A stretch of DNA of 41,661 bases from the NCBI GenBank assembly GCA_024695235.1, contig JAILIP010000006.1, positions 71,378-113,038 of the forward strand. The letters run 5' to 3'. Shown piece by piece: positions 1 through 41,661 of this stretch; the first letter of the stretch is position 1; the number at the start of each line of letters is the position of its first letter. The stretch is from Bacilli bacterium (GTDB lineage Bacteria; Bacillota_I; Bacilli_A; RFN20; CAG-826). The translations under genes were made by a program, and so were the position numbers. The notes beneath the pieces were generated by a model. It was not told the origin of the DNA, searched no databases, and was given only the letters and a program-made list of their open reading frames with translations.

Positions 1-908
1 TCTTTGGTAGATTTATTAATCTTAATAGAAGCATGAGCAATACCGCGACCATAGTTTTTGGTTTCAAGCATTGGTGCGCCTGTCACTGATTCTTTTGTGA
101 TATTAGCGTGTGTGTGACCACCGAAGATAGCATCAACGCCTAAATCAGGAACTGTAGCTACTCTAGTTTGAATTGAATCAATATCATTATGTGTTGACCA
201 AACAACAATATCGCATCCTTGTTCGCGAAGTTTAGCGGCTTCAGATTTAGCTGCAGCGACTTCATCAGTGAATTCTAAATCAGTAATAGCTGCTGCAAGA
301 ATTGAATCGCGGATGTTATCGCCGATTGTACCGACGATACCAACTTTAAATCCACCACGTTCTACTATAGTAGAAGCTTGGCAGTATTCTGGATGATCAG
401 TTGTGCCTTTTTTGAAGATATTTGCACCCAAGAATGGGAATGTAGCACGGTCTTTATTGTTTTGAATCCAAGAAGTTTCTCCTGCTTCCCAGTCGAACTC
501 GTGGTTACCAAATGTCATAGCAGAAAAATTCATAACATCCATTGCGTATGTAACAAGATTTCCACGTGTAACGTTAGAATCAGCGCTTCCTTGCCACATA
601 TCTCCGCCAGAGATGAGGATTGTTCCACCTGGATTGTCTTCACGTTTAGCATCAAAATATGATGATAGTCTTTCAATACCAAGTTCTTTTTCATCTTTGT
701 TATAAACAGTAGCACCATGGAAGTCACTTACTTCGTAAATATCAAAATAAGCATAGGTGTCATCTTGTTTAACTGCTCCACTACCTTTGTCTTTGAATTG
801 TGGTAAATCAGGTGTGTAATCTGCTGGAACATGATCAACAGCCTTTCCACCACTACAAGAAGTTAGAAGAGGAAGAATAAGTAAAACAGGAATAAGTTTT
901 TTCTTCAT
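1..908 (-). CDS. 5'-nucleotidase family lipoprotein (partial, C-terminus beyond window)
   Basis: Metallophosphatase of the UshA/YfkN 5'-nucleotidase family, predicted to remove phosphate from extracellular nucleotides at the outer membrane face. The first 302 codons are visible. A signal peptide ends in a lipobox, LLTSC, with the lipidated Cys at residue 18. Metal-site motifs follow in the usual order: SDFHG (61-65), GGDMWQGS (101-108), GNHEFDW (134-140), STH near 238 and GGHTH (263-267). The C-terminal substrate-binding domain lies outside the window. The ATG has a good SD (AAGGAGAT, 7 bases upstream). It lies 23 bp after cysQ and has its own promoter-like sequence inside the cysQ end. The family is clear; the substrate is not. 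Confidence 0.9.
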   Translation of the reverse strand, partial: MKKKLIPVLLILPLLTSCSGGKAVDHVPADYTPDLPQFKDKGSGAVKQDDTYAYFDIYEVSDFHGATVYNKDEKELGIERLSSYFDAKREDNPGGTILISGGDMWQGSADSNVTRGNLVTYAMDVMNFSAMTFGNHEFDWEAGETSWIQNNKDRATFPFLGANIFKKGTTDHPEYCQASTIVERGGFKVGIVGTIGDNIRDSILAAAITDLEFTDEVAAAKSEAAKLREQGCDIVVWSTHNDIDSIQTRVATVPDLGVDAIFGGHTHANITKESVTGAPMLETKNYGRGIAHASIKINKSTK

Positions 909-930
909 AATTTATCTCCTTATTAATTCT

Positions 931-960
931 ATTATAATAGAAAATTTTCCTTTCTGTTAA
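931..960 (-). promoter_or_regulatory. Promoter of the 5'-nucleotidase gene
   Basis: On the minus strand TTAACA (955-960), an 18-base spacer and TATAAT (931-936). It overlaps the last codons of cysQ and lies 22 bases before the ATG, giving a short leader with an SD. Confidence 0.55.
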
Positions 961-1717
961 CAATTACATAGCCGTCACGATTGTATACATCTTCGCGATT
1001 ATATCTAATTGGAGTGCCATCAAATTTAAGGATAAATCCACCTGCTTGTTCAACGATTGCTTGCATAGCGCAGGTATCCCATTCCTTGGTGTTACTTGAA
1101 AAACGATATGACATTTCTGCTTCACCTTTAGCAATAACACAACCTTTAATTGTCGCTCCAACGATATGTTGATGTTTGATAACATCGGAGTGTTTTTTAA
1201 TCATCGCTTGTTCAGTTTCATTACTATGGAAGCGAGACACAAGAGTGGTTAAATCAGTTGTCTTATCATTGCAATGAATCTTAACTGGCTTAGAGTGCTC
1301 ATTTTTTAGGTAGAATGACCCTTCACCTTTAACTGCGTAGAATATCTCACCAGTAACAGGAATCATGATCACTCCTAAGACTGGTTCGTGCTTATATGAT
1401 AGACCGATATTCACGGTGAATTCATCGCTATGAGCAACATACTCTTTTGTCCCATCAATTGGGTCAACGATAAAGACATAGTCTTTATCAAGTCTACTTC
1501 TATCATCGACTGATTCTTCGGTTAATAAGCCATAAGACGGAAAAGCAGAACTTAAAAGGCCACGGATAATGTTGTCCGCGGCTTTATCGGCTTTTGTGAC
1601 TGGAGAGTTATCAGACTTAATTTCCACACCTAAGTCACGTGAAGTATAAACTTCCATGATGACTTTGGAGGCTTTTTTTACAGCATTAAGTGAAACTTCT
1701 AGTTCTTTATTTAGCAT
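932..1717 (-). CDS. cysQ: 3'(2'),5'-bisphosphate nucleotidase, inositol monophosphatase family
   Basis: Mg-dependent phosphatase of the FIG superfamily, likely hydrolysing 3'-phosphoadenosine 5'-phosphate (pAp) to AMP. The 261 residues match the usual CysQ length. Visible motifs are the Li-sensitive phosphatase signature: SDNSPVTKAD (35-44), the EE pair (67-68), DPIDGTKEY (85-93), and WDTCA near residue 214 with a following E-Q-A-G-G. The start overlaps the end of nrnA by 11 bp, so translation is probably coupled. NrnA also dephosphorylates pAp in Bacillus, which supports CysQ over a plain inositol phosphatase. Substrate preference within the family cannot be read from sequence alone. Confidence 0.88.
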   Translation of the reverse strand: MLNKELEVSLNAVKKASKVIMEVYTSRDLGVEIKSDNSPVTKADKAADNIIRGLLSSAFPSYGLLTEESVDDRSRLDKDYVFIVDPIDGTKEYVAHSDEFTVNIGLSYKHEPVLGVIMIPVTGEIFYAVKGEGSFYLKNEHSKPVKIHCNDKTTDLTTLVSRFHSNETEQAMIKKHSDVIKHQHIVGATIKGCVIAKGEAEMSYRFSSNTKEWDTCAMQAIVEQAGGFILKFDGTPIRYNREDVYNRDGYVIVNRKENFLL

Positions 1718-2678
1718 CTTTTTTTAATTCTTCTACAACCATTGCTTCTAAGTCTTCAACGACTTTCATAGCAAGGGAGAAATCTTTTTGGTTATCTAGA
1801 CGTGCACCGGCAGCATGTTCGTGTCCTCCACCACCATACTTAACAGCGACTTTTTGGACGTTATAGTTATGGCTTCTAAATTCGACACGGATTGTTCCTT
1901 CTGGGCTTCTTGTGAATAGTGTCCATACTGGGCAACCTTTAATATTACCGATGACGTTAACATTCTTGCTTACTTGTTCATACTTTAGACCAAATTGTTC
2001 ATAATCAGGGACATCTGCAAAGCAGTAGATGACATTATGTTCAGTAGTTTTAAATTTAGAAACAAGCAAAGCTTGATATTTAACATAGTTAGCATCGCTT
2101 TGGTATAAGACCTTAAACATCTTTTGAGGATCAACTCCGATGTCGTATAAGTCTGCGACAAGGCGATGGGTTTTGGAATTTGTTGGAGAGTATCTAAATC
2201 TTCCAGAGTCTGTACAAATACCTAAGTAGAGTAAGTGAGCAGCTTTTGAGGAAATCTTTAGATGGAATGCTTCCGCAAATTCAACAATCATTTGGGCACA
2301 TGCGATTGAATCAGTATCAACCCATTTGATGCCAATGAATGGTGTGGATTCAATGTGGTGATCGATTTTGACGATTTGTCTAGCGGTCACGATACGTTGA
2401 TCCATGATACGAGGCGTTTCACTGCAATCAACGATGATAGCAAGAGAGTTCTTGACTGTTTCATCATCGACTTCATCATATTTTCCAAGCATATCATATA
2501 AAGCATCTTGGCCATATCCAAGAGAATATATTCTCTTGTTTTTGAAATTATCACGAAGAATTTCGCGTAAGCCTAAAGAAGAACCATAGCAATCGCAGTC
2601 AGGATTAACATGACCATGGATTGTGATGATGTCGTACTTTTTGATTAACTTGAGAATTTCTTTTGCAGCTTTATCCAT
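1707..2678 (-). CDS. nrnA: NrnA-type DHH phosphoesterase (nanoRNase / pAp phosphatase)
   Basis: Cytoplasmic Mn-dependent enzyme that degrades 2-5 nt RNAs and in Bacillus also dephosphorylates pAp. 323 residues, close to the family norm (about 313). DHH domain: HVNPDCDCYGS (23-33), an Asp in VDCSE (D84), and the name-giving D-H-H at 106-108. The DHHA1 substrate domain has GGGGHEHAAGA near the C-terminus. Motif I usually reads NPDGDAxGS; here the small residues are both Cys, while the two metal-binding Asp are kept. The ATG shares one base with the rpoE stop (TAATG), and the 3' end overlaps cysQ. The substrate range is inferred from the family. Confidence 0.92.
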   Translation of the reverse strand: MDKAAKEILKLIKKYDIITIHGHVNPDCDCYGSSLGLREILRDNFKNKRIYSLGYGQDALYDMLGKYDEVDDETVKNSLAIIVDCSETPRIMDQRIVTARQIVKIDHHIESTPFIGIKWVDTDSIACAQMIVEFAEAFHLKISSKAAHLLYLGICTDSGRFRYSPTNSKTHRLVADLYDIGVDPQKMFKVLYQSDANYVKYQALLVSKFKTTEHNVIYCFADVPDYEQFGLKYEQVSKNVNVIGNIKGCPVWTLFTRSPEGTIRVEFRSHNYNVQKVAVKYGGGGHEHAAGARLDNQKDFSLAMKVVEDLEAMVVEELKKDAK

Positions 2679-3076
2679 TAGAAATCTTCATCCTCATCTT
2701 TAGGTTTATCATAATCTACTTCTTCATTTTCTTCGTCTCTTTTTGAGAGTTCTTCACCGAGTTCTTCTTCGAGAAGTTCTTTTTCTTCGGCGTCGATTTC
2801 TTCTTCATCATCTTCGTCTAAGAAATCATATTGCTTATGAGTTTTTTCATAAGAATATCTGGATGATAGATCCCAAGTCTTATCATCTAAAAGAGTGAAT
2901 CTTGAGTCGGATAATAACTGAGTGTACAAAGAAGAGATTTTGCTTTTTAAAGCATCTTCTGAAATTTGAAGATTGCCTTCTTTTACTGAACGATCAAAGA
3001 GTTCTTTGAACGTTAATGGTTTGTTTGATGCATTTAGGACATTCAATGCGTGATTGATTAGGGATGTTTCAGACAT
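2678..3076 (-). CDS. rpoE: DNA-directed RNA polymerase delta subunit
   Basis: Small Gram-positive-specific RNA polymerase subunit that speeds recycling and promoter release. The 132 residues split into a HARE-HTH winged-helix domain (about 1-80, with RFTLLDDKTWDLSSRY near 59-74) and a highly acidic tail of Asp and Glu (about 85-132). This two-part form is the delta signature. SD GAGGT lies 8 bases before the ATG. It sits 12 bp after argS, in the same transcript, and runs into nrnA with a one-base TAATG overlap. The acidic tail is shorter than that of B. subtilis (173 residues in all). Confidence 0.92.
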   Translation of the reverse strand: MSETSLINHALNVLNASNKPLTFKELFDRSVKEGNLQISEDALKSKISSLYTQLLSDSRFTLLDDKTWDLSSRYSYEKTHKQYDFLDEDDEEEIDAEEKELLEEELGEELSKRDEENEEVDYDKPKDEDEDF

Positions 3077-3088
3077 TTTAATTACCTC

Positions 3089-4714
3089 TTACATGACATT
3101 AGGAGATGATACCCCAATAACATCAAGGGCATTTCTCATAGTGATTTTAGCAGCCTTTGCTAGAGCAAGACGGCTAGAAGTGACATTGAGATTGTCACGG
3201 TCGATAACACGACATTCAGTGTAGAAGGAGTGAATTGCACTCGCGAGTTCTTGAATGTATGTAGCGACAATGTGGGGCGCACGTTTAACTGCGGCATTTT
3301 GAATGACTTTTGGGAAATCGTTGATACATTTGAGCAAATCGATTTCTTGCTTTTCTTTCAACTGTTTACCTGTCTCATCCAAAGGAATATCTTTGGCTTG
3401 CTCCAATACTTTAAATAAACGTGCATGAGCGTATTGGGCGTAGTAGACAGGGTTTGATGAAGAATGTTCTAAAGCAAGGTTGAGGTTGAAGTCAAGGTGA
3501 GCACTTCCTGCACGAGCTACAAAGAAGTATCTAGCAGCGTCCACTCCAACTTCTTCACAGAGTTCACGTAGTGAAATACCTGCACCTGTTCTTTTAGACA
3601 TTCTAACTTCTTCGCCATCTTTGATAAGACGGACGATTTGAATGAGTTCGATTTCAAGGGTATCTTTGGAATATCCTTGCATCATAAGAGCAGATTTCAT
3701 ACGGTTGATGTAACCATGATGGTCTGCGCCTAAAACGTCGATGAGCAAATCATATCCTCTTGAGAGCTTGATAAGGTGATATGCAATATCAGGCATCATG
3801 TAGGTGTATGATCCATCGGATTTAACAACGCAACGATCCTTATCGTCTAAGAAATCGGTTGTTCTTAAGAAAACGGCACCATCTTGAACATAGGAGTAAT
3901 TTTTATATTTCTCTTCAAGAACTTTTTGAACATGATTATCCTTGCGGACATCAGTTTCTAAAGTGACAATGTCGAATTTGACGCGATACTCTTCAAGATC
4001 TTTCCAGATTTTGTTGAGTTCGGCTTCCATACCAAATTGGGTAATGAATTCAAAATTCTCTTTTGTCTTTTCAAGGTACTTAGCACCATATTTCTTATTG
4101 AATTCTGTGGCGATATCTATGATATCTTGAGCGTGATATGAGTCTTCCGGAAGTTCAACTTTCTCCCCGTTGAGTTGACGATATCTAATATCTAAAGATA
4201 ACCCAAGGGTGTAGATTTGATTACCAGCATTGTTGACATAATATTCACGTGTGACATCATAGCCAGCAAAATCATAGATTCTGCAAATGGAATCTCCAAC
4301 GGCTGCGATACGTGCGTGACCTAAGTGGAGATCGCCAGTTGGGTTAGCGGAGACGAATTCAACATTAACTTTAATGTTTTTCTTTTCTCCTCTACCATAG
4401 TTTTTATCCTCATCGAGAACTTTTTTGACAATTGAATTGATTGTGTCTTTTTCTAAGAAAAAGTTGATAAAACCAGGACCCGCAATTTCAATCTTGGCGA
4501 TTCCTTTTTTATCAATTAAAGCAATAAGAGCTTCAGCAAGCGCTCTTGGAGCACATTTAGCTTTAGATGCATACTTTAAAGCAGCATTACATGCGTAATC
4601 ACCATGAAGTGGATTTTTGGTGTTTTCAACAACAAAATCATCACTGGCATCAGCGATACCATGATTATGTAATGCATCTATCACTCTTTGTTTTAAATCT
4701 AATTCAATGTTCAT
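3089..4714 (-). CDS. argS: Arginyl-tRNA synthetase
   Basis: Class I aminoacyl-tRNA synthetase charging tRNA-Arg. 541 residues, near the usual 550. The N-terminal Add-1 tRNA-recognition domain (about 1-85) is followed by the Rossmann core with ANPTGDLHLGH (123-133, the HIGH motif). The KMSKS counterpart reads RMSKRTG. The C-terminal DALR anticodon domain ends the protein (about 425-541). There is no SD: a near-perfect promoter has its TATAAT box only 11 bases before the ATG, so the mRNA should have about five bases of leader. The gene heads a transcript continuing into rpoE, nrnA and cysQ. Confidence 0.97.
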   Translation of the reverse strand: MNIELDLKQRVIDALHNHGIADASDDFVVENTKNPLHGDYACNAALKYASKAKCAPRALAEALIALIDKKGIAKIEIAGPGFINFFLEKDTINSIVKKVLDEDKNYGRGEKKNIKVNVEFVSANPTGDLHLGHARIAAVGDSICRIYDFAGYDVTREYYVNNAGNQIYTLGLSLDIRYRQLNGEKVELPEDSYHAQDIIDIATEFNKKYGAKYLEKTKENFEFITQFGMEAELNKIWKDLEEYRVKFDIVTLETDVRKDNHVQKVLEEKYKNYSYVQDGAVFLRTTDFLDDKDRCVVKSDGSYTYMMPDIAYHLIKLSRGYDLLIDVLGADHHGYINRMKSALMMQGYSKDTLEIELIQIVRLIKDGEEVRMSKRTGAGISLRELCEEVGVDAARYFFVARAGSAHLDFNLNLALEHSSSNPVYYAQYAHARLFKVLEQAKDIPLDETGKQLKEKQEIDLLKCINDFPKVIQNAAVKRAPHIVATYIQELASAIHSFYTECRVIDRDNLNVTSSRLALAKAAKITMRNALDVIGVSSPNVM

Positions 4715-4725
4715 AAAGCACGATA

Positions 4726-4754
4726 ATTATATTTAAGGAATATTGCTCTTGCAA
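4726..4754 (-). promoter_or_regulatory. argS promoter giving a near-leaderless mRNA
   Basis: Minus-strand TTGCAA (4749-4754), exactly 17 bases, then TATAAT (4726-4731). The expected start site is about five bases before the argS ATG at 4714, leaving no room for an SD. Confidence 0.75.
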
Positions 4755-4757
4755 GTG

Positions 4758-5234
4758 TTATTTATGTTTTAACATAAGAACACATTGAGCTTTGCAAGCT
4801 TTGCCCTCACCGATTGGGCCAATTTTGTTGAATGTCATGGCCTTGATTGAAACGTTGATTGGACGTGTATCAAGTAGTTCAGCAATTCTTTCTCTCATTG
4901 GCACAATATATTCACGAAGATATGGATGAGCAGTTGCAATTTGAATATCAACGTTATTGATCTTAAATCCTTCTTTGTGCATGATCTCAACAACAGTCTT
5001 TAAGAATTCTGCACTAGAGATATCTTTGTACTTTGGATCTGTTTCTGGGAACAAAGTTCCAAGATCTCCATATGTCATTGCACCTAAAATAGCTTCGGTA
5101 ACAACATGGAGAACGACGTCAGCGTCACTATGACCATCAAGACCGACTTCGTTTTTGATTTCAATTCCACCAAGGAAAAGTTTTCTTCCTTCTTTGAATG
5201 GGTGGATATCTTCACTAAAACCAATTCTAAACAT
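4758..5234 (-). CDS. ispF: 2-C-methyl-D-erythritol 2,4-cyclodiphosphate synthase
   Basis: Fifth enzyme of the MEP isoprenoid pathway, cyclising CDP-ME 2-phosphate to MEcPP with release of CMP. 158 residues, the normal length for this homotrimeric zinc enzyme. Zinc ligands D9, H11 and H43 are in place (SEDIHPF at 7-13; GHSDADVVLH at 34-43). The more usual G in motif I is Ser-Glu here. SD AAAGGAGA precedes the ATG. It lies 14 bp after ychF, so the two are probably co-transcribed. No other MEP genes are in the window. No terminator is obvious before the argS promoter. Confidence 0.95.
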   Translation of the reverse strand: MFRIGFSEDIHPFKEGRKLFLGGIEIKNEVGLDGHSDADVVLHVVTEAILGAMTYGDLGTLFPETDPKYKDISSAEFLKTVVEIMHKEGFKINNVDIQIATAHPYLREYIVPMRERIAELLDTRPINVSIKAMTFNKIGPIGEGKACKAQCVLMLKHK

Positions 5235-5248
5235 GGTTTATTTCTCCT

Positions 5249-6355
5249 TTACACATTAAATTTATAAAAGACTATATCTCCATCTTTCATTTGATATGTC
5301 TTTCCTTCAATTCTTAATTTTCCAGCATCTTTGACGGCTTGTTCACTACCGAGAGCTTTGATGTCATCATAGGAATACACTTCTGCTTTAATGAATCCTT
5401 TTTCAAAGTCAGTGTGAATGATGCCAGCGCATTGAGGAGCAAGCATGCCATCTTTAAATGTCCAAGCACGGCACTCATCTTCCCCAACTGTAAAGAAGGT
5501 GGAAAGATTGAGTAGCTTATATGTTGCTTTGATGATTTTATCTAAGCCTGATTCAGTTGCACCTAATGTAGTCAAGAATTCCATTCTTTCTTCTTTAGGA
5601 AGAGAAGATAATTCATATTCTATCTCACAAGAGATAGGAATAACTTGAGAACCCTCTTTATCTGCGATCTCTTTAACTTGATTTAGATATTTGCAATTGT
5701 CTAAATCCATGTAATCGCTGTCAGAGACGTTAGCAACATAGATGATTGGCTTAAGAGTTAAAAGATGATAGTTTTTGAAAGCAAATTCATAGTCTTCATC
5801 TTTTAGTTTGAGTAAACGTGCTGGTTCGCCCTTAAGAAGAATTTCTTGAAGCGGAGTAAGAATGGACATTTCATACACCGATTCTTTGTCCTTGTTGATA
5901 CGGGCTTTATTAGAGATATTTGCAATGCGTTTTTCAACGGTAGCTAAATCCGCCATCGCAAGTTCAAGATTGATTGTCTCGATATCGCGCTTTGGATCAA
6001 CACTTTCATCAACGTGGATGATTTCGTTTGAATCAAAACAGCGGACAACTTCAACAATTGCATCACACTCACGAATGTGAGAGAGGAATTGGTTTCCAAG
6101 TCCTTCACCTTTACTCGCACCTCTAACAAGGCCAGCAATGTCATAGAATTCAAATGTTGCTTGAATTGTCTTTTTTGGATTGAAAAGATTGGACAAGAAA
6201 GTCAATCTCTCATCTGGGACATTAACAACACCGGTATTTGGGTTGATTGTTGCGAAAGGATAATTCGCAGCTTCAACGTGTGAATTTGTAATAGCGTTGA
6301 ATAAGGTTGACTTACCAACGTTTGGGAGACCGACAATACCTGCTTTTAATGACAT
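5249..6355 (-). CDS. ychF: YchF/Ola1-family ribosome-binding ATPase
   Basis: Obg-related P-loop NTPase that prefers ATP and binds the ribosome. 368 residues, the standard length. The P-loop GLPNVGKST is at 9-17, followed by NYPFATINPN (switch I region), DIAGLV (G3), a coiled-coil insertion (about 130-165), NVSD in the G4 position in place of NKxD (consistent with ATP preference) and a C-terminal TGS domain (about 280-368). SD AAGGAAAG lies before the ATG. It is probably the first gene of a two-gene unit with ispF. Upstream (6356-6417) is AT-rich with only a weak TATAAA-like box. Confidence 0.96.
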   Translation of the reverse strand: MSLKAGIVGLPNVGKSTLFNAITNSHVEAANYPFATINPNTGVVNVPDERLTFLSNLFNPKKTIQATFEFYDIAGLVRGASKGEGLGNQFLSHIRECDAIVEVVRCFDSNEIIHVDESVDPKRDIETINLELAMADLATVEKRIANISNKARINKDKESVYEMSILTPLQEILLKGEPARLLKLKDEDYEFAFKNYHLLTLKPIIYVANVSDSDYMDLDNCKYLNQVKEIADKEGSQVIPISCEIEYELSSLPKEERMEFLTTLGATESGLDKIIKATYKLLNLSTFFTVGEDECRAWTFKDGMLAPQCAGIIHTDFEKGFIKAEVYSYDDIKALGSEQAVKDAGKLRIEGKTYQMKDGDIVFYKFNV

Positions 6356-6417
6356 AATTCTTTCCTTAGGACCGGCTTATTTTATAATAAGAAGTTACTA
6401 AAGTAAAGCACAAAAAT

Positions 6418-6444
6418 AAAAAGCCTACAAATTGTAGACTTTTT
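6418..6444 (-). terminator. Rho-independent terminator after cspA
   Basis: Minus-strand hairpin AAAAAGTCTACA / loop ATT / TGTAGGCTTTTT, 12 pairs (one T-G), ending in a T run. It begins 4 bases after the cspA stop. Confidence 0.85.
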
Positions 6445-6448
6445 AACG

Positions 6449-6649
6449 TCATTTATAAACTTTTATATTTAACGCGCGTAATCCTTTTTCAGATTCTTCG
6501 AGGTCGAACTCAACATCAGCATCAACATCGACGGTTTTAAAACCGTCCATAACAAGCGACGAGTAATGGAAGAAGATATCCCTCTTGTCATCACTTCTAA
6601 TAAAACCAAAACCTTTCTTCGGATTGAAGCGAACAACTTTGCCTTTCAT
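6449..6649 (-). CDS. cspA: Cold-shock domain protein (CspA family)
   Basis: Small single-domain RNA chaperone of 66 residues, the typical length. The five-strand OB fold is recognisable from RNP1 (KGFGFI, 12-17) and RNP2 (DIFFHYS, 24-30). The SD is strong (GGGGGAGAG) and the 34-base gap to the M6 protease gene upstream contains no clear promoter, so it may be read from upstream or from a promoter inside the 3' end of that gene. An efficient terminator follows. Which member of the Csp family it is cannot be decided; the symbol is generic. Confidence 0.93.
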   Translation of the reverse strand: MKGKVVRFNPKKGFGFIRSDDKRDIFFHYSSLVMDGFKTVDVDADVEFDLEESEKGLRALNIKVYK

Positions 6650-6682
6650 GTTCTCTCCCCCTACTGCAAATGAAGCAGCTTA

Positions 6683-8170
6683 TCAAAGTTTGGATATAGT
6701 TATGGTGCCTTGAAATTGGTCACAGTTTCCAATTGAGAAACGGTAACCGACTGTATTGCCACCATTAAACTTAGTTGAATTATAAAAGAATTGAGAAGAT
6801 GCTTCAAGTGTTTTTCCACTTGTGAACAAAGTATTGTTCGATGCAGCTTTTCCAGTTTTGAATGTATTTGTTCCATTTGCTTCGAGTAAATGGAGTAATT
6901 TGTAATCGTCTTTGTGCTCGTTTAAATAGGAGTATGATTTTGAATTTGAGGCTCCAACAGCGTATGTTTTTCCTGGAGTTAATGATGTGACATAGTCCAC
7001 CATTTTTCCTCTCACACCGAGTTCAACAACACGAGCGTCAATGTGATAAATTCTAAATCCTGGAATGGTGTACATTTGATAACCATTACCTGGATATGCG
7101 CTTTGTGAATCTTTTAGATTCATTCCGTTAGGAGTGTAGTATTCAATTGCGATATATTCATCCTGAATAGAGCCATTCCAATTATCGTTAACAATGATCG
7201 CATCGCCGTAACCAGCAGATGTTCTAAGAGTGAGTGTTACTGATGAATCAGTTTTAACATAGTAAGGATTTGTCCAACCCAAAGACATCTTGGAGTAGAC
7301 GCTTTCATCACCAATGTTAAATGAATGCATTTCAATTTTGCCAGATGGATCCCATCCACCTTGGTCATAACAGTAATAATCATCGAGGCCTAGAAGGTGT
7401 CCAGTCTCATGAATTATTGTGTGACCATCGATTTGATCACCATAAGCGGCATAGACATATTCGCTTTTCTTATTTTGGATGATGAAGTCATATGAAACCC
7501 ACATGTAACTATTAACTGTTGGAAGAGATGAACTTGGATCACTATCATTCCAATAGACCCATGCCCAATAACCATTGTCAGCATTGATTTCATTGGAGTA
7601 GACAAAGATTACAGAATCGATAAAACCATTGTTATCGGTATCATATTGCTCACGCAATGATGAATAAGATGAACTATTTTCAAATTCTTGAACAATGATG
7701 GTATCCGGATTAACATCATCTCCGTTTGTGCCTAATCTAGTTAATTGGCTTGTAGAGTATTGACTCTTTAATACTGGAGCAACTTCACCGCTGATATTAA
7801 GTTTTCCAAAGCTTGAATAATAATAAAATGATTTAACTGAGTGCCAACCCGTATCGTCTGGTTCACCAAAGAAACCATTTTTAACATTGTTAAGCATCTT
7901 TGTTGTCCATACCGGAGCATCTGTTGCCATAACTGGAACAACTAATATTTTAGCGTCTCCAGTCGATTGTAAATTGTACATGCCAAGAGTTTTATGAACA
8001 TCATTCAAAGAGTATGCATAGTCAGTGACTTTACGATAGCCATCCCCTTCATCAGGTTGAGCGGCAGCTATTTCTGGAATGTCATACTCGAATTTTTTAG
8101 GCTTAGCAAAACATGATGTTAAGGTAACACTTGAGGACAATATGAGAGCTAAATAACCAAAATATTTCAT
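6683..8170 (-). CDS. M6-family metalloprotease lipoprotein
   Basis: Secreted zinc protease anchored as a lipoprotein. 495 residues. Signal peptide with lipobox LTSC, Cys at 20. An M6 (immune inhibitor A-like) catalytic domain carries HETGHLLGLDD (254-264), supplying two His and a downstream Asp as in HExxHxxGxxD. A Ca-binding-like DTDNNGFID (177-185) precedes it. The C-terminal third (about 290-495) is a Tyr/Ser/Asn-rich beta-type region. The SD is poor (GTAGAGAT). It follows an XRE regulator gene by 21 bp and is probably co-transcribed. The target is unknown; it could act on host or bacterial surface proteins, but nothing in the sequence says which. Confidence 0.85.
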   Translation of the reverse strand: MKYFGYLALILSSSVTLTSCFAKPKKFEYDIPEIAAAQPDEGDGYRKVTDYAYSLNDVHKTLGMYNLQSTGDAKILVVPVMATDAPVWTTKMLNNVKNGFFGEPDDTGWHSVKSFYYYSSFGKLNISGEVAPVLKSQYSTSQLTRLGTNGDDVNPDTIIVQEFENSSSYSSLREQYDTDNNGFIDSVIFVYSNEINADNGYWAWVYWNDSDPSSSLPTVNSYMWVSYDFIIQNKKSEYVYAAYGDQIDGHTIIHETGHLLGLDDYYCYDQGGWDPSGKIEMHSFNIGDESVYSKMSLGWTNPYYVKTDSSVTLTLRTSAGYGDAIIVNDNWNGSIQDEYIAIEYYTPNGMNLKDSQSAYPGNGYQMYTIPGFRIYHIDARVVELGVRGKMVDYVTSLTPGKTYAVGASNSKSYSYLNEHKDDYKLLHLLEANGTNTFKTGKAASNNTLFTSGKTLEASSQFFYNSTKFNGGNTVGYRFSIGNCDQFQGTITISKL

Positions 8171-8191
8171 ATCTCTACTATTTATAATAAG

Positions 8192-8791
8192 TTATTTCTT
8201 CTCTTTTTTCATGAAGAAAAGCAAAACAACAGCTCCTACAAGCAAAACAGTGATTAACCAAATCATCCAAATAGAATAGTTTCCAATGACAAATGACATG
8301 GTTAGATATGCACATGCTGATAAGGACACGACTATGAAGCAACTTGATAGCAATTGTCCTAACCAGACGTTGATTATCTTGAAGAATATGTATGTGAAGA
8401 CACTGATTAATGGTGTGGCCCAAACAAAGGCGAGCCAGTAATGTGTTTGACCAGTTCTATAAAAACCGATAATGAAAACGATAAGGGACACTAACAAAGT
8501 TGCTAAGGAGCAAAGGAAAAGAACCGCCATCTTTTTGAATAGGCCGCGTACTTTTGGAGCAACATATTCCTTTTGAATGTCTTTGTCGTCATTTAAGAAA
8601 TATTCAATATCTACTCCAAAGAGTCGTGACAAAAGATATAGGGTTTCAATATCAGGAACTGCTTCTCCTCTTTCCCACTTTGATACTGCTTTATCAGAAT
8701 AGTTTATTTTTTCAGCCAAATCCGCTTGAGTCCAATGGTTTTTCTTGCGGAGCTGAGTAATATTATTTGCAATGTTTTCTTTTATATCCAT
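8192..8791 (-). CDS. Membrane-anchored XRE-family transcriptional regulator
   Basis: 199-residue protein with an N-terminal Cro/CI-type helix-turn-helix (about 8-62; WTQADLAEKINYSDKAVSKW reads as the recognition unit) and a linker. Four hydrophobic segments follow (roughly 87-110, 118-137, 143-163, 172-193), then a Lys/Glu tail. Such membrane-tethered XRE proteins usually sense envelope or peptide signals, but the ligand here is unknown. It precedes the M6 protease gene in the same direction, so it may control it. A promoter (TTGCAA-17-TAATAT) and a perfect inverted repeat in the 5' untranslated region suggest autoregulation. Confidence 0.82.
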   Translation of the reverse strand: MDIKENIANNITQLRKKNHWTQADLAEKINYSDKAVSKWERGEAVPDIETLYLLSRLFGVDIEYFLNDDKDIQKEYVAPKVRGLFKKMAVLFLCSLATLLVSLIVFIIGFYRTGQTHYWLAFVWATPLISVFTYIFFKIINVWLGQLLSSCFIVVSLSACAYLTMSFVIGNYSIWMIWLITVLLVGAVVLLFFMKKEKK

Positions 8792-8811
8792 AATTCAATT
8801 CTCTACTAACC

Positions 8812-8827
8812 GTAGAACAAGTTCTAC
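8812..8827. promoter_or_regulatory. Inverted repeat GTAGAAC-AA-GTTCTAC, candidate XRE operator
   Basis: Perfect 7+7 inverted repeat with a 2-base centre, 20 bases before the XRE start codon and downstream of its predicted start site. XRE regulators bind such dyads; binding by this protein is inferred from position only. Confidence 0.5.
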
Positions 8828-8871
8828 ATGACGCATTCTATTAACTTAAATGAGCTAATAGACCGCCATAT

Positions 8872-8900
8872 ATATTAGTAAAGTAGGCAAAAGATTGCAA
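8872..8900 (-). promoter_or_regulatory. Promoter of the XRE regulator gene
   Basis: Minus-strand TTGCAA (8895-8900), 17 bases, TAATAT (8872-8877). The leader would be about 75 nt and include the inverted repeat at 8812-8827. Confidence 0.5.
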
Positions 8901-8924
8901 GTGTGAATATTTTTATTTCATCTA

Positions 8925-8953
8925 TTGAAAGATGAATACAAATATGTTTTAAT
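8925..8953 (+). promoter_or_regulatory. Candidate promoter for a plus-strand small RNA
   Basis: TTGAAA (8925-8930), exactly 17 bases, TTTAAT (8948-8953). It diverges from the XRE promoter and points into a gene-free stretch that ends in a terminator hairpin on the same strand. Confidence 0.45.
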
Positions 8954-8959
8954 AATTGA

Positions 8960-9041
8960 GCTGGAGCTAGATTCCACTTATTAGTGTTGAATTCTGAACC
9001 TCGGTTCTGCGACCAGCATAGCGTTGCCATCAACGCTTTTT
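8960..9041 (+). ncRNA. Candidate structured small RNA (about 80 nt), unrecognised
   Basis: No coding gene fits this interval on the plus strand. From the predicted start site it reads as a compact structure. An outer stem GCTGG (8960-8964)/CCAGC (9013-9017) encloses two hairpins: ATTCCACT-TATT-AGTG(TT)GAAT (8971-8992) and GAAC-CTCG-GTTC (8996-9007). A terminator-like hairpin follows (GCGTTG 9021-9026/CAACGC 9031-9036, then TTTTTCTTT). A promoter-like pair precedes it with ideal spacing. The 3' end is antisense to the last codons of the neighbouring 93-residue gene. It does not match tRNA, tmRNA, 4.5S or 6S RNA features that I know. Treat as a prediction. Confidence 0.38.
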
Positions 9042-9311
9042 CTTTATCTTATAAGGATATCCTCTAGTATAGATACTATCTACAAATAGACTTTTGTGAT
9101 GATAAACTAAGTATTCTTTCGTGGATAATTCTTCATCAACAACATAGTTGCTTAAATTGTTCGGACTATGAGTGTATCTTAAATTAGTCCATGTTTTTTC
9201 TGTATGCGAAATCTGTTTTGCAGGATGCTTGGTTTTTTTATGGAAGAAAAACATACCATCTCCGCCATTAGGATATTTTCTATAATGCTTTTGTCTATTT
9301 TTGTGTGACAT
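9030..9311 (-). CDS. Basic 93-residue protein of unknown function
   Basis: Not recognised. The chosen ATG (9311) has SD AAGGGG 8 bases upstream; an in-frame GTG three codons earlier overlaps that region and is less likely. The protein is rich in Lys, His, Arg, Tyr and Asn, has no Cys, no signal peptide and no membrane segment. Its N-terminus resembles a disordered basic tail (SHKNRQKHYRKYPNGG) and its centre holds HKKTKHPAKQISHTEKTW. It overlaps the 3' end of the 935-residue ABC protein by 17 bp, so it is probably translated with it. The composition would fit nucleic-acid or ribosome binding, but that is speculation. The stop codon lies in a hairpin that acts as a terminator on the other strand. 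Confidence 0.7.
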   Translation of the reverse strand: MSHKNRQKHYRKYPNGGDGMFFFHKKTKHPAKQISHTEKTWTNLRYTHSPNNLSNYVVDEELSTKEYLVYHHKSLFVDSIYTRGYPYKIKKKR

Positions 9312-12102
9312 TTTTATCACCCCTTTTCTTTTTGGTAATGAGTTTTACAACTACATAGCTTGTTATGGCGCTAACAAATATTGAGATTCCGAACACAATC
9401 AATAAAGGCAATGGATTGAACTGATATTTGACGCTTGCCATCACCATGTCTCCGAGTTTTTTTGAAAGTATGACGTCGACTAAAACAATCTCTATTGCTG
9501 CTAGTGCAAATGAGACAAGGCCGTGTAAAAGTGATTGAACAACAAATGTCGATTGAGAATCTTTGATTCTAATCCCTAAATAGTAGAAGAGATTTAGTTC
9601 ATCTTTACTTTCAATAACGTTTAACATCACAACTGTGCTTAGTAACAAAACAGATATGATTGTGGCTAATACTGAAAATGCGATAAGAATCGTGTTCGCA
9701 TATGAAAGTGTTGAGCCAATGCTTTTAGATATTTCAACTGTTGGGCTCGAGAACGTATAGTTACTAAATATTTTATTGAAGCGATCGCATATCTTTTCTG
9801 AATCAGCTTTTTCATCTAACTCAAAGACAACTGCTTTTGGGATTAGATTGAACATCGATATTCCAAGTTCATCTCTAAAGAAAGATATGGTCCAATCATT
9901 GTCGTGATAAATATAGGTGGCATTTTCGTTTACTATGCCAGTAACCACTACTTTAGCAGTGTAGTAATCTTTTTGGAGTGAATTATCATTGTTCAAATAT
10001 TCGTTTATAACACCCGAAATATATAGCTCTTTTCCATAAGCATTCCCACCTAGCTTTTCATTAAGTCCTTTTGATATTGCTATTTCTTTGTTGTGGGCAG
10101 GCATTCGCCCAGAGATGAATTCTTTTGGTTTGGTAGAAAACTTTAATCCACCTGAAAGACTTTTTAGGTAGTTCCCTCCAACCACTCCATCAAGCAAAGA
10201 AACATTTAAATCGCTTTCAATGTCTAATGAAGAATCGGCATCAATTGTCTGATTTAAAAGGTTTTCAGATAAGGACATGTACACGTTTTTAGAAAACCCG
10301 CTCAGCATGTTTGAAGCGTATGATGCATATCCATAATCAGATATGAAGTAGTAGTTATCCATCCCCTTTTCCAAAGAAGATACTTTATTCACTACTTCTG
10401 CATTAATCGCATTTTTATCTACAAAGTAGATAAATACTCGTTTTTCTCTACACACTTCATTGCTTTTACATATCAAGGGATTATATGAATAACTCACTCT
10501 TTCAAAAACAAAATCATACAGGTTTGGATCATAAAATGTTTTGTTAATAAACACAGATGGATCTTCGTATGTTTTGAAGTAATAAATTTTGTACATTTCC
10601 CATGGGTAAATACTCACTCCATCATCATCACTAGGAAGACGCATCATGTCCTCAAAAACAGCTTCGTTCCACCGTTGGTTATAATGATAAAAACATGATT
10701 TGTTTGTTTCAGTAACTGCTACTACTTTGAATAGTTGCTCATCATCGTATTGCCAATAAGAATTCCTAACCTCTAAGGTAATAGTAAGATCATGCGTTCT
10801 TGCATATTCGCCTAGCGAATAATAGTTTCTTTGTATCTGCAGTTTGAAACATATATTTACCATATCAACATAGTTGAGTCCTAAAATAAGTTCGTCGTTT
10901 TCAAGTTTTGTCGGAGTGTATGGATAAAGAAGCATTGGACTTTCGTTATTTAACCAACGATAGTCGTTGATATTTCTTGTGGATAAAGAAGGGATATCAA
11001 CTTTATACGATGTGGATGATAAGTAGAAATTGTTTCTATCTTTAAAGAAGTTTTCAAAGTTCACCAGATAAGTTGCTCCGACTCCTTCAATATCTGACTC
11101 ATATTTTTGATGAATTGCTTCCACCATATGAGATGGAGCCGAATACGCTGTTGAAACAGTGTTTTGATTGTCTTGTTTCAGATTCATAACTATTTGATTG
11201 CCATTAGTTAAAGACGAAAAAGCGTTTTTAATCTTGCTTGATAAAGACAACGAGATTATCAAAGATATGCCTATCCCGGTTAAAGACATAGAGAGCACTC
11301 CGTTGATAATGAGGCTTCTAAACTTTTTGCTCTTCATCTTTCTAAAAGCGTGAACGACTTTAAATCTAGAAGATAAATGAGGCTTTTTCTTTACAAAATT
11401 CTCTCCTATTAACGGAGGAAAATATTGCTCTTCAACCGCGTTGTTTTCACTCTGTGAAACTATGTTCCCGTCTTCCAGATTTAAAATAATGTCAGAATAC
11501 TTTTTAATGCTTTGATCATGGCTTGCCACCACAACCAACATCTTCTTTGAGAGTTTCTTTAGGATTTGAAATATTTGAGTTGTATTAGTCTCGTCCAAAG
11601 AACCAGTTGGTTCATCGCAAAGAATAATCTTCGGAGAATTGATAATTGCTCTAGCGATAGCAACTCTTTGTTTTTCTCCACCAGATAATTGGTTTATGTT
11701 TTTAGTTTTTAGATTACTAATACCCAACAAATGCATCGCATCATTCACTCTTCTTTTCTTAATGCGTTCAGAAAGAATCGCGGATGAATCTAAAGGTATT
11801 TTGATGTTTTCATATGCACTTTCTAAATTAAAAAGATTGAAGTTTTGAAATATATAGCCGATGTTATTTAAACGATAATCTAACATTTCATTATCATTAA
11901 GAGATGAGATATGTAATCCATCAATAGATATTGATCCGTCAATATCTCTATCTATTCCACCTAGTGCATTAAGCAAGGTCGTTTTTCCTGAACCAGACGC
12001 TCCAAAAAGGGTAACAAAACCTTTGTTTGGTAATGAAATGTTTAAGCCATTTAAAACGACTCTTTCATTATATTTTTTAGTTAAGTTTTTGATCTCAATC
12101 AT
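9295..12102 (-). CDS. MacB-like ABC transporter, ATPase-permease fusion (935 aa)
   Basis: Type VII (mechanotransmission) ABC protein. The ATPase domain (about 1-225) has Walker A GASGSGKT, the signature LSGGEKQR and Walker B IILCDEPTGSLDE. A membrane helix lies near 263-287, then a large extracytoplasmic region of about 490 residues rich in Tyr and Asn, then three C-terminal helices (about 785-810, 840-865, 880-905) typical of FtsX/MacB permeases. These proteins do not move substrate through the membrane pore but drive periplasmic or surface events. It overlaps the 686-residue relative by 4 bp (ATGA), suggesting a heterodimer. Substrate unknown; peptide export, antimicrobial resistance or lipoprotein release are all possible. 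Confidence 0.85.
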   Translation of the reverse strand: MIEIKNLTKKYNERVVLNGLNISLPNKGFVTLFGASGSGKTTLLNALGGIDRDIDGSISIDGLHISSLNDNEMLDYRLNNIGYIFQNFNLFNLESAYENIKIPLDSSAILSERIKKRRVNDAMHLLGISNLKTKNINQLSGGEKQRVAIARAIINSPKIILCDEPTGSLDETNTTQIFQILKKLSKKMLVVVASHDQSIKKYSDIILNLEDGNIVSQSENNAVEEQYFPPLIGENFVKKKPHLSSRFKVVHAFRKMKSKKFRSLIINGVLSMSLTGIGISLIISLSLSSKIKNAFSSLTNGNQIVMNLKQDNQNTVSTAYSAPSHMVEAIHQKYESDIEGVGATYLVNFENFFKDRNNFYLSSTSYKVDIPSLSTRNINDYRWLNNESPMLLYPYTPTKLENDELILGLNYVDMVNICFKLQIQRNYYSLGEYARTHDLTITLEVRNSYWQYDDEQLFKVVAVTETNKSCFYHYNQRWNEAVFEDMMRLPSDDDGVSIYPWEMYKIYYFKTYEDPSVFINKTFYDPNLYDFVFERVSYSYNPLICKSNEVCREKRVFIYFVDKNAINAEVVNKVSSLEKGMDNYYFISDYGYASYASNMLSGFSKNVYMSLSENLLNQTIDADSSLDIESDLNVSLLDGVVGGNYLKSLSGGLKFSTKPKEFISGRMPAHNKEIAISKGLNEKLGGNAYGKELYISGVINEYLNNDNSLQKDYYTAKVVVTGIVNENATYIYHDNDWTISFFRDELGISMFNLIPKAVVFELDEKADSEKICDRFNKIFSNYTFSSPTVEISKSIGSTLSYANTILIAFSVLATIISVLLLSTVVMLNVIESKDELNLFYYLGIRIKDSQSTFVVQSLLHGLVSFALAAIEIVLVDVILSKKLGDMVMASVKYQFNPLPLLIVFGISIFVSAITSYVVVKLITKKKRGDKNVTQK

Positions 12103-14159
12103 TCGTCTTTTAACTCATTCACTAAAGGTATTTTTCTATAGAAAAGAAGCGGGACTAACACAAAAACAGAGACTACAATAAGTGAAATTACGAGCATCGA
12201 TATAGGCAGTAATAACGGGAAATTAAAATATCTTAAAAGCGGAACACTAATGATGTTTTCTAACCCAAACTTCAAAGAAACGATTTTATTGATTAATAGT
12301 TGAAATGGATAAATCAGTGATAACGCTAATGTAAAAGATAACAAAACAATAAGTATGTTCTCTTTGAGATATATGCTGATGATTGATTTATTATTTGCAC
12401 CTAGGCAAGTTAATATCGCTGCTTCCTTCTTGCTTTCGATAAAGCTTGAAAAAGATAGCATCCCAATAATGAAGTTAACTCCAATAAATGCAATTATTAC
12501 AAACACGAACAAGGCATTTGAAAACGAATTAATAAATGACTTGTAACTTTCTTTTATTTCATAAGACGTGGAATTAATTTGTAAAGGATCACCACTATCT
12601 TTGAGTTCTCTAATGTAAGAATAAAAAGAATCCAATTCACTCCTATCTGTAACAAATAAGTTATATGAATATGAGGTTGAAACATCATCTTCGCTTGCCA
12701 TATCAATAAAGTCGTAGGCGCTAATAGATTCTTTTTTGAATCGAGAAATATTCATTAATACTTGGGTTTTTAAAAACTCTTTTACACCTAAATATGAATA
12801 ATAGATTTTCGGAGAATTTAAAAACGAAAATTCCTTAACAACATCTTTGATGTTAAACTCTAAAACATATGTAATATTGTCCTTAATAAATGGGTTTGAT
12901 ATATCATCTGAATTTGTTGAGAAAGTTATGTCGTTAGAGATGATTAAAGTTTTGTTAAGGATGTGTTCTTTCTTTTCGTTGAGAAGTTTTAACATCTCTT
13001 CATTTATGATGACTTCATTCAATGATTGACTCTCATCATAAATAGGAGTCATTTCAAAATTTAGATAATTCTCATCGTTATATCTTAAAGAAGGGCAACG
13101 AGAAAATGCATAATCTAAATTGAGTTCGCATTTTAAAGACGGAATTGAGAGCTTTTCATCAAGCGTTTCTAAATCTGGGCGAACGCTTTTCTCATACATC
13201 AAAGGAGAGTTTTCAATTTCATAGAATGATTTAATCGAAGCTGTCGCATACCCTGCCCCGTAATTATTTGAGATGGCTGCATCTTGAGATGCTTTTGATC
13301 CTACTGTAAAGCCAATTGATAAGAAGATAGATAAAAAGCCAAAAGATGCCGATATAAATGAGATGACGTTTCTCCATTTATTCTTAATGAATTTGTTTTT
13401 AACAAATATATTGTTCCAATTGTCTTTGCTCTTTTGAGGTTTTGAAGGAAGACGGTGTGCTTTTGGAGTACCGTTAATTGCTTTGTCATCCACGATTTTA
13501 CCTTCACTCATGGTGATAACCCTATCAGCGTACTTATTAACTAGTTCGAGGTTATGAGACACCATGATGATTGTGATGTCTTTAGATATCTCTTTAAACA
13601 TCTCCATCACTACTTCGGAGTTTTTAGAATCTAGCGCTCCAGTAGGTTCATCGCAAAGAATAACTTTCGGAGTAATAATTAAACTTCTAAGTATTGCTAC
13701 TCTTTGTTTTTCTCCTCCTGAAAGAGTTGAAGCTTTTTGGTTAAATGTATGTTCTAATGAAAACTTCTTAAATAGGACTTCAGCTTTATCTAAAGCTATT
13801 TTCCTTTTTACGCCTCTAATTAAAAGAGGTAGAATAACGTTTTCTTTGGCTGATAAATCTTCAAAGAGGTTATAGTGTTGAAAAACCATAGACACGTCGT
13901 GCGAGTGAGCAAAGGAAAACTCTTTATCTTTCATTCTCGCGATATCCTTTCCTAAAAACTTAATGGTGCCTTGATCTGGTTTAACAATTCCATAAAGAAT
14001 ATTAAGGAACGTCGACTTTCCACATCCGGATTTGCCGACAATAGAAAGAAGGCCGTTATTCTGAATTTTCAAAAAGGGAATTTTGAGTTCGAATGAATTG
14101 TTGTTATGGGATGAGTTGGGGTATTTAATAGATAATCCGGTGATAGAAAAGATAGACAC
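12099..14159 (-). CDS. MacB-like ABC transporter, ATPase-permease fusion (686 aa)
   Basis: First gene of the three-gene ABC operon. N-terminal ATPase: Walker A GKSGCGKST, signature LSGGEKQR, Walker B VILCDEPTGALDS, H-loop in MVSHN. One helix near 268-290, an extracytoplasmic domain of about 260 residues, then three C-terminal helices (about 550-575, 605-630, 650-675) of the FtsX type. It starts with GTG, preceded by an excellent SD (AGGAGG, 8 bases). Its outer domain is about half the size of its partner's, so the two are not simple duplicates. Family membership is firm; the function is not known. Confidence 0.85.
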   Translation of the reverse strand: MSIFSITGLSIKYPNSSHNNNSFELKIPFLKIQNNGLLSIVGKSGCGKSTFLNILYGIVKPDQGTIKFLGKDIARMKDKEFSFAHSHDVSMVFQHYNLFEDLSAKENVILPLLIRGVKRKIALDKAEVLFKKFSLEHTFNQKASTLSGGEKQRVAILRSLIITPKVILCDEPTGALDSKNSEVVMEMFKEISKDITIIMVSHNLELVNKYADRVITMSEGKIVDDKAINGTPKAHRLPSKPQKSKDNWNNIFVKNKFIKNKWRNVISFISASFGFLSIFLSIGFTVGSKASQDAAISNNYGAGYATASIKSFYEIENSPLMYEKSVRPDLETLDEKLSIPSLKCELNLDYAFSRCPSLRYNDENYLNFEMTPIYDESQSLNEVIINEEMLKLLNEKKEHILNKTLIISNDITFSTNSDDISNPFIKDNITYVLEFNIKDVVKEFSFLNSPKIYYSYLGVKEFLKTQVLMNISRFKKESISAYDFIDMASEDDVSTSYSYNLFVTDRSELDSFYSYIRELKDSGDPLQINSTSYEIKESYKSFINSFSNALFVFVIIAFIGVNFIIGMLSFSSFIESKKEAAILTCLGANNKSIISIYLKENILIVLLSFTLALSLIYPFQLLINKIVSLKFGLENIISVPLLRYFNFPLLLPISMLVISLIVVSVFVLVPLLFYRKIPLVNELKDE

Positions 14160-14179
14160 AAAAATAACCTCCTACCCTT

Positions 14180-14210
14180 TATGTAGTCAAAAAAATCTAA
14201 AGTGTGTCAA
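14180..14210 (-). promoter_or_regulatory. Weak candidate promoter of the ABC operon
   Basis: A consensus TTGACA (14205-14210 on the minus strand) is followed by only a poor -10 (TACATA after 19 bases). The region after the DUF951 terminator must contain a start, but the exact box is uncertain. Confidence 0.3.
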
Positions 14211-14220
14211 AACTCGTATA

Positions 14221-14244
14221 ATAAAAAAGTTCCCATAGGGAACT
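14221..14244 (-). terminator. Terminator of the rny-to-DUF951 operon
   Basis: Minus-strand hairpin AGTTCCC / TAT / GGGAACT followed by six T, 22 bases after the DUF951 stop and before the ABC operon leader. Confidence 0.88.
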
Positions 14245-14265
14245 ATTTTAAAAATTTTAAACTTT

Positions 14266-14457
14266 TTATTTCACTACTCTTTTGAAGCGTTTATTGAAGT
14301 TGTCTCTAGAAATAATTAAGACATTACCACAACCAAGGCATTTAATCTTTAAATCCGCACCTACACGTACGATCTCAAATTGTGTACTTTTAGATGTACA
14401 TGGGTGTGGCTTTTTCATTTCCACAATATCGCCAAGTTTGTAGTCGTATGTTTTCAT
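14266..14457 (-). CDS. DUF951 protein (YyzM-like)
   Basis: 63-residue Bacilli protein of unknown function. Typical DUF951 features: KLGDIVEMKKPHPC (7-20), GADLKIKCLGCG (33-44) and a basic C-terminus. Cys 20, 40 and 43 could help bind a metal, although four ligands are not evident. Compared with the usual form, the segment after Cys 20 (TSKSTQFEI) is slightly altered. The ATG shares a base with the fhs stop (TAATG), so it is translationally coupled, and the operon terminator follows. Family known, role unknown. Confidence 0.88.
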   Translation of the reverse strand: MKTYDYKLGDIVEMKKPHPCTSKSTQFEIVRVGADLKIKCLGCGNVLIISRDNFNKRFKRVVK

Positions 14458-16067
14458 TATTCGTCTTCCATTTTGACAGCAGCTGGAACTTTAGGTAGTC
14501 CAGGCATAGTCATAACTGAACCTGTCAAAGCAACAACAAAGTTAGCACCTGCTGAGAGGTTAACTTCCTTAACATGAATGGTATGATCTTTTGGAGCACC
14601 TTGAATCTTAGGGCTATCTGTTAAAGAAAGCGGTGTTTTAGCCATGCAGACGGCTGTTTTATCAAATCCTAGCTTCTCATACATAGCGATTTGTTCAAGG
14701 GCCTTAGGAGCGAATTCAACATCTTTTGCTCTATAGATTTCTTTTGAGACGATTTCAATCTTCTCTTTAATTGGAAGATTATAGTCATAAAGTTTGTGAT
14801 ATTTAGATTCTTTCTTAGAAAGCATTTCGACGACTTTGTTAGCAAAATCAACTGAGCCTTCTCCACCTTTTAAGTAGGCATCAACAAATGAGACTTCATA
14901 GCCGTTATCTTTGCACCACTTGGTGAGAGCATCAATTTCATCTTGGGAATCACTTGCAAAGTGGTTGATAGCTACTACGACAGGTAGACCATATTTTTGA
15001 ACATTTTCAAGGTGAGTTCTAAGGTTTTCGATACCGCGAAGCATAGCTTCTACATTAGAAGTATCAAGTTCCTCAAAGAGGACTCCACCATGGAGTTTAA
15101 GTGCTCTAATGGTTGCAACAACACAAACACCATCTGGTTTAAAACCACCAGTTGGGCAGCAAATATCTAAGAATTTCTCTGCACCTAAGTCAGCACCGAA
15201 GCCTGCTTCTGTGACGACAATGTCGCCAAGTTTAAGTCCAAGCTTTAATGCGATGATGGAATTGCATCCATGTGCAATATTTGCAAATGGGCCACCATGG
15301 ATAAGAGCAGGATTATTTTCACCTGTTTGAACAAGATTTGGCTTAAGTGCTTCTCTCATGAGTTTGAGAATAGCGTTAGAAATTCTAAGTTGTTTTAAAT
15401 AGACAGGTTTTTCATCAAATGTATAAGCAACAATTATATTGTTGACTCTTCTTCTGAAGTCTGCTTCGTCTTTTGCAAGACAGAAGATTGCCATCATTTC
15501 ACTGGCAACAGTGATGAGGAATGAATCTTTTCTTGGAGTGCCGTTTTTATTTCCTAAAGCACACTCAATTTCTCTAAGTGCACGGTCGTTCATGTCTAAA
15601 GCACGTTTCCAAACGACTCTATCAGGATTGATGTTAAGCTCATTGCCTTGGAAAATATGGTTATCAATAACAGCCGAGATCAAGTTAATGCTGCTTGTTA
15701 AAGCGTGCATGTCACCTGTGAAGTGAAGGTTGATATCTTCGTGAGGTTCAACAGTCGCTTTACCTCCACCAGTTGCACCACCTTTAAGTCCAAAGACTGG
15801 GCCAAGGGATGGTTCACGTAAACAAAGCATGCAGTTTTTGTTGATTTTTGCTAGACCATCAGCAAGAGCAATTGACATTGTTGTCTTGCCTTCACCTACT
15901 TTAGTAGGTGTAATAGCGGTCACTAACACCAACTTGCCATCTTTTTTATCTTTGAGTTCATCTAAAATAGATAAGTCGATTTTAGCTTTGTATTTTCCAT
16001 AAGGTTCGACGTACTTTTCGTCGATTTTAGCTTTTTTAGCAATTTCGTAAATATTCTCTAAGGCCAT
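14457..16067 (-). CDS. fhs: Formate--tetrahydrofolate ligase
   Basis: ATP-dependent formation of 10-formyl-THF from formate and THF, feeding purine synthesis and formylation of initiator tRNA. 536 residues, slightly shorter than the usual 556. The P-loop region TPTKVGEGKTT (about 53-63), REPSLGPVFGLKGGATGGG-type segment (about 84-102) and the conserved GGPFANIAHGCNS region are all present. The SD AAGGAGA is good. It follows tcdA by 18 bp in the long operon. Its position among tRNA-modification genes may only reflect shared transcription. Confidence 0.97.
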   Translation of the reverse strand: MALENIYEIAKKAKIDEKYVEPYGKYKAKIDLSILDELKDKKDGKLVLVTAITPTKVGEGKTTMSIALADGLAKINKNCMLCLREPSLGPVFGLKGGATGGGKATVEPHEDINLHFTGDMHALTSSINLISAVIDNHIFQGNELNINPDRVVWKRALDMNDRALREIECALGNKNGTPRKDSFLITVASEMMAIFCLAKDEADFRRRVNNIIVAYTFDEKPVYLKQLRISNAILKLMREALKPNLVQTGENNPALIHGGPFANIAHGCNSIIALKLGLKLGDIVVTEAGFGADLGAEKFLDICCPTGGFKPDGVCVVATIRALKLHGGVLFEELDTSNVEAMLRGIENLRTHLENVQKYGLPVVVAINHFASDSQDEIDALTKWCKDNGYEVSFVDAYLKGGEGSVDFANKVVEMLSKKESKYHKLYDYNLPIKEKIEIVSKEIYRAKDVEFAPKALEQIAMYEKLGFDKTAVCMAKTPLSLTDSPKIQGAPKDHTIHVKEVNLSAGANFVVALTGSVMTMPGLPKVPAAVKMEDE

Positions 16068-16085
16068 AAGTTTTCTCCTTAATCA

Positions 16086-16763
16086 TTATATGGACTCTAT
16101 AATGTGCTTTGCAATCAATAGACCGGCTGTTGATGGAACCATAATCATTGATGCCGGTTTTTCTTTTTTAACAATTGGGGTTTCTTTTGAAAAGACAACG
16201 TTGATCGACTTTAAATCAACACTCTCTTTTCTTAAAAGATATCTTAGTCTTTTGGCGAGTGGATCATTTTCAGTTTTATGAAGCTTTGTAATCATCACAT
16301 CTTCAGGGTTGATTCTATTACCCATTCCTAAAGAAACAATGATTGGAATTTTTCTATCATTGGCAAACTTTATCAAAGATAACTTGCTTGGAATTTTATC
16401 AATTGCATCGACAATATAATCAATCTTTTTATCCTTGAATTCGCTAAGTGAGTTCTCATCTACAAACATATTGTGTTTTTCAATGATGATGTCTTTTGAA
16501 AAGTCTTTTGCGAAAGCTTCACAGACATCGACTTTGTTTTTGCCAATATCTTTAGATGTGTACATGATTTGACGATTGAGATTTGTTGGATCCACCACAT
16601 CAAAATCAACGATGATGAAATGCTTAAAACCAGAACGGAGCAAAGCATTAAAAGCAGTGCCTCCGACTCCACCCAAGCCAACGACCATAATGACTTTGTC
16701 ATTAAAAGATGTGATTTTGTCTTCACCTAATAGTTCTTTACTTCTTGATAAATAATCAGGCAT
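16086..16763 (-). CDS. tcdA: tRNA threonylcarbamoyladenosine dehydratase (TcdA-like)
   Basis: E1-like ThiF-fold enzyme that uses ATP to cyclise t6A37 of ANN-decoding tRNAs to ct6A. 225 residues, a little short of the usual 250. The nucleotide-binding loop GLGGVGG is at 29-35, followed by D-x-D (VDFDVVDPTNLNRQ) typical of E1 enzymes. The segment SLGMGNRINPEDV followed by DPLAKRLRYLLRK matches TcdA rather than ThiF or MoeB, which carry zinc cysteines absent here. It overlaps miaA by 8 bp; both enzymes act on position-37 purines, so shared regulation makes sense. Confidence 0.88.
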   Translation of the reverse strand: MPDYLSRSKELLGEDKITSFNDKVIMVVGLGGVGGTAFNALLRSGFKHFIIVDFDVVDPTNLNRQIMYTSKDIGKNKVDVCEAFAKDFSKDIIIEKHNMFVDENSLSEFKDKKIDYIVDAIDKIPSKLSLIKFANDRKIPIIVSLGMGNRINPEDVMITKLHKTENDPLAKRLRYLLRKESVDLKSINVVFSKETPIVKKEKPASMIMVPSTAGLLIAKHIIESI

Positions 16764-17631
16764 TTTTAATCATCTCCATTAATTCATCATCATTCTTATA
16801 AAATTCGGTTGGGAATTGATGACGAATATAAGTCATTTGTCTTTTAGCGTAGTTTCTTGTGTGTTGTTTGATTTTTTCGATAACCGAATCCAACGATTCC
16901 TCACCTTTAAAGTACGGGATATATTCTTTATAACCAATGGCTTGCATTGATTGAGGTTTATCTCCATATTTTTCGTATAAAGATCTCACTTCTTTCTCTA
17001 AACCTTGTTCAATCATCTTATCAACACGTTTATTGATTCTCTCATAGAGTTCTTCGCGTGGTAAATCTCTTACATAAAAGTGAACATCATCATATATTGG
17101 CTTATGATTTTGCTTTGCAATAATATCGCTTTTGGCCTCATTTTGTGAAAGATAAATTGCTAAAGCACGAAGTAATCTTTTGCGATTATTTGGATGAATC
17201 TTTTTTGCATCTTCAGGATCGATTTCTTCAAGTTTACGATGTAGTTCTTGATTGGATAAATTCTCATATGAAGACATATCTACTGCATCTTCATCTTTGA
17301 ACTCATAGTCATATAAAGCAGAGCGAATATATAAGCCACTTCCTCCAACAATTACGACATTTTTTCCTACGGAAAGAATTTCATCAACTTTCTTACGGAG
17401 ATTCTTTTGATAAACCATGATTGAATATGGCTCATTAGGTTCAACAAAGGAGAATAGATGATGTGGAACTTTATCAAAGTATTCCTTTGGAGGTTTTGCC
17501 ACTCCGATATCCATTTCCTTGTATGATTGGAAAGCATCTCCGTTAATAATCTCAGCGTTAAAAGATAAAGCAACCTTTAAGGCTGTTTCACTTTTTCCTA
17601 AACATGTTGGACCTGAGATAACAATTATCAT
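16756..17631 (-). CDS. miaA: tRNA dimethylallyltransferase
   Basis: Adds a dimethylallyl group to N6 of A37 in UNN-decoding tRNAs; the product (i6A) is the substrate of MiaB, encoded two genes upstream. 291 residues, normal for the family. P-loop SGPTCLGKSE (6-15), the DxxQ region reads GDAFQSYKEMDIG (31-43), and IVGGSGLYIRSALY (about 93-106) is conserved. The motif usually written ADSxQxY has Phe in place of Ser/Met. Overlaps the YlbF-family gene by 4 bp (ATGA). The isoprenoid donor could come from the MEP pathway that includes IspF. Confidence 0.96.
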   Translation of the reverse strand: MIIVISGPTCLGKSETALKVALSFNAEIINGDAFQSYKEMDIGVAKPPKEYFDKVPHHLFSFVEPNEPYSIMVYQKNLRKKVDEILSVGKNVVIVGGSGLYIRSALYDYEFKDEDAVDMSSYENLSNQELHRKLEEIDPEDAKKIHPNNRKRLLRALAIYLSQNEAKSDIIAKQNHKPIYDDVHFYVRDLPREELYERINKRVDKMIEQGLEKEVRSLYEKYGDKPQSMQAIGYKEYIPYFKGEESLDSVIEKIKQHTRNYAKRQMTYIRHQFPTEFYKNDDELMEMIKNA

Positions 17632-17939
17632 TGGAGTGAATCCTTTATTTGTTCGAGTAATGCGACGACTTCTTCTTTAAGTGACAAGTAGTTTTGATAA
17701 AGTGGGTTATCCTTGAGTTTGTTATCTTTGGTTTCAAATAGTGTCTTCTCTTTTAGATACACTTCATCATTTTGTACATTCTCACACATCTTCTTTTGAT
17801 GTTCTCTAACTTCTTTATCTAGTTTTACTAGATATTCGTCGTTTTCAATTTGAGATTTAACATGTAAATATTCTTGGATTAAAGGAAGAGAAAATAACTC
17901 TTCTTTGACATCTAAAAGGGCTTCATCAACGCTTTTCAT
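17628..17939 (-). CDS. ymcA: YlbF/YmcA-family protein (Y-complex component)
   Basis: 103-residue, nearly all-helical, charged protein of the Com_YlbF family. In B. subtilis, YlbF, YmcA and YaaT form a complex that directs RNase Y to operon mRNAs, and ymcA also lies next to miaB. The same order here (miaB-ymcA-miaA) and rny in the same operon support YmcA over YlbF. It is shorter than B. subtilis YmcA (143). Only one Cys (C52 region, KKMCEN) is present, so the Fe-S ligands reported for the complex are not all visible here. Overlaps both neighbours by 4 bp. Confidence 0.78.
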   Translation of the reverse strand: MKSVDEALLDVKEELFSLPLIQEYLHVKSQIENDEYLVKLDKEVREHQKKMCENVQNDEVYLKEKTLFETKDNKLKDNPLYQNYLSLKEEVVALLEQIKDSLQ

Positions 17940-19375
17940 TTAACGAGTTCTCCCATTAACGAGTAGACGTGAGATTCGTTGATTTTCACGTTGACGATTT
18001 GCCCCACCAAGGAGATATCTCCTTTGAAGTGAACAAGTTTATTTGTTTCAGTATATCCAGAAAGCATTTTAGGATTCTTTTCTGAAGCGCCTTCTACTAA
18101 TACAGGATAAGTATTTCCAACCATCTTTGATGATGATTCCCCTACTGTTACTTCAAGTTCTTTAACTAATTCTCTAAAGCGTTGTGATTTTTCTTTAGCA
18201 GTAACGTTATCTTTTATCTTCGCTGCGGGAGTGTTGTTTCGTGGTGAATAGATGAATGTAAACGCCGAATCATAACGGACATATTTCACCATTTCAACAG
18301 TCTTTAAGAATTGCTCATATGTTTCATTTGGGAAACCGACAATGATATCTGTGGAGATAGCAACTCCTGGGATTTTTCTTTTGATTAAATCAACGAGCTC
18401 TTTATATTGAGCAGAAGTATACCTTCTACCCATGAGTTTAAGAATCTCATCATCACCACTTTGAACTGGCAAATGAATGTATTTCATGATGTTTTTGTGT
18501 TTAGCAATAACATCAATCATTTCTTCTTTAAAATCCCAAGGGTGAGATGTTAAAAATCTAACGCGAGGAATACCAATTTTAGCAACTTCATCTAAAAGAT
18601 GAGCAAATGATGAGCCATCATTCAAATCCTTGCCATAAGCGTTAACGTTTTGGCCAAGTAATGTAACTTCTTGATAACCAGCGTCTTTAAGTTCTTGGCA
18701 TTCTTTAAGGATATCTACCATCTTACGTGAACGTTCTTTTCCACGTGTATATGGAACGATGCAATATGTGCAGAACTTATCGCAGCCATATGAGATGTTC
18801 ACGAATGCTTTGAATGAAGATAATCTAGTGCTTGGTAAGTTTTCTTTGATATCGCTTGGAAGAGACTTAACATCGATCAAACGAACGCGTTTGGTAACGA
18901 CTTCATTTAGCATTGATGCAAGTTCATAGATGTTATGGGTTCCAAATATCAAATCAACATGCTTATAGATATCAAGAATCTTCTCGATGATGTGCTTTTG
19001 TTGGACCATGCATCCGCATATAGCAATTATAGTGTCTTTTCTAGCAGCTTTAATGGCTTTTAGATTACCAATGTAGCCAAAGACTTTGTCTTCAGCATTT
19101 TCTCTAACAGCACATGTGTTGATGATAATGATATTCGCATCTTTCTCACTTGCGACCTTTTTAAAGCCGGCTTTTTCTAAAATGCCGCCCATCACTTCTT
19201 CATCACGATAGTTAGCTTGGCAACCAAGAGTGTGAATAAAATAAGTTCTTCCTTTAGCAAAGCTAGCTAATGTAGAAGGAATAGTTATTTCTTCATAATT
19301 AAAAGAGAAAGACAAATTTCTTCGTCTTTCAAGTTTATCATCTGGAAGGGAAATAAATTCGCACTTATTTGCCAT
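17936..19375 (-). CDS. miaB: tRNA-2-methylthio-N6-dimethylallyladenosine synthase
   Basis: Radical SAM methylthiotransferase that converts i6A37 to ms2i6A37. With the ATG at 19375 it has 479 residues. The SD GGAGAT lies 6 bases upstream; a TTG four codons earlier lies in the SD itself and is unlikely to be the start. Auxiliary-cluster Cys at 52, 88 and 122 (GCQANY, NTCAVRE, GCMVQQ), radical SAM CDKFCTYC with Cys 198, 202 and 205, and a C-terminal TRAM domain. It needs two [4Fe-4S] clusters, which the Suf system of this window could provide. Overlaps the end of ymdB by 11 bp. Confidence 0.96.
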   Translation of the reverse strand: MANKCEFISLPDDKLERRRNLSFSFNYEEITIPSTLASFAKGRTYFIHTLGCQANYRDEEVMGGILEKAGFKKVASEKDANIIIINTCAVRENAEDKVFGYIGNLKAIKAARKDTIIAICGCMVQQKHIIEKILDIYKHVDLIFGTHNIYELASMLNEVVTKRVRLIDVKSLPSDIKENLPSTRLSSFKAFVNISYGCDKFCTYCIVPYTRGKERSRKMVDILKECQELKDAGYQEVTLLGQNVNAYGKDLNDGSSFAHLLDEVAKIGIPRVRFLTSHPWDFKEEMIDVIAKHKNIMKYIHLPVQSGDDEILKLMGRRYTSAQYKELVDLIKRKIPGVAISTDIIVGFPNETYEQFLKTVEMVKYVRYDSAFTFIYSPRNNTPAAKIKDNVTAKEKSQRFRELVKELEVTVGESSSKMVGNTYPVLVEGASEKNPKMLSGYTETNKLVHFKGDISLVGQIVNVKINESHVYSLMGELVK

Positions 19376-20159
19376 TACTATCTCCAACTAAGTTAATGGT
19401 GATGATACTCTTGGCGAGTTTATTCTCATCATCAATATCAATTAACACGGCATTAACCATCTCTTTATCGTCTTGATTGATTTCAAAACGTTGATCGGAA
19501 CCAAAGATGGTTTTGCCAATGACTGTTTCTTTATCAAAACCAAGCACTCCGTTAGCCGCTCCACACATTCCAACATCGCTTATATATGCTGTACCGTGTT
19601 CAAGAACACGAGCATCGTTTGTTTGGACATGTGTATGAGTGCATACGACAGCGCTGACTTGACCATCGAAGACATTTCCAAAGCAAAGCTTTTCTCCAGT
19701 TGCTTCGGCATGGAAATCAACAATGTGAACGACGTCTTCTTCGTTTTCATCAAGAAGTTCTTTCAAAGAAAGATATGGAGAATTAACTTCTTGTTTCATA
19801 AAGGCAACGCCTAAGATATTGGTCACTCTTACTTTGATGCCATTAACATCAAATACTTGTGAGCCAACACCACCGAAATCATTGATGAGGTTGAGTGGTC
19901 TAATGAGACATGTCGCACGATCAATATAATTATTGATATCGTTTTTAGACATGTAGTGATTACCCAAGGTAATAGCGTCCACTCCAGCATCAATGAGTTC
20001 GTTATAGTGCTTTTCAATGAGTCCTTTTCCATGAGTAGCATTCTCACCATTGGCAATAACAAAATCTGGTTGGTATTTTTTTACCAAACTTGGGAGAAAA
20101 TGCTTTACGGCATTGCGGCCAATACGGCCTACGATATCACCAAAGAAAAGAACTTTCAT
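19365..20159 (-). CDS. ymdB: YmdB metallophosphoesterase (2',3'-cyclic nucleotide phosphodiesterase)
   Basis: 264 residues, the same length as B. subtilis YmdB, a cyclic-nucleotide phosphodiesterase that affects biofilm formation and RNase Y-dependent RNA levels. Visible metal motifs: FFGDIVGRIGR (5-15), ANGENATHGKG (36-46), TLGNH (64-68), and DFHAEAT with CTHTHVQT in the second half. It starts 2 bases after the rny stop without an SD of its own, so it probably depends on coupling with rny. Position after rny is conserved with Bacillus. Confidence 0.94.
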   Translation of the reverse strand: MKVLFFGDIVGRIGRNAVKHFLPSLVKKYQPDFVIANGENATHGKGLIEKHYNELIDAGVDAITLGNHYMSKNDINNYIDRATCLIRPLNLINDFGGVGSQVFDVNGIKVRVTNILGVAFMKQEVNSPYLSLKELLDENEEDVVHIVDFHAEATGEKLCFGNVFDGQVSAVVCTHTHVQTNDARVLEHGTAYISDVGMCGAANGVLGFDKETVIGKTIFGSDQRFEINQDDKEMVNAVLIDIDDENKLAKSIITINLVGDSNGK

Positions 20160-20161
20160 AA

Positions 20162-21724
20162 TTATTTAGCTGTTTCAACAGCGCGATATTCACGGATGAC
20201 TGAAACTTTGATTTGACCTGGATAAGTCATTTCAGTTTCAATTCTTTCACGGATATCACGTGCAAGTTTAAAGGCAGATAAGTCATCGACTTTATCTGGG
20301 ACTACCATAACGCGGACTTCACGACCACTTTGCATAGCAAAGCATTGATATACTCCGTCGTATGATTTACAAATTGTTTCGAGTTGTTCGATACGTTTGA
20401 TGTAGTTTTCAAGTGTTTCACTACGTGCACCTGGGCGAGCAGCTGAAAGAGTATCAGCAGCTTGGACTAAGTGAGCGATGATACATTTTGCAGGAACATC
20501 ACCATGGTGAGATTCAATGGAGTTAATAACTACATCTGGCTCACCATACTTCTTAGCAAGTCTTGAACCAAGTTCAACGTGTGAACCATCTTGTTCGAAG
20601 TCAACTGATTTACCAATATCGTGGAGAAGACCTGCTCTCTTAGCGAGATTTTGGTCTAAACCAAGTTCAGCTGCCATGATACCTGCAAGGTAGGCAACTT
20701 CCATTGAGTGATCATAAGCGTTTTGGCCATATGATGTACGATATTTAAGTCTACCAACATACATTAATAAATCTTTATTAATCTTAGGTAAACCAAGTTT
20801 GAAGGCTGCTTCTTCACCGGCTTTACGGATTGATTCGTCCATTTCGCCTTGGACTTTAGCAGTAACTTCTTCAATTCTTCCTGGTTGGATACGTCCATCC
20901 TTAATAAGAATATCAAGGGTGCGACGAGCAATTTCACGACGAATTGGATTAAAGCAGCTAACTGTGATAACTTCTGGAGTGTCATCGATAATTAAATCAA
21001 CACCGAGAAGTTGTTCTAAAGAACGAATGTTACGACCTTCACGACCAATAATACGTCCTTTCATTTCATCACTTGGAAGAGCGACAGTCGTAACTGTTCT
21101 TTCAGTGACTGCTTCTTGAGAGAAGCGTGAGATGGCTAAGCCAAGCATGTTCTTAGCTTTTTCATCACATTCTGCTTTTGCTTCATCTTCTTTGTTTTTG
21201 ATGTAAGCAGCGATTTCCATCGACATCTTGCTTTCAACACGTGCAAAAATTTCGTCTCTTGCTTCCTTAACTGAAAGTTGAGCGACTTTTTCTAGTTCAG
21301 CAATGATGGAATCGATTTTAGATTGAAGGAGAGCTTCCTTCTTATCACATTCTCTTAATCTACGAGATAATGTTTCACTCTTTTCTTCAAGAGCGTTTTC
21401 TTTGTTAAGTAAGTTAGCATCACGTTTGTCGATATTTGCTTCGCGTTGATTTAATTTGTTTTCAAGATTGGCGTATTCTTGTTTTCTTTCGCGAATATCG
21501 CGATCAGCTTCTTGTCTTAATTCAGCGACGAGTTGTTTCCCGTCTAATTGAGCGTTTTTCCTAATTTGTTCAGCTTTAATTTCAGCATCACGAATGATCT
21601 TTTCAGCTTTGCGATCAGCTTCTTTTGCTTTAAAAGCAGGAAGCAATTTTGTAATCAAAAATGTTCCTAAAACTCCAACGATTAAAGCTACGATAACTAG
21701 GATTAGCCAGACATACCATTCCAT
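20162..21724 (-). CDS. rny: Ribonuclease Y
   Basis: Membrane-anchored endoribonuclease that starts mRNA decay in many Firmicutes. 520 residues, identical in length to B. subtilis. N-terminal membrane helix (4-27), a long charged coiled coil (about 30-200), KH domain with [10 protein letters not shown] (223-232), HD domain with LLHDIGK (H368-D369) and a C-terminal domain. The SD is a strong AGGAGGT, but a matching anti-SD lies upstream in a long leader, so expression may be controlled by RNA structure. First gene of the long operon that includes its presumed partner YmcA. Confidence 0.97.
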
Positions 21725-21884
21725 GTCTATACCTCCTAATATGTGAAGATGTTTATCATAGATAAAACATCAATAATTATGATTATTACCGGGAGGTTAT
21801 TACCCAAAAAAGTGGGGCAATAACAATATTTATGTTAAGGATCGAAATCCTGATAAATCTAAGGTAATAAGTATCTTGCGATAC
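21725..21884 (-). promoter_or_regulatory. Structured 5' leader of rny with SD-sequestering option
   Basis: About 160 nt between the predicted start site and the rny ATG. In transcript order: GTATC-GCAA-GATAC at the very 5' end (21871-21884); AGGAT-UUCG-AUCCT (21838-21851); a long stem GTTATTGCCC/GGGTAATAAC (21796-21824); ACCTCC (21792-21797), fully complementary to the SD GGAGGT (21731-21736); and a hairpin GATGTTTTATC/GATAAACATC (21748-21771) inside the SD/anti-SD arch. The anti-SD shares two bases with the long stem, so the two pairings compete. Not a riboswitch class that I recognise. Confidence 0.5.
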
Positions 21885-21890
21885 GCTAAC

Positions 21891-21918
21891 ATTATATCAA
21901 TAATGATATGATTTGCAA
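21891..21918 (-). promoter_or_regulatory. Promoter of the rny operon
   Basis: Minus-strand TTGCAA (21913-21918), 16 bases, TATAAT (21891-21896). The -35 box overlaps the 3' T tract of the recA terminator. Confidence 0.7.
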
Positions 21919-21943
21919 AAAAGAAAAACGCAACTAGTGCGTT
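21917..21943 (-). terminator. Terminator of the gpsB-to-recA operon
   Basis: Minus-strand stem AACGCA / CTAGT / TGCGTT followed by TTTCTTTTTT. The recA stop codon is partly inside the stem. Confidence 0.8.
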
Positions 21944-22940
21944 AATCTTGTTTAATGGATTCTCTAACTTTCGCTTCAAGAGCAGCTTTGAACTCTGGGT
22001 TATCAGCCAAGTACTTCTTAGCGGCGTCTTTGCCGTTAGCAAATCTTTCGCCATCAAGTTCGTACCAAGCACCTGCTCTTTTAAGGATGCCTTTTTCAAC
22101 ACCAACTGTTAATAGTTCACTGCTTGCATCGATACCTTTTCCATAGATGATATCAATTTGAACTGTTTTAAATGGAGGGGCAACTTTGTTTTTAACAACT
22201 TTGACATTGACTGTGTTTCCAACAATACCGCTTCCATCTTTGATGGCTTCTGAACGACGGATATCAAGTCTAATGGTTGAATAGAACTTAAGAGCACGTC
22301 CGCCAGTAGTAGTTTCTGGGTTACCATAGATAACTCCAACCTTTTCACGTAATTGGTTAAGGAAGATAACTGTACATTTCTTTAAATTAAGAATGGCAGC
22401 GAGTTTTCTCATAGCCTTAGACATAAGTCTAGCTTGTAAGCCAACTTGATTGTCTCCCATTTCTCCATCAAGCTCTGCTTGTGGGACAAGTGCGGCGACA
22501 CTATCAACGATAATGAGGTTGATTGCACCACTATTAGCGAGCATTTCTACGATAGAGAGTGCTTCTTCACCGCTATCTGGTTGAGAAAGGATAAGTTCAT
22601 CAATATTTACGTGTAATGATTGAGCGTATAAAGGATCGATTGAGTGCTCAGCATCAATGAATGCTGCTCTACCGCCTTGTTTTTGGCATTCAGCAATCGC
22701 GTGTAAGGCTAATGTGGTCTTACCACTTGATTCAGGCCCAAATATTTCAATAATACGTCCCTTTGGGTATCCGCCTACGCCTAAGGCATTATCAAGAACT
22801 AAGGATCCGCTTGGAATTACTTCCTCGCTGACCTCTGGGCGATCACGTAAGCGCATGACAGAACCCTTGCCAAACATTTTTTCGATTTCTTTCAAAGTAG
22901 AATCGAGAACTTCATTATTTTTTGTTTCTTCTTTTTTCAT
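21942..22940 (-). CDS. recA: Recombinase RecA
   Basis: Strand-exchange protein and SOS coprotease. 332 residues, slightly shorter than the usual 345-350 because of a short C-terminal tail. Walker A GPESSGKT (68-75), Walker [11 protein letters not shown], loop L1 near GEMGDNQVG and loop L2 near NPETTTGG are all present. SD AAAGGTAGG. It is separated from the cinA-type gene by 42 bp, in which I see no SOS box (GAAC-N4-GTTC) and no strong promoter, so it may be read from the gpsB promoter. Last gene of that unit. Confidence 0.98.
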
Positions 22941-22982
22941 ATGTTTCCTACCTTTCGGTTATATTTCAGCACATTTTGCAAA

Positions 22983-23462
22983 TTAAATCTCGCTTTTGGA
23001 TGCAAGTTTGAGACTACGTGAGACTAATTTTTTCATTTCTTCGACGCACATACTTTGTATGTGAGCGCGATTTCCCGTGAGACTAATTTGGAAACTTTTT
23101 TCATAGCCCTTCATCGAGATTCCAAGATGAACCTCACCAACCGGCTTACCTCCAGGCTCACAAGTAGGACCTGCATTTCCAGTGACAGATACACAAATAT
23201 CAACGTTAAGTTTCTCTCTTCCACCTCTAGCCATTTCTAAAGCGACTTCGCTAGAGACAACACCGAATTTATCAAGTGTTTCTTTCTTAACATTGGCAAG
23301 AGCAATTTTCTCTTCGGCAGTATATGTAATTAAAGCGCCTTTAAAGACTTTACTTGCGCCTGGAACAGAAGTAACAGATGCAGCAAAAAGGCCTCCTGTT
23401 AATGATTCAACAGAGCCTAATGTTAGTCCTTTTTCTTTGAGTTCTTTAATTAAATTTTCCAT
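22983..23462 (-). CDS. pncC: CinA C-terminal domain protein (nicotinamide-nucleotide amidase type)
   Basis: 159 residues made only of the CinA C-terminal (PncC) domain, which deamidates NMN. The normal Bacillus CinA has an extra N-terminal MoaB-like domain of about 250 residues; that part is absent, and the start at MENLIKELKEKG looks natural. Motifs: VESLTGG (19-25, usually AESCTGG), GALITY, GVVSSEVALEMARG and CVSVTGNAGP with GEVHLG. Position between pgsA and recA is the conserved Firmicutes site of cinA. The start is 3 bases after the pgsA stop. Confidence 0.92.
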   Translation of the reverse strand: MENLIKELKEKGLTLGSVESLTGGLFAASVTSVPGASKVFKGALITYTAEEKIALANVKKETLDKFGVVSSEVALEMARGGREKLNVDICVSVTGNAGPTCEPGGKPVGEVHLGISMKGYEKSFQISLTGNRAHIQSMCVEEMKKLVSRSLKLASKSEI

Positions 23463-23465
23463 CGC

Positions 23466-24110
23466 CTATTTAGTCTCTTTCAAAACCTTATGGTTTTGTA
23501 CTAAATAAATTATACCACTAATTAGTGACATAAGGGTAGCTAAATAGAAGAAAATATTTGAAACCTGTAATGCTTCTGGCCAAGAGTGATCAAAATATCT
23601 AAATGGCCAATCATTTAAAAGAAGCATTGGGATAGCAATCATTTGAAGTACGGTCTTTGCTTTTCCAAAGATATTAGCAGCAATGACATCGCCTTTTTGA
23701 ACAGCGATTAATCTAAGCGCATCCACTACTAAATCACGAGCAATCATGCAGATGACACAAACCATGAGGATTGTTAAGGCAAGTGGATCTCTTCTTTGAG
23801 AAAGAGCGTATGCTTGTGGAACAAGTAGGAATATCATTAGACCGTCGTTGAGAAGTTTATCAGCGATAGGATCAAGGAATTTACCAAAGTTTGTTACTAA
23901 ATTGTATTTACGAGCGATATGACCATCTAAATAATCTGTAAAGGCTGCGATTACAAAGACGCAGGCAAAGATTAAATAGACAAGGTTAATACCACTATTA
24001 CCTAAATCAGGCGCAAAAAAGTTTGGGATGAATGCTAAAACAAACATCGCCACAATCATTGCAACGATTAGGACGATTCTTGAGATAGTAATTTTGTTTG
24101 GTAAATTCAT
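23466..24110 (-). CDS. pgsA: CDP-diacylglycerol--glycerol-3-phosphate 3-phosphatidyltransferase
   Basis: Membrane enzyme that makes phosphatidylglycerolphosphate. 214 residues from the ATG at 24110, which has SD AAGGAG; a longer reading frame beginning inside the RNase P RNA is not credible. The CDP-alcohol phosphotransferase motif D-x2-D-G-x2-A-R-x8-G-x3-D-x3-D is complete (DYLDGHIAR near residue 59, then GKFLDPIAD). About six membrane helices. The mature 3' end of rnpB lies only about 16 bases upstream of the ATG, so the gene is probably translated from a processed or readthrough transcript of gpsB-rnpB. Confidence 0.95.
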   Translation of the reverse strand: MNLPNKITISRIVLIVAMIVAMFVLAFIPNFFAPDLGNSGINLVYLIFACVFVIAAFTDYLDGHIARKYNLVTNFGKFLDPIADKLLNDGLMIFLLVPQAYALSQRRDPLALTILMVCVICMIARDLVVDALRLIAVQKGDVIAANIFGKAKTVLQMIAIPMLLLNDWPFRYFDHSWPEALQVSNIFFYLATLMSLISGIIYLVQNHKVLKETK

Positions 24111-24126
24111 AACTTCTCCTTTTTGA

Positions 24127-24463
24127 GTTCCGATCCTATAAGCCATGTTTTGTCGAGGATAATAATTTATCTATACACATAGTGTATGCCCATCAGGATT
24201 TGATTCTCCTTTTGTGCTTCCCTTACCAAATTTAGGTTTCTCGCTTGTGGGGTTTACCCGTTCCACTTGATATTTCTATCAATATCGTCACTGTGGCACT
24301 TTCAGGGCATAGTCATGACCGAAGTTTTAGACATATCCCGCCGTTATGCACTCCTGCATACCTAGCGTTATTTCTTCCGCTAGCGCAATCACTACTACCG
24401 TCTCAGGTAGTGCGAGCATGGACTTTCCTCTAGCTAATAGCCAGCAATTATCCAGATCGGATT
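24127..24463 (-). ncRNA. rnpB: RNase P RNA (Bacillus type)
   Basis: Catalytic RNA that matures tRNA 5' ends. On the minus strand it has the universal P4 segment GAGGAAAGTCCATGCTCGCA, AAGTGCCACAGTGACGA, GTGGAAC...GGTAAACCCC, GCGAGAAACC, and near the 3' end ACAAAACATGGCTTATAG. P1 is closed by TCCGATC (24455-24461) and GATCGGA (24129-24135). About 337 nt, a little shorter than B. subtilis (about 400). The 5' end overlaps or abuts the gpsB stop codon. The ends are set from P1 pairing and may be off by a few bases. Confidence 0.95.
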
Positions 24464-24824
24464 ATTTGATTTTGTTTGGATCTACACCGTGAGCGTATAG
24501 CTCTCTTTCAAGTTTATCAATTCTACGGAGAAGGGAGAGATTTTCCTTAGAAACATTTGAATCATCTTTGATTCCATCAAAACGATTCTTGTATTTAGCT
24601 AATTCAACATCTTTTTTTCTTCCTTCATCGGCAAGTCTTTTGACATCCTTTTCAAGCTTTGCGATGTATTCCTTGGCTTCGCGATAAAAGCTTTCATAGA
24701 AACGATAATCAAGGATGACTCTATCAAGAGCGACATCGACTTGATAGGCATCATATCCTTTTACGTTCTTATCGAATTTGAGATTCAATAAGGATTCAGA
24801 ATTAAACTGTATCTTCGTAGGCAT
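24462..24824 (-). CDS. gpsB: Cell-division regulator GpsB
   Basis: DivIVA-related coiled-coil protein that links division and peptidoglycan synthesis. 120 residues (B. subtilis 98). The N-terminal DivIVA domain has LLNLKFDKNVKGYDAYQVD (12-30), then a long coiled coil (about 35-75), a linker, and a C-terminal helical segment (about 92-113) that would trimerise. SD GGAGAT. It is the first gene after a near-perfect promoter. gpsB directly before rnpB is also the order in B. subtilis, which supports GpsB over other DivIVA paralogues. Confidence 0.9.
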   Translation of the reverse strand: MPTKIQFNSESLLNLKFDKNVKGYDAYQVDVALDRVILDYRFYESFYREAKEYIAKLEKDVKRLADEGRKKDVELAKYKNRFDGIKDDSNVSKENLSLLRRIDKLERELYAHGVDPNKIK

Positions 24825-24844
24825 ATTATCTCCAAAGCATAAAT

Positions 24845-24873
24845 ATTATATTTAAGTGGCATAAATATGACAA
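24845..24873 (-). promoter_or_regulatory. Promoter of gpsB-rnpB-pgsA-cinA-recA
   Basis: Minus-strand TTGTCA (24868-24873), exactly 17 bases, TATAAT (24845-24850). The only strong promoter seen for this unit. Confidence 0.8.
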
Positions 24874-24884
24874 ACATTTTTTAC

Positions 24885-24913
24885 TTAAAAAGTAAGACTT
24901 TCAGTGATATAAT
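24885..24913 (+). promoter_or_regulatory. Exonuclease-recU promoter giving a near-leaderless mRNA
   Basis: TTAAAA (24885-24890), 17 bases, extended -10 TGATATAAT (-10 at 24908-24913). The ATG is 12 bases after the -10, so the leader is about six bases. The dyad TTACTT-AAA-AAGTAA (24881-24895) overlaps the -35. Confidence 0.65.
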
Positions 24914-24925
24914 ATTTGCCGAATT

Positions 24926-25651
24926 ATGAAAGAACTCGAAAAATACATTAACCATCGTCACTCATTATTATTCCTTGACTTAGAAGGCACTCAATTCTCT
25001 CACGAGATGATTGCTATCGGTGCAGTTAAGGTTGATTTAAGAAAAGACATGACCATCAAAAAATATCACAAGGGGTACTATTCTCTTGTTAAAGCTAAAA
25101 ATAGAGTAGGTAAAGTCGTTGTTGAATTAACCAGTATCACCGATGAACAAGTCAAAAAGAATGGTAAACCATTTAGAGTGGTCATTTCCGATTTAAAGAA
25201 ATATCTTGGTAGAGATTTCACCAAAACATTATTCGTAACCTTTGGTTCACACGATTTAAGAATACTTGCTCAATCTCTTGCTTATAATCTAGACGCTCCT
25301 AAAGATGATGTTCAACTTATGATCAAACATTCTTTTGATTTAGGAGAATTCATCTCAACATTTGTTAAGGATGAAAACAACAACACATATTCGCTTGCGA
25401 ATATGCTTAAAGTCTTTGGAGTAGATTTCAAAGGCACTCAACATAATGCATACGCCGATGCACTAAATCTTGCATACCTATATGATGCGATGCTAAAGAA
25501 TCGCGACATCATGAAAGTTGAATACAAGAAAGTGCTCGCTAAATATCGTCATCTTCCATCTCCAATTCAAGGAGTTATTGCAAAACTCTCCAACGGAGAA
25601 AATGTCACTCCAGAAGATTTCGACCATCTTGTTGAGGAATCACTTAAATGA
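24926..25651 (+). CDS. DEDDh-family 3'-5' exonuclease domain protein
   Basis: 241 residues with an RNase T/DnaQ-type fold. Motif Exo I is FLDLEGTQ (16-23, acidic D and E), Exo II near FGSHDLRILAQSL (about 108-120) and Exo III HNAYADALNLAYLY (about 173-186), giving the D-E-D-H-D set. The C-terminal 50 residues are helical and unassigned. The start must be at 24926, since Exo I follows at once; there is no SD. It overlaps recU by 4 bp (ATGA). Possible roles are DNA proofreading or repair with RecU, or RNA trimming. I cannot separate these. Confidence 0.85.
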   Translation: MKELEKYINHRHSLLFLDLEGTQFSHEMIAIGAVKVDLRKDMTIKKYHKGYYSLVKAKNRVGKVVVELTSITDEQVKKNGKPFRVVISDLKKYLGRDFTKTLFVTFGSHDLRILAQSLAYNLDAPKDDVQLMIKHSFDLGEFISTFVKDENNNTYSLANMLKVFGVDFKGTQHNAYADALNLAYLYDAMLKNRDIMKVEYKKVLAKYRHLPSPIQGVIAKLSNGENVTPEDFDHLVEESLK

Positions 25652-26229
25652 TCAAATATCCTAACGGTAAAGTAGGTACATATTCAAAGAAAACCATCAC
25701 TCGCAAACCAGTTGCATCTGGTAATAGAGGTATGGGACTTGAAGGAGACATCAATGACTCCAATCTTTACTATAAGGAAAAGGATTTGTGTCTCATCACA
25801 AAAAGACCTACTCCAATCAATGTTGTAAAAGTCGATTACACTCATGGAGCGATAATCACTAACGCATACTTTGAAAAGCAATCCACCACTGACTATAACG
25901 GTGTCTATAAAGGTAGATACATTGATTTTGAAGCTAAATCAACTCAATCAAAGACATCGCTTCCACTTCATAACATACCACCTCAACAAATAGAACACCT
26001 AAAAGGTGTCATCCGTCATGGAGGCATTGCCTTCTTCATCATTGAGTTTGCTATAAAGCAAGAAACATATCTTCTTGATGCTCAATATGTAATTGACCTA
26101 GTAAATTCAAAAGAAAGAAAATCCATTTCTCATGATTTTATCATTGAGCATGGTCATTTAATAAAAAGAGGGTATCACCCTCGTCTTGACTATCTTGAAG
26201 TTGTTGAGAAAGTTTACTTCAAAGATTAA
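25648..26229 (+). CDS. recU: Holliday junction resolvase RecU
   Basis: Gram-positive junction resolvase. 193 residues (B. subtilis 206). Conserved segments: NRGMGLEGDIN (26-36), KRPTPINVVKVDY (about 52-64), the catalytic region STTDYNGVYKGRYIDFEAK (about 79-97) with the Asp and Glu-x-Lys of a type II restriction-like site, and LHNIPPQQIEHL. RecU, Nth and DnaD are neighbours in Bacillus too. The gene ends in TTAA, which gives both the recU stop and the nth stop, and its terminator hairpin lies inside nth. Confidence 0.97.
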   Translation: MIKYPNGKVGTYSKKTITRKPVASGNRGMGLEGDINDSNLYYKEKDLCLITKRPTPINVVKVDYTHGAIITNAYFEKQSTTDYNGVYKGRYIDFEAKSTQSKTSLPLHNIPPQQIEHLKGVIRHGGIAFFIIEFAIKQETYLLDAQYVIDLVNSKERKSISHDFIIEHGHLIKRGYHPRLDYLEVVEKVYFKD

Positions 26230-26846
26230 TGGCGTTCCTTGCAGAACGCTTTTATTTTGCATTCTTCACAGTTTGGCTTAACTGCTTTGCAGAAATATCT
26301 ACCAAACCAAATAATTTGATGATTTGTTTTGATGAGTCTATCACTTGGAATATATTTTATGAGTTTCTTTTCCATGGTGACGACATCATCTTTTTCTTTG
26401 CAAATGCCAAGGCGCTTAGAGATTCTTTGAACGTGAGTATCCACCGCTAAAAGTGGTTCATGATACATCTCTGCTAAATAGCAATTCTTGGTTTTATTTC
26501 CAATACCAGGAAGAGAGAGTAAATCATCTCCATTAGATGGAACTTTACCATCAAAGTCATTCACGATTCTTTGGGCAATTCCAATAACATTCTTAGCCTT
26601 GTTTTTATACATTCCAAGGAAAGCAAGGCACTTTTCGATATCTTTGATATCGGTATTAGCAAGTTCTTCAAGTGAATGATAACGAGAAAATAAAATAGCA
26701 GTCGCTTTATTAACTGCTTTATCGGTTGTTTGGGCAGATAGCATTATAGCGATTAATAACTCATAATCTTTCGTGTAATTGAGTTCACAATGAGCATCGC
26801 TATAAAGCTCATCTAAATATGAAAAGAAAAAATTTTTATCAATCAT
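26226..26846 (-). CDS. nth: Endonuclease III
   Basis: DNA glycosylase/AP lyase for oxidised pyrimidines. 206 residues, normal length. HhH motif LPGIGNKTKN with catalytic Lys (about residue 120), catalytic Asp in VDTHVQR (about 138), and C-x6-C-x2-C-x5-C [4Fe-4S] ligands at the C-terminus. Its first 8 bp overlap dnaD. The 3' end overlaps the convergent recU by 4 bp and its last seven codons form the recU terminator, so those codons serve two purposes. Confidence 0.96.
   Translation of the reverse strand: MIDKNFFFSYLDELYSDAHCELNYTKDYELLIAIMLSAQTTDKAVNKATAILFSRYHSLEELANTDIKDIEKCLAFLGMYKNKAKNVIGIAQRIVNDFDGKVPSNGDDLLSLPGIGNKTKNCYLAEMYHEPLLAVDTHVQRISKRLGICKEKDDVVTMEKKLIKYIPSDRLIKTNHQIIWFGRYFCKAVKPNCEECKIKAFCKERH
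26232..26254 (+). terminator. recU terminator within the 3' end of nth
   Basis: Plus-strand stem GCGTTC / CTTGCA / GAACGC followed by TTTTATTTT. On the opposite strand the same bases encode the last residues of Nth. Confidence 0.75.
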
Positions 26847-27486
26847 CTATCCATTTAGCGCGGGCGATTTCTAAAGTCTTTTCAATATCATCATCCCATG
26901 TTTCTTTTACTAAAGAGATGCCTTCTTTTTCCATATCATCTCTTGCTTTCCATTGAACGAGAAGACGATCAACACTCTTGAGAGTTTTCTTTCCTTTAGA
27001 AAGGCATTCGTTAAGTGCGGCAATAATAACTTCATCACTGAAGCCATCGTTAACCCATTCTCCAATTAAAGAGAATTCAAGAGGTGTTAATGTACGATTG
27101 AGTTCTTTTTCAAACACTTCGTAAATGTTCTTTAACGCGGCGGATTTGCGTTCACTGGATGCTACTTCTTGTTCTTTTGCTAAAGCAACTTGGAAAGTAT
27201 CATATAGTTTCTTATGAAGTGGTTTTAAAGATACTTTAATCTTTTTACCGACATCATATACAAGGAAATTACGGTCAATAAGAGAGACAAGAATCTTATC
27301 GATTTCTCTTGTTGAAAGATTCATCTTTAATGAAAGAAGATCAGGAGTGATTAAAGAGTTCTTTTGTCCTAAAAGATGATCAATCATTAAAATGACAGCA
27401 ACATCATTCTCACTGAGTTTGAGTTTTTTGTAATATTCAAGAAGTAGATAGCGGAAGTCTAAAGCTTCCATTTGAATGTTTGACAT
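26839..27486 (-). CDS. dnaD: DnaD-family replication initiation protein
   Basis: 215 residues: an N-terminal winged-helix domain (about 1-95) for oligomerisation and a C-terminal DnaD/DnaB_2 domain (about 120-190) containing LTPLEFSLIGEWVNDGFSD and the conserved LLVQWK-like end (usually YI-x-IL-x-W). DnaD helps load the helicase DnaC at oriC and in restart. It follows the short cca-like gene after 31 bp and overlaps nth by 8 bp, the same dnaD-nth order as in Bacillus. Confidence 0.92.
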   Translation of the reverse strand: MSNIQMEALDFRYLLLEYYKKLKLSENDVAVILMIDHLLGQKNSLITPDLLSLKMNLSTREIDKILVSLIDRNFLVYDVGKKIKVSLKPLHKKLYDTFQVALAKEQEVASSERKSAALKNIYEVFEKELNRTLTPLEFSLIGEWVNDGFSDEVIIAALNECLSKGKKTLKSVDRLLVQWKARDDMEKEGISLVKETWDDDIEKTLEIARAKWIDD

Positions 27487-27517
27487 AGTTGATATTCTAA
27501 TACATTAATGTTGAGAT

Positions 27518-28132
27518 TTAAATCTCATTTTTGATTTTGTCGAGTTCGGCTTGTACTTTAAGTGGATTGAGCTCATCAATAAGGTGGCGATTTCTTTCGA
27601 TGGCTTTGAATGTTTTATCTTCGATTTTGAAGCCAAGTTTCTTTTCAAAGCGTTCCGCACGAAGAATACGAAGTGGATCTTCTTTGATACGTTTATCTGG
27701 ATCACCAATGAAGCGGATGAGTTTGTTATTTAAATCGGAGAGTCCACCACAATAGTCAATGATGTTATATTCTTCATCCATGTATATAGCATTAATTGTG
27801 AAGTCCCTTCTAACATAGTCTTCTTTAATTGAACGAGTGAATGTAACTTTTGATGGATGACGGTAGTCAACATATTCACTTTCTACTCTAAGAGTAGTGA
27901 TGTCAACTTTGATGCCGTTAACTTTGATACGGATAGTGCCAAATCTAGCGAATGTATAATCAGCCTCGGGTAGGAAAACTCTCATTTCATCAGGAGTAGC
28001 ATCTGTGACAAAGTCATAGTCTAAAATAGGGCGATCCAAAAGATAGTCTCTTGTTGCTCCACCCACCATATAAAGGCGATATCCGTGTTGATTAAAAATT
28101 AGCGCAACACGATCAAATACATTCTTATTCAT
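27518..28132 (-). CDS. Short CCA-adding/poly(A) polymerase-like nucleotidyltransferase
   Basis: Class II nucleotidyltransferase head and neck only, 204 residues against about 400 for bacterial CCA enzymes. Present: GGATRD (24-29), the catalytic D-x-D as LDYDFVTDATP (37-47), RRDFTINAIY (108-117), the nucleobase-selecting E-D-x-x-R (about 160-164) and part of the neck. The body and tail domains, which hold the tRNA, are missing. No remnant of them follows; the next gene starts 31 bp later. SD GTAGGAT. It may be a functional minimal enzyme, a poly(A) polymerase-like variant, or a truncated gene; all active-site motifs are intact. Confidence 0.82.
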   Translation of the reverse strand: MNKNVFDRVALIFNQHGYRLYMVGGATRDYLLDRPILDYDFVTDATPDEMRVFLPEADYTFARFGTIRIKVNGIKVDITTLRVESEYVDYRHPSKVTFTRSIKEDYVRRDFTINAIYMDEEYNIIDYCGGLSDLNNKLIRFIGDPDKRIKEDPLRILRAERFEKKLGFKIEDKTFKAIERNRHLIDELNPLKVQAELDKIKNEI

Positions 28133-28159
28133 AAGAATATCCTACTATAAATTTAGATA

Positions 28160-28183
28160 TAAGAAAAGAGGCGCATGGCCTCT
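28160..28183 (-). terminator. Terminator of the cmk-der-hup operon
   Basis: Minus-strand stem AGAGGC / CATGC / GCCTCT followed by TTTCTT, 14 bases after the hup stop. Confidence 0.82.
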
Positions 28184-28197
28184 ATCCTATTTACTAA

Positions 28198-28470
28198 TTA
28201 ATTAACTTTAGCTTTGAATGTCTTTGAAGGACGGAAGCTAACTGTGGCGTTAGCTGGGATGATAATGTGTCTACCATCACTTGGATTTGTTCCTCTTCTT
28301 TCTTTGCGTTGTTTCTTTTCAAAGATTCCAAATCCTGATAATTTTACTTCCTCACCTTTGATAATTGCTTTTTCAATGAGTGAGAGAAATTCATCGATGA
28401 CTGTTTCGGCATCTAAATGGGAAACGTCAGCGCGAACACTAACTGCTTGTATTAAATCTGCTTTATTCAT
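28198..28470 (-). CDS. hup: HU-family DNA-binding protein
   Basis: 90-residue nucleoid protein that bends and packages DNA as a dimer. Two N-terminal helices, then VKLSGFGIFEKKQRKERRGTNPSDG; the arm tip that is usually R-N-P-x-T-G reads T-N-P-S-D-G, keeping the intercalating Pro. C-terminal SFRPSKTFKAKVN is typical. SD CGGAGGA. It is 29 bp after der, as part of cmk-der-hup; hbs also lies a few genes after der in Bacillus. An efficient terminator follows. Confidence 0.96.
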   Translation of the reverse strand: MNKADLIQAVSVRADVSHLDAETVIDEFLSLIEKAIIKGEEVKLSGFGIFEKKQRKERRGTNPSDGRHIIIPANATVSFRPSKTFKAKVN

Positions 28471-28499
28471 CTATTTTCCTCCGAATGCGACGCGATATA

Positions 28500-29807
28500 T
28501 TATACTCTTTCTCTTAATACGATTTCAATTGGAGTTCCATCTAAATTAAATGCTGCTCTTAATCTGTTCTCAAGATATCTCATATACGAAAAGTGAGCGT
28601 ACTTAGGTTTGTTTACAAATAACACGAATGTTGGTGGACAAGTATTCGCCTGATTAGCGAAATAGATTTTTAATCTACCATGATTGAATTCAGGTGCTTC
28701 ATTCATTGTTTGAGCGTCTTGAAGGACATCATTTAAGACACTTGTTGGAATATGAGTGTCATATGCTTTATGAACCATATCAATGCTTTCAAAGATACGA
28801 TCAATCTTGGATTTGTTCTTAGCGGAGATAAACACAATTGGAGCGTATTCTAAGAATTGGAACTCTTTTCTAATTCTCTTCTCAAAATCACTCTGTGTAT
28901 TTTGCTCTTTCTTCATCAAATCCCATTTGTTGACGACAATGATGATGGCTTTTTTCTTCTCAACGGCATAGCCGACAACGTGCTTGTCTTGTTCAATGAT
29001 GCCTTCGTTTGCATCAATCACGAATAAGACGATTTCGCTTCTATCAATAGCGGACAATGCTCTTAAGGCAGAATATTTATCAATACTTTCGTATATCTTT
29101 CCGCGTTTCTTTAAGCCTGCTGTATCAATAACAACATAGTTTTGATCATCTTTAGTAAACGGAGTATCAACAGAGTCTCTTGTTGTTCCAACAATATCCG
29201 AGACGATAACTCTTTGTTTATCCAAAATAGCGTTCACTAATGAAGATTTTCCAACGTTTGGTCTACCGATGATTGAAAATGTAATAGCGTCATCATATTT
29301 TTCATCTTCTTTTTGAGGGAGAGATTTAATGATGCTATCGAGCATATCGCCAATACCAATACCATGTTCACCACTAACAGGAATAGGATCACCTAATCCA
29401 AGAGAGTAAAACTCTCCTAAATTAGCAAGCATGTTTTGGTTATCGGTTTTATTGACTGCTAAAACGACTGGTTTATTTGATTTATGGAGCATCTTTGAGA
29501 TGAGTCTATCATCACTAGTCACTCCTCTTTGACCATCACCAACAAAGACAATTACATCAGCTTCATCAATAGCGATTTGAGCTTGGATTCGAATTTGCTC
29601 TTGGAATGGTCTATTGGCGACTTCAATACCACCGGTATCAATGAGGCGGAAATCTTTTCCAAGCCATGATGTTGTTTCATAGAGTCTATCTCTAGTTACA
29701 CCTGGTTGATCATCAACGATTGAACGACGTCTTCCGATGATACGATTAAAAATCGTTGACTTACCAACGTTTGGACTTCCGATGATAGCAACGACTCCTA
29801 ATGCCAT
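28500..29807 (-). CDS. der: Ribosome biogenesis GTPase Der (EngA)
   Basis: Double-GTPase needed for 50S assembly. 435 residues, the family norm. First P-loop GSPNVGKST (10-18) with DTGG, second GRPNVGKSS (about 180-188) with DTAG and NKWD, and a C-terminal KH-like domain (about 350-435). SD is a modest GGTGA. It starts 2 bases after the cmk stop, so the two are coupled. Confidence 0.98.
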   Translation of the reverse strand: MALGVVAIIGSPNVGKSTIFNRIIGRRRSIVDDQPGVTRDRLYETTSWLGKDFRLIDTGGIEVANRPFQEQIRIQAQIAIDEADVIVFVGDGQRGVTSDDRLISKMLHKSNKPVVLAVNKTDNQNMLANLGEFYSLGLGDPIPVSGEHGIGIGDMLDSIIKSLPQKEDEKYDDAITFSIIGRPNVGKSSLVNAILDKQRVIVSDIVGTTRDSVDTPFTKDDQNYVVIDTAGLKKRGKIYESIDKYSALRALSAIDRSEIVLFVIDANEGIIEQDKHVVGYAVEKKKAIIIVVNKWDLMKKEQNTQSDFEKRIRKEFQFLEYAPIVFISAKNKSKIDRIFESIDMVHKAYDTHIPTSVLNDVLQDAQTMNEAPEFNHGRLKIYFANQANTCPPTFVLFVNKPKYAHFSYMRYLENRLRAAFNLDGTPIEIVLRERV

Positions 29808-29809
29808 AA

Positions 29810-30478
29810 TTATTCACCAACTTTATCTTTAATAATTTTTAAGACAGCATTGATAGATTCTTCAATGGAGAGATCTGAAGTATCAAGTCTCACAGAATCT
29901 TCAGCTGGTTTAAGTGGAGCGAAGGCTCTTGAAGAATCGATGCGGTCACGTTTTTCAACATCTGCAACGATGTCTTCGTATGTGCATGGAATACCTTTCT
30001 CCATGTTTTCCTTGTAACGGCGATCTGCTCTTTCTTTAACAGAGGCAACCATGAACACTTTTACATCAGCGTTTGGAAGAACATATGTTCCGATATCTCT
30101 TCCATCCATGACGACTGATTGTTCCCCGGCCATTCTTCTTTGTTGCTCTACAAGAGCAAGCCTAATGTCTTTATATGAGGCAATATATGAGACGTTACCA
30201 CTTACAAGTGGTTCACGGATGATACGTGTGACATCTTTTCCAGAGCACATGACTTTACCATCTGGATAAAGGGTAATCTTAACTTCTGGAATTAAAGCAC
30301 ATGATGCTTTTTCATCTTGAGGATCAACGCCTTTATCTAAGACATAACTTGTAAAAGCACGATACATAGCACCTGTATCGATATATGTGTATCCTAAGAT
30401 TTTAGCGACAGCTTTGCTGACGGTTGATTTTCCAGCAGCGGCTGGACCATCAATTGCGACAACGACACGTTTTTTCAT
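29810..30478 (-). CDS. cmk: Cytidylate kinase
   Basis: Phosphorylates CMP and dCMP with ATP. 222 residues, normal length. P-loop DGPAAAGKST (10-19), the conserved YIDTGAMYRA, MDGRDIGTYVLPNADVK with the CMP-binding Arg-Asp, and RRYKE in the lid. SD CGGAGGT. It lies 3 bp after a small membrane-protein gene and leads into der, as cmk and der also cluster in Bacillus. CMP from RNA decay is a likely main substrate. Confidence 0.97.
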   Translation of the reverse strand: MKKRVVVAIDGPAAAGKSTVSKAVAKILGYTYIDTGAMYRAFTSYVLDKGVDPQDEKASCALIPEVKITLYPDGKVMCSGKDVTRIIREPLVSGNVSYIASYKDIRLALVEQQRRMAGEQSVVMDGRDIGTYVLPNADVKVFMVASVKERADRRYKENMEKGIPCTYEDIVADVEKRDRIDSSRAFAPLKPAEDSVRLDTSDLSIEESINAVLKIIKDKVGE

Positions 30479-30481
30479 AAA

Positions 30482-30823
30482 TTAACCTCCGAATGCAATA
30501 ACTCCTACAATAATAGTGGCTGCTAATAAGACTAGCAATATAATTGAGGAGAAAATTATATATCTTATTTGTCTTTGATGGCGTTTTTGAAGTGGAGATA
30601 CATATGTATCACTGTTCTTGTCGTATAGTTCATATGCACCAATCAAATCATTATAAGCAATTGAACTAGCAGAACTCTTTTTGATTTCGTGTTCTTGATC
30701 ACTTTCAGAAAGTATCTTATTCACCCTATCAGATGTTTTCTTTTTGGTAGTGATTTCATCTTTAAAAGAGTTTTGGATTTCTTTGCGATACTCTTTGTAT
30801 AGTTCTACTCTAGACTCTGCCAT
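30482..30823 (-). CDS. Small C-tail-anchored membrane protein, unknown function
   Basis: 113 residues from the ATG at 30823; a TTG two codons earlier is less likely. Not recognised. The first 85 residues are charged and helical with no Cys or Trp; a single hydrophobic helix (about 89-111, IIFSSIILLVLLAATIIVGV) ends the protein, preceded by basic QKRHQRQIR, so the soluble part should face the cytoplasm. No SD precedes the ATG; the predicted promoter puts the start site about 8 bases upstream. It heads the cmk-der-hup transcript. A role beside cmk or der cannot be inferred. Confidence 0.72.
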   Translation of the reverse strand: MAESRVELYKEYRKEIQNSFKDEITTKKKTSDRVNKILSESDQEHEIKKSSASSIAYNDLIGAYELYDKNSDTYVSPLQKRHQRQIRYIIFSSIILLVLLAATIIVGVIAFGG

Positions 30824-30838
30824 ATTCAATATGTTTAT

Positions 30839-30867
30839 ATTGTATGCGATTTTGAATTGAATATGAA
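30839..30867 (-). promoter_or_regulatory. Promoter of the small membrane protein-cmk-der-hup operon
   Basis: Minus-strand TTCATA (30862-30867), 17 bases, TACAAT (30839-30844). The ATG follows 15 bases after the -10, without an SD. Confidence 0.5.
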
Positions 30868-30885
30868 TGAATACTTATTTATAAT
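30857..30885 (+). promoter_or_regulatory. Ferredoxin promoter
   Basis: TTGAAT (30857-30862), exactly 17 bases, TATAAT (30880-30885). Its -35 touches the -35 of the divergent operon (shared base 30862). Confidence 0.7.
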
Positions 30886-30908
30886 TATTTTTGCTGGAGG
30901 AAAAAGCA

Positions 30909-31079
30909 ATGCCAAAAGTAAAAGTTATGTCCGAAGCATGCCAAGGTTGTGGTTTATGTGTCGGTGCTCGCCCAGAAGTATTCGAATTTGATGATGAAGG
31001 CCACGCAAAGGCAGTCGTCGAAGAAGTCGAAGGCGAACTCGGTTTTGAATGCCCATTCGGTGCAATCGAAGTTGAATAA
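30909..31079 (+). CDS. fer: Monocluster [4Fe-4S] ferredoxin
   Basis: 56-residue electron carrier. The ATG at 30909 has SD GGAGG; an upstream in-frame TTG precedes the SD and is not the start. Cluster ligands are C-x2-C-x2-C (CQGCGLC, starting near residue 11) plus a single Cys before Pro at the C-terminus (FECPFGAIE), as in Bacillus Fer with one [4Fe-4S] cluster. The site that would hold a fourth Cys in two-cluster ferredoxins is Arg here. Acidic overall. Codon use (AAG, TTC, GAA, GGT-rich) looks like a highly expressed gene. Own promoter and own terminator. The partner enzyme is unknown. Confidence 0.93.
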   Translation: MPKVKVMSEACQGCGLCVGARPEVFEFDDEGHAKAVVEEVEGELGFECPFGAIEVE

Positions 31080-31092
31080 TTAATTAGCAAGA

Positions 31093-31121
31093 AAAGGATG
31101 CACATCGATGCATCCTTTTTT
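31093..31121 (+). terminator. Ferredoxin terminator, probably bidirectional
   Basis: Stem AAAAGGATGCA / CATCGA / TGCATCCTTTT with a T run on the plus strand. On the minus strand it is followed by TTTTCTT, so it may also end the ribU transcript. Confidence 0.85.
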
Positions 31122-31137
31122 GTATGTTTTAAAGAGA

Positions 31138-31437
31138 CTATTTTTTGATATCAATATCTTTGAAAAGATCTTTTTGTTCTTCAACAAATTCTTCCGCTTG
31201 ATCTTTGACTTTGGAGCTGACATTAGATTTGTCAGAACCTTCATCATATGAAACAGTGATTTGTGGGAATGGAATGTTGACACCATTATCATCAAAGACG
31301 ATTTTGATATTTCTACCAGCATCAACTAACTTAGTTGTTCTAATTCCAATGGCTTTTACTTCGCCTCTCCAACCATCGATGATGACGATATCACCAACTT
31401 GGAAGTCAACTTCTAGGCTTGTACTTTGTCTAAATAA
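31138..31437 (-). pseudogene. Remnant of an MscS-type mechanosensitive channel gene
   Basis: After the ribU stop, another frame reads for about 100 codons to a TAG at 31138. It begins LFRQSTSLEVDFQVGDIVII, matching the MscS beta domain (FxVGDxIxIxxxxGxVxxIGxRTT). Then VDAGRNIKIV passes directly into FDDNGVNIPFPQITV, which is normally the very C-terminal end of MscS. So the pore helices and N-terminus are gone and about 80-90 residues of the middle domain are also missing; no ATG, GTG or TTG start is available at its head. The tail is acidic and basic. The first eight codons overlap the end of ribU. Two separate deletions make a working product very unlikely. Confidence 0.75.
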
Positions 31438-32111
31438 CGATGGATATTTTTGTATACAAGGAAAGTAACAATCATGACGATCGCGTCTTTCATTAAGTTA
31501 AATGGAAGTACTGCTAAGAACGCATATGACCATTGAACATTTGTGATCTTTGGATTGGCTAGTTTGCAGAAGCCAAGGAGAGCATTTGAATCTAAACCAT
31601 ACATGTACATATAGAAAGGCACCATTGCATAGACATTGCCTACCATAGCAATAGCCACTTGAATAACCATGCCTACAAATAGCCCAATGATAGCACCTTT
31701 AATAGTGTGAATTTTCTTATAGATAATTGTGGCAGGCAAAATGAATGCTGTTGAAAACAGCAAATCAGATAATTCCCCTACCATGAGTGTTCCAGAAAAT
31801 GGAAGTTTGATGAGTGTTTTTAAAACGATGATTGCAAGAGCAGTCCAAGGACCATAAGCAAAACCGGCAATAAAGATTGGAATCTCATCAAAATGGAATT
31901 CAAGGAATGATGGGAAGAAAGGTACAGGGAATTTTAAAATTGGAACAGTATATAAAATCGCTGCGATGCTACCAAAAATAGCAACTCTCACCATAAATTT
32001 GGTAATGTTGGTTTGAGGATTTTTTGGTCTGTTATCAAGATATAACTTGATTAAAGCAATAAACCAAACAACGAAGATGATGGTTGTAAATACTGCGCTT
32101 AATATTTTCAT
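31413..32111 (-). CDS. ribU: Riboflavin ECF transporter S component
   Basis: Membrane protein that binds riboflavin and works with a shared ECF module (not in this window). 232 residues, with an extra N-terminal helix (about 4-24) compared with the usual six-helix S component. The core contains FLEFHFDEIPIFIAGFAYGPW followed by a Lys-rich helix end (VLKTLIKLPFSGT), the RibU-type ligand region. The upstream FMN riboswitch makes the riboflavin assignment secure. SD AAGGG lies in the riboswitch expression hairpin. The MscS remnant follows in another frame. Confidence 0.93.
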   Translation of the reverse strand: MKILSAVFTTIIFVVWFIALIKLYLDNRPKNPQTNITKFMVRVAIFGSIAAILYTVPILKFPVPFFPSFLEFHFDEIPIFIAGFAYGPWTALAIIVLKTLIKLPFSGTLMVGELSDLLFSTAFILPATIIYKKIHTIKGAIIGLFVGMVIQVAIAMVGNVYAMVPFYMYMYGLDSNALLGFCKLANPKITNVQWSYAFLAVLPFNLMKDAIVMIVTFLVYKNIHRYLDKVQA

Positions 32112-32135
32112 AAAAAATACCCTTCTTCAGGGCAC
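32112..32135 (-). terminator. Riboswitch expression hairpin (terminator / SD sequestor)
   Basis: Minus-strand hairpin TGCCCT / GAAGA / AGGGTA followed by TTTTTT directly before the ribU ATG. The 3' arm contains the ribU SD (AAGGG). The 5' arm TGCCCTGA (32127-32134) is fully complementary to the riboswitch P1 5' strand TCAGGGCA (32253-32260), giving an alternative anti-terminator pairing. Confidence 0.8.
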
Positions 32136-32159
32136 TTCATCATCAAATAAATGACTTGT

Positions 32160-32258
32160 TTCTTTCATCCAGACTTTACTGTCGCCTCTAGAATCTCACT
32201 AGATCTGCCTATTCGGCTCGTGGGGTATACCACCGGTTAAGGAATTTCACCTTGCCCT
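32160..32258 (-). promoter_or_regulatory. FMN riboswitch (RFN element) controlling ribU
   Basis: The minus strand shows the RFN consensus in order: AGGGCAAGGTGAAATTCC, ACCGGTGGTAT, CCCACGAGCC, GATCTAGTGAGATTCTAGA, GGCGACAGTAAAGTCTGGAT and GAAAGAA. These are the P1-P6 conserved segments that bind FMN. FMN binding should stabilise P1 and release the hairpin at 32112-32135, shutting off ribU. Confidence 0.95.
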
Positions 32259-32270
32259 GAAACTAAACTG

Positions 32271-32279
32271 ATTATATCA
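32271..32279 (-). promoter_or_regulatory. ribU promoter (extended -10)
   Basis: Minus-strand TGATATAAT, an extended -10 whose -35 is poor (TAGCAA 16 bases upstream). It lies just after and partly within the end of rsmG and starts the riboswitch transcript. Confidence 0.55.
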
Positions 32280-32282
32280 CAC

Positions 32283-32981
32283 TTATAGTGGCTTGCTACT
32301 TATTTCAGAAAACTGACGTGGATATTTCTTTTTGGTAGCTTTCAGTTTTCTTACTATAACAAGACTTCTACCGTCTCCGGAAATAGGGAGCTTATACTTC
32401 TCAATTCTTTCAATCTTAGAATCAAGAACCTTTAATGCATTAAAAGCGTTCTTCACTTCTTCTTCAACATCAAATAACTTATATGCGAGGAGTTCTCCAT
32501 TCACTTTAAGCAAAGGAATTGAGAGTTCACTTAAAACATTCAATTGAGTCACTGCACGAGCAGAAACATAATCAAATTCTTCTCTTATCTTAAACTCTTC
32601 AGCACGTGATTTCACTACGATAACATTATCTAAAGATAATGAGTTCACGACTTCATTTAAGAATGCAACCTTTTTACCATTGGATTCAACAAGTGTAACT
32701 TTGAGTGATGGGTTGAGAATTGCTAATGGAATTCCAGGGAATCCTGCACCTGTTCCAATATCACAAAGTGATTTGTTTTTAAAATCCACGAACTTCATTG
32801 GATAGATCGAATCAATGAAGTGTTTTTCCAAAATTCCTTCATCATCAGTGATGGCCGTGAGATTGAATTTCTCATTCCATTCTTTTAGAAGCTTTTCATA
32901 TAAAGAGAATTTTAAAAGCTCTCCGTCCACTTCTTGATGAAGTTCGTTTTTGATGAAACTTTCAAGATATTCTTTATCCAT
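32283..32981 (-). CDS. rsmG: 16S rRNA (guanine-N7) methyltransferase RsmG
   Basis: SAM-dependent methylation of 16S rRNA G527. 232 residues, normal. SAM-binding motif CDIGTGAGFPGIPLAI (about 69-84), then VTLVESNGKKVAFL (about 92-105) and the conserved RAV-x-QL region. Overlaps mnmG by 8 bp, the common mnmG-rsmG pair. Its 3' end carries the -10 box of the downstream ribU promoter. Confidence 0.96.
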   Translation of the reverse strand: MDKEYLESFIKNELHQEVDGELLKFSLYEKLLKEWNEKFNLTAITDDEGILEKHFIDSIYPMKFVDFKNKSLCDIGTGAGFPGIPLAILNPSLKVTLVESNGKKVAFLNEVVNSLSLDNVIVVKSRAEEFKIREEFDYVSARAVTQLNVLSELSIPLLKVNGELLAYKLFDVEEEVKNAFNALKVLDSKIERIEKYKLPISGDGRSLVIVRKLKATKKKYPRQFSEISSKPL

Positions 32982-34848
32982 TTTTAGCCTTCTTTATATT
33001 GAATATAAGAATTGATATATCGCTTGGATTGACTCCACTTATGCGGCCTGCTTGGCCAATGGTGAGAGGTCTAATCTTATTTAACTTTTGTCTAGCCTCT
33101 AATGCAAGGCCATTCATATTGAGATAATCAATTCCTTTTGGAATCTTATATTCTTCAAATTTAGCAAAAGATAATGCTTCTTCTTTTTCTCTTGAAATAT
33201 AGCCTTCATATTTAACGCTTATCTCTAATTGAGACATTCCGATATGATCCAGATGAATATCTTTCAGTTCTTCAACCAAGTTGAATAAGTCTTCAACATG
33301 GATTGATGGGCGTTTTAGAAGTTCAAGACCACTGACACCAGAAGTTAATGGCTCAAGGTTATGTTCTTTCATATAGTCATTTACTCTCTTGCTTGAGCCT
33401 AAATGGACTTTAGAAAGTATTTCAATTGCTTTAGCAACATCTTCATTTTTCTTTAAGAACTTTTGATATCTTTCTATAGAGATGAGACCTAGCTTATATC
33501 CGTATGGAGTAAGTCTTATATCAGCATTATCGTGTCTAAGGAGCAAACGATATTCTGCACGAGATGAAAGTAAACGATATGGTTCATTTGTACCTTTGGT
33601 AACAATATCATCAATCATCACTCCGATATATGATTCATTTCTTTTTAAGATAAATGGTTCTTTACCTTTAATCCAAAGTGCTGCATTGATACCAGCAATT
33701 AGACCAAGACCAGCAGCTTCTTCATATCCAGAAGTGCCACATATTTGACCTGCTCCATATAATCCTTCAAAGTTTTTCACTTTCAAAGTGAGATCATATT
33801 GAGTTGGCACGAGCGCATCATACTCAATCGCGTATGCATACTTAAGGAATTCAGCTTTTTCTAATCCTTTGAGAGAATGCACCATTTCTTCTTGGATATC
33901 TTCTCTCATTGCGGTTGAGAAACCTTGAAGATAGATTGATTCACCGTCTTTAAATTCTGGTTCAAGGAAAAGTTGATGACGTTTCTTATCAATAAATGTC
34001 ATGACCTTAGATTCAATGGATGGGCAATAACGAGGTCCAACACCTGTTTGGATTCCGTTATATGTCGCTGTTTTATCTAAGTTATTTTTAATGATTTCAT
34101 GAGTCTTCTCATTGGAATATATTAACCAACAAGGCATTTGTTCTTCCAAAGGAAGGAATGTATCTGTCTCATACGAGAAGGCTAGCTTACCAGGCATACC
34201 TGGTTGAACAGATGCCCCTGAAAAATCAATTGATGACTTTTTAATTCTTGGAGGGGTTCCTGTTTTGAAACGAATGATTTCAATACCCATCTTTTGAAGA
34301 GCTTTTGATAAGCCTTTAGATGGTTTTTCTCCATCAGGTCCTGCTGATGTCACAGATGTTCCACGGAGAATGACACTTTCCATGTATGTGCCTGTTGCAA
34401 TAATGACTGCCTTGGAAGCGATTTGTTCACCATTTTTTAAGACAACTCCTTTGATGACGTTACCTTCATGGATGAGGTCCACTACTTCACCTTCTAATAT
34501 GTCGAGATTTTGGATTTCATCCAAAAGTTCTTGCATATAATGAGGGTAATTATGCTTATCTTCTTGTGCTCTTAGGCATTGCACACCAGGTCCTTTACCG
34601 GTGTTGAGCATCTTCATTTGAAGATATTCATGATCGGCAGCTTTACCCATAAGTCCGCCTAAGGCATCTATTTCTCTAACAACAATGCCTTTTGCACTTC
34701 CTCCAATGGAAGGGTTGCATGGCATATTGGATATCATTTTCTTGTTTAAAGTAATAAGGAGAGTTGAAAGTCCCATGCGTGCGCTTGCAGCGCATGCTTC
34801 GACACCTGCGTGTCCTCCTCCAACCACTATTACTTCGTATTGTTTCAT
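32974..34848 (-). CDS. mnmG: tRNA uridine 5-carboxymethylaminomethyl modification enzyme MnmG
   Basis: FAD- and NADH-using enzyme that, with MnmE, modifies the wobble U34 of tRNAs. I place the start at the ATG 34848, giving 624 residues (norm about 625-630) and the usual M-x-Y-x-VIVVGGGHAG beginning; the ATG six codons earlier lies inside the sufB end. FAD motif GGGHAG (10-15), NPSIGG loop, GTPPR, and the C-terminal helical domain ending in NPSDISILIFNI. The ATG follows the sufB stop by one base (TAATATG), so coupling is likely. mnmE is not in the window. Confidence 0.96.
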   Translation of the reverse strand: MKQYEVIVVGGGHAGVEACAASARMGLSTLLITLNKKMISNMPCNPSIGGSAKGIVVREIDALGGLMGKAADHEYLQMKMLNTGKGPGVQCLRAQEDKHNYPHYMQELLDEIQNLDILEGEVVDLIHEGNVIKGVVLKNGEQIASKAVIIATGTYMESVILRGTSVTSAGPDGEKPSKGLSKALQKMGIEIIRFKTGTPPRIKKSSIDFSGASVQPGMPGKLAFSYETDTFLPLEEQMPCWLIYSNEKTHEIIKNNLDKTATYNGIQTGVGPRYCPSIESKVMTFIDKKRHQLFLEPEFKDGESIYLQGFSTAMREDIQEEMVHSLKGLEKAEFLKYAYAIEYDALVPTQYDLTLKVKNFEGLYGAGQICGTSGYEEAAGLGLIAGINAALWIKGKEPFILKRNESYIGVMIDDIVTKGTNEPYRLLSSRAEYRLLLRHDNADIRLTPYGYKLGLISIERYQKFLKKNEDVAKAIEILSKVHLGSSKRVNDYMKEHNLEPLTSGVSGLELLKRPSIHVEDLFNLVEELKDIHLDHIGMSQLEISVKYEGYISREKEEALSFAKFEEYKIPKGIDYLNMNGLALEARQKLNKIRPLTIGQAGRISGVNPSDISILIFNIKKAKNG

Positions 34849-34849
34849 A

Positions 34850-36250
34850 TTATCCGACACTTCCATCCATATCCATTTTGATAAGTTGATTTAGTTCAAC
34901 AGCATATTCCATAGGAAGTTCTTTTGAGAATGGTTCAATGAATCCCATGATGATCATCTGAGTAGCGTCTTTTTTAGACATACCTCTACTCATGAGATAG
35001 AAGAGTTGATCCTCATTGATTTTACTAACTGTTGCTTCATGTTCAATAAAAGATGAGTTATTCATGACTTCGTTCTTAGGAATGGTATCACTCTTAGATA
35101 TGTTATCTAAAATGAGAGTGTCACATTCGACATGTGACTTACAGTTAAGAGCATTCTTAACGTGTCTAACTGTACCTCTATAATTAGCGACTCCTCCATT
35201 TTTAACAATGGATTTAGAGATAATTGTTGAGTTTGTGTTTGAGGCAAGATGAATCATTCTTGCTCCAGCATCTTGATATTGTCCTTTAGAGGCTACAGCA
35301 ATTGAGATACATGTTCCTGTTGCACCTTCTCCCGCAAGAACACATGCTGGGTATTTCATATTGGTTTGGCTACCAATATTTCCATCGATCCATTCCATGA
35401 GTCCGTTTTCTTTCACTAAAGCACGCTTGGTGACTAAGTTAACTATGTTATTAGACCAGTTTTGAACTGTTGAGTAACGACATTTAGCATCTTTTAAGAC
35501 AACGATTTCAACAACAGCGGCATGGAGTGAATCTTGCGAGTATATTGGAGCAGTACATCCTTCAACGTAATGAACAGATGCTCCTTCATCAACGATGATG
35601 AGTGTTCTTTCAAATTGACCACTCTTTTCGTTATTGATACGGAAGTATGATTGAAGTGGTTTATCAAGTACGACTCCTTTAGGAACGTAGATGAATGATC
35701 CACCTGACCACACTGCACCATTTAAAGCAGCAAACTTATTGTCGCGATATGGAACAACAGTATTAAAATACTTTCTCATTATATCTGGGCACATTTGAAG
35801 TGCTTGGTCTGTAGATAAGAAAATGACTCCTTTATCTTCAACTTCTTTAAGCATGTTATGGTAAACAGCTTCACTTTCATATTGAGTGGTGACACCAGAA
35901 AGGAACTTTTGCTCAGCTTCTGGAATACCTAGTTTTTGGAATGTATTTTTGATTGTTTCAGGAACTTTATCCCAGTCTTTTTCCACCTTTGCAGATGGAC
36001 GAGTAAAGTATGTGTAAGAATCAAAATCTAAGAAAGAAAGATCTGGACCAAAAGATGGCATTGGAAGCTCTTTGAAAGCTTTATAAGCTTTGAGTCTAAA
36101 TTCAAGCATCCATTCTGGCTCATTTTTCAACTTCGAAATTTCGCGTACGACTTCTTCTGTTAAACCTTTGCCAGTGTTTAAAATGGAGACATCTTTGTCT
36201 TTAAACCCGTACTTATAATCTTCGTCTTTCAGTAAATCTTTCTTATCCAT
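34850..36250 (-). CDS. sufB: Fe-S cluster assembly scaffold SufB
   Basis: Scaffold protein of the SUF machinery, on which [4Fe-4S] clusters form with SufC and SufD. 466 residues, the normal length (B. subtilis 465). Recognisable stretches: [23 protein letters not shown], the beta-helix core with [11 protein letters not shown] (conserved Cys), and [14 protein letters not shown] through [24 protein letters not shown]. SufB is last of the suf genes here, as in Bacillus (sufCDSUB). 2 bp after sufU. Confidence 0.97.
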
Positions 36251-36252
36251 AC

Positions 36253-36693
36253 TTATTTATGATGATGGTGAATGATTTCTTCTAAACCATCCCATCCAAT
36301 TGTTGCACATCTAATACGTGCAGCTTGTTTTGATGTATTCATGAAAACGATAGCTTCATCTAATACTGAATCATCATATTCTTCTTCATGAATCATTTTC
36401 TTATATTGATCAATGATATATAGTGCTTCTTCACAGGTTTTACCTATGACAAGACCACACATAATATCTGTGGAGGCGGTTGAAATTGTGCATGCTACTC
36501 CATTAAAGAAGCAGTCAGTAACAACTCCATTATCTTCTTTAACATAGACAATTATGTCATCGATACAATTCGCACTATCCATATGGATACTTTCATATTT
36601 ATTTGCATCATTAGGTTCATGCTTATGTTGAGGATTATCATAATGGTCCATGATGATTTGTCTCATCATTTGAGGACTAAGCGAAATAGGCAT
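36253..36693 (-). CDS. sufU: SufU zinc-dependent sulfurtransferase
   Basis: Accepts persulfide sulfur from SufS and passes it to SufB. 146 residues, as in Bacillus. Zinc and transfer ligands are seen: Cys 43 with Asp 45 (NCIDD), Cys 68 in [10 protein letters not shown] and Cys 129 in RIRCATIGW. The N-terminus YDNPQHKHE is typical. The C-terminus ends in a natural HHHHK run. The start overlaps the end of sufS by 17 bp. Confidence 0.94.
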
Positions 36694-37909
36694 CTAAGAA
36701 GTCACCACCTTTCATCAATGCTTCAACTAAAGCATCGATTTCTTCTTTTGTTGTGTACATATAGAATGAAGCTCTTACAGTTGAGAGTTCATTTAAGAAA
36801 TCTGGAAGAATCTTAGCGCAGTGTTGTCCGCTTCTAGCGGCAATACCTCTGCTATTAAGGAATGTTGCTAAATCTTGTGAAAACACTCCTTTAATGTTAA
36901 AGGTTATAATACCAGCTTCAGATTCTTCGTTATAAATAACGATTCCAGGTACTTTTTTCATTTTCTCAACAGCATATGCTTTGAGTTCTTGCTCATATTT
37001 TTCAATGTTATCAATACCGATAGATTGAATATATTGAATTGCGGCATCAAAGCCATATATACCTTCGACATTGAGTGTTCCTGCTTCAAATTTAGCTGGA
37101 GCAGGCAAACATTTGTATGTTGCATCTTGATGGAATGTAACATTCATTCCTCCGCCTAGAGAGAATGGATCCATCTTCTCAAGGATTTCTTTTTTAGCAT
37201 ATAAAGCACCTATTCCAGTAGGTCCACACATCTTGTGAGCTGAGAAAGAGAGGAAATCAACATCCATATCTTTCACATCAATTTTGGTGTGAGGGACGGA
37301 TTGAGCTCCATCACAGGAAACAAGTATGCCTTTTTCGTGTGCGTACTTGCATATTTCTTTCATATCTACTTTATATCCTAAAACATTGCTAACATGAGCA
37401 ATTGAGATGAGTTTTGTTTTACTTGTAACTGCTTTTTTAACATTATTTAATGTTATTCTTCCTTTTTCATCTAAAGGAATGAACTTCACAACTACTCCAA
37501 CAAGTTCTTGAAGTCTAAACCATGGAAGTAAGTTAGAAGCGTGTTCTTCAACACTTACAAGAATTTCATCACCTCTAGAAAGATTTTTATATCCATACCC
37601 AAAGGCAATTGTGTTTAATGAATTAGTTGCACCTGTCGTGAAGACGATTTCATCTTCATCAGCATTTAAGAATTCAGCAATGTGCTTACGAGTATTTTTG
37701 ATTTTGGTGTCCACTGTAAAGCAGAGATCATAATCACCTCTATGAGAATTAGAGGTTTCTTCAGTTAAATACTTGGTGATGTCATTGATGACAACATCAG
37801 GTTTAAATGTCGTCGAGGCATTGTCTAAAAAGACGAGTGGTTTCCCTTGCATCAAAGTATTGTTTCTTAGCATTGGAAAGTCTTGCCTAATTTTCTTAAC
37901 ATCAAACAT
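36677..37909 (-). CDS. sufS: Cysteine desulfurase SufS
   Basis: PLP enzyme that takes sulfur from cysteine to form a persulfide. 410 residues, normal. PLP lysine K226 in SFSAHKMCGPTGIG, H-x-x-N-x-L-P-W segment (EEHASNLLPW) and catalytic Cys 364 in ARSGQHCAKI, where the common form is RxGHHCA. The ATG shares a base with the sufD stop (TAATG). Group II (SufS/CsdA) desulfurase, consistent with a SufU neighbour. Confidence 0.96.
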   Translation of the reverse strand: MFDVKKIRQDFPMLRNNTLMQGKPLVFLDNASTTFKPDVVINDITKYLTEETSNSHRGDYDLCFTVDTKIKNTRKHIAEFLNADEDEIVFTTGATNSLNTIAFGYGYKNLSRGDEILVSVEEHASNLLPWFRLQELVGVVVKFIPLDEKGRITLNNVKKAVTSKTKLISIAHVSNVLGYKVDMKEICKYAHEKGILVSCDGAQSVPHTKIDVKDMDVDFLSFSAHKMCGPTGIGALYAKKEILEKMDPFSLGGGMNVTFHQDATYKCLPAPAKFEAGTLNVEGIYGFDAAIQYIQSIGIDNIEKYEQELKAYAVEKMKKVPGIVIYNEESEAGIITFNIKGVFSQDLATFLNSRGIAARSGQHCAKILPDFLNELSTVRASFYMYTTKEEIDALVEALMKGGDFLDAYFA

Positions 37910-38613
37910 TACATTGCCTCCTTAATTGCTTCTTCAATTTTATCTTTGTTCTCTTTAGAGAAGTTATTACTAATTGGTTGTAGATATCCCATGGTGATGA
38001 GAAGCTTAGCTTCCTTTTTAGTGAGTCCACGAGACATCAAGTAGAACATGTGGTTGTTGTTGAGTTGACCAACAATAGCGGCATGGCTAGCTTGAACATC
38101 GTTTTCATCAATCCTCAGAATTGGGGATGCCACGCCTGATGCTTTTTCATCAAAAACAATGATTTTTGCATTTTGAACTGTTTTTGATTTAGACGCGTGT
38201 TCTTTTATATGATTTACACCTGTGAATACGATGCGTGAATTATCACGTGCAACACCATAATTATTCATAACAGCAGTTGTGTTTCCAACCATGTGATTGA
38301 AGGACACATCAAATGTCTTTTTAGCATCGCTATTTCCAAGGGTTGCAAGATGCCAATCACATGAGGCATTTTCACTCACTAAATTGACCATTGTTTTTAA
38401 AGAAATATTACCTTTTGAAAAATCGGCAAAAGTTACGATTAATTCGGAGTTTTTGCCAACATTCGCGTTGAGAGAAAATTCACCATTTTTGTCGAGGTTA
38501 AGCACCTTCAAATTTAGTGAAGAATTTTCACCAATTTCAATGTCTAAATCATCGAGCAAATTTAGCTCAATTTCTTTGACTTCATTATTAAGTTTAATGA
38601 GTGATTTTGACAT
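37909..38613 (-). CDS. sufD: Short SufD-like Fe-S assembly protein
   Basis: Start placed at the ATG 38613 (SD AAAGGA), giving 234 residues; a reading frame 11 codons longer begins inside sufC. Usual SufD has about 430 residues, so the N-terminal helical domain and part of the beta-helix are missing. The remaining beta-helix has the conserved C-terminal segment ASHAAIVGQLNNNHMFYLMSRGLTKKEA-type block (about 188-215) shared by SufB and SufD. Its place between sufC and sufS fits SufD. Whether the short form supports a complete SufBC2D complex is open. Confidence 0.87.
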   Translation of the reverse strand: MSKSLIKLNNEVKEIELNLLDDLDIEIGENSSLNLKVLNLDKNGEFSLNANVGKNSELIVTFADFSKGNISLKTMVNLVSENASCDWHLATLGNSDAKKTFDVSFNHMVGNTTAVMNNYGVARDNSRIVFTGVNHIKEHASKSKTVQNAKIIVFDEKASGVASPILRIDENDVQASHAAIVGQLNNNHMFYLMSRGLTKKEAKLLITMGYLQPISNNFSKENKDKIEEAIKEAM

Positions 38614-39431
38614 TATTTTCCTTTCAACATTTCTTTTGTTGCACATGTGCCAATTGAGACTTGATTCATGTTTGTTTCTTTCTCAATTTCAATACCGAGA
38701 GATTTTCTTAGCCATTCATAGCCTTCCTTATCGATTTTTTTGATGAGTTCACGTCCTCCATCTGCAACTATTTTGCCGTTCACAAGGATGAGCGCTCTAT
38801 CTACTTTTAATAGTTCATAGAGACGTGCATAATGAGAAACGATGAGGAAACCTCTTTTTTCTTGTTCTTCTTTGAGGACTTTGGCGACAACTTGAATTGC
38901 ATCAACGTCTAAGCCAGAATCAATTTCATCAAGCATGACAAGAGATGGGTTTAAGACGAGCATTTGGAGAATTTCGTTTTTCTTCTTTTCTCCACCTGAA
39001 AAACCTTCGTTGAGATTACGGTTTGACATTTCAAATGGAATGCCTGTTCTTTTATAGGCATTATCAAGGAGTTTATAAAACTCGAATAATGGTACTGGTT
39101 TTTCACGGTGAGCGTTTAAACATGCTTTTAAGAAATCAGCGTTATTAACTCCAGGAACTTCACTTGGATATTGCATGCCTAAAAAGATACCAAGTTTACT
39201 TCTTTCATCAACTTCAAGATTAGTGATATCCTTTCCGTCATAAAAGATTTGTCCTTCAGTGATCTTGTAGTTAGGATTTCCCATGATTGTTTGAAGCAAA
39301 GTTGACTTACCATTTCCGTTTGGACCTAATAAGGCAATCGTTTTTAACGAATCCATTTTTAGGTCTAAGCCTTTTAGGATTTCTTTGTCTTCAACACTTA
39401 CGTGTAAGTTTCTAATTTCTAAAGTAGGCAT
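38613..39431 (-). CDS. sufC: Fe-S assembly ATPase SufC
   Basis: ABC-type ATPase of the SufBCD scaffold; cytoplasmic, not a transporter. 272 residues, about 12 more than usual, the extra being at the C-terminus. Walker A GPNGNGKST (36-44), Q-loop in GMQYPSEVPGV, signature FSGGE, Walker B LVMLDEIDSGLD and SHYARL in place of the typical H-loop. SD AAGGAGA. First gene of the suf operon with its own promoter. Confidence 0.97.
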   Translation of the reverse strand: MPTLEIRNLHVSVEDKEILKGLDLKMDSLKTIALLGPNGNGKSTLLQTIMGNPNYKITEGQIFYDGKDITNLEVDERSKLGIFLGMQYPSEVPGVNNADFLKACLNAHREKPVPLFEFYKLLDNAYKRTGIPFEMSNRNLNEGFSGGEKKKNEILQMLVLNPSLVMLDEIDSGLDVDAIQVVAKVLKEEQEKRGFLIVSHYARLYELLKVDRALILVNGKIVADGGRELIKKIDKEGYEWLRKSLGIEIEKETNMNQVSIGTCATKEMLKGK

Positions 39432-39456
39432 AACGCTTTCTCCTTAAACCGCTACT

Positions 39457-39485
39457 ATTCTATATAAAAGAAAATGCACTATCAA
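39457..39485 (-). promoter_or_regulatory. Promoter of the suf-mnmG-rsmG operon
   Basis: Minus-strand TTGATA (39480-39485), 17 bases, TAGAAT (39457-39462). The leader is about 20 nt to the sufC ATG. Confidence 0.7.
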
Positions 39486-39507
39486 ATAAAACGATAATTT
39501 TTTATAT

Positions 39508-39523
39508 CAAAGATTTATCTTTG
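39508..39523. repeat. Inverted repeat CAAAGAT-TT-ATCTTTG upstream of suf
   Basis: Perfect 7+7 dyad, 22 bases upstream of the suf -35. It could be a regulator site for suf or for the divergent foldase gene; no known operator is recognised. Confidence 0.35.
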
Positions 39524-39594
39524 AATTGAAATTTTAGGTTTAGCGAAACGATTTTGCTTATAGATTCTATCTATGTTAAATACTAAAAATCTCG

Positions 39595-39623
39595 TTGTAT
39601 TAATACAATCTATGTTGTAAAAT
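39595..39623 (+). promoter_or_regulatory. Foldase-gene promoter with a palindrome over the -35
   Basis: TTGTAT (39595-39600), 17 bases, TAAAAT (39618-39623). The -35 is half of a perfect 14-base palindrome TTGTATTAATACAA (39595-39608). A similar -10 context (CTATGTTAAATACT) occurs about 45 bases upstream, so a second start is possible. Confidence 0.5.
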
Positions 39624-39665
39624 ACTCTCGCTATGTTTGAAAAAAGGAGGTAGGAAAGGTTAAGT

Positions 39666-41438
39666 ATGAAAAAATCTAAATTGACCTTAGGGATTAGCGT
39701 TGCTGCTATGAGCTGTGCACTTCTTGCAGGCTGTAAAGAAACAACCTATTCTCCAGAAGGCTATATATTGACCTACAAAGATGCTAATGGCGAAGAGCAA
39801 CATCTCACCATGCAAGACTTGTTTGGTACTTATCTCACCGATACAAGTAGAGTATCAACTATGTTTGATAGCATCTATAAGTTAATCGTCCGTAACTATT
39901 TCAATGGTGCTGACCATAAGGGCGATTATGACCAAATTAAGAAAAACGCCGAAAATGACGTTGAAGGCGTTAAATCTAAAGCTAAAGAAAATGCTGATAC
40001 AAACGACAGTAAGTATGACAAGGAATGGGAAGCATTACTCGATAGCTATGGTTGCAAAGATGAAGATGAACTTCTTGAACACTTCATTTATGAAAGAGAA
40101 TTGAAAGAATTTAACGATCAATTCTACAAAAACCACATTAAAGAACTTCGTGATCAAACCAAGGAAGCTGATGGCTACTCTGGTTATCTTGAAAAGAAAG
40201 TTCCTTATCATGTCCGTCACATCTTAGTTAAAGTTGATGACTCAGGTTCCACCAACTATTGGAACGGCACCATTTCTAAAGAAAACGCAACTCTTCTTTA
40301 TGACGTTGCTAATGCTTTAGCAACTGGTACTGAAACATTTGGTAAGATTGCTCAACAATATTCCGATGACTCATCCAAAGACAAATTCGGTGAACTTGAA
40401 ATCGTTGATAAGGATACAGAATACGTACCTGAATTCAAATTAGGCATGTACGCATTCGAAAATATGTATAATGCTGCTACAAAAGCTGCTGCTAAAACAT
40501 CCAACATCTCCATAGATGCTGGTGAAACAGATAGCATTGCAAGCGAATATGCAAAAGTCGCTGAAGAATCAGCTGGCAAAATTGGCACAATTCCATTCGG
40601 TGCATTTGCTCAAATCAAAAAATACTACAACACCACAAAAGATGAATTAAATCGTGATGTTAACGATGGTGATGCAAAATATTTCCCAAGAAACATTTTC
40701 TTCAATAACTATCTCAACAATCACTTTGTGAGTGTTGTCACAAAAGAAGCTGTTGAAGGTTTACCAACAAGTACTGAACTTGATGCATTAGCTGGATTTA
40801 CATTCACTGATGTTAATGGTGATGGTCTTGACACATTAGTCGGTAAGCCAATTCTTAGAACCAAAGAAGGACAACCTATTTTAGTTGTTCGCGCTGGTAC
40901 ATCTTCCTATCAAGGAATTCACTTCATTGTTATTGAACGTTCTGGTTTAATTCCAACAGATAAGGGTGTCTCCTTAAATGACTACTACACCACATATCGT
41001 CCATCACAAAGCGAATATCCAGTCGATGGAAGCGGAAACAAATTACAAACATACGTCAACTACTATGCTCAAAGCGAAGCAGAGTACAAAACAAGGGCCG
41101 AAACTGTCGAAAGTAAAATTAAAAACTTTGACCCACAATTAAACAAACACATTTATCAACTCAACGTCCAAGAACAAAACATTAAATTCACTGAAGCTGG
41201 TCAACCAATTGCTGATGCAATCAACAAATGGATTGAAACAACAGCTAAGAAGAGTGAATTCGATGAAAATATCAACTGGGAAAAGGTCTGGGATTCATAT
41301 ATTGAATCACTCAAAGTTGAAAAAGCCGAATCAGTTAAGAGAATTGCAAATGTCTGTGCTATTGGTTTTGAAAGTGCAACCAAAGGTTCAGAATGGACAG
41401 AAGTAGGAGGAGCATGCTATGACAACAAAGTTCACTAA
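39666..41438 (+). CDS. prsA: PrsA-like parvulin foldase lipoprotein
   Basis: Extracytoplasmic peptidyl-prolyl isomerase or chaperone. 590 residues, much longer than B. subtilis PrsA (292). Lipobox LLAGC, Cys 23. N-terminal SurA-like helical part (about 30-175), then parvulin elements YHVRHILVKV (181-190), FGKIAQQYSDD (225-235) and YVPEF (253-257). The usual last strand appears only at YQGIHFIVIE (415-424), so about 140 residues are inserted between the parts of the domain. The last 160 residues are helical and charged. Strong SD (GGAGG). It overlaps a second lipoprotein gene by 19 bp. PPIase activity is inferred. Confidence 0.82.
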   Translation: MKKSKLTLGISVAAMSCALLAGCKETTYSPEGYILTYKDANGEEQHLTMQDLFGTYLTDTSRVSTMFDSIYKLIVRNYFNGADHKGDYDQIKKNAENDVEGVKSKAKENADTNDSKYDKEWEALLDSYGCKDEDELLEHFIYERELKEFNDQFYKNHIKELRDQTKEADGYSGYLEKKVPYHVRHILVKVDDSGSTNYWNGTISKENATLLYDVANALATGTETFGKIAQQYSDDSSKDKFGELEIVDKDTEYVPEFKLGMYAFENMYNAATKAAAKTSNISIDAGETDSIASEYAKVAEESAGKIGTIPFGAFAQIKKYYNTTKDELNRDVNDGDAKYFPRNIFFNNYLNNHFVSVVTKEAVEGLPTSTELDALAGFTFTDVNGDGLDTLVGKPILRTKEGQPILVVRAGTSSYQGIHFIVIERSGLIPTDKGVSLNDYYTTYRPSQSEYPVDGSGNKLQTYVNYYAQSEAEYKTRAETVESKIKNFDPQLNKHIYQLNVQEQNIKFTEAGQPIADAINKWIETTAKKSEFDENINWEKVWDSYIESLKVEKAESVKRIANVCAIGFESATKGSEWTEVGGACYDNKVH

Positions 41439-41661
41439 TAAAGTATTACTCGTCCTCGCTGGCGCATTACTTCTCTCTGGCTGTGATGCAATCGAAGCTC
41501 TCCCAGCAAACTATGAAGCTAAAATCGTTGAAGGCGATCAAATCTATGAAAATATCATGGGTACAATCTATGATTCCGTCTCTTCTTCAAAGAAGGATGA
41601 TGTCTTAGAACGTTTCCTCAATATCGTCACTGAAGATCAATATGGCTTATTTGAAGATCTC
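41420..41661 (+). CDS. Lipoprotein of unknown function (partial, runs past the window end)
   Basis: Starts at an ATG with SD GGAGG, inside the last codons of the foldase gene in another frame. The first 80 residues are visible: a signal peptide with lipobox LLSGC (Cys 22), then ANYEAKIVEGDQIYENIMG and a charged stretch. The region after the Cys vaguely resembles the start of the preceding foldase (short acidic segment, then an amphipathic helix), so a second PrsA-like protein is possible. Too little is seen to assign it. Confidence 0.75.

Follow-up and report, generated by a model that had tools for sequence, protein, structure and literature searches.

RNase Y is the enzyme that initiates mRNA decay, and its recognition of substrates follows little sequence consensus. 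In Bacillus subtilis, RNase Y makes its own mRNA less stable by cutting the 164-nt 5' UTR and the early ORF, and RNase J1 finishes the degradation (PMC10303841). Control is exerted there mainly via the first 100 nt of the ORF; the first 50 nt of the leader are AU rich, one stem-loop lies in its middle, and no conserved multihelix core or +1 hairpin has been described (PMC10303841). Cleavage by the enzyme favors G/A in open, AU-rich RNA that is followed by structure (PMC11780869). In Escherichia coli, RNase E binds a stem-loop in its own leader, and 5'-terminal stem-loops stabilize mRNAs such as ompA, papA, and aprE (reviewed in PMC3997798). Besides, BsRppH prefers G at position +2 of the transcript (PMC5419742).

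We analyzed the rny leader in a 41,661-nt stretch of DNA from a Bacilli bacterium, here called the window. It resembles the B. subtilis leader in belonging to the same gene and length class (160 versus 164 nt), in having its own sigma-A-type promoter, and in being a plausible entry point for RNase Y and RNase J, whereas it differs from the B. subtilis description in its multihelix core and its hairpin at the predicted +1. Like the rne 5' UTR of E. coli, it holds a conserved structured element in the own leader of a decay-initiating, membrane-associated endonuclease, although the two enzymes and the two RNAs are unrelated, the rny hairpin starts at the predicted +1 with a junction after it, and binding to the rny leader is putative. 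With the stabilizing stem-loops of ompA, papA, and aprE it shares a hairpin at or next to the first nucleotide, but the rny hairpin leads straight into a conserved junction, with no intervening bases, and it belongs to a nuclease mRNA in many genera. Orphan riboswitch candidates are similar in that their 5' leaders contain a compact junction with covariation and conserved unpaired bases, whereas the rny element is tied to one gene that itself encodes an RNase. The multihelix RNA element, and not an anti-Shine-Dalgarno switch, is the conserved feature of the rny leader in the GTDB family of the window.

The rny locus and the plan of its leader

The rny gene (20162 to 21724), recognized in Pfam by its RNase_Y_N, KH, and HD domains, lies on the minus strand, and therefore its leader reads from 21884 to 21725. 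An earlier interpretation made without database searches, referred to below as the sequence-only reading, had proposed this 160-nt leader with no strand given, and its extent is borne out. A consensus scan identified the rny promoter at 21919 to 21891 (minus strand), consisting of a -35-like TTTGCA (21919 to 21914), a 17-nt spacer, and an extended -10 element, TG-A-TATAAT (21896 to 21891), with 10 of 12 consensus matches and TG preceding the -10 hexamer. A TATAAT-like hexamer is found at an equal distance in most rny leaders of the family. The sole terminator-like site on the minus strand (21943 to 21927) follows recA and lies upstream of the rny promoter, and the minus-strand scan detected no intrinsic terminator inside the rny leader of the kind that a transcription attenuator would contain.

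Downstream of rny, same-strand ORFs that overlap or adjoin one another were assigned with Pfam as ymdB (20159 to 19365), miaB (19387 to 17936), a YlbF/YmcA-family gene (17939 to 17628), and miaA (17631 to 16756), all on the minus strand, and these four genes (16756 to 20159) are probably on the rny transcript. The RNA-modification operon of the sequence-only reading is partly right; the string is made up of rny, ymdB, miaB, the YlbF/YmcA-family gene, and miaA. The YlbF/YmcA-family gene, situated between miaB and miaA, matched Com_YlbF with an E value of 7.7e-6; members of the family make up the Y-complex of B. subtilis, which guides RNase Y. Elsewhere in the window, a class B RNase P RNA (24134 to 24459, minus strand, 263 bits) and an FMN riboswitch (32153 to 32268, minus strand, 103 bits) were found.

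The leader runs from P0 at the predicted +1 through P1, P2a/P2b, P3, and P4 to the Shine-Dalgarno (SD) sequence, all on the minus strand. P0 is the hairpin GUAUC-GCAA-GAUAC (21884 to 21871), whose first paired base is the predicted +1, as judged by the fixed distance to the -10 hexamer and by compensated pairs. The 5' strand of P1, UUAUUACC (21870 to 21863), directly adjoins P0 and was assigned by its invariance in the genus and by covariation elsewhere, while the 3' strand, GGUAAUAA (21790 to 21783), was assigned by a genus motif and covariation. Between its strands P1 encloses the UUCG hairpin and the 10-bp stem P3. In the minimum-free-energy fold, P2 (AUUUAU/AUAAAU, 21858 to 21828) surrounds the UUCG-capped P2b, AGGAU-UUCG-AUCCU (21851 to 21838), and P3 is formed by GUUAUUGCCC, 9 nt, and GGGUAAUAAC (21824 to 21796). 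P4, a hairpin of GAUGUUUUAUC-UAU-GAUAAACAUC (21771 to 21748) recognized by segment folding against shuffles, lies upstream of the SD sequence GGAGGU (21736 to 21731). The 5'-terminal hairpin, the UUCG-capped hairpin, and the 10-bp stem had all been seen in the sequence-only reading, and each is present. The fold of the whole leader is stronger than chance (z = -2.7), with 2 of 200 shuffles equally good.

Conservation and covariation of the element

In the genus of the window, rny was found in all 24 genomes, and the pattern of CTTATTACC and GGTAATAA separated by 50 to 80 nt was found in 23 of them, the start of rny being cut by a contig end in the 24th. The P1 5' strand UUAUUACC is invariant among the aligned genus sequences, and P0 is always a perfect or near-perfect stem of differing sequence (GUAUC/GAUAC, GUACUUU/AAAGUAC, or GUACC/GGUAC); a P4 hairpin and then the SD sequence follow downstream. 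Searching the rest of the family for the exact motif gave isolated single matches here and there; one, upstream of rny in genus g29, resembled the element, whereas the others inspected did not.

The plan recurs in other genera of the family, where P1 is shorter and a further hairpin, P2a, is present. Their consensus reads [P0]-UUACCUAUA(G/U)AUUCUC..GAGAA..UUAUCAGG..CCUGUUA..AUAUA..[P3]..UUUUAGGUAA-[P4]-AUAGAAAGGA-AUG. The family-level P1 is UUACCUA/UAGGUAA, compared with UUAUUACC/GGUAAUAA in the window genus, and it encloses the conserved helices P2a and P2b plus the variable P3; beyond the pairing, the bases CCUAUA, UUAUC, GUUA, and AUAUA of the core are near-invariant. A covariance model (R1) built from 11 leaders of these genera matched 60 of 224 family genomes, representing 15 of 35 genera, the E values of the covariance models being rough. 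The window copy and most genus copies score below the cutoff of the model, and what joins the genus copies to the family element is their common plan, together with the exact motif and their position. A MAFFT alignment of both groups was left out because P1 was misaligned.

The element occurs in one copy per genome with one exception, genome G120, whose two copies (G120:C1:20761-20864 and G120:C18:8391-8495) each lie beside one of two rny matches and perhaps reflect a mixed assembly. Among 70 aligned copies, 68 are located 21 to 104 nt upstream of rny on the same strand (median, 57), and the remaining 2 directly adjoin the rny match. At the sensitivity of the model, no element was found beside any gene but rny in 224 family, 279 order, and 395 class genomes; the model gave no match in 55 genomes from other families of the order and none outside the family in the 395-genome class sample, and a phage collection gave no match either. 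Nearly all genomes are metagenome assembled, and the named records among them are given as Erysipelotrichaceae, Bacillales, or Bacilli, uncultured and of gut and rumen origin. In six leaders of genus g19 (L224 to L226 and L231 to L233), rny seems to stand close behind the upstream gene with a short leader lacking the element, an apparent loss. Since some g19 leaders look shortened or lost in this way, the element is not indispensable.

Covariation of the leader stems, which the sequence-only reading had offered as a check, was found. In alignment A4 of the 70 copies, 95.0% of the cells were paired, compared with 88.9% after shuffling, and pairing fell to 24 to 44% in slid controls with the partner moved by 1 to 3 columns. 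Thirteen of 21 pairs changed on both sides with pairing kept, versus 4.9 in shuffles, and 0 of 500 shuffles reached as high, a count that is not a probability because A4 was fitted to the structure of the element and its sequences are related. P1 was rebuilt with other bases in genus g8 (UUAACUAU/AUAGUUAA), in genus g3 (GCCACC/GGUGGC in leader L084), and also in g1, and the compensated pair types of P0 are GUACC/GGUAC, GUAUC/GAUAC, GUGC/GCAC, and, in g7, GUAGC/GCUAC. The rebuilding of P1 in g8 and g3 and of P0 in g7 gives support independent of the covariance model. The counterpart of P2b, UCAGG/CCUGU, contributes five pairs with changes on both sides in A4. The enclosing helix P2 showed no covariation; its family form (UAUA with AUA) is weak and its pairs hardly vary, so that covariation speaks neither for nor against it. 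Compared with dinucleotide shuffles, better folding was seen for whole leaders (mean z, -2.87; 77 leaders), for P3, whose sequence varies among relatives (mean z, -1.68; 77 leaders), and for the P4 segments (mean z, -2.25; 76 leaders), which have 51 different 5' strands among 77 leaders. Judged by compensatory changes in excess of the controls and by its constant position just before rny, the leader is a conserved, covarying, structured cis-regulatory RNA. It also appears to be undescribed: Rfam gave no match over the leader at the gathering threshold and only a chance SNORD111 (E = 4.6) at a relaxed one, and no rny leader element of such kind was found in the literature under obvious names.

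A multihelix junction with near-invariant bases beyond the pairing resembles a ligand-binding core, and the P1-P2a-P2b-P3 junction might be the aptamer of a metabolite riboswitch that controls the translation or stability of rny; with no U-run terminator in the leader, control would have to be of one of these two kinds. A metabolite aptamer usually serves several genes. The rny element, on the other hand, never accompanies transporter or biosynthetic genes, and the usual, though not obligatory, recurrence upstream of several genes of a pathway was not seen in the genomes searched. Given this restriction to rny at one copy per genome, the lack of an Rfam match, and SD sequences that are not unusually buried, we regard a small-ligand riboswitch as rather improbable.

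The complement of the SD sequence and possible alternative folds

The sequence-only reading held that ACCUCC hides the SD sequence in a two-state switch with the 10-bp stem. ACCUCC (21797 to 21792, minus strand) is indeed an exact complement of GGAGGU (21736 to 21731). It shares bases with the 10-bp stem, as had been claimed, but only two of them, and it lies in the junction strand inside P1, and SD pairing therefore competes with P1, the main competitor, which had been missed, rather than mainly with the stem. Nested folding gave -44.2 kcal/mol with P1 and -42.7 kcal/mol with SD:anti-SD pairing enforced, and the two helices, with pair probabilities of about 0.60 and 0.33, could form together only as a pseudoknot. 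Two mutually exclusive folds that differ by just 1.5 kcal/mol, together with an SD unpaired probability of about 0.1 in the window, are what one would want of a translational switch in which the SD sequence is covered once the 10-bp stem or P1 opens. In the relatives, however, no conserved anti-SD exclusive with another helix was found: a perfect anti-SD hexamer occurred in 1 of 78 leaders, compared with 3.2 expected by shuffling (AGGAGG was counted as the window SD hexamer, so that ACCUCC:GGAGGU of the window is an additional case that leaves the conclusion unchanged). No relative carries ACCUCC against its own SD sequence; the pair is confined to the window species and may be accidental. Moreover, the SD sequences of relatives are slightly more open than expected (mean unpaired probability of 0.42 over 77 leaders versus 0.34 with shuffled leaders; 0.10 in the window), and SD burial as a general feature was rejected. 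SD hiding may take place in the window species, but it is not what selection has kept, and we consider it very improbable that a translational switch of this kind accounts for the leader.

We also noted a possible alternative hairpin, AAUAAU-CAUA-AUUAUU (21787 to 21772, minus strand), identified from complementarity counts at the genus level, that would open P1. In it the P1 3' strand pairs with a downstream AUUAUU, and such pairing reaches at least 5 bp in 14 of 23 genus leaders versus 22% of shuffles, which is only suggestive of a second, P1/anti-P1 fold in the genus of the window.

The 5' end and a proposed RNase Y feedback

The first paired base of P0 lies exactly 6 nt past the -10 hexamer in 85 leaders, which places it at the predicted +1, the start site being deduced from the -10 hexamer, and thus within the few nucleotides of the 5' end that characterize terminal stabilizing stem-loops. 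The second base of the transcript is nearly always U. In the genome of the window itself, a hairpin at a P0-like place followed 4 of 37 promoter-like sites, rny included, and was no commoner there than at other offsets. In other families of the order, which the model does not reach, P0 at the predicted +1 of rny was seen by eye. In family f2 (L251, L254, L256, L257, and L259), the rny hairpin at the predicted +1 is followed by AUANAAGAUU ... AAUCUUUU, a P1-like pair of quite different sequence, which is perhaps a distant form of the same element. In genus g19 (L221, L223, and L227), the P0 5' strand is complementary to bases just upstream of the SD sequence; in L221, UAUCAAAAAG is complementary to CUUUUUGAUA beside AAAGGAG, and this could link the 5' end to the ribosome-binding site.

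A hairpin that starts at the predicted +1 and covaries would suit a purely passive stabilizer, in which P0 (and P4) only shield the mRNA from 5' exonucleolysis for constant high expression with no feedback, as 5'-terminal stem-loops do on ompA, papA, and aprE mRNAs (PMC3997798). A single hairpin would suffice for that purpose, and the covarying P1-P2a-P2b junction with its near-invariant bases, as well as the tie to rny, would be left unexplained; we think such a role unlikely. Passive stabilization and the metabolite riboswitch are the main rivals to feedback by RNase Y.

We lean, with modest confidence, toward the rny leader being a cis-acting element that sets the stability, and thereby the output, of its own transcript with feedback by RNase Y. 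RNase Y autoregulation is the best available logic for a leader that sits on the nuclease's own mRNA and whose occurrence is restricted to rny, and it is drawn from B. subtilis rny and E. coli rne. With +1 paired and +2 nearly always U rather than G, the 5' end would lend itself poorly to pyrophosphate removal and to attack by RNase J-type 5' exonucleases, homologues of which are encoded in all 24 genus genomes. If P0 closes the 5'-end route, inactivation of the mRNA would proceed mainly via internal entry, and RNase Y would be the natural enzyme for this, acting either within the conserved AU-rich junctions or after docking on the folded core. The rny mRNA would then be destroyed when RNase Y is in excess and spared when the enzyme is occupied by other substrates. 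Through the probable cotranscription of the YlbF/YmcA-family gene, a likely RNase Y specificity factor would come under the same control. Counting against RNase Y feedback, about half of the relatives have U in place of the G of the GA-type site (AUAGAUU), the B. subtilis precedent has no structure of this kind and acts mostly via the ORF, some g19 leaders seem to do without the element, and structural conservation alone does not identify the binding partner. Another regulator, such as a YlbF/YmcA-type protein, a ribosomal or cold-shock protein, or an sRNA, might bind the element and report the RNA-metabolic state; the YlbF/YmcA-family gene in the rny string and the complementarity of P0 to bases beside the SD sequence in some g19 leaders such as L221 would fit this, to which we give only a slight chance.

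Going further than RNase Y feedback as such, the element may represent an undescribed class of RNA acting as an mRNA-decay sensor, in which P0 at +1 blocks 5'-end-dependent decay, the conserved junction is a dedicated site for RNase Y docking or cleavage, and the mRNA reads free RNase Y activity and so sets the decay capacity, possibly with P1/anti-P1 switching. We advance this fuller model tentatively, as possible but somewhat doubtful.

To our knowledge, little is understood of how the overall capacity for mRNA decay is set in Gram-positive cells. The element probably lets the cell tune its amount of RNase Y, and if the feedback holds, it would work like the nuclease autoregulatory leaders of the rne and rny type. 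An RNA whose fold has been retained in evolution on the transcript of the enzyme itself is an obvious candidate for a docking site or substrate that RNase Y recognizes specifically and with high affinity. If this is true, the RNase E leader would have a structurally defined counterpart in Gram-positive bacteria, and the element gives a consensus for a search in other RNase Y-dependent bacteria.
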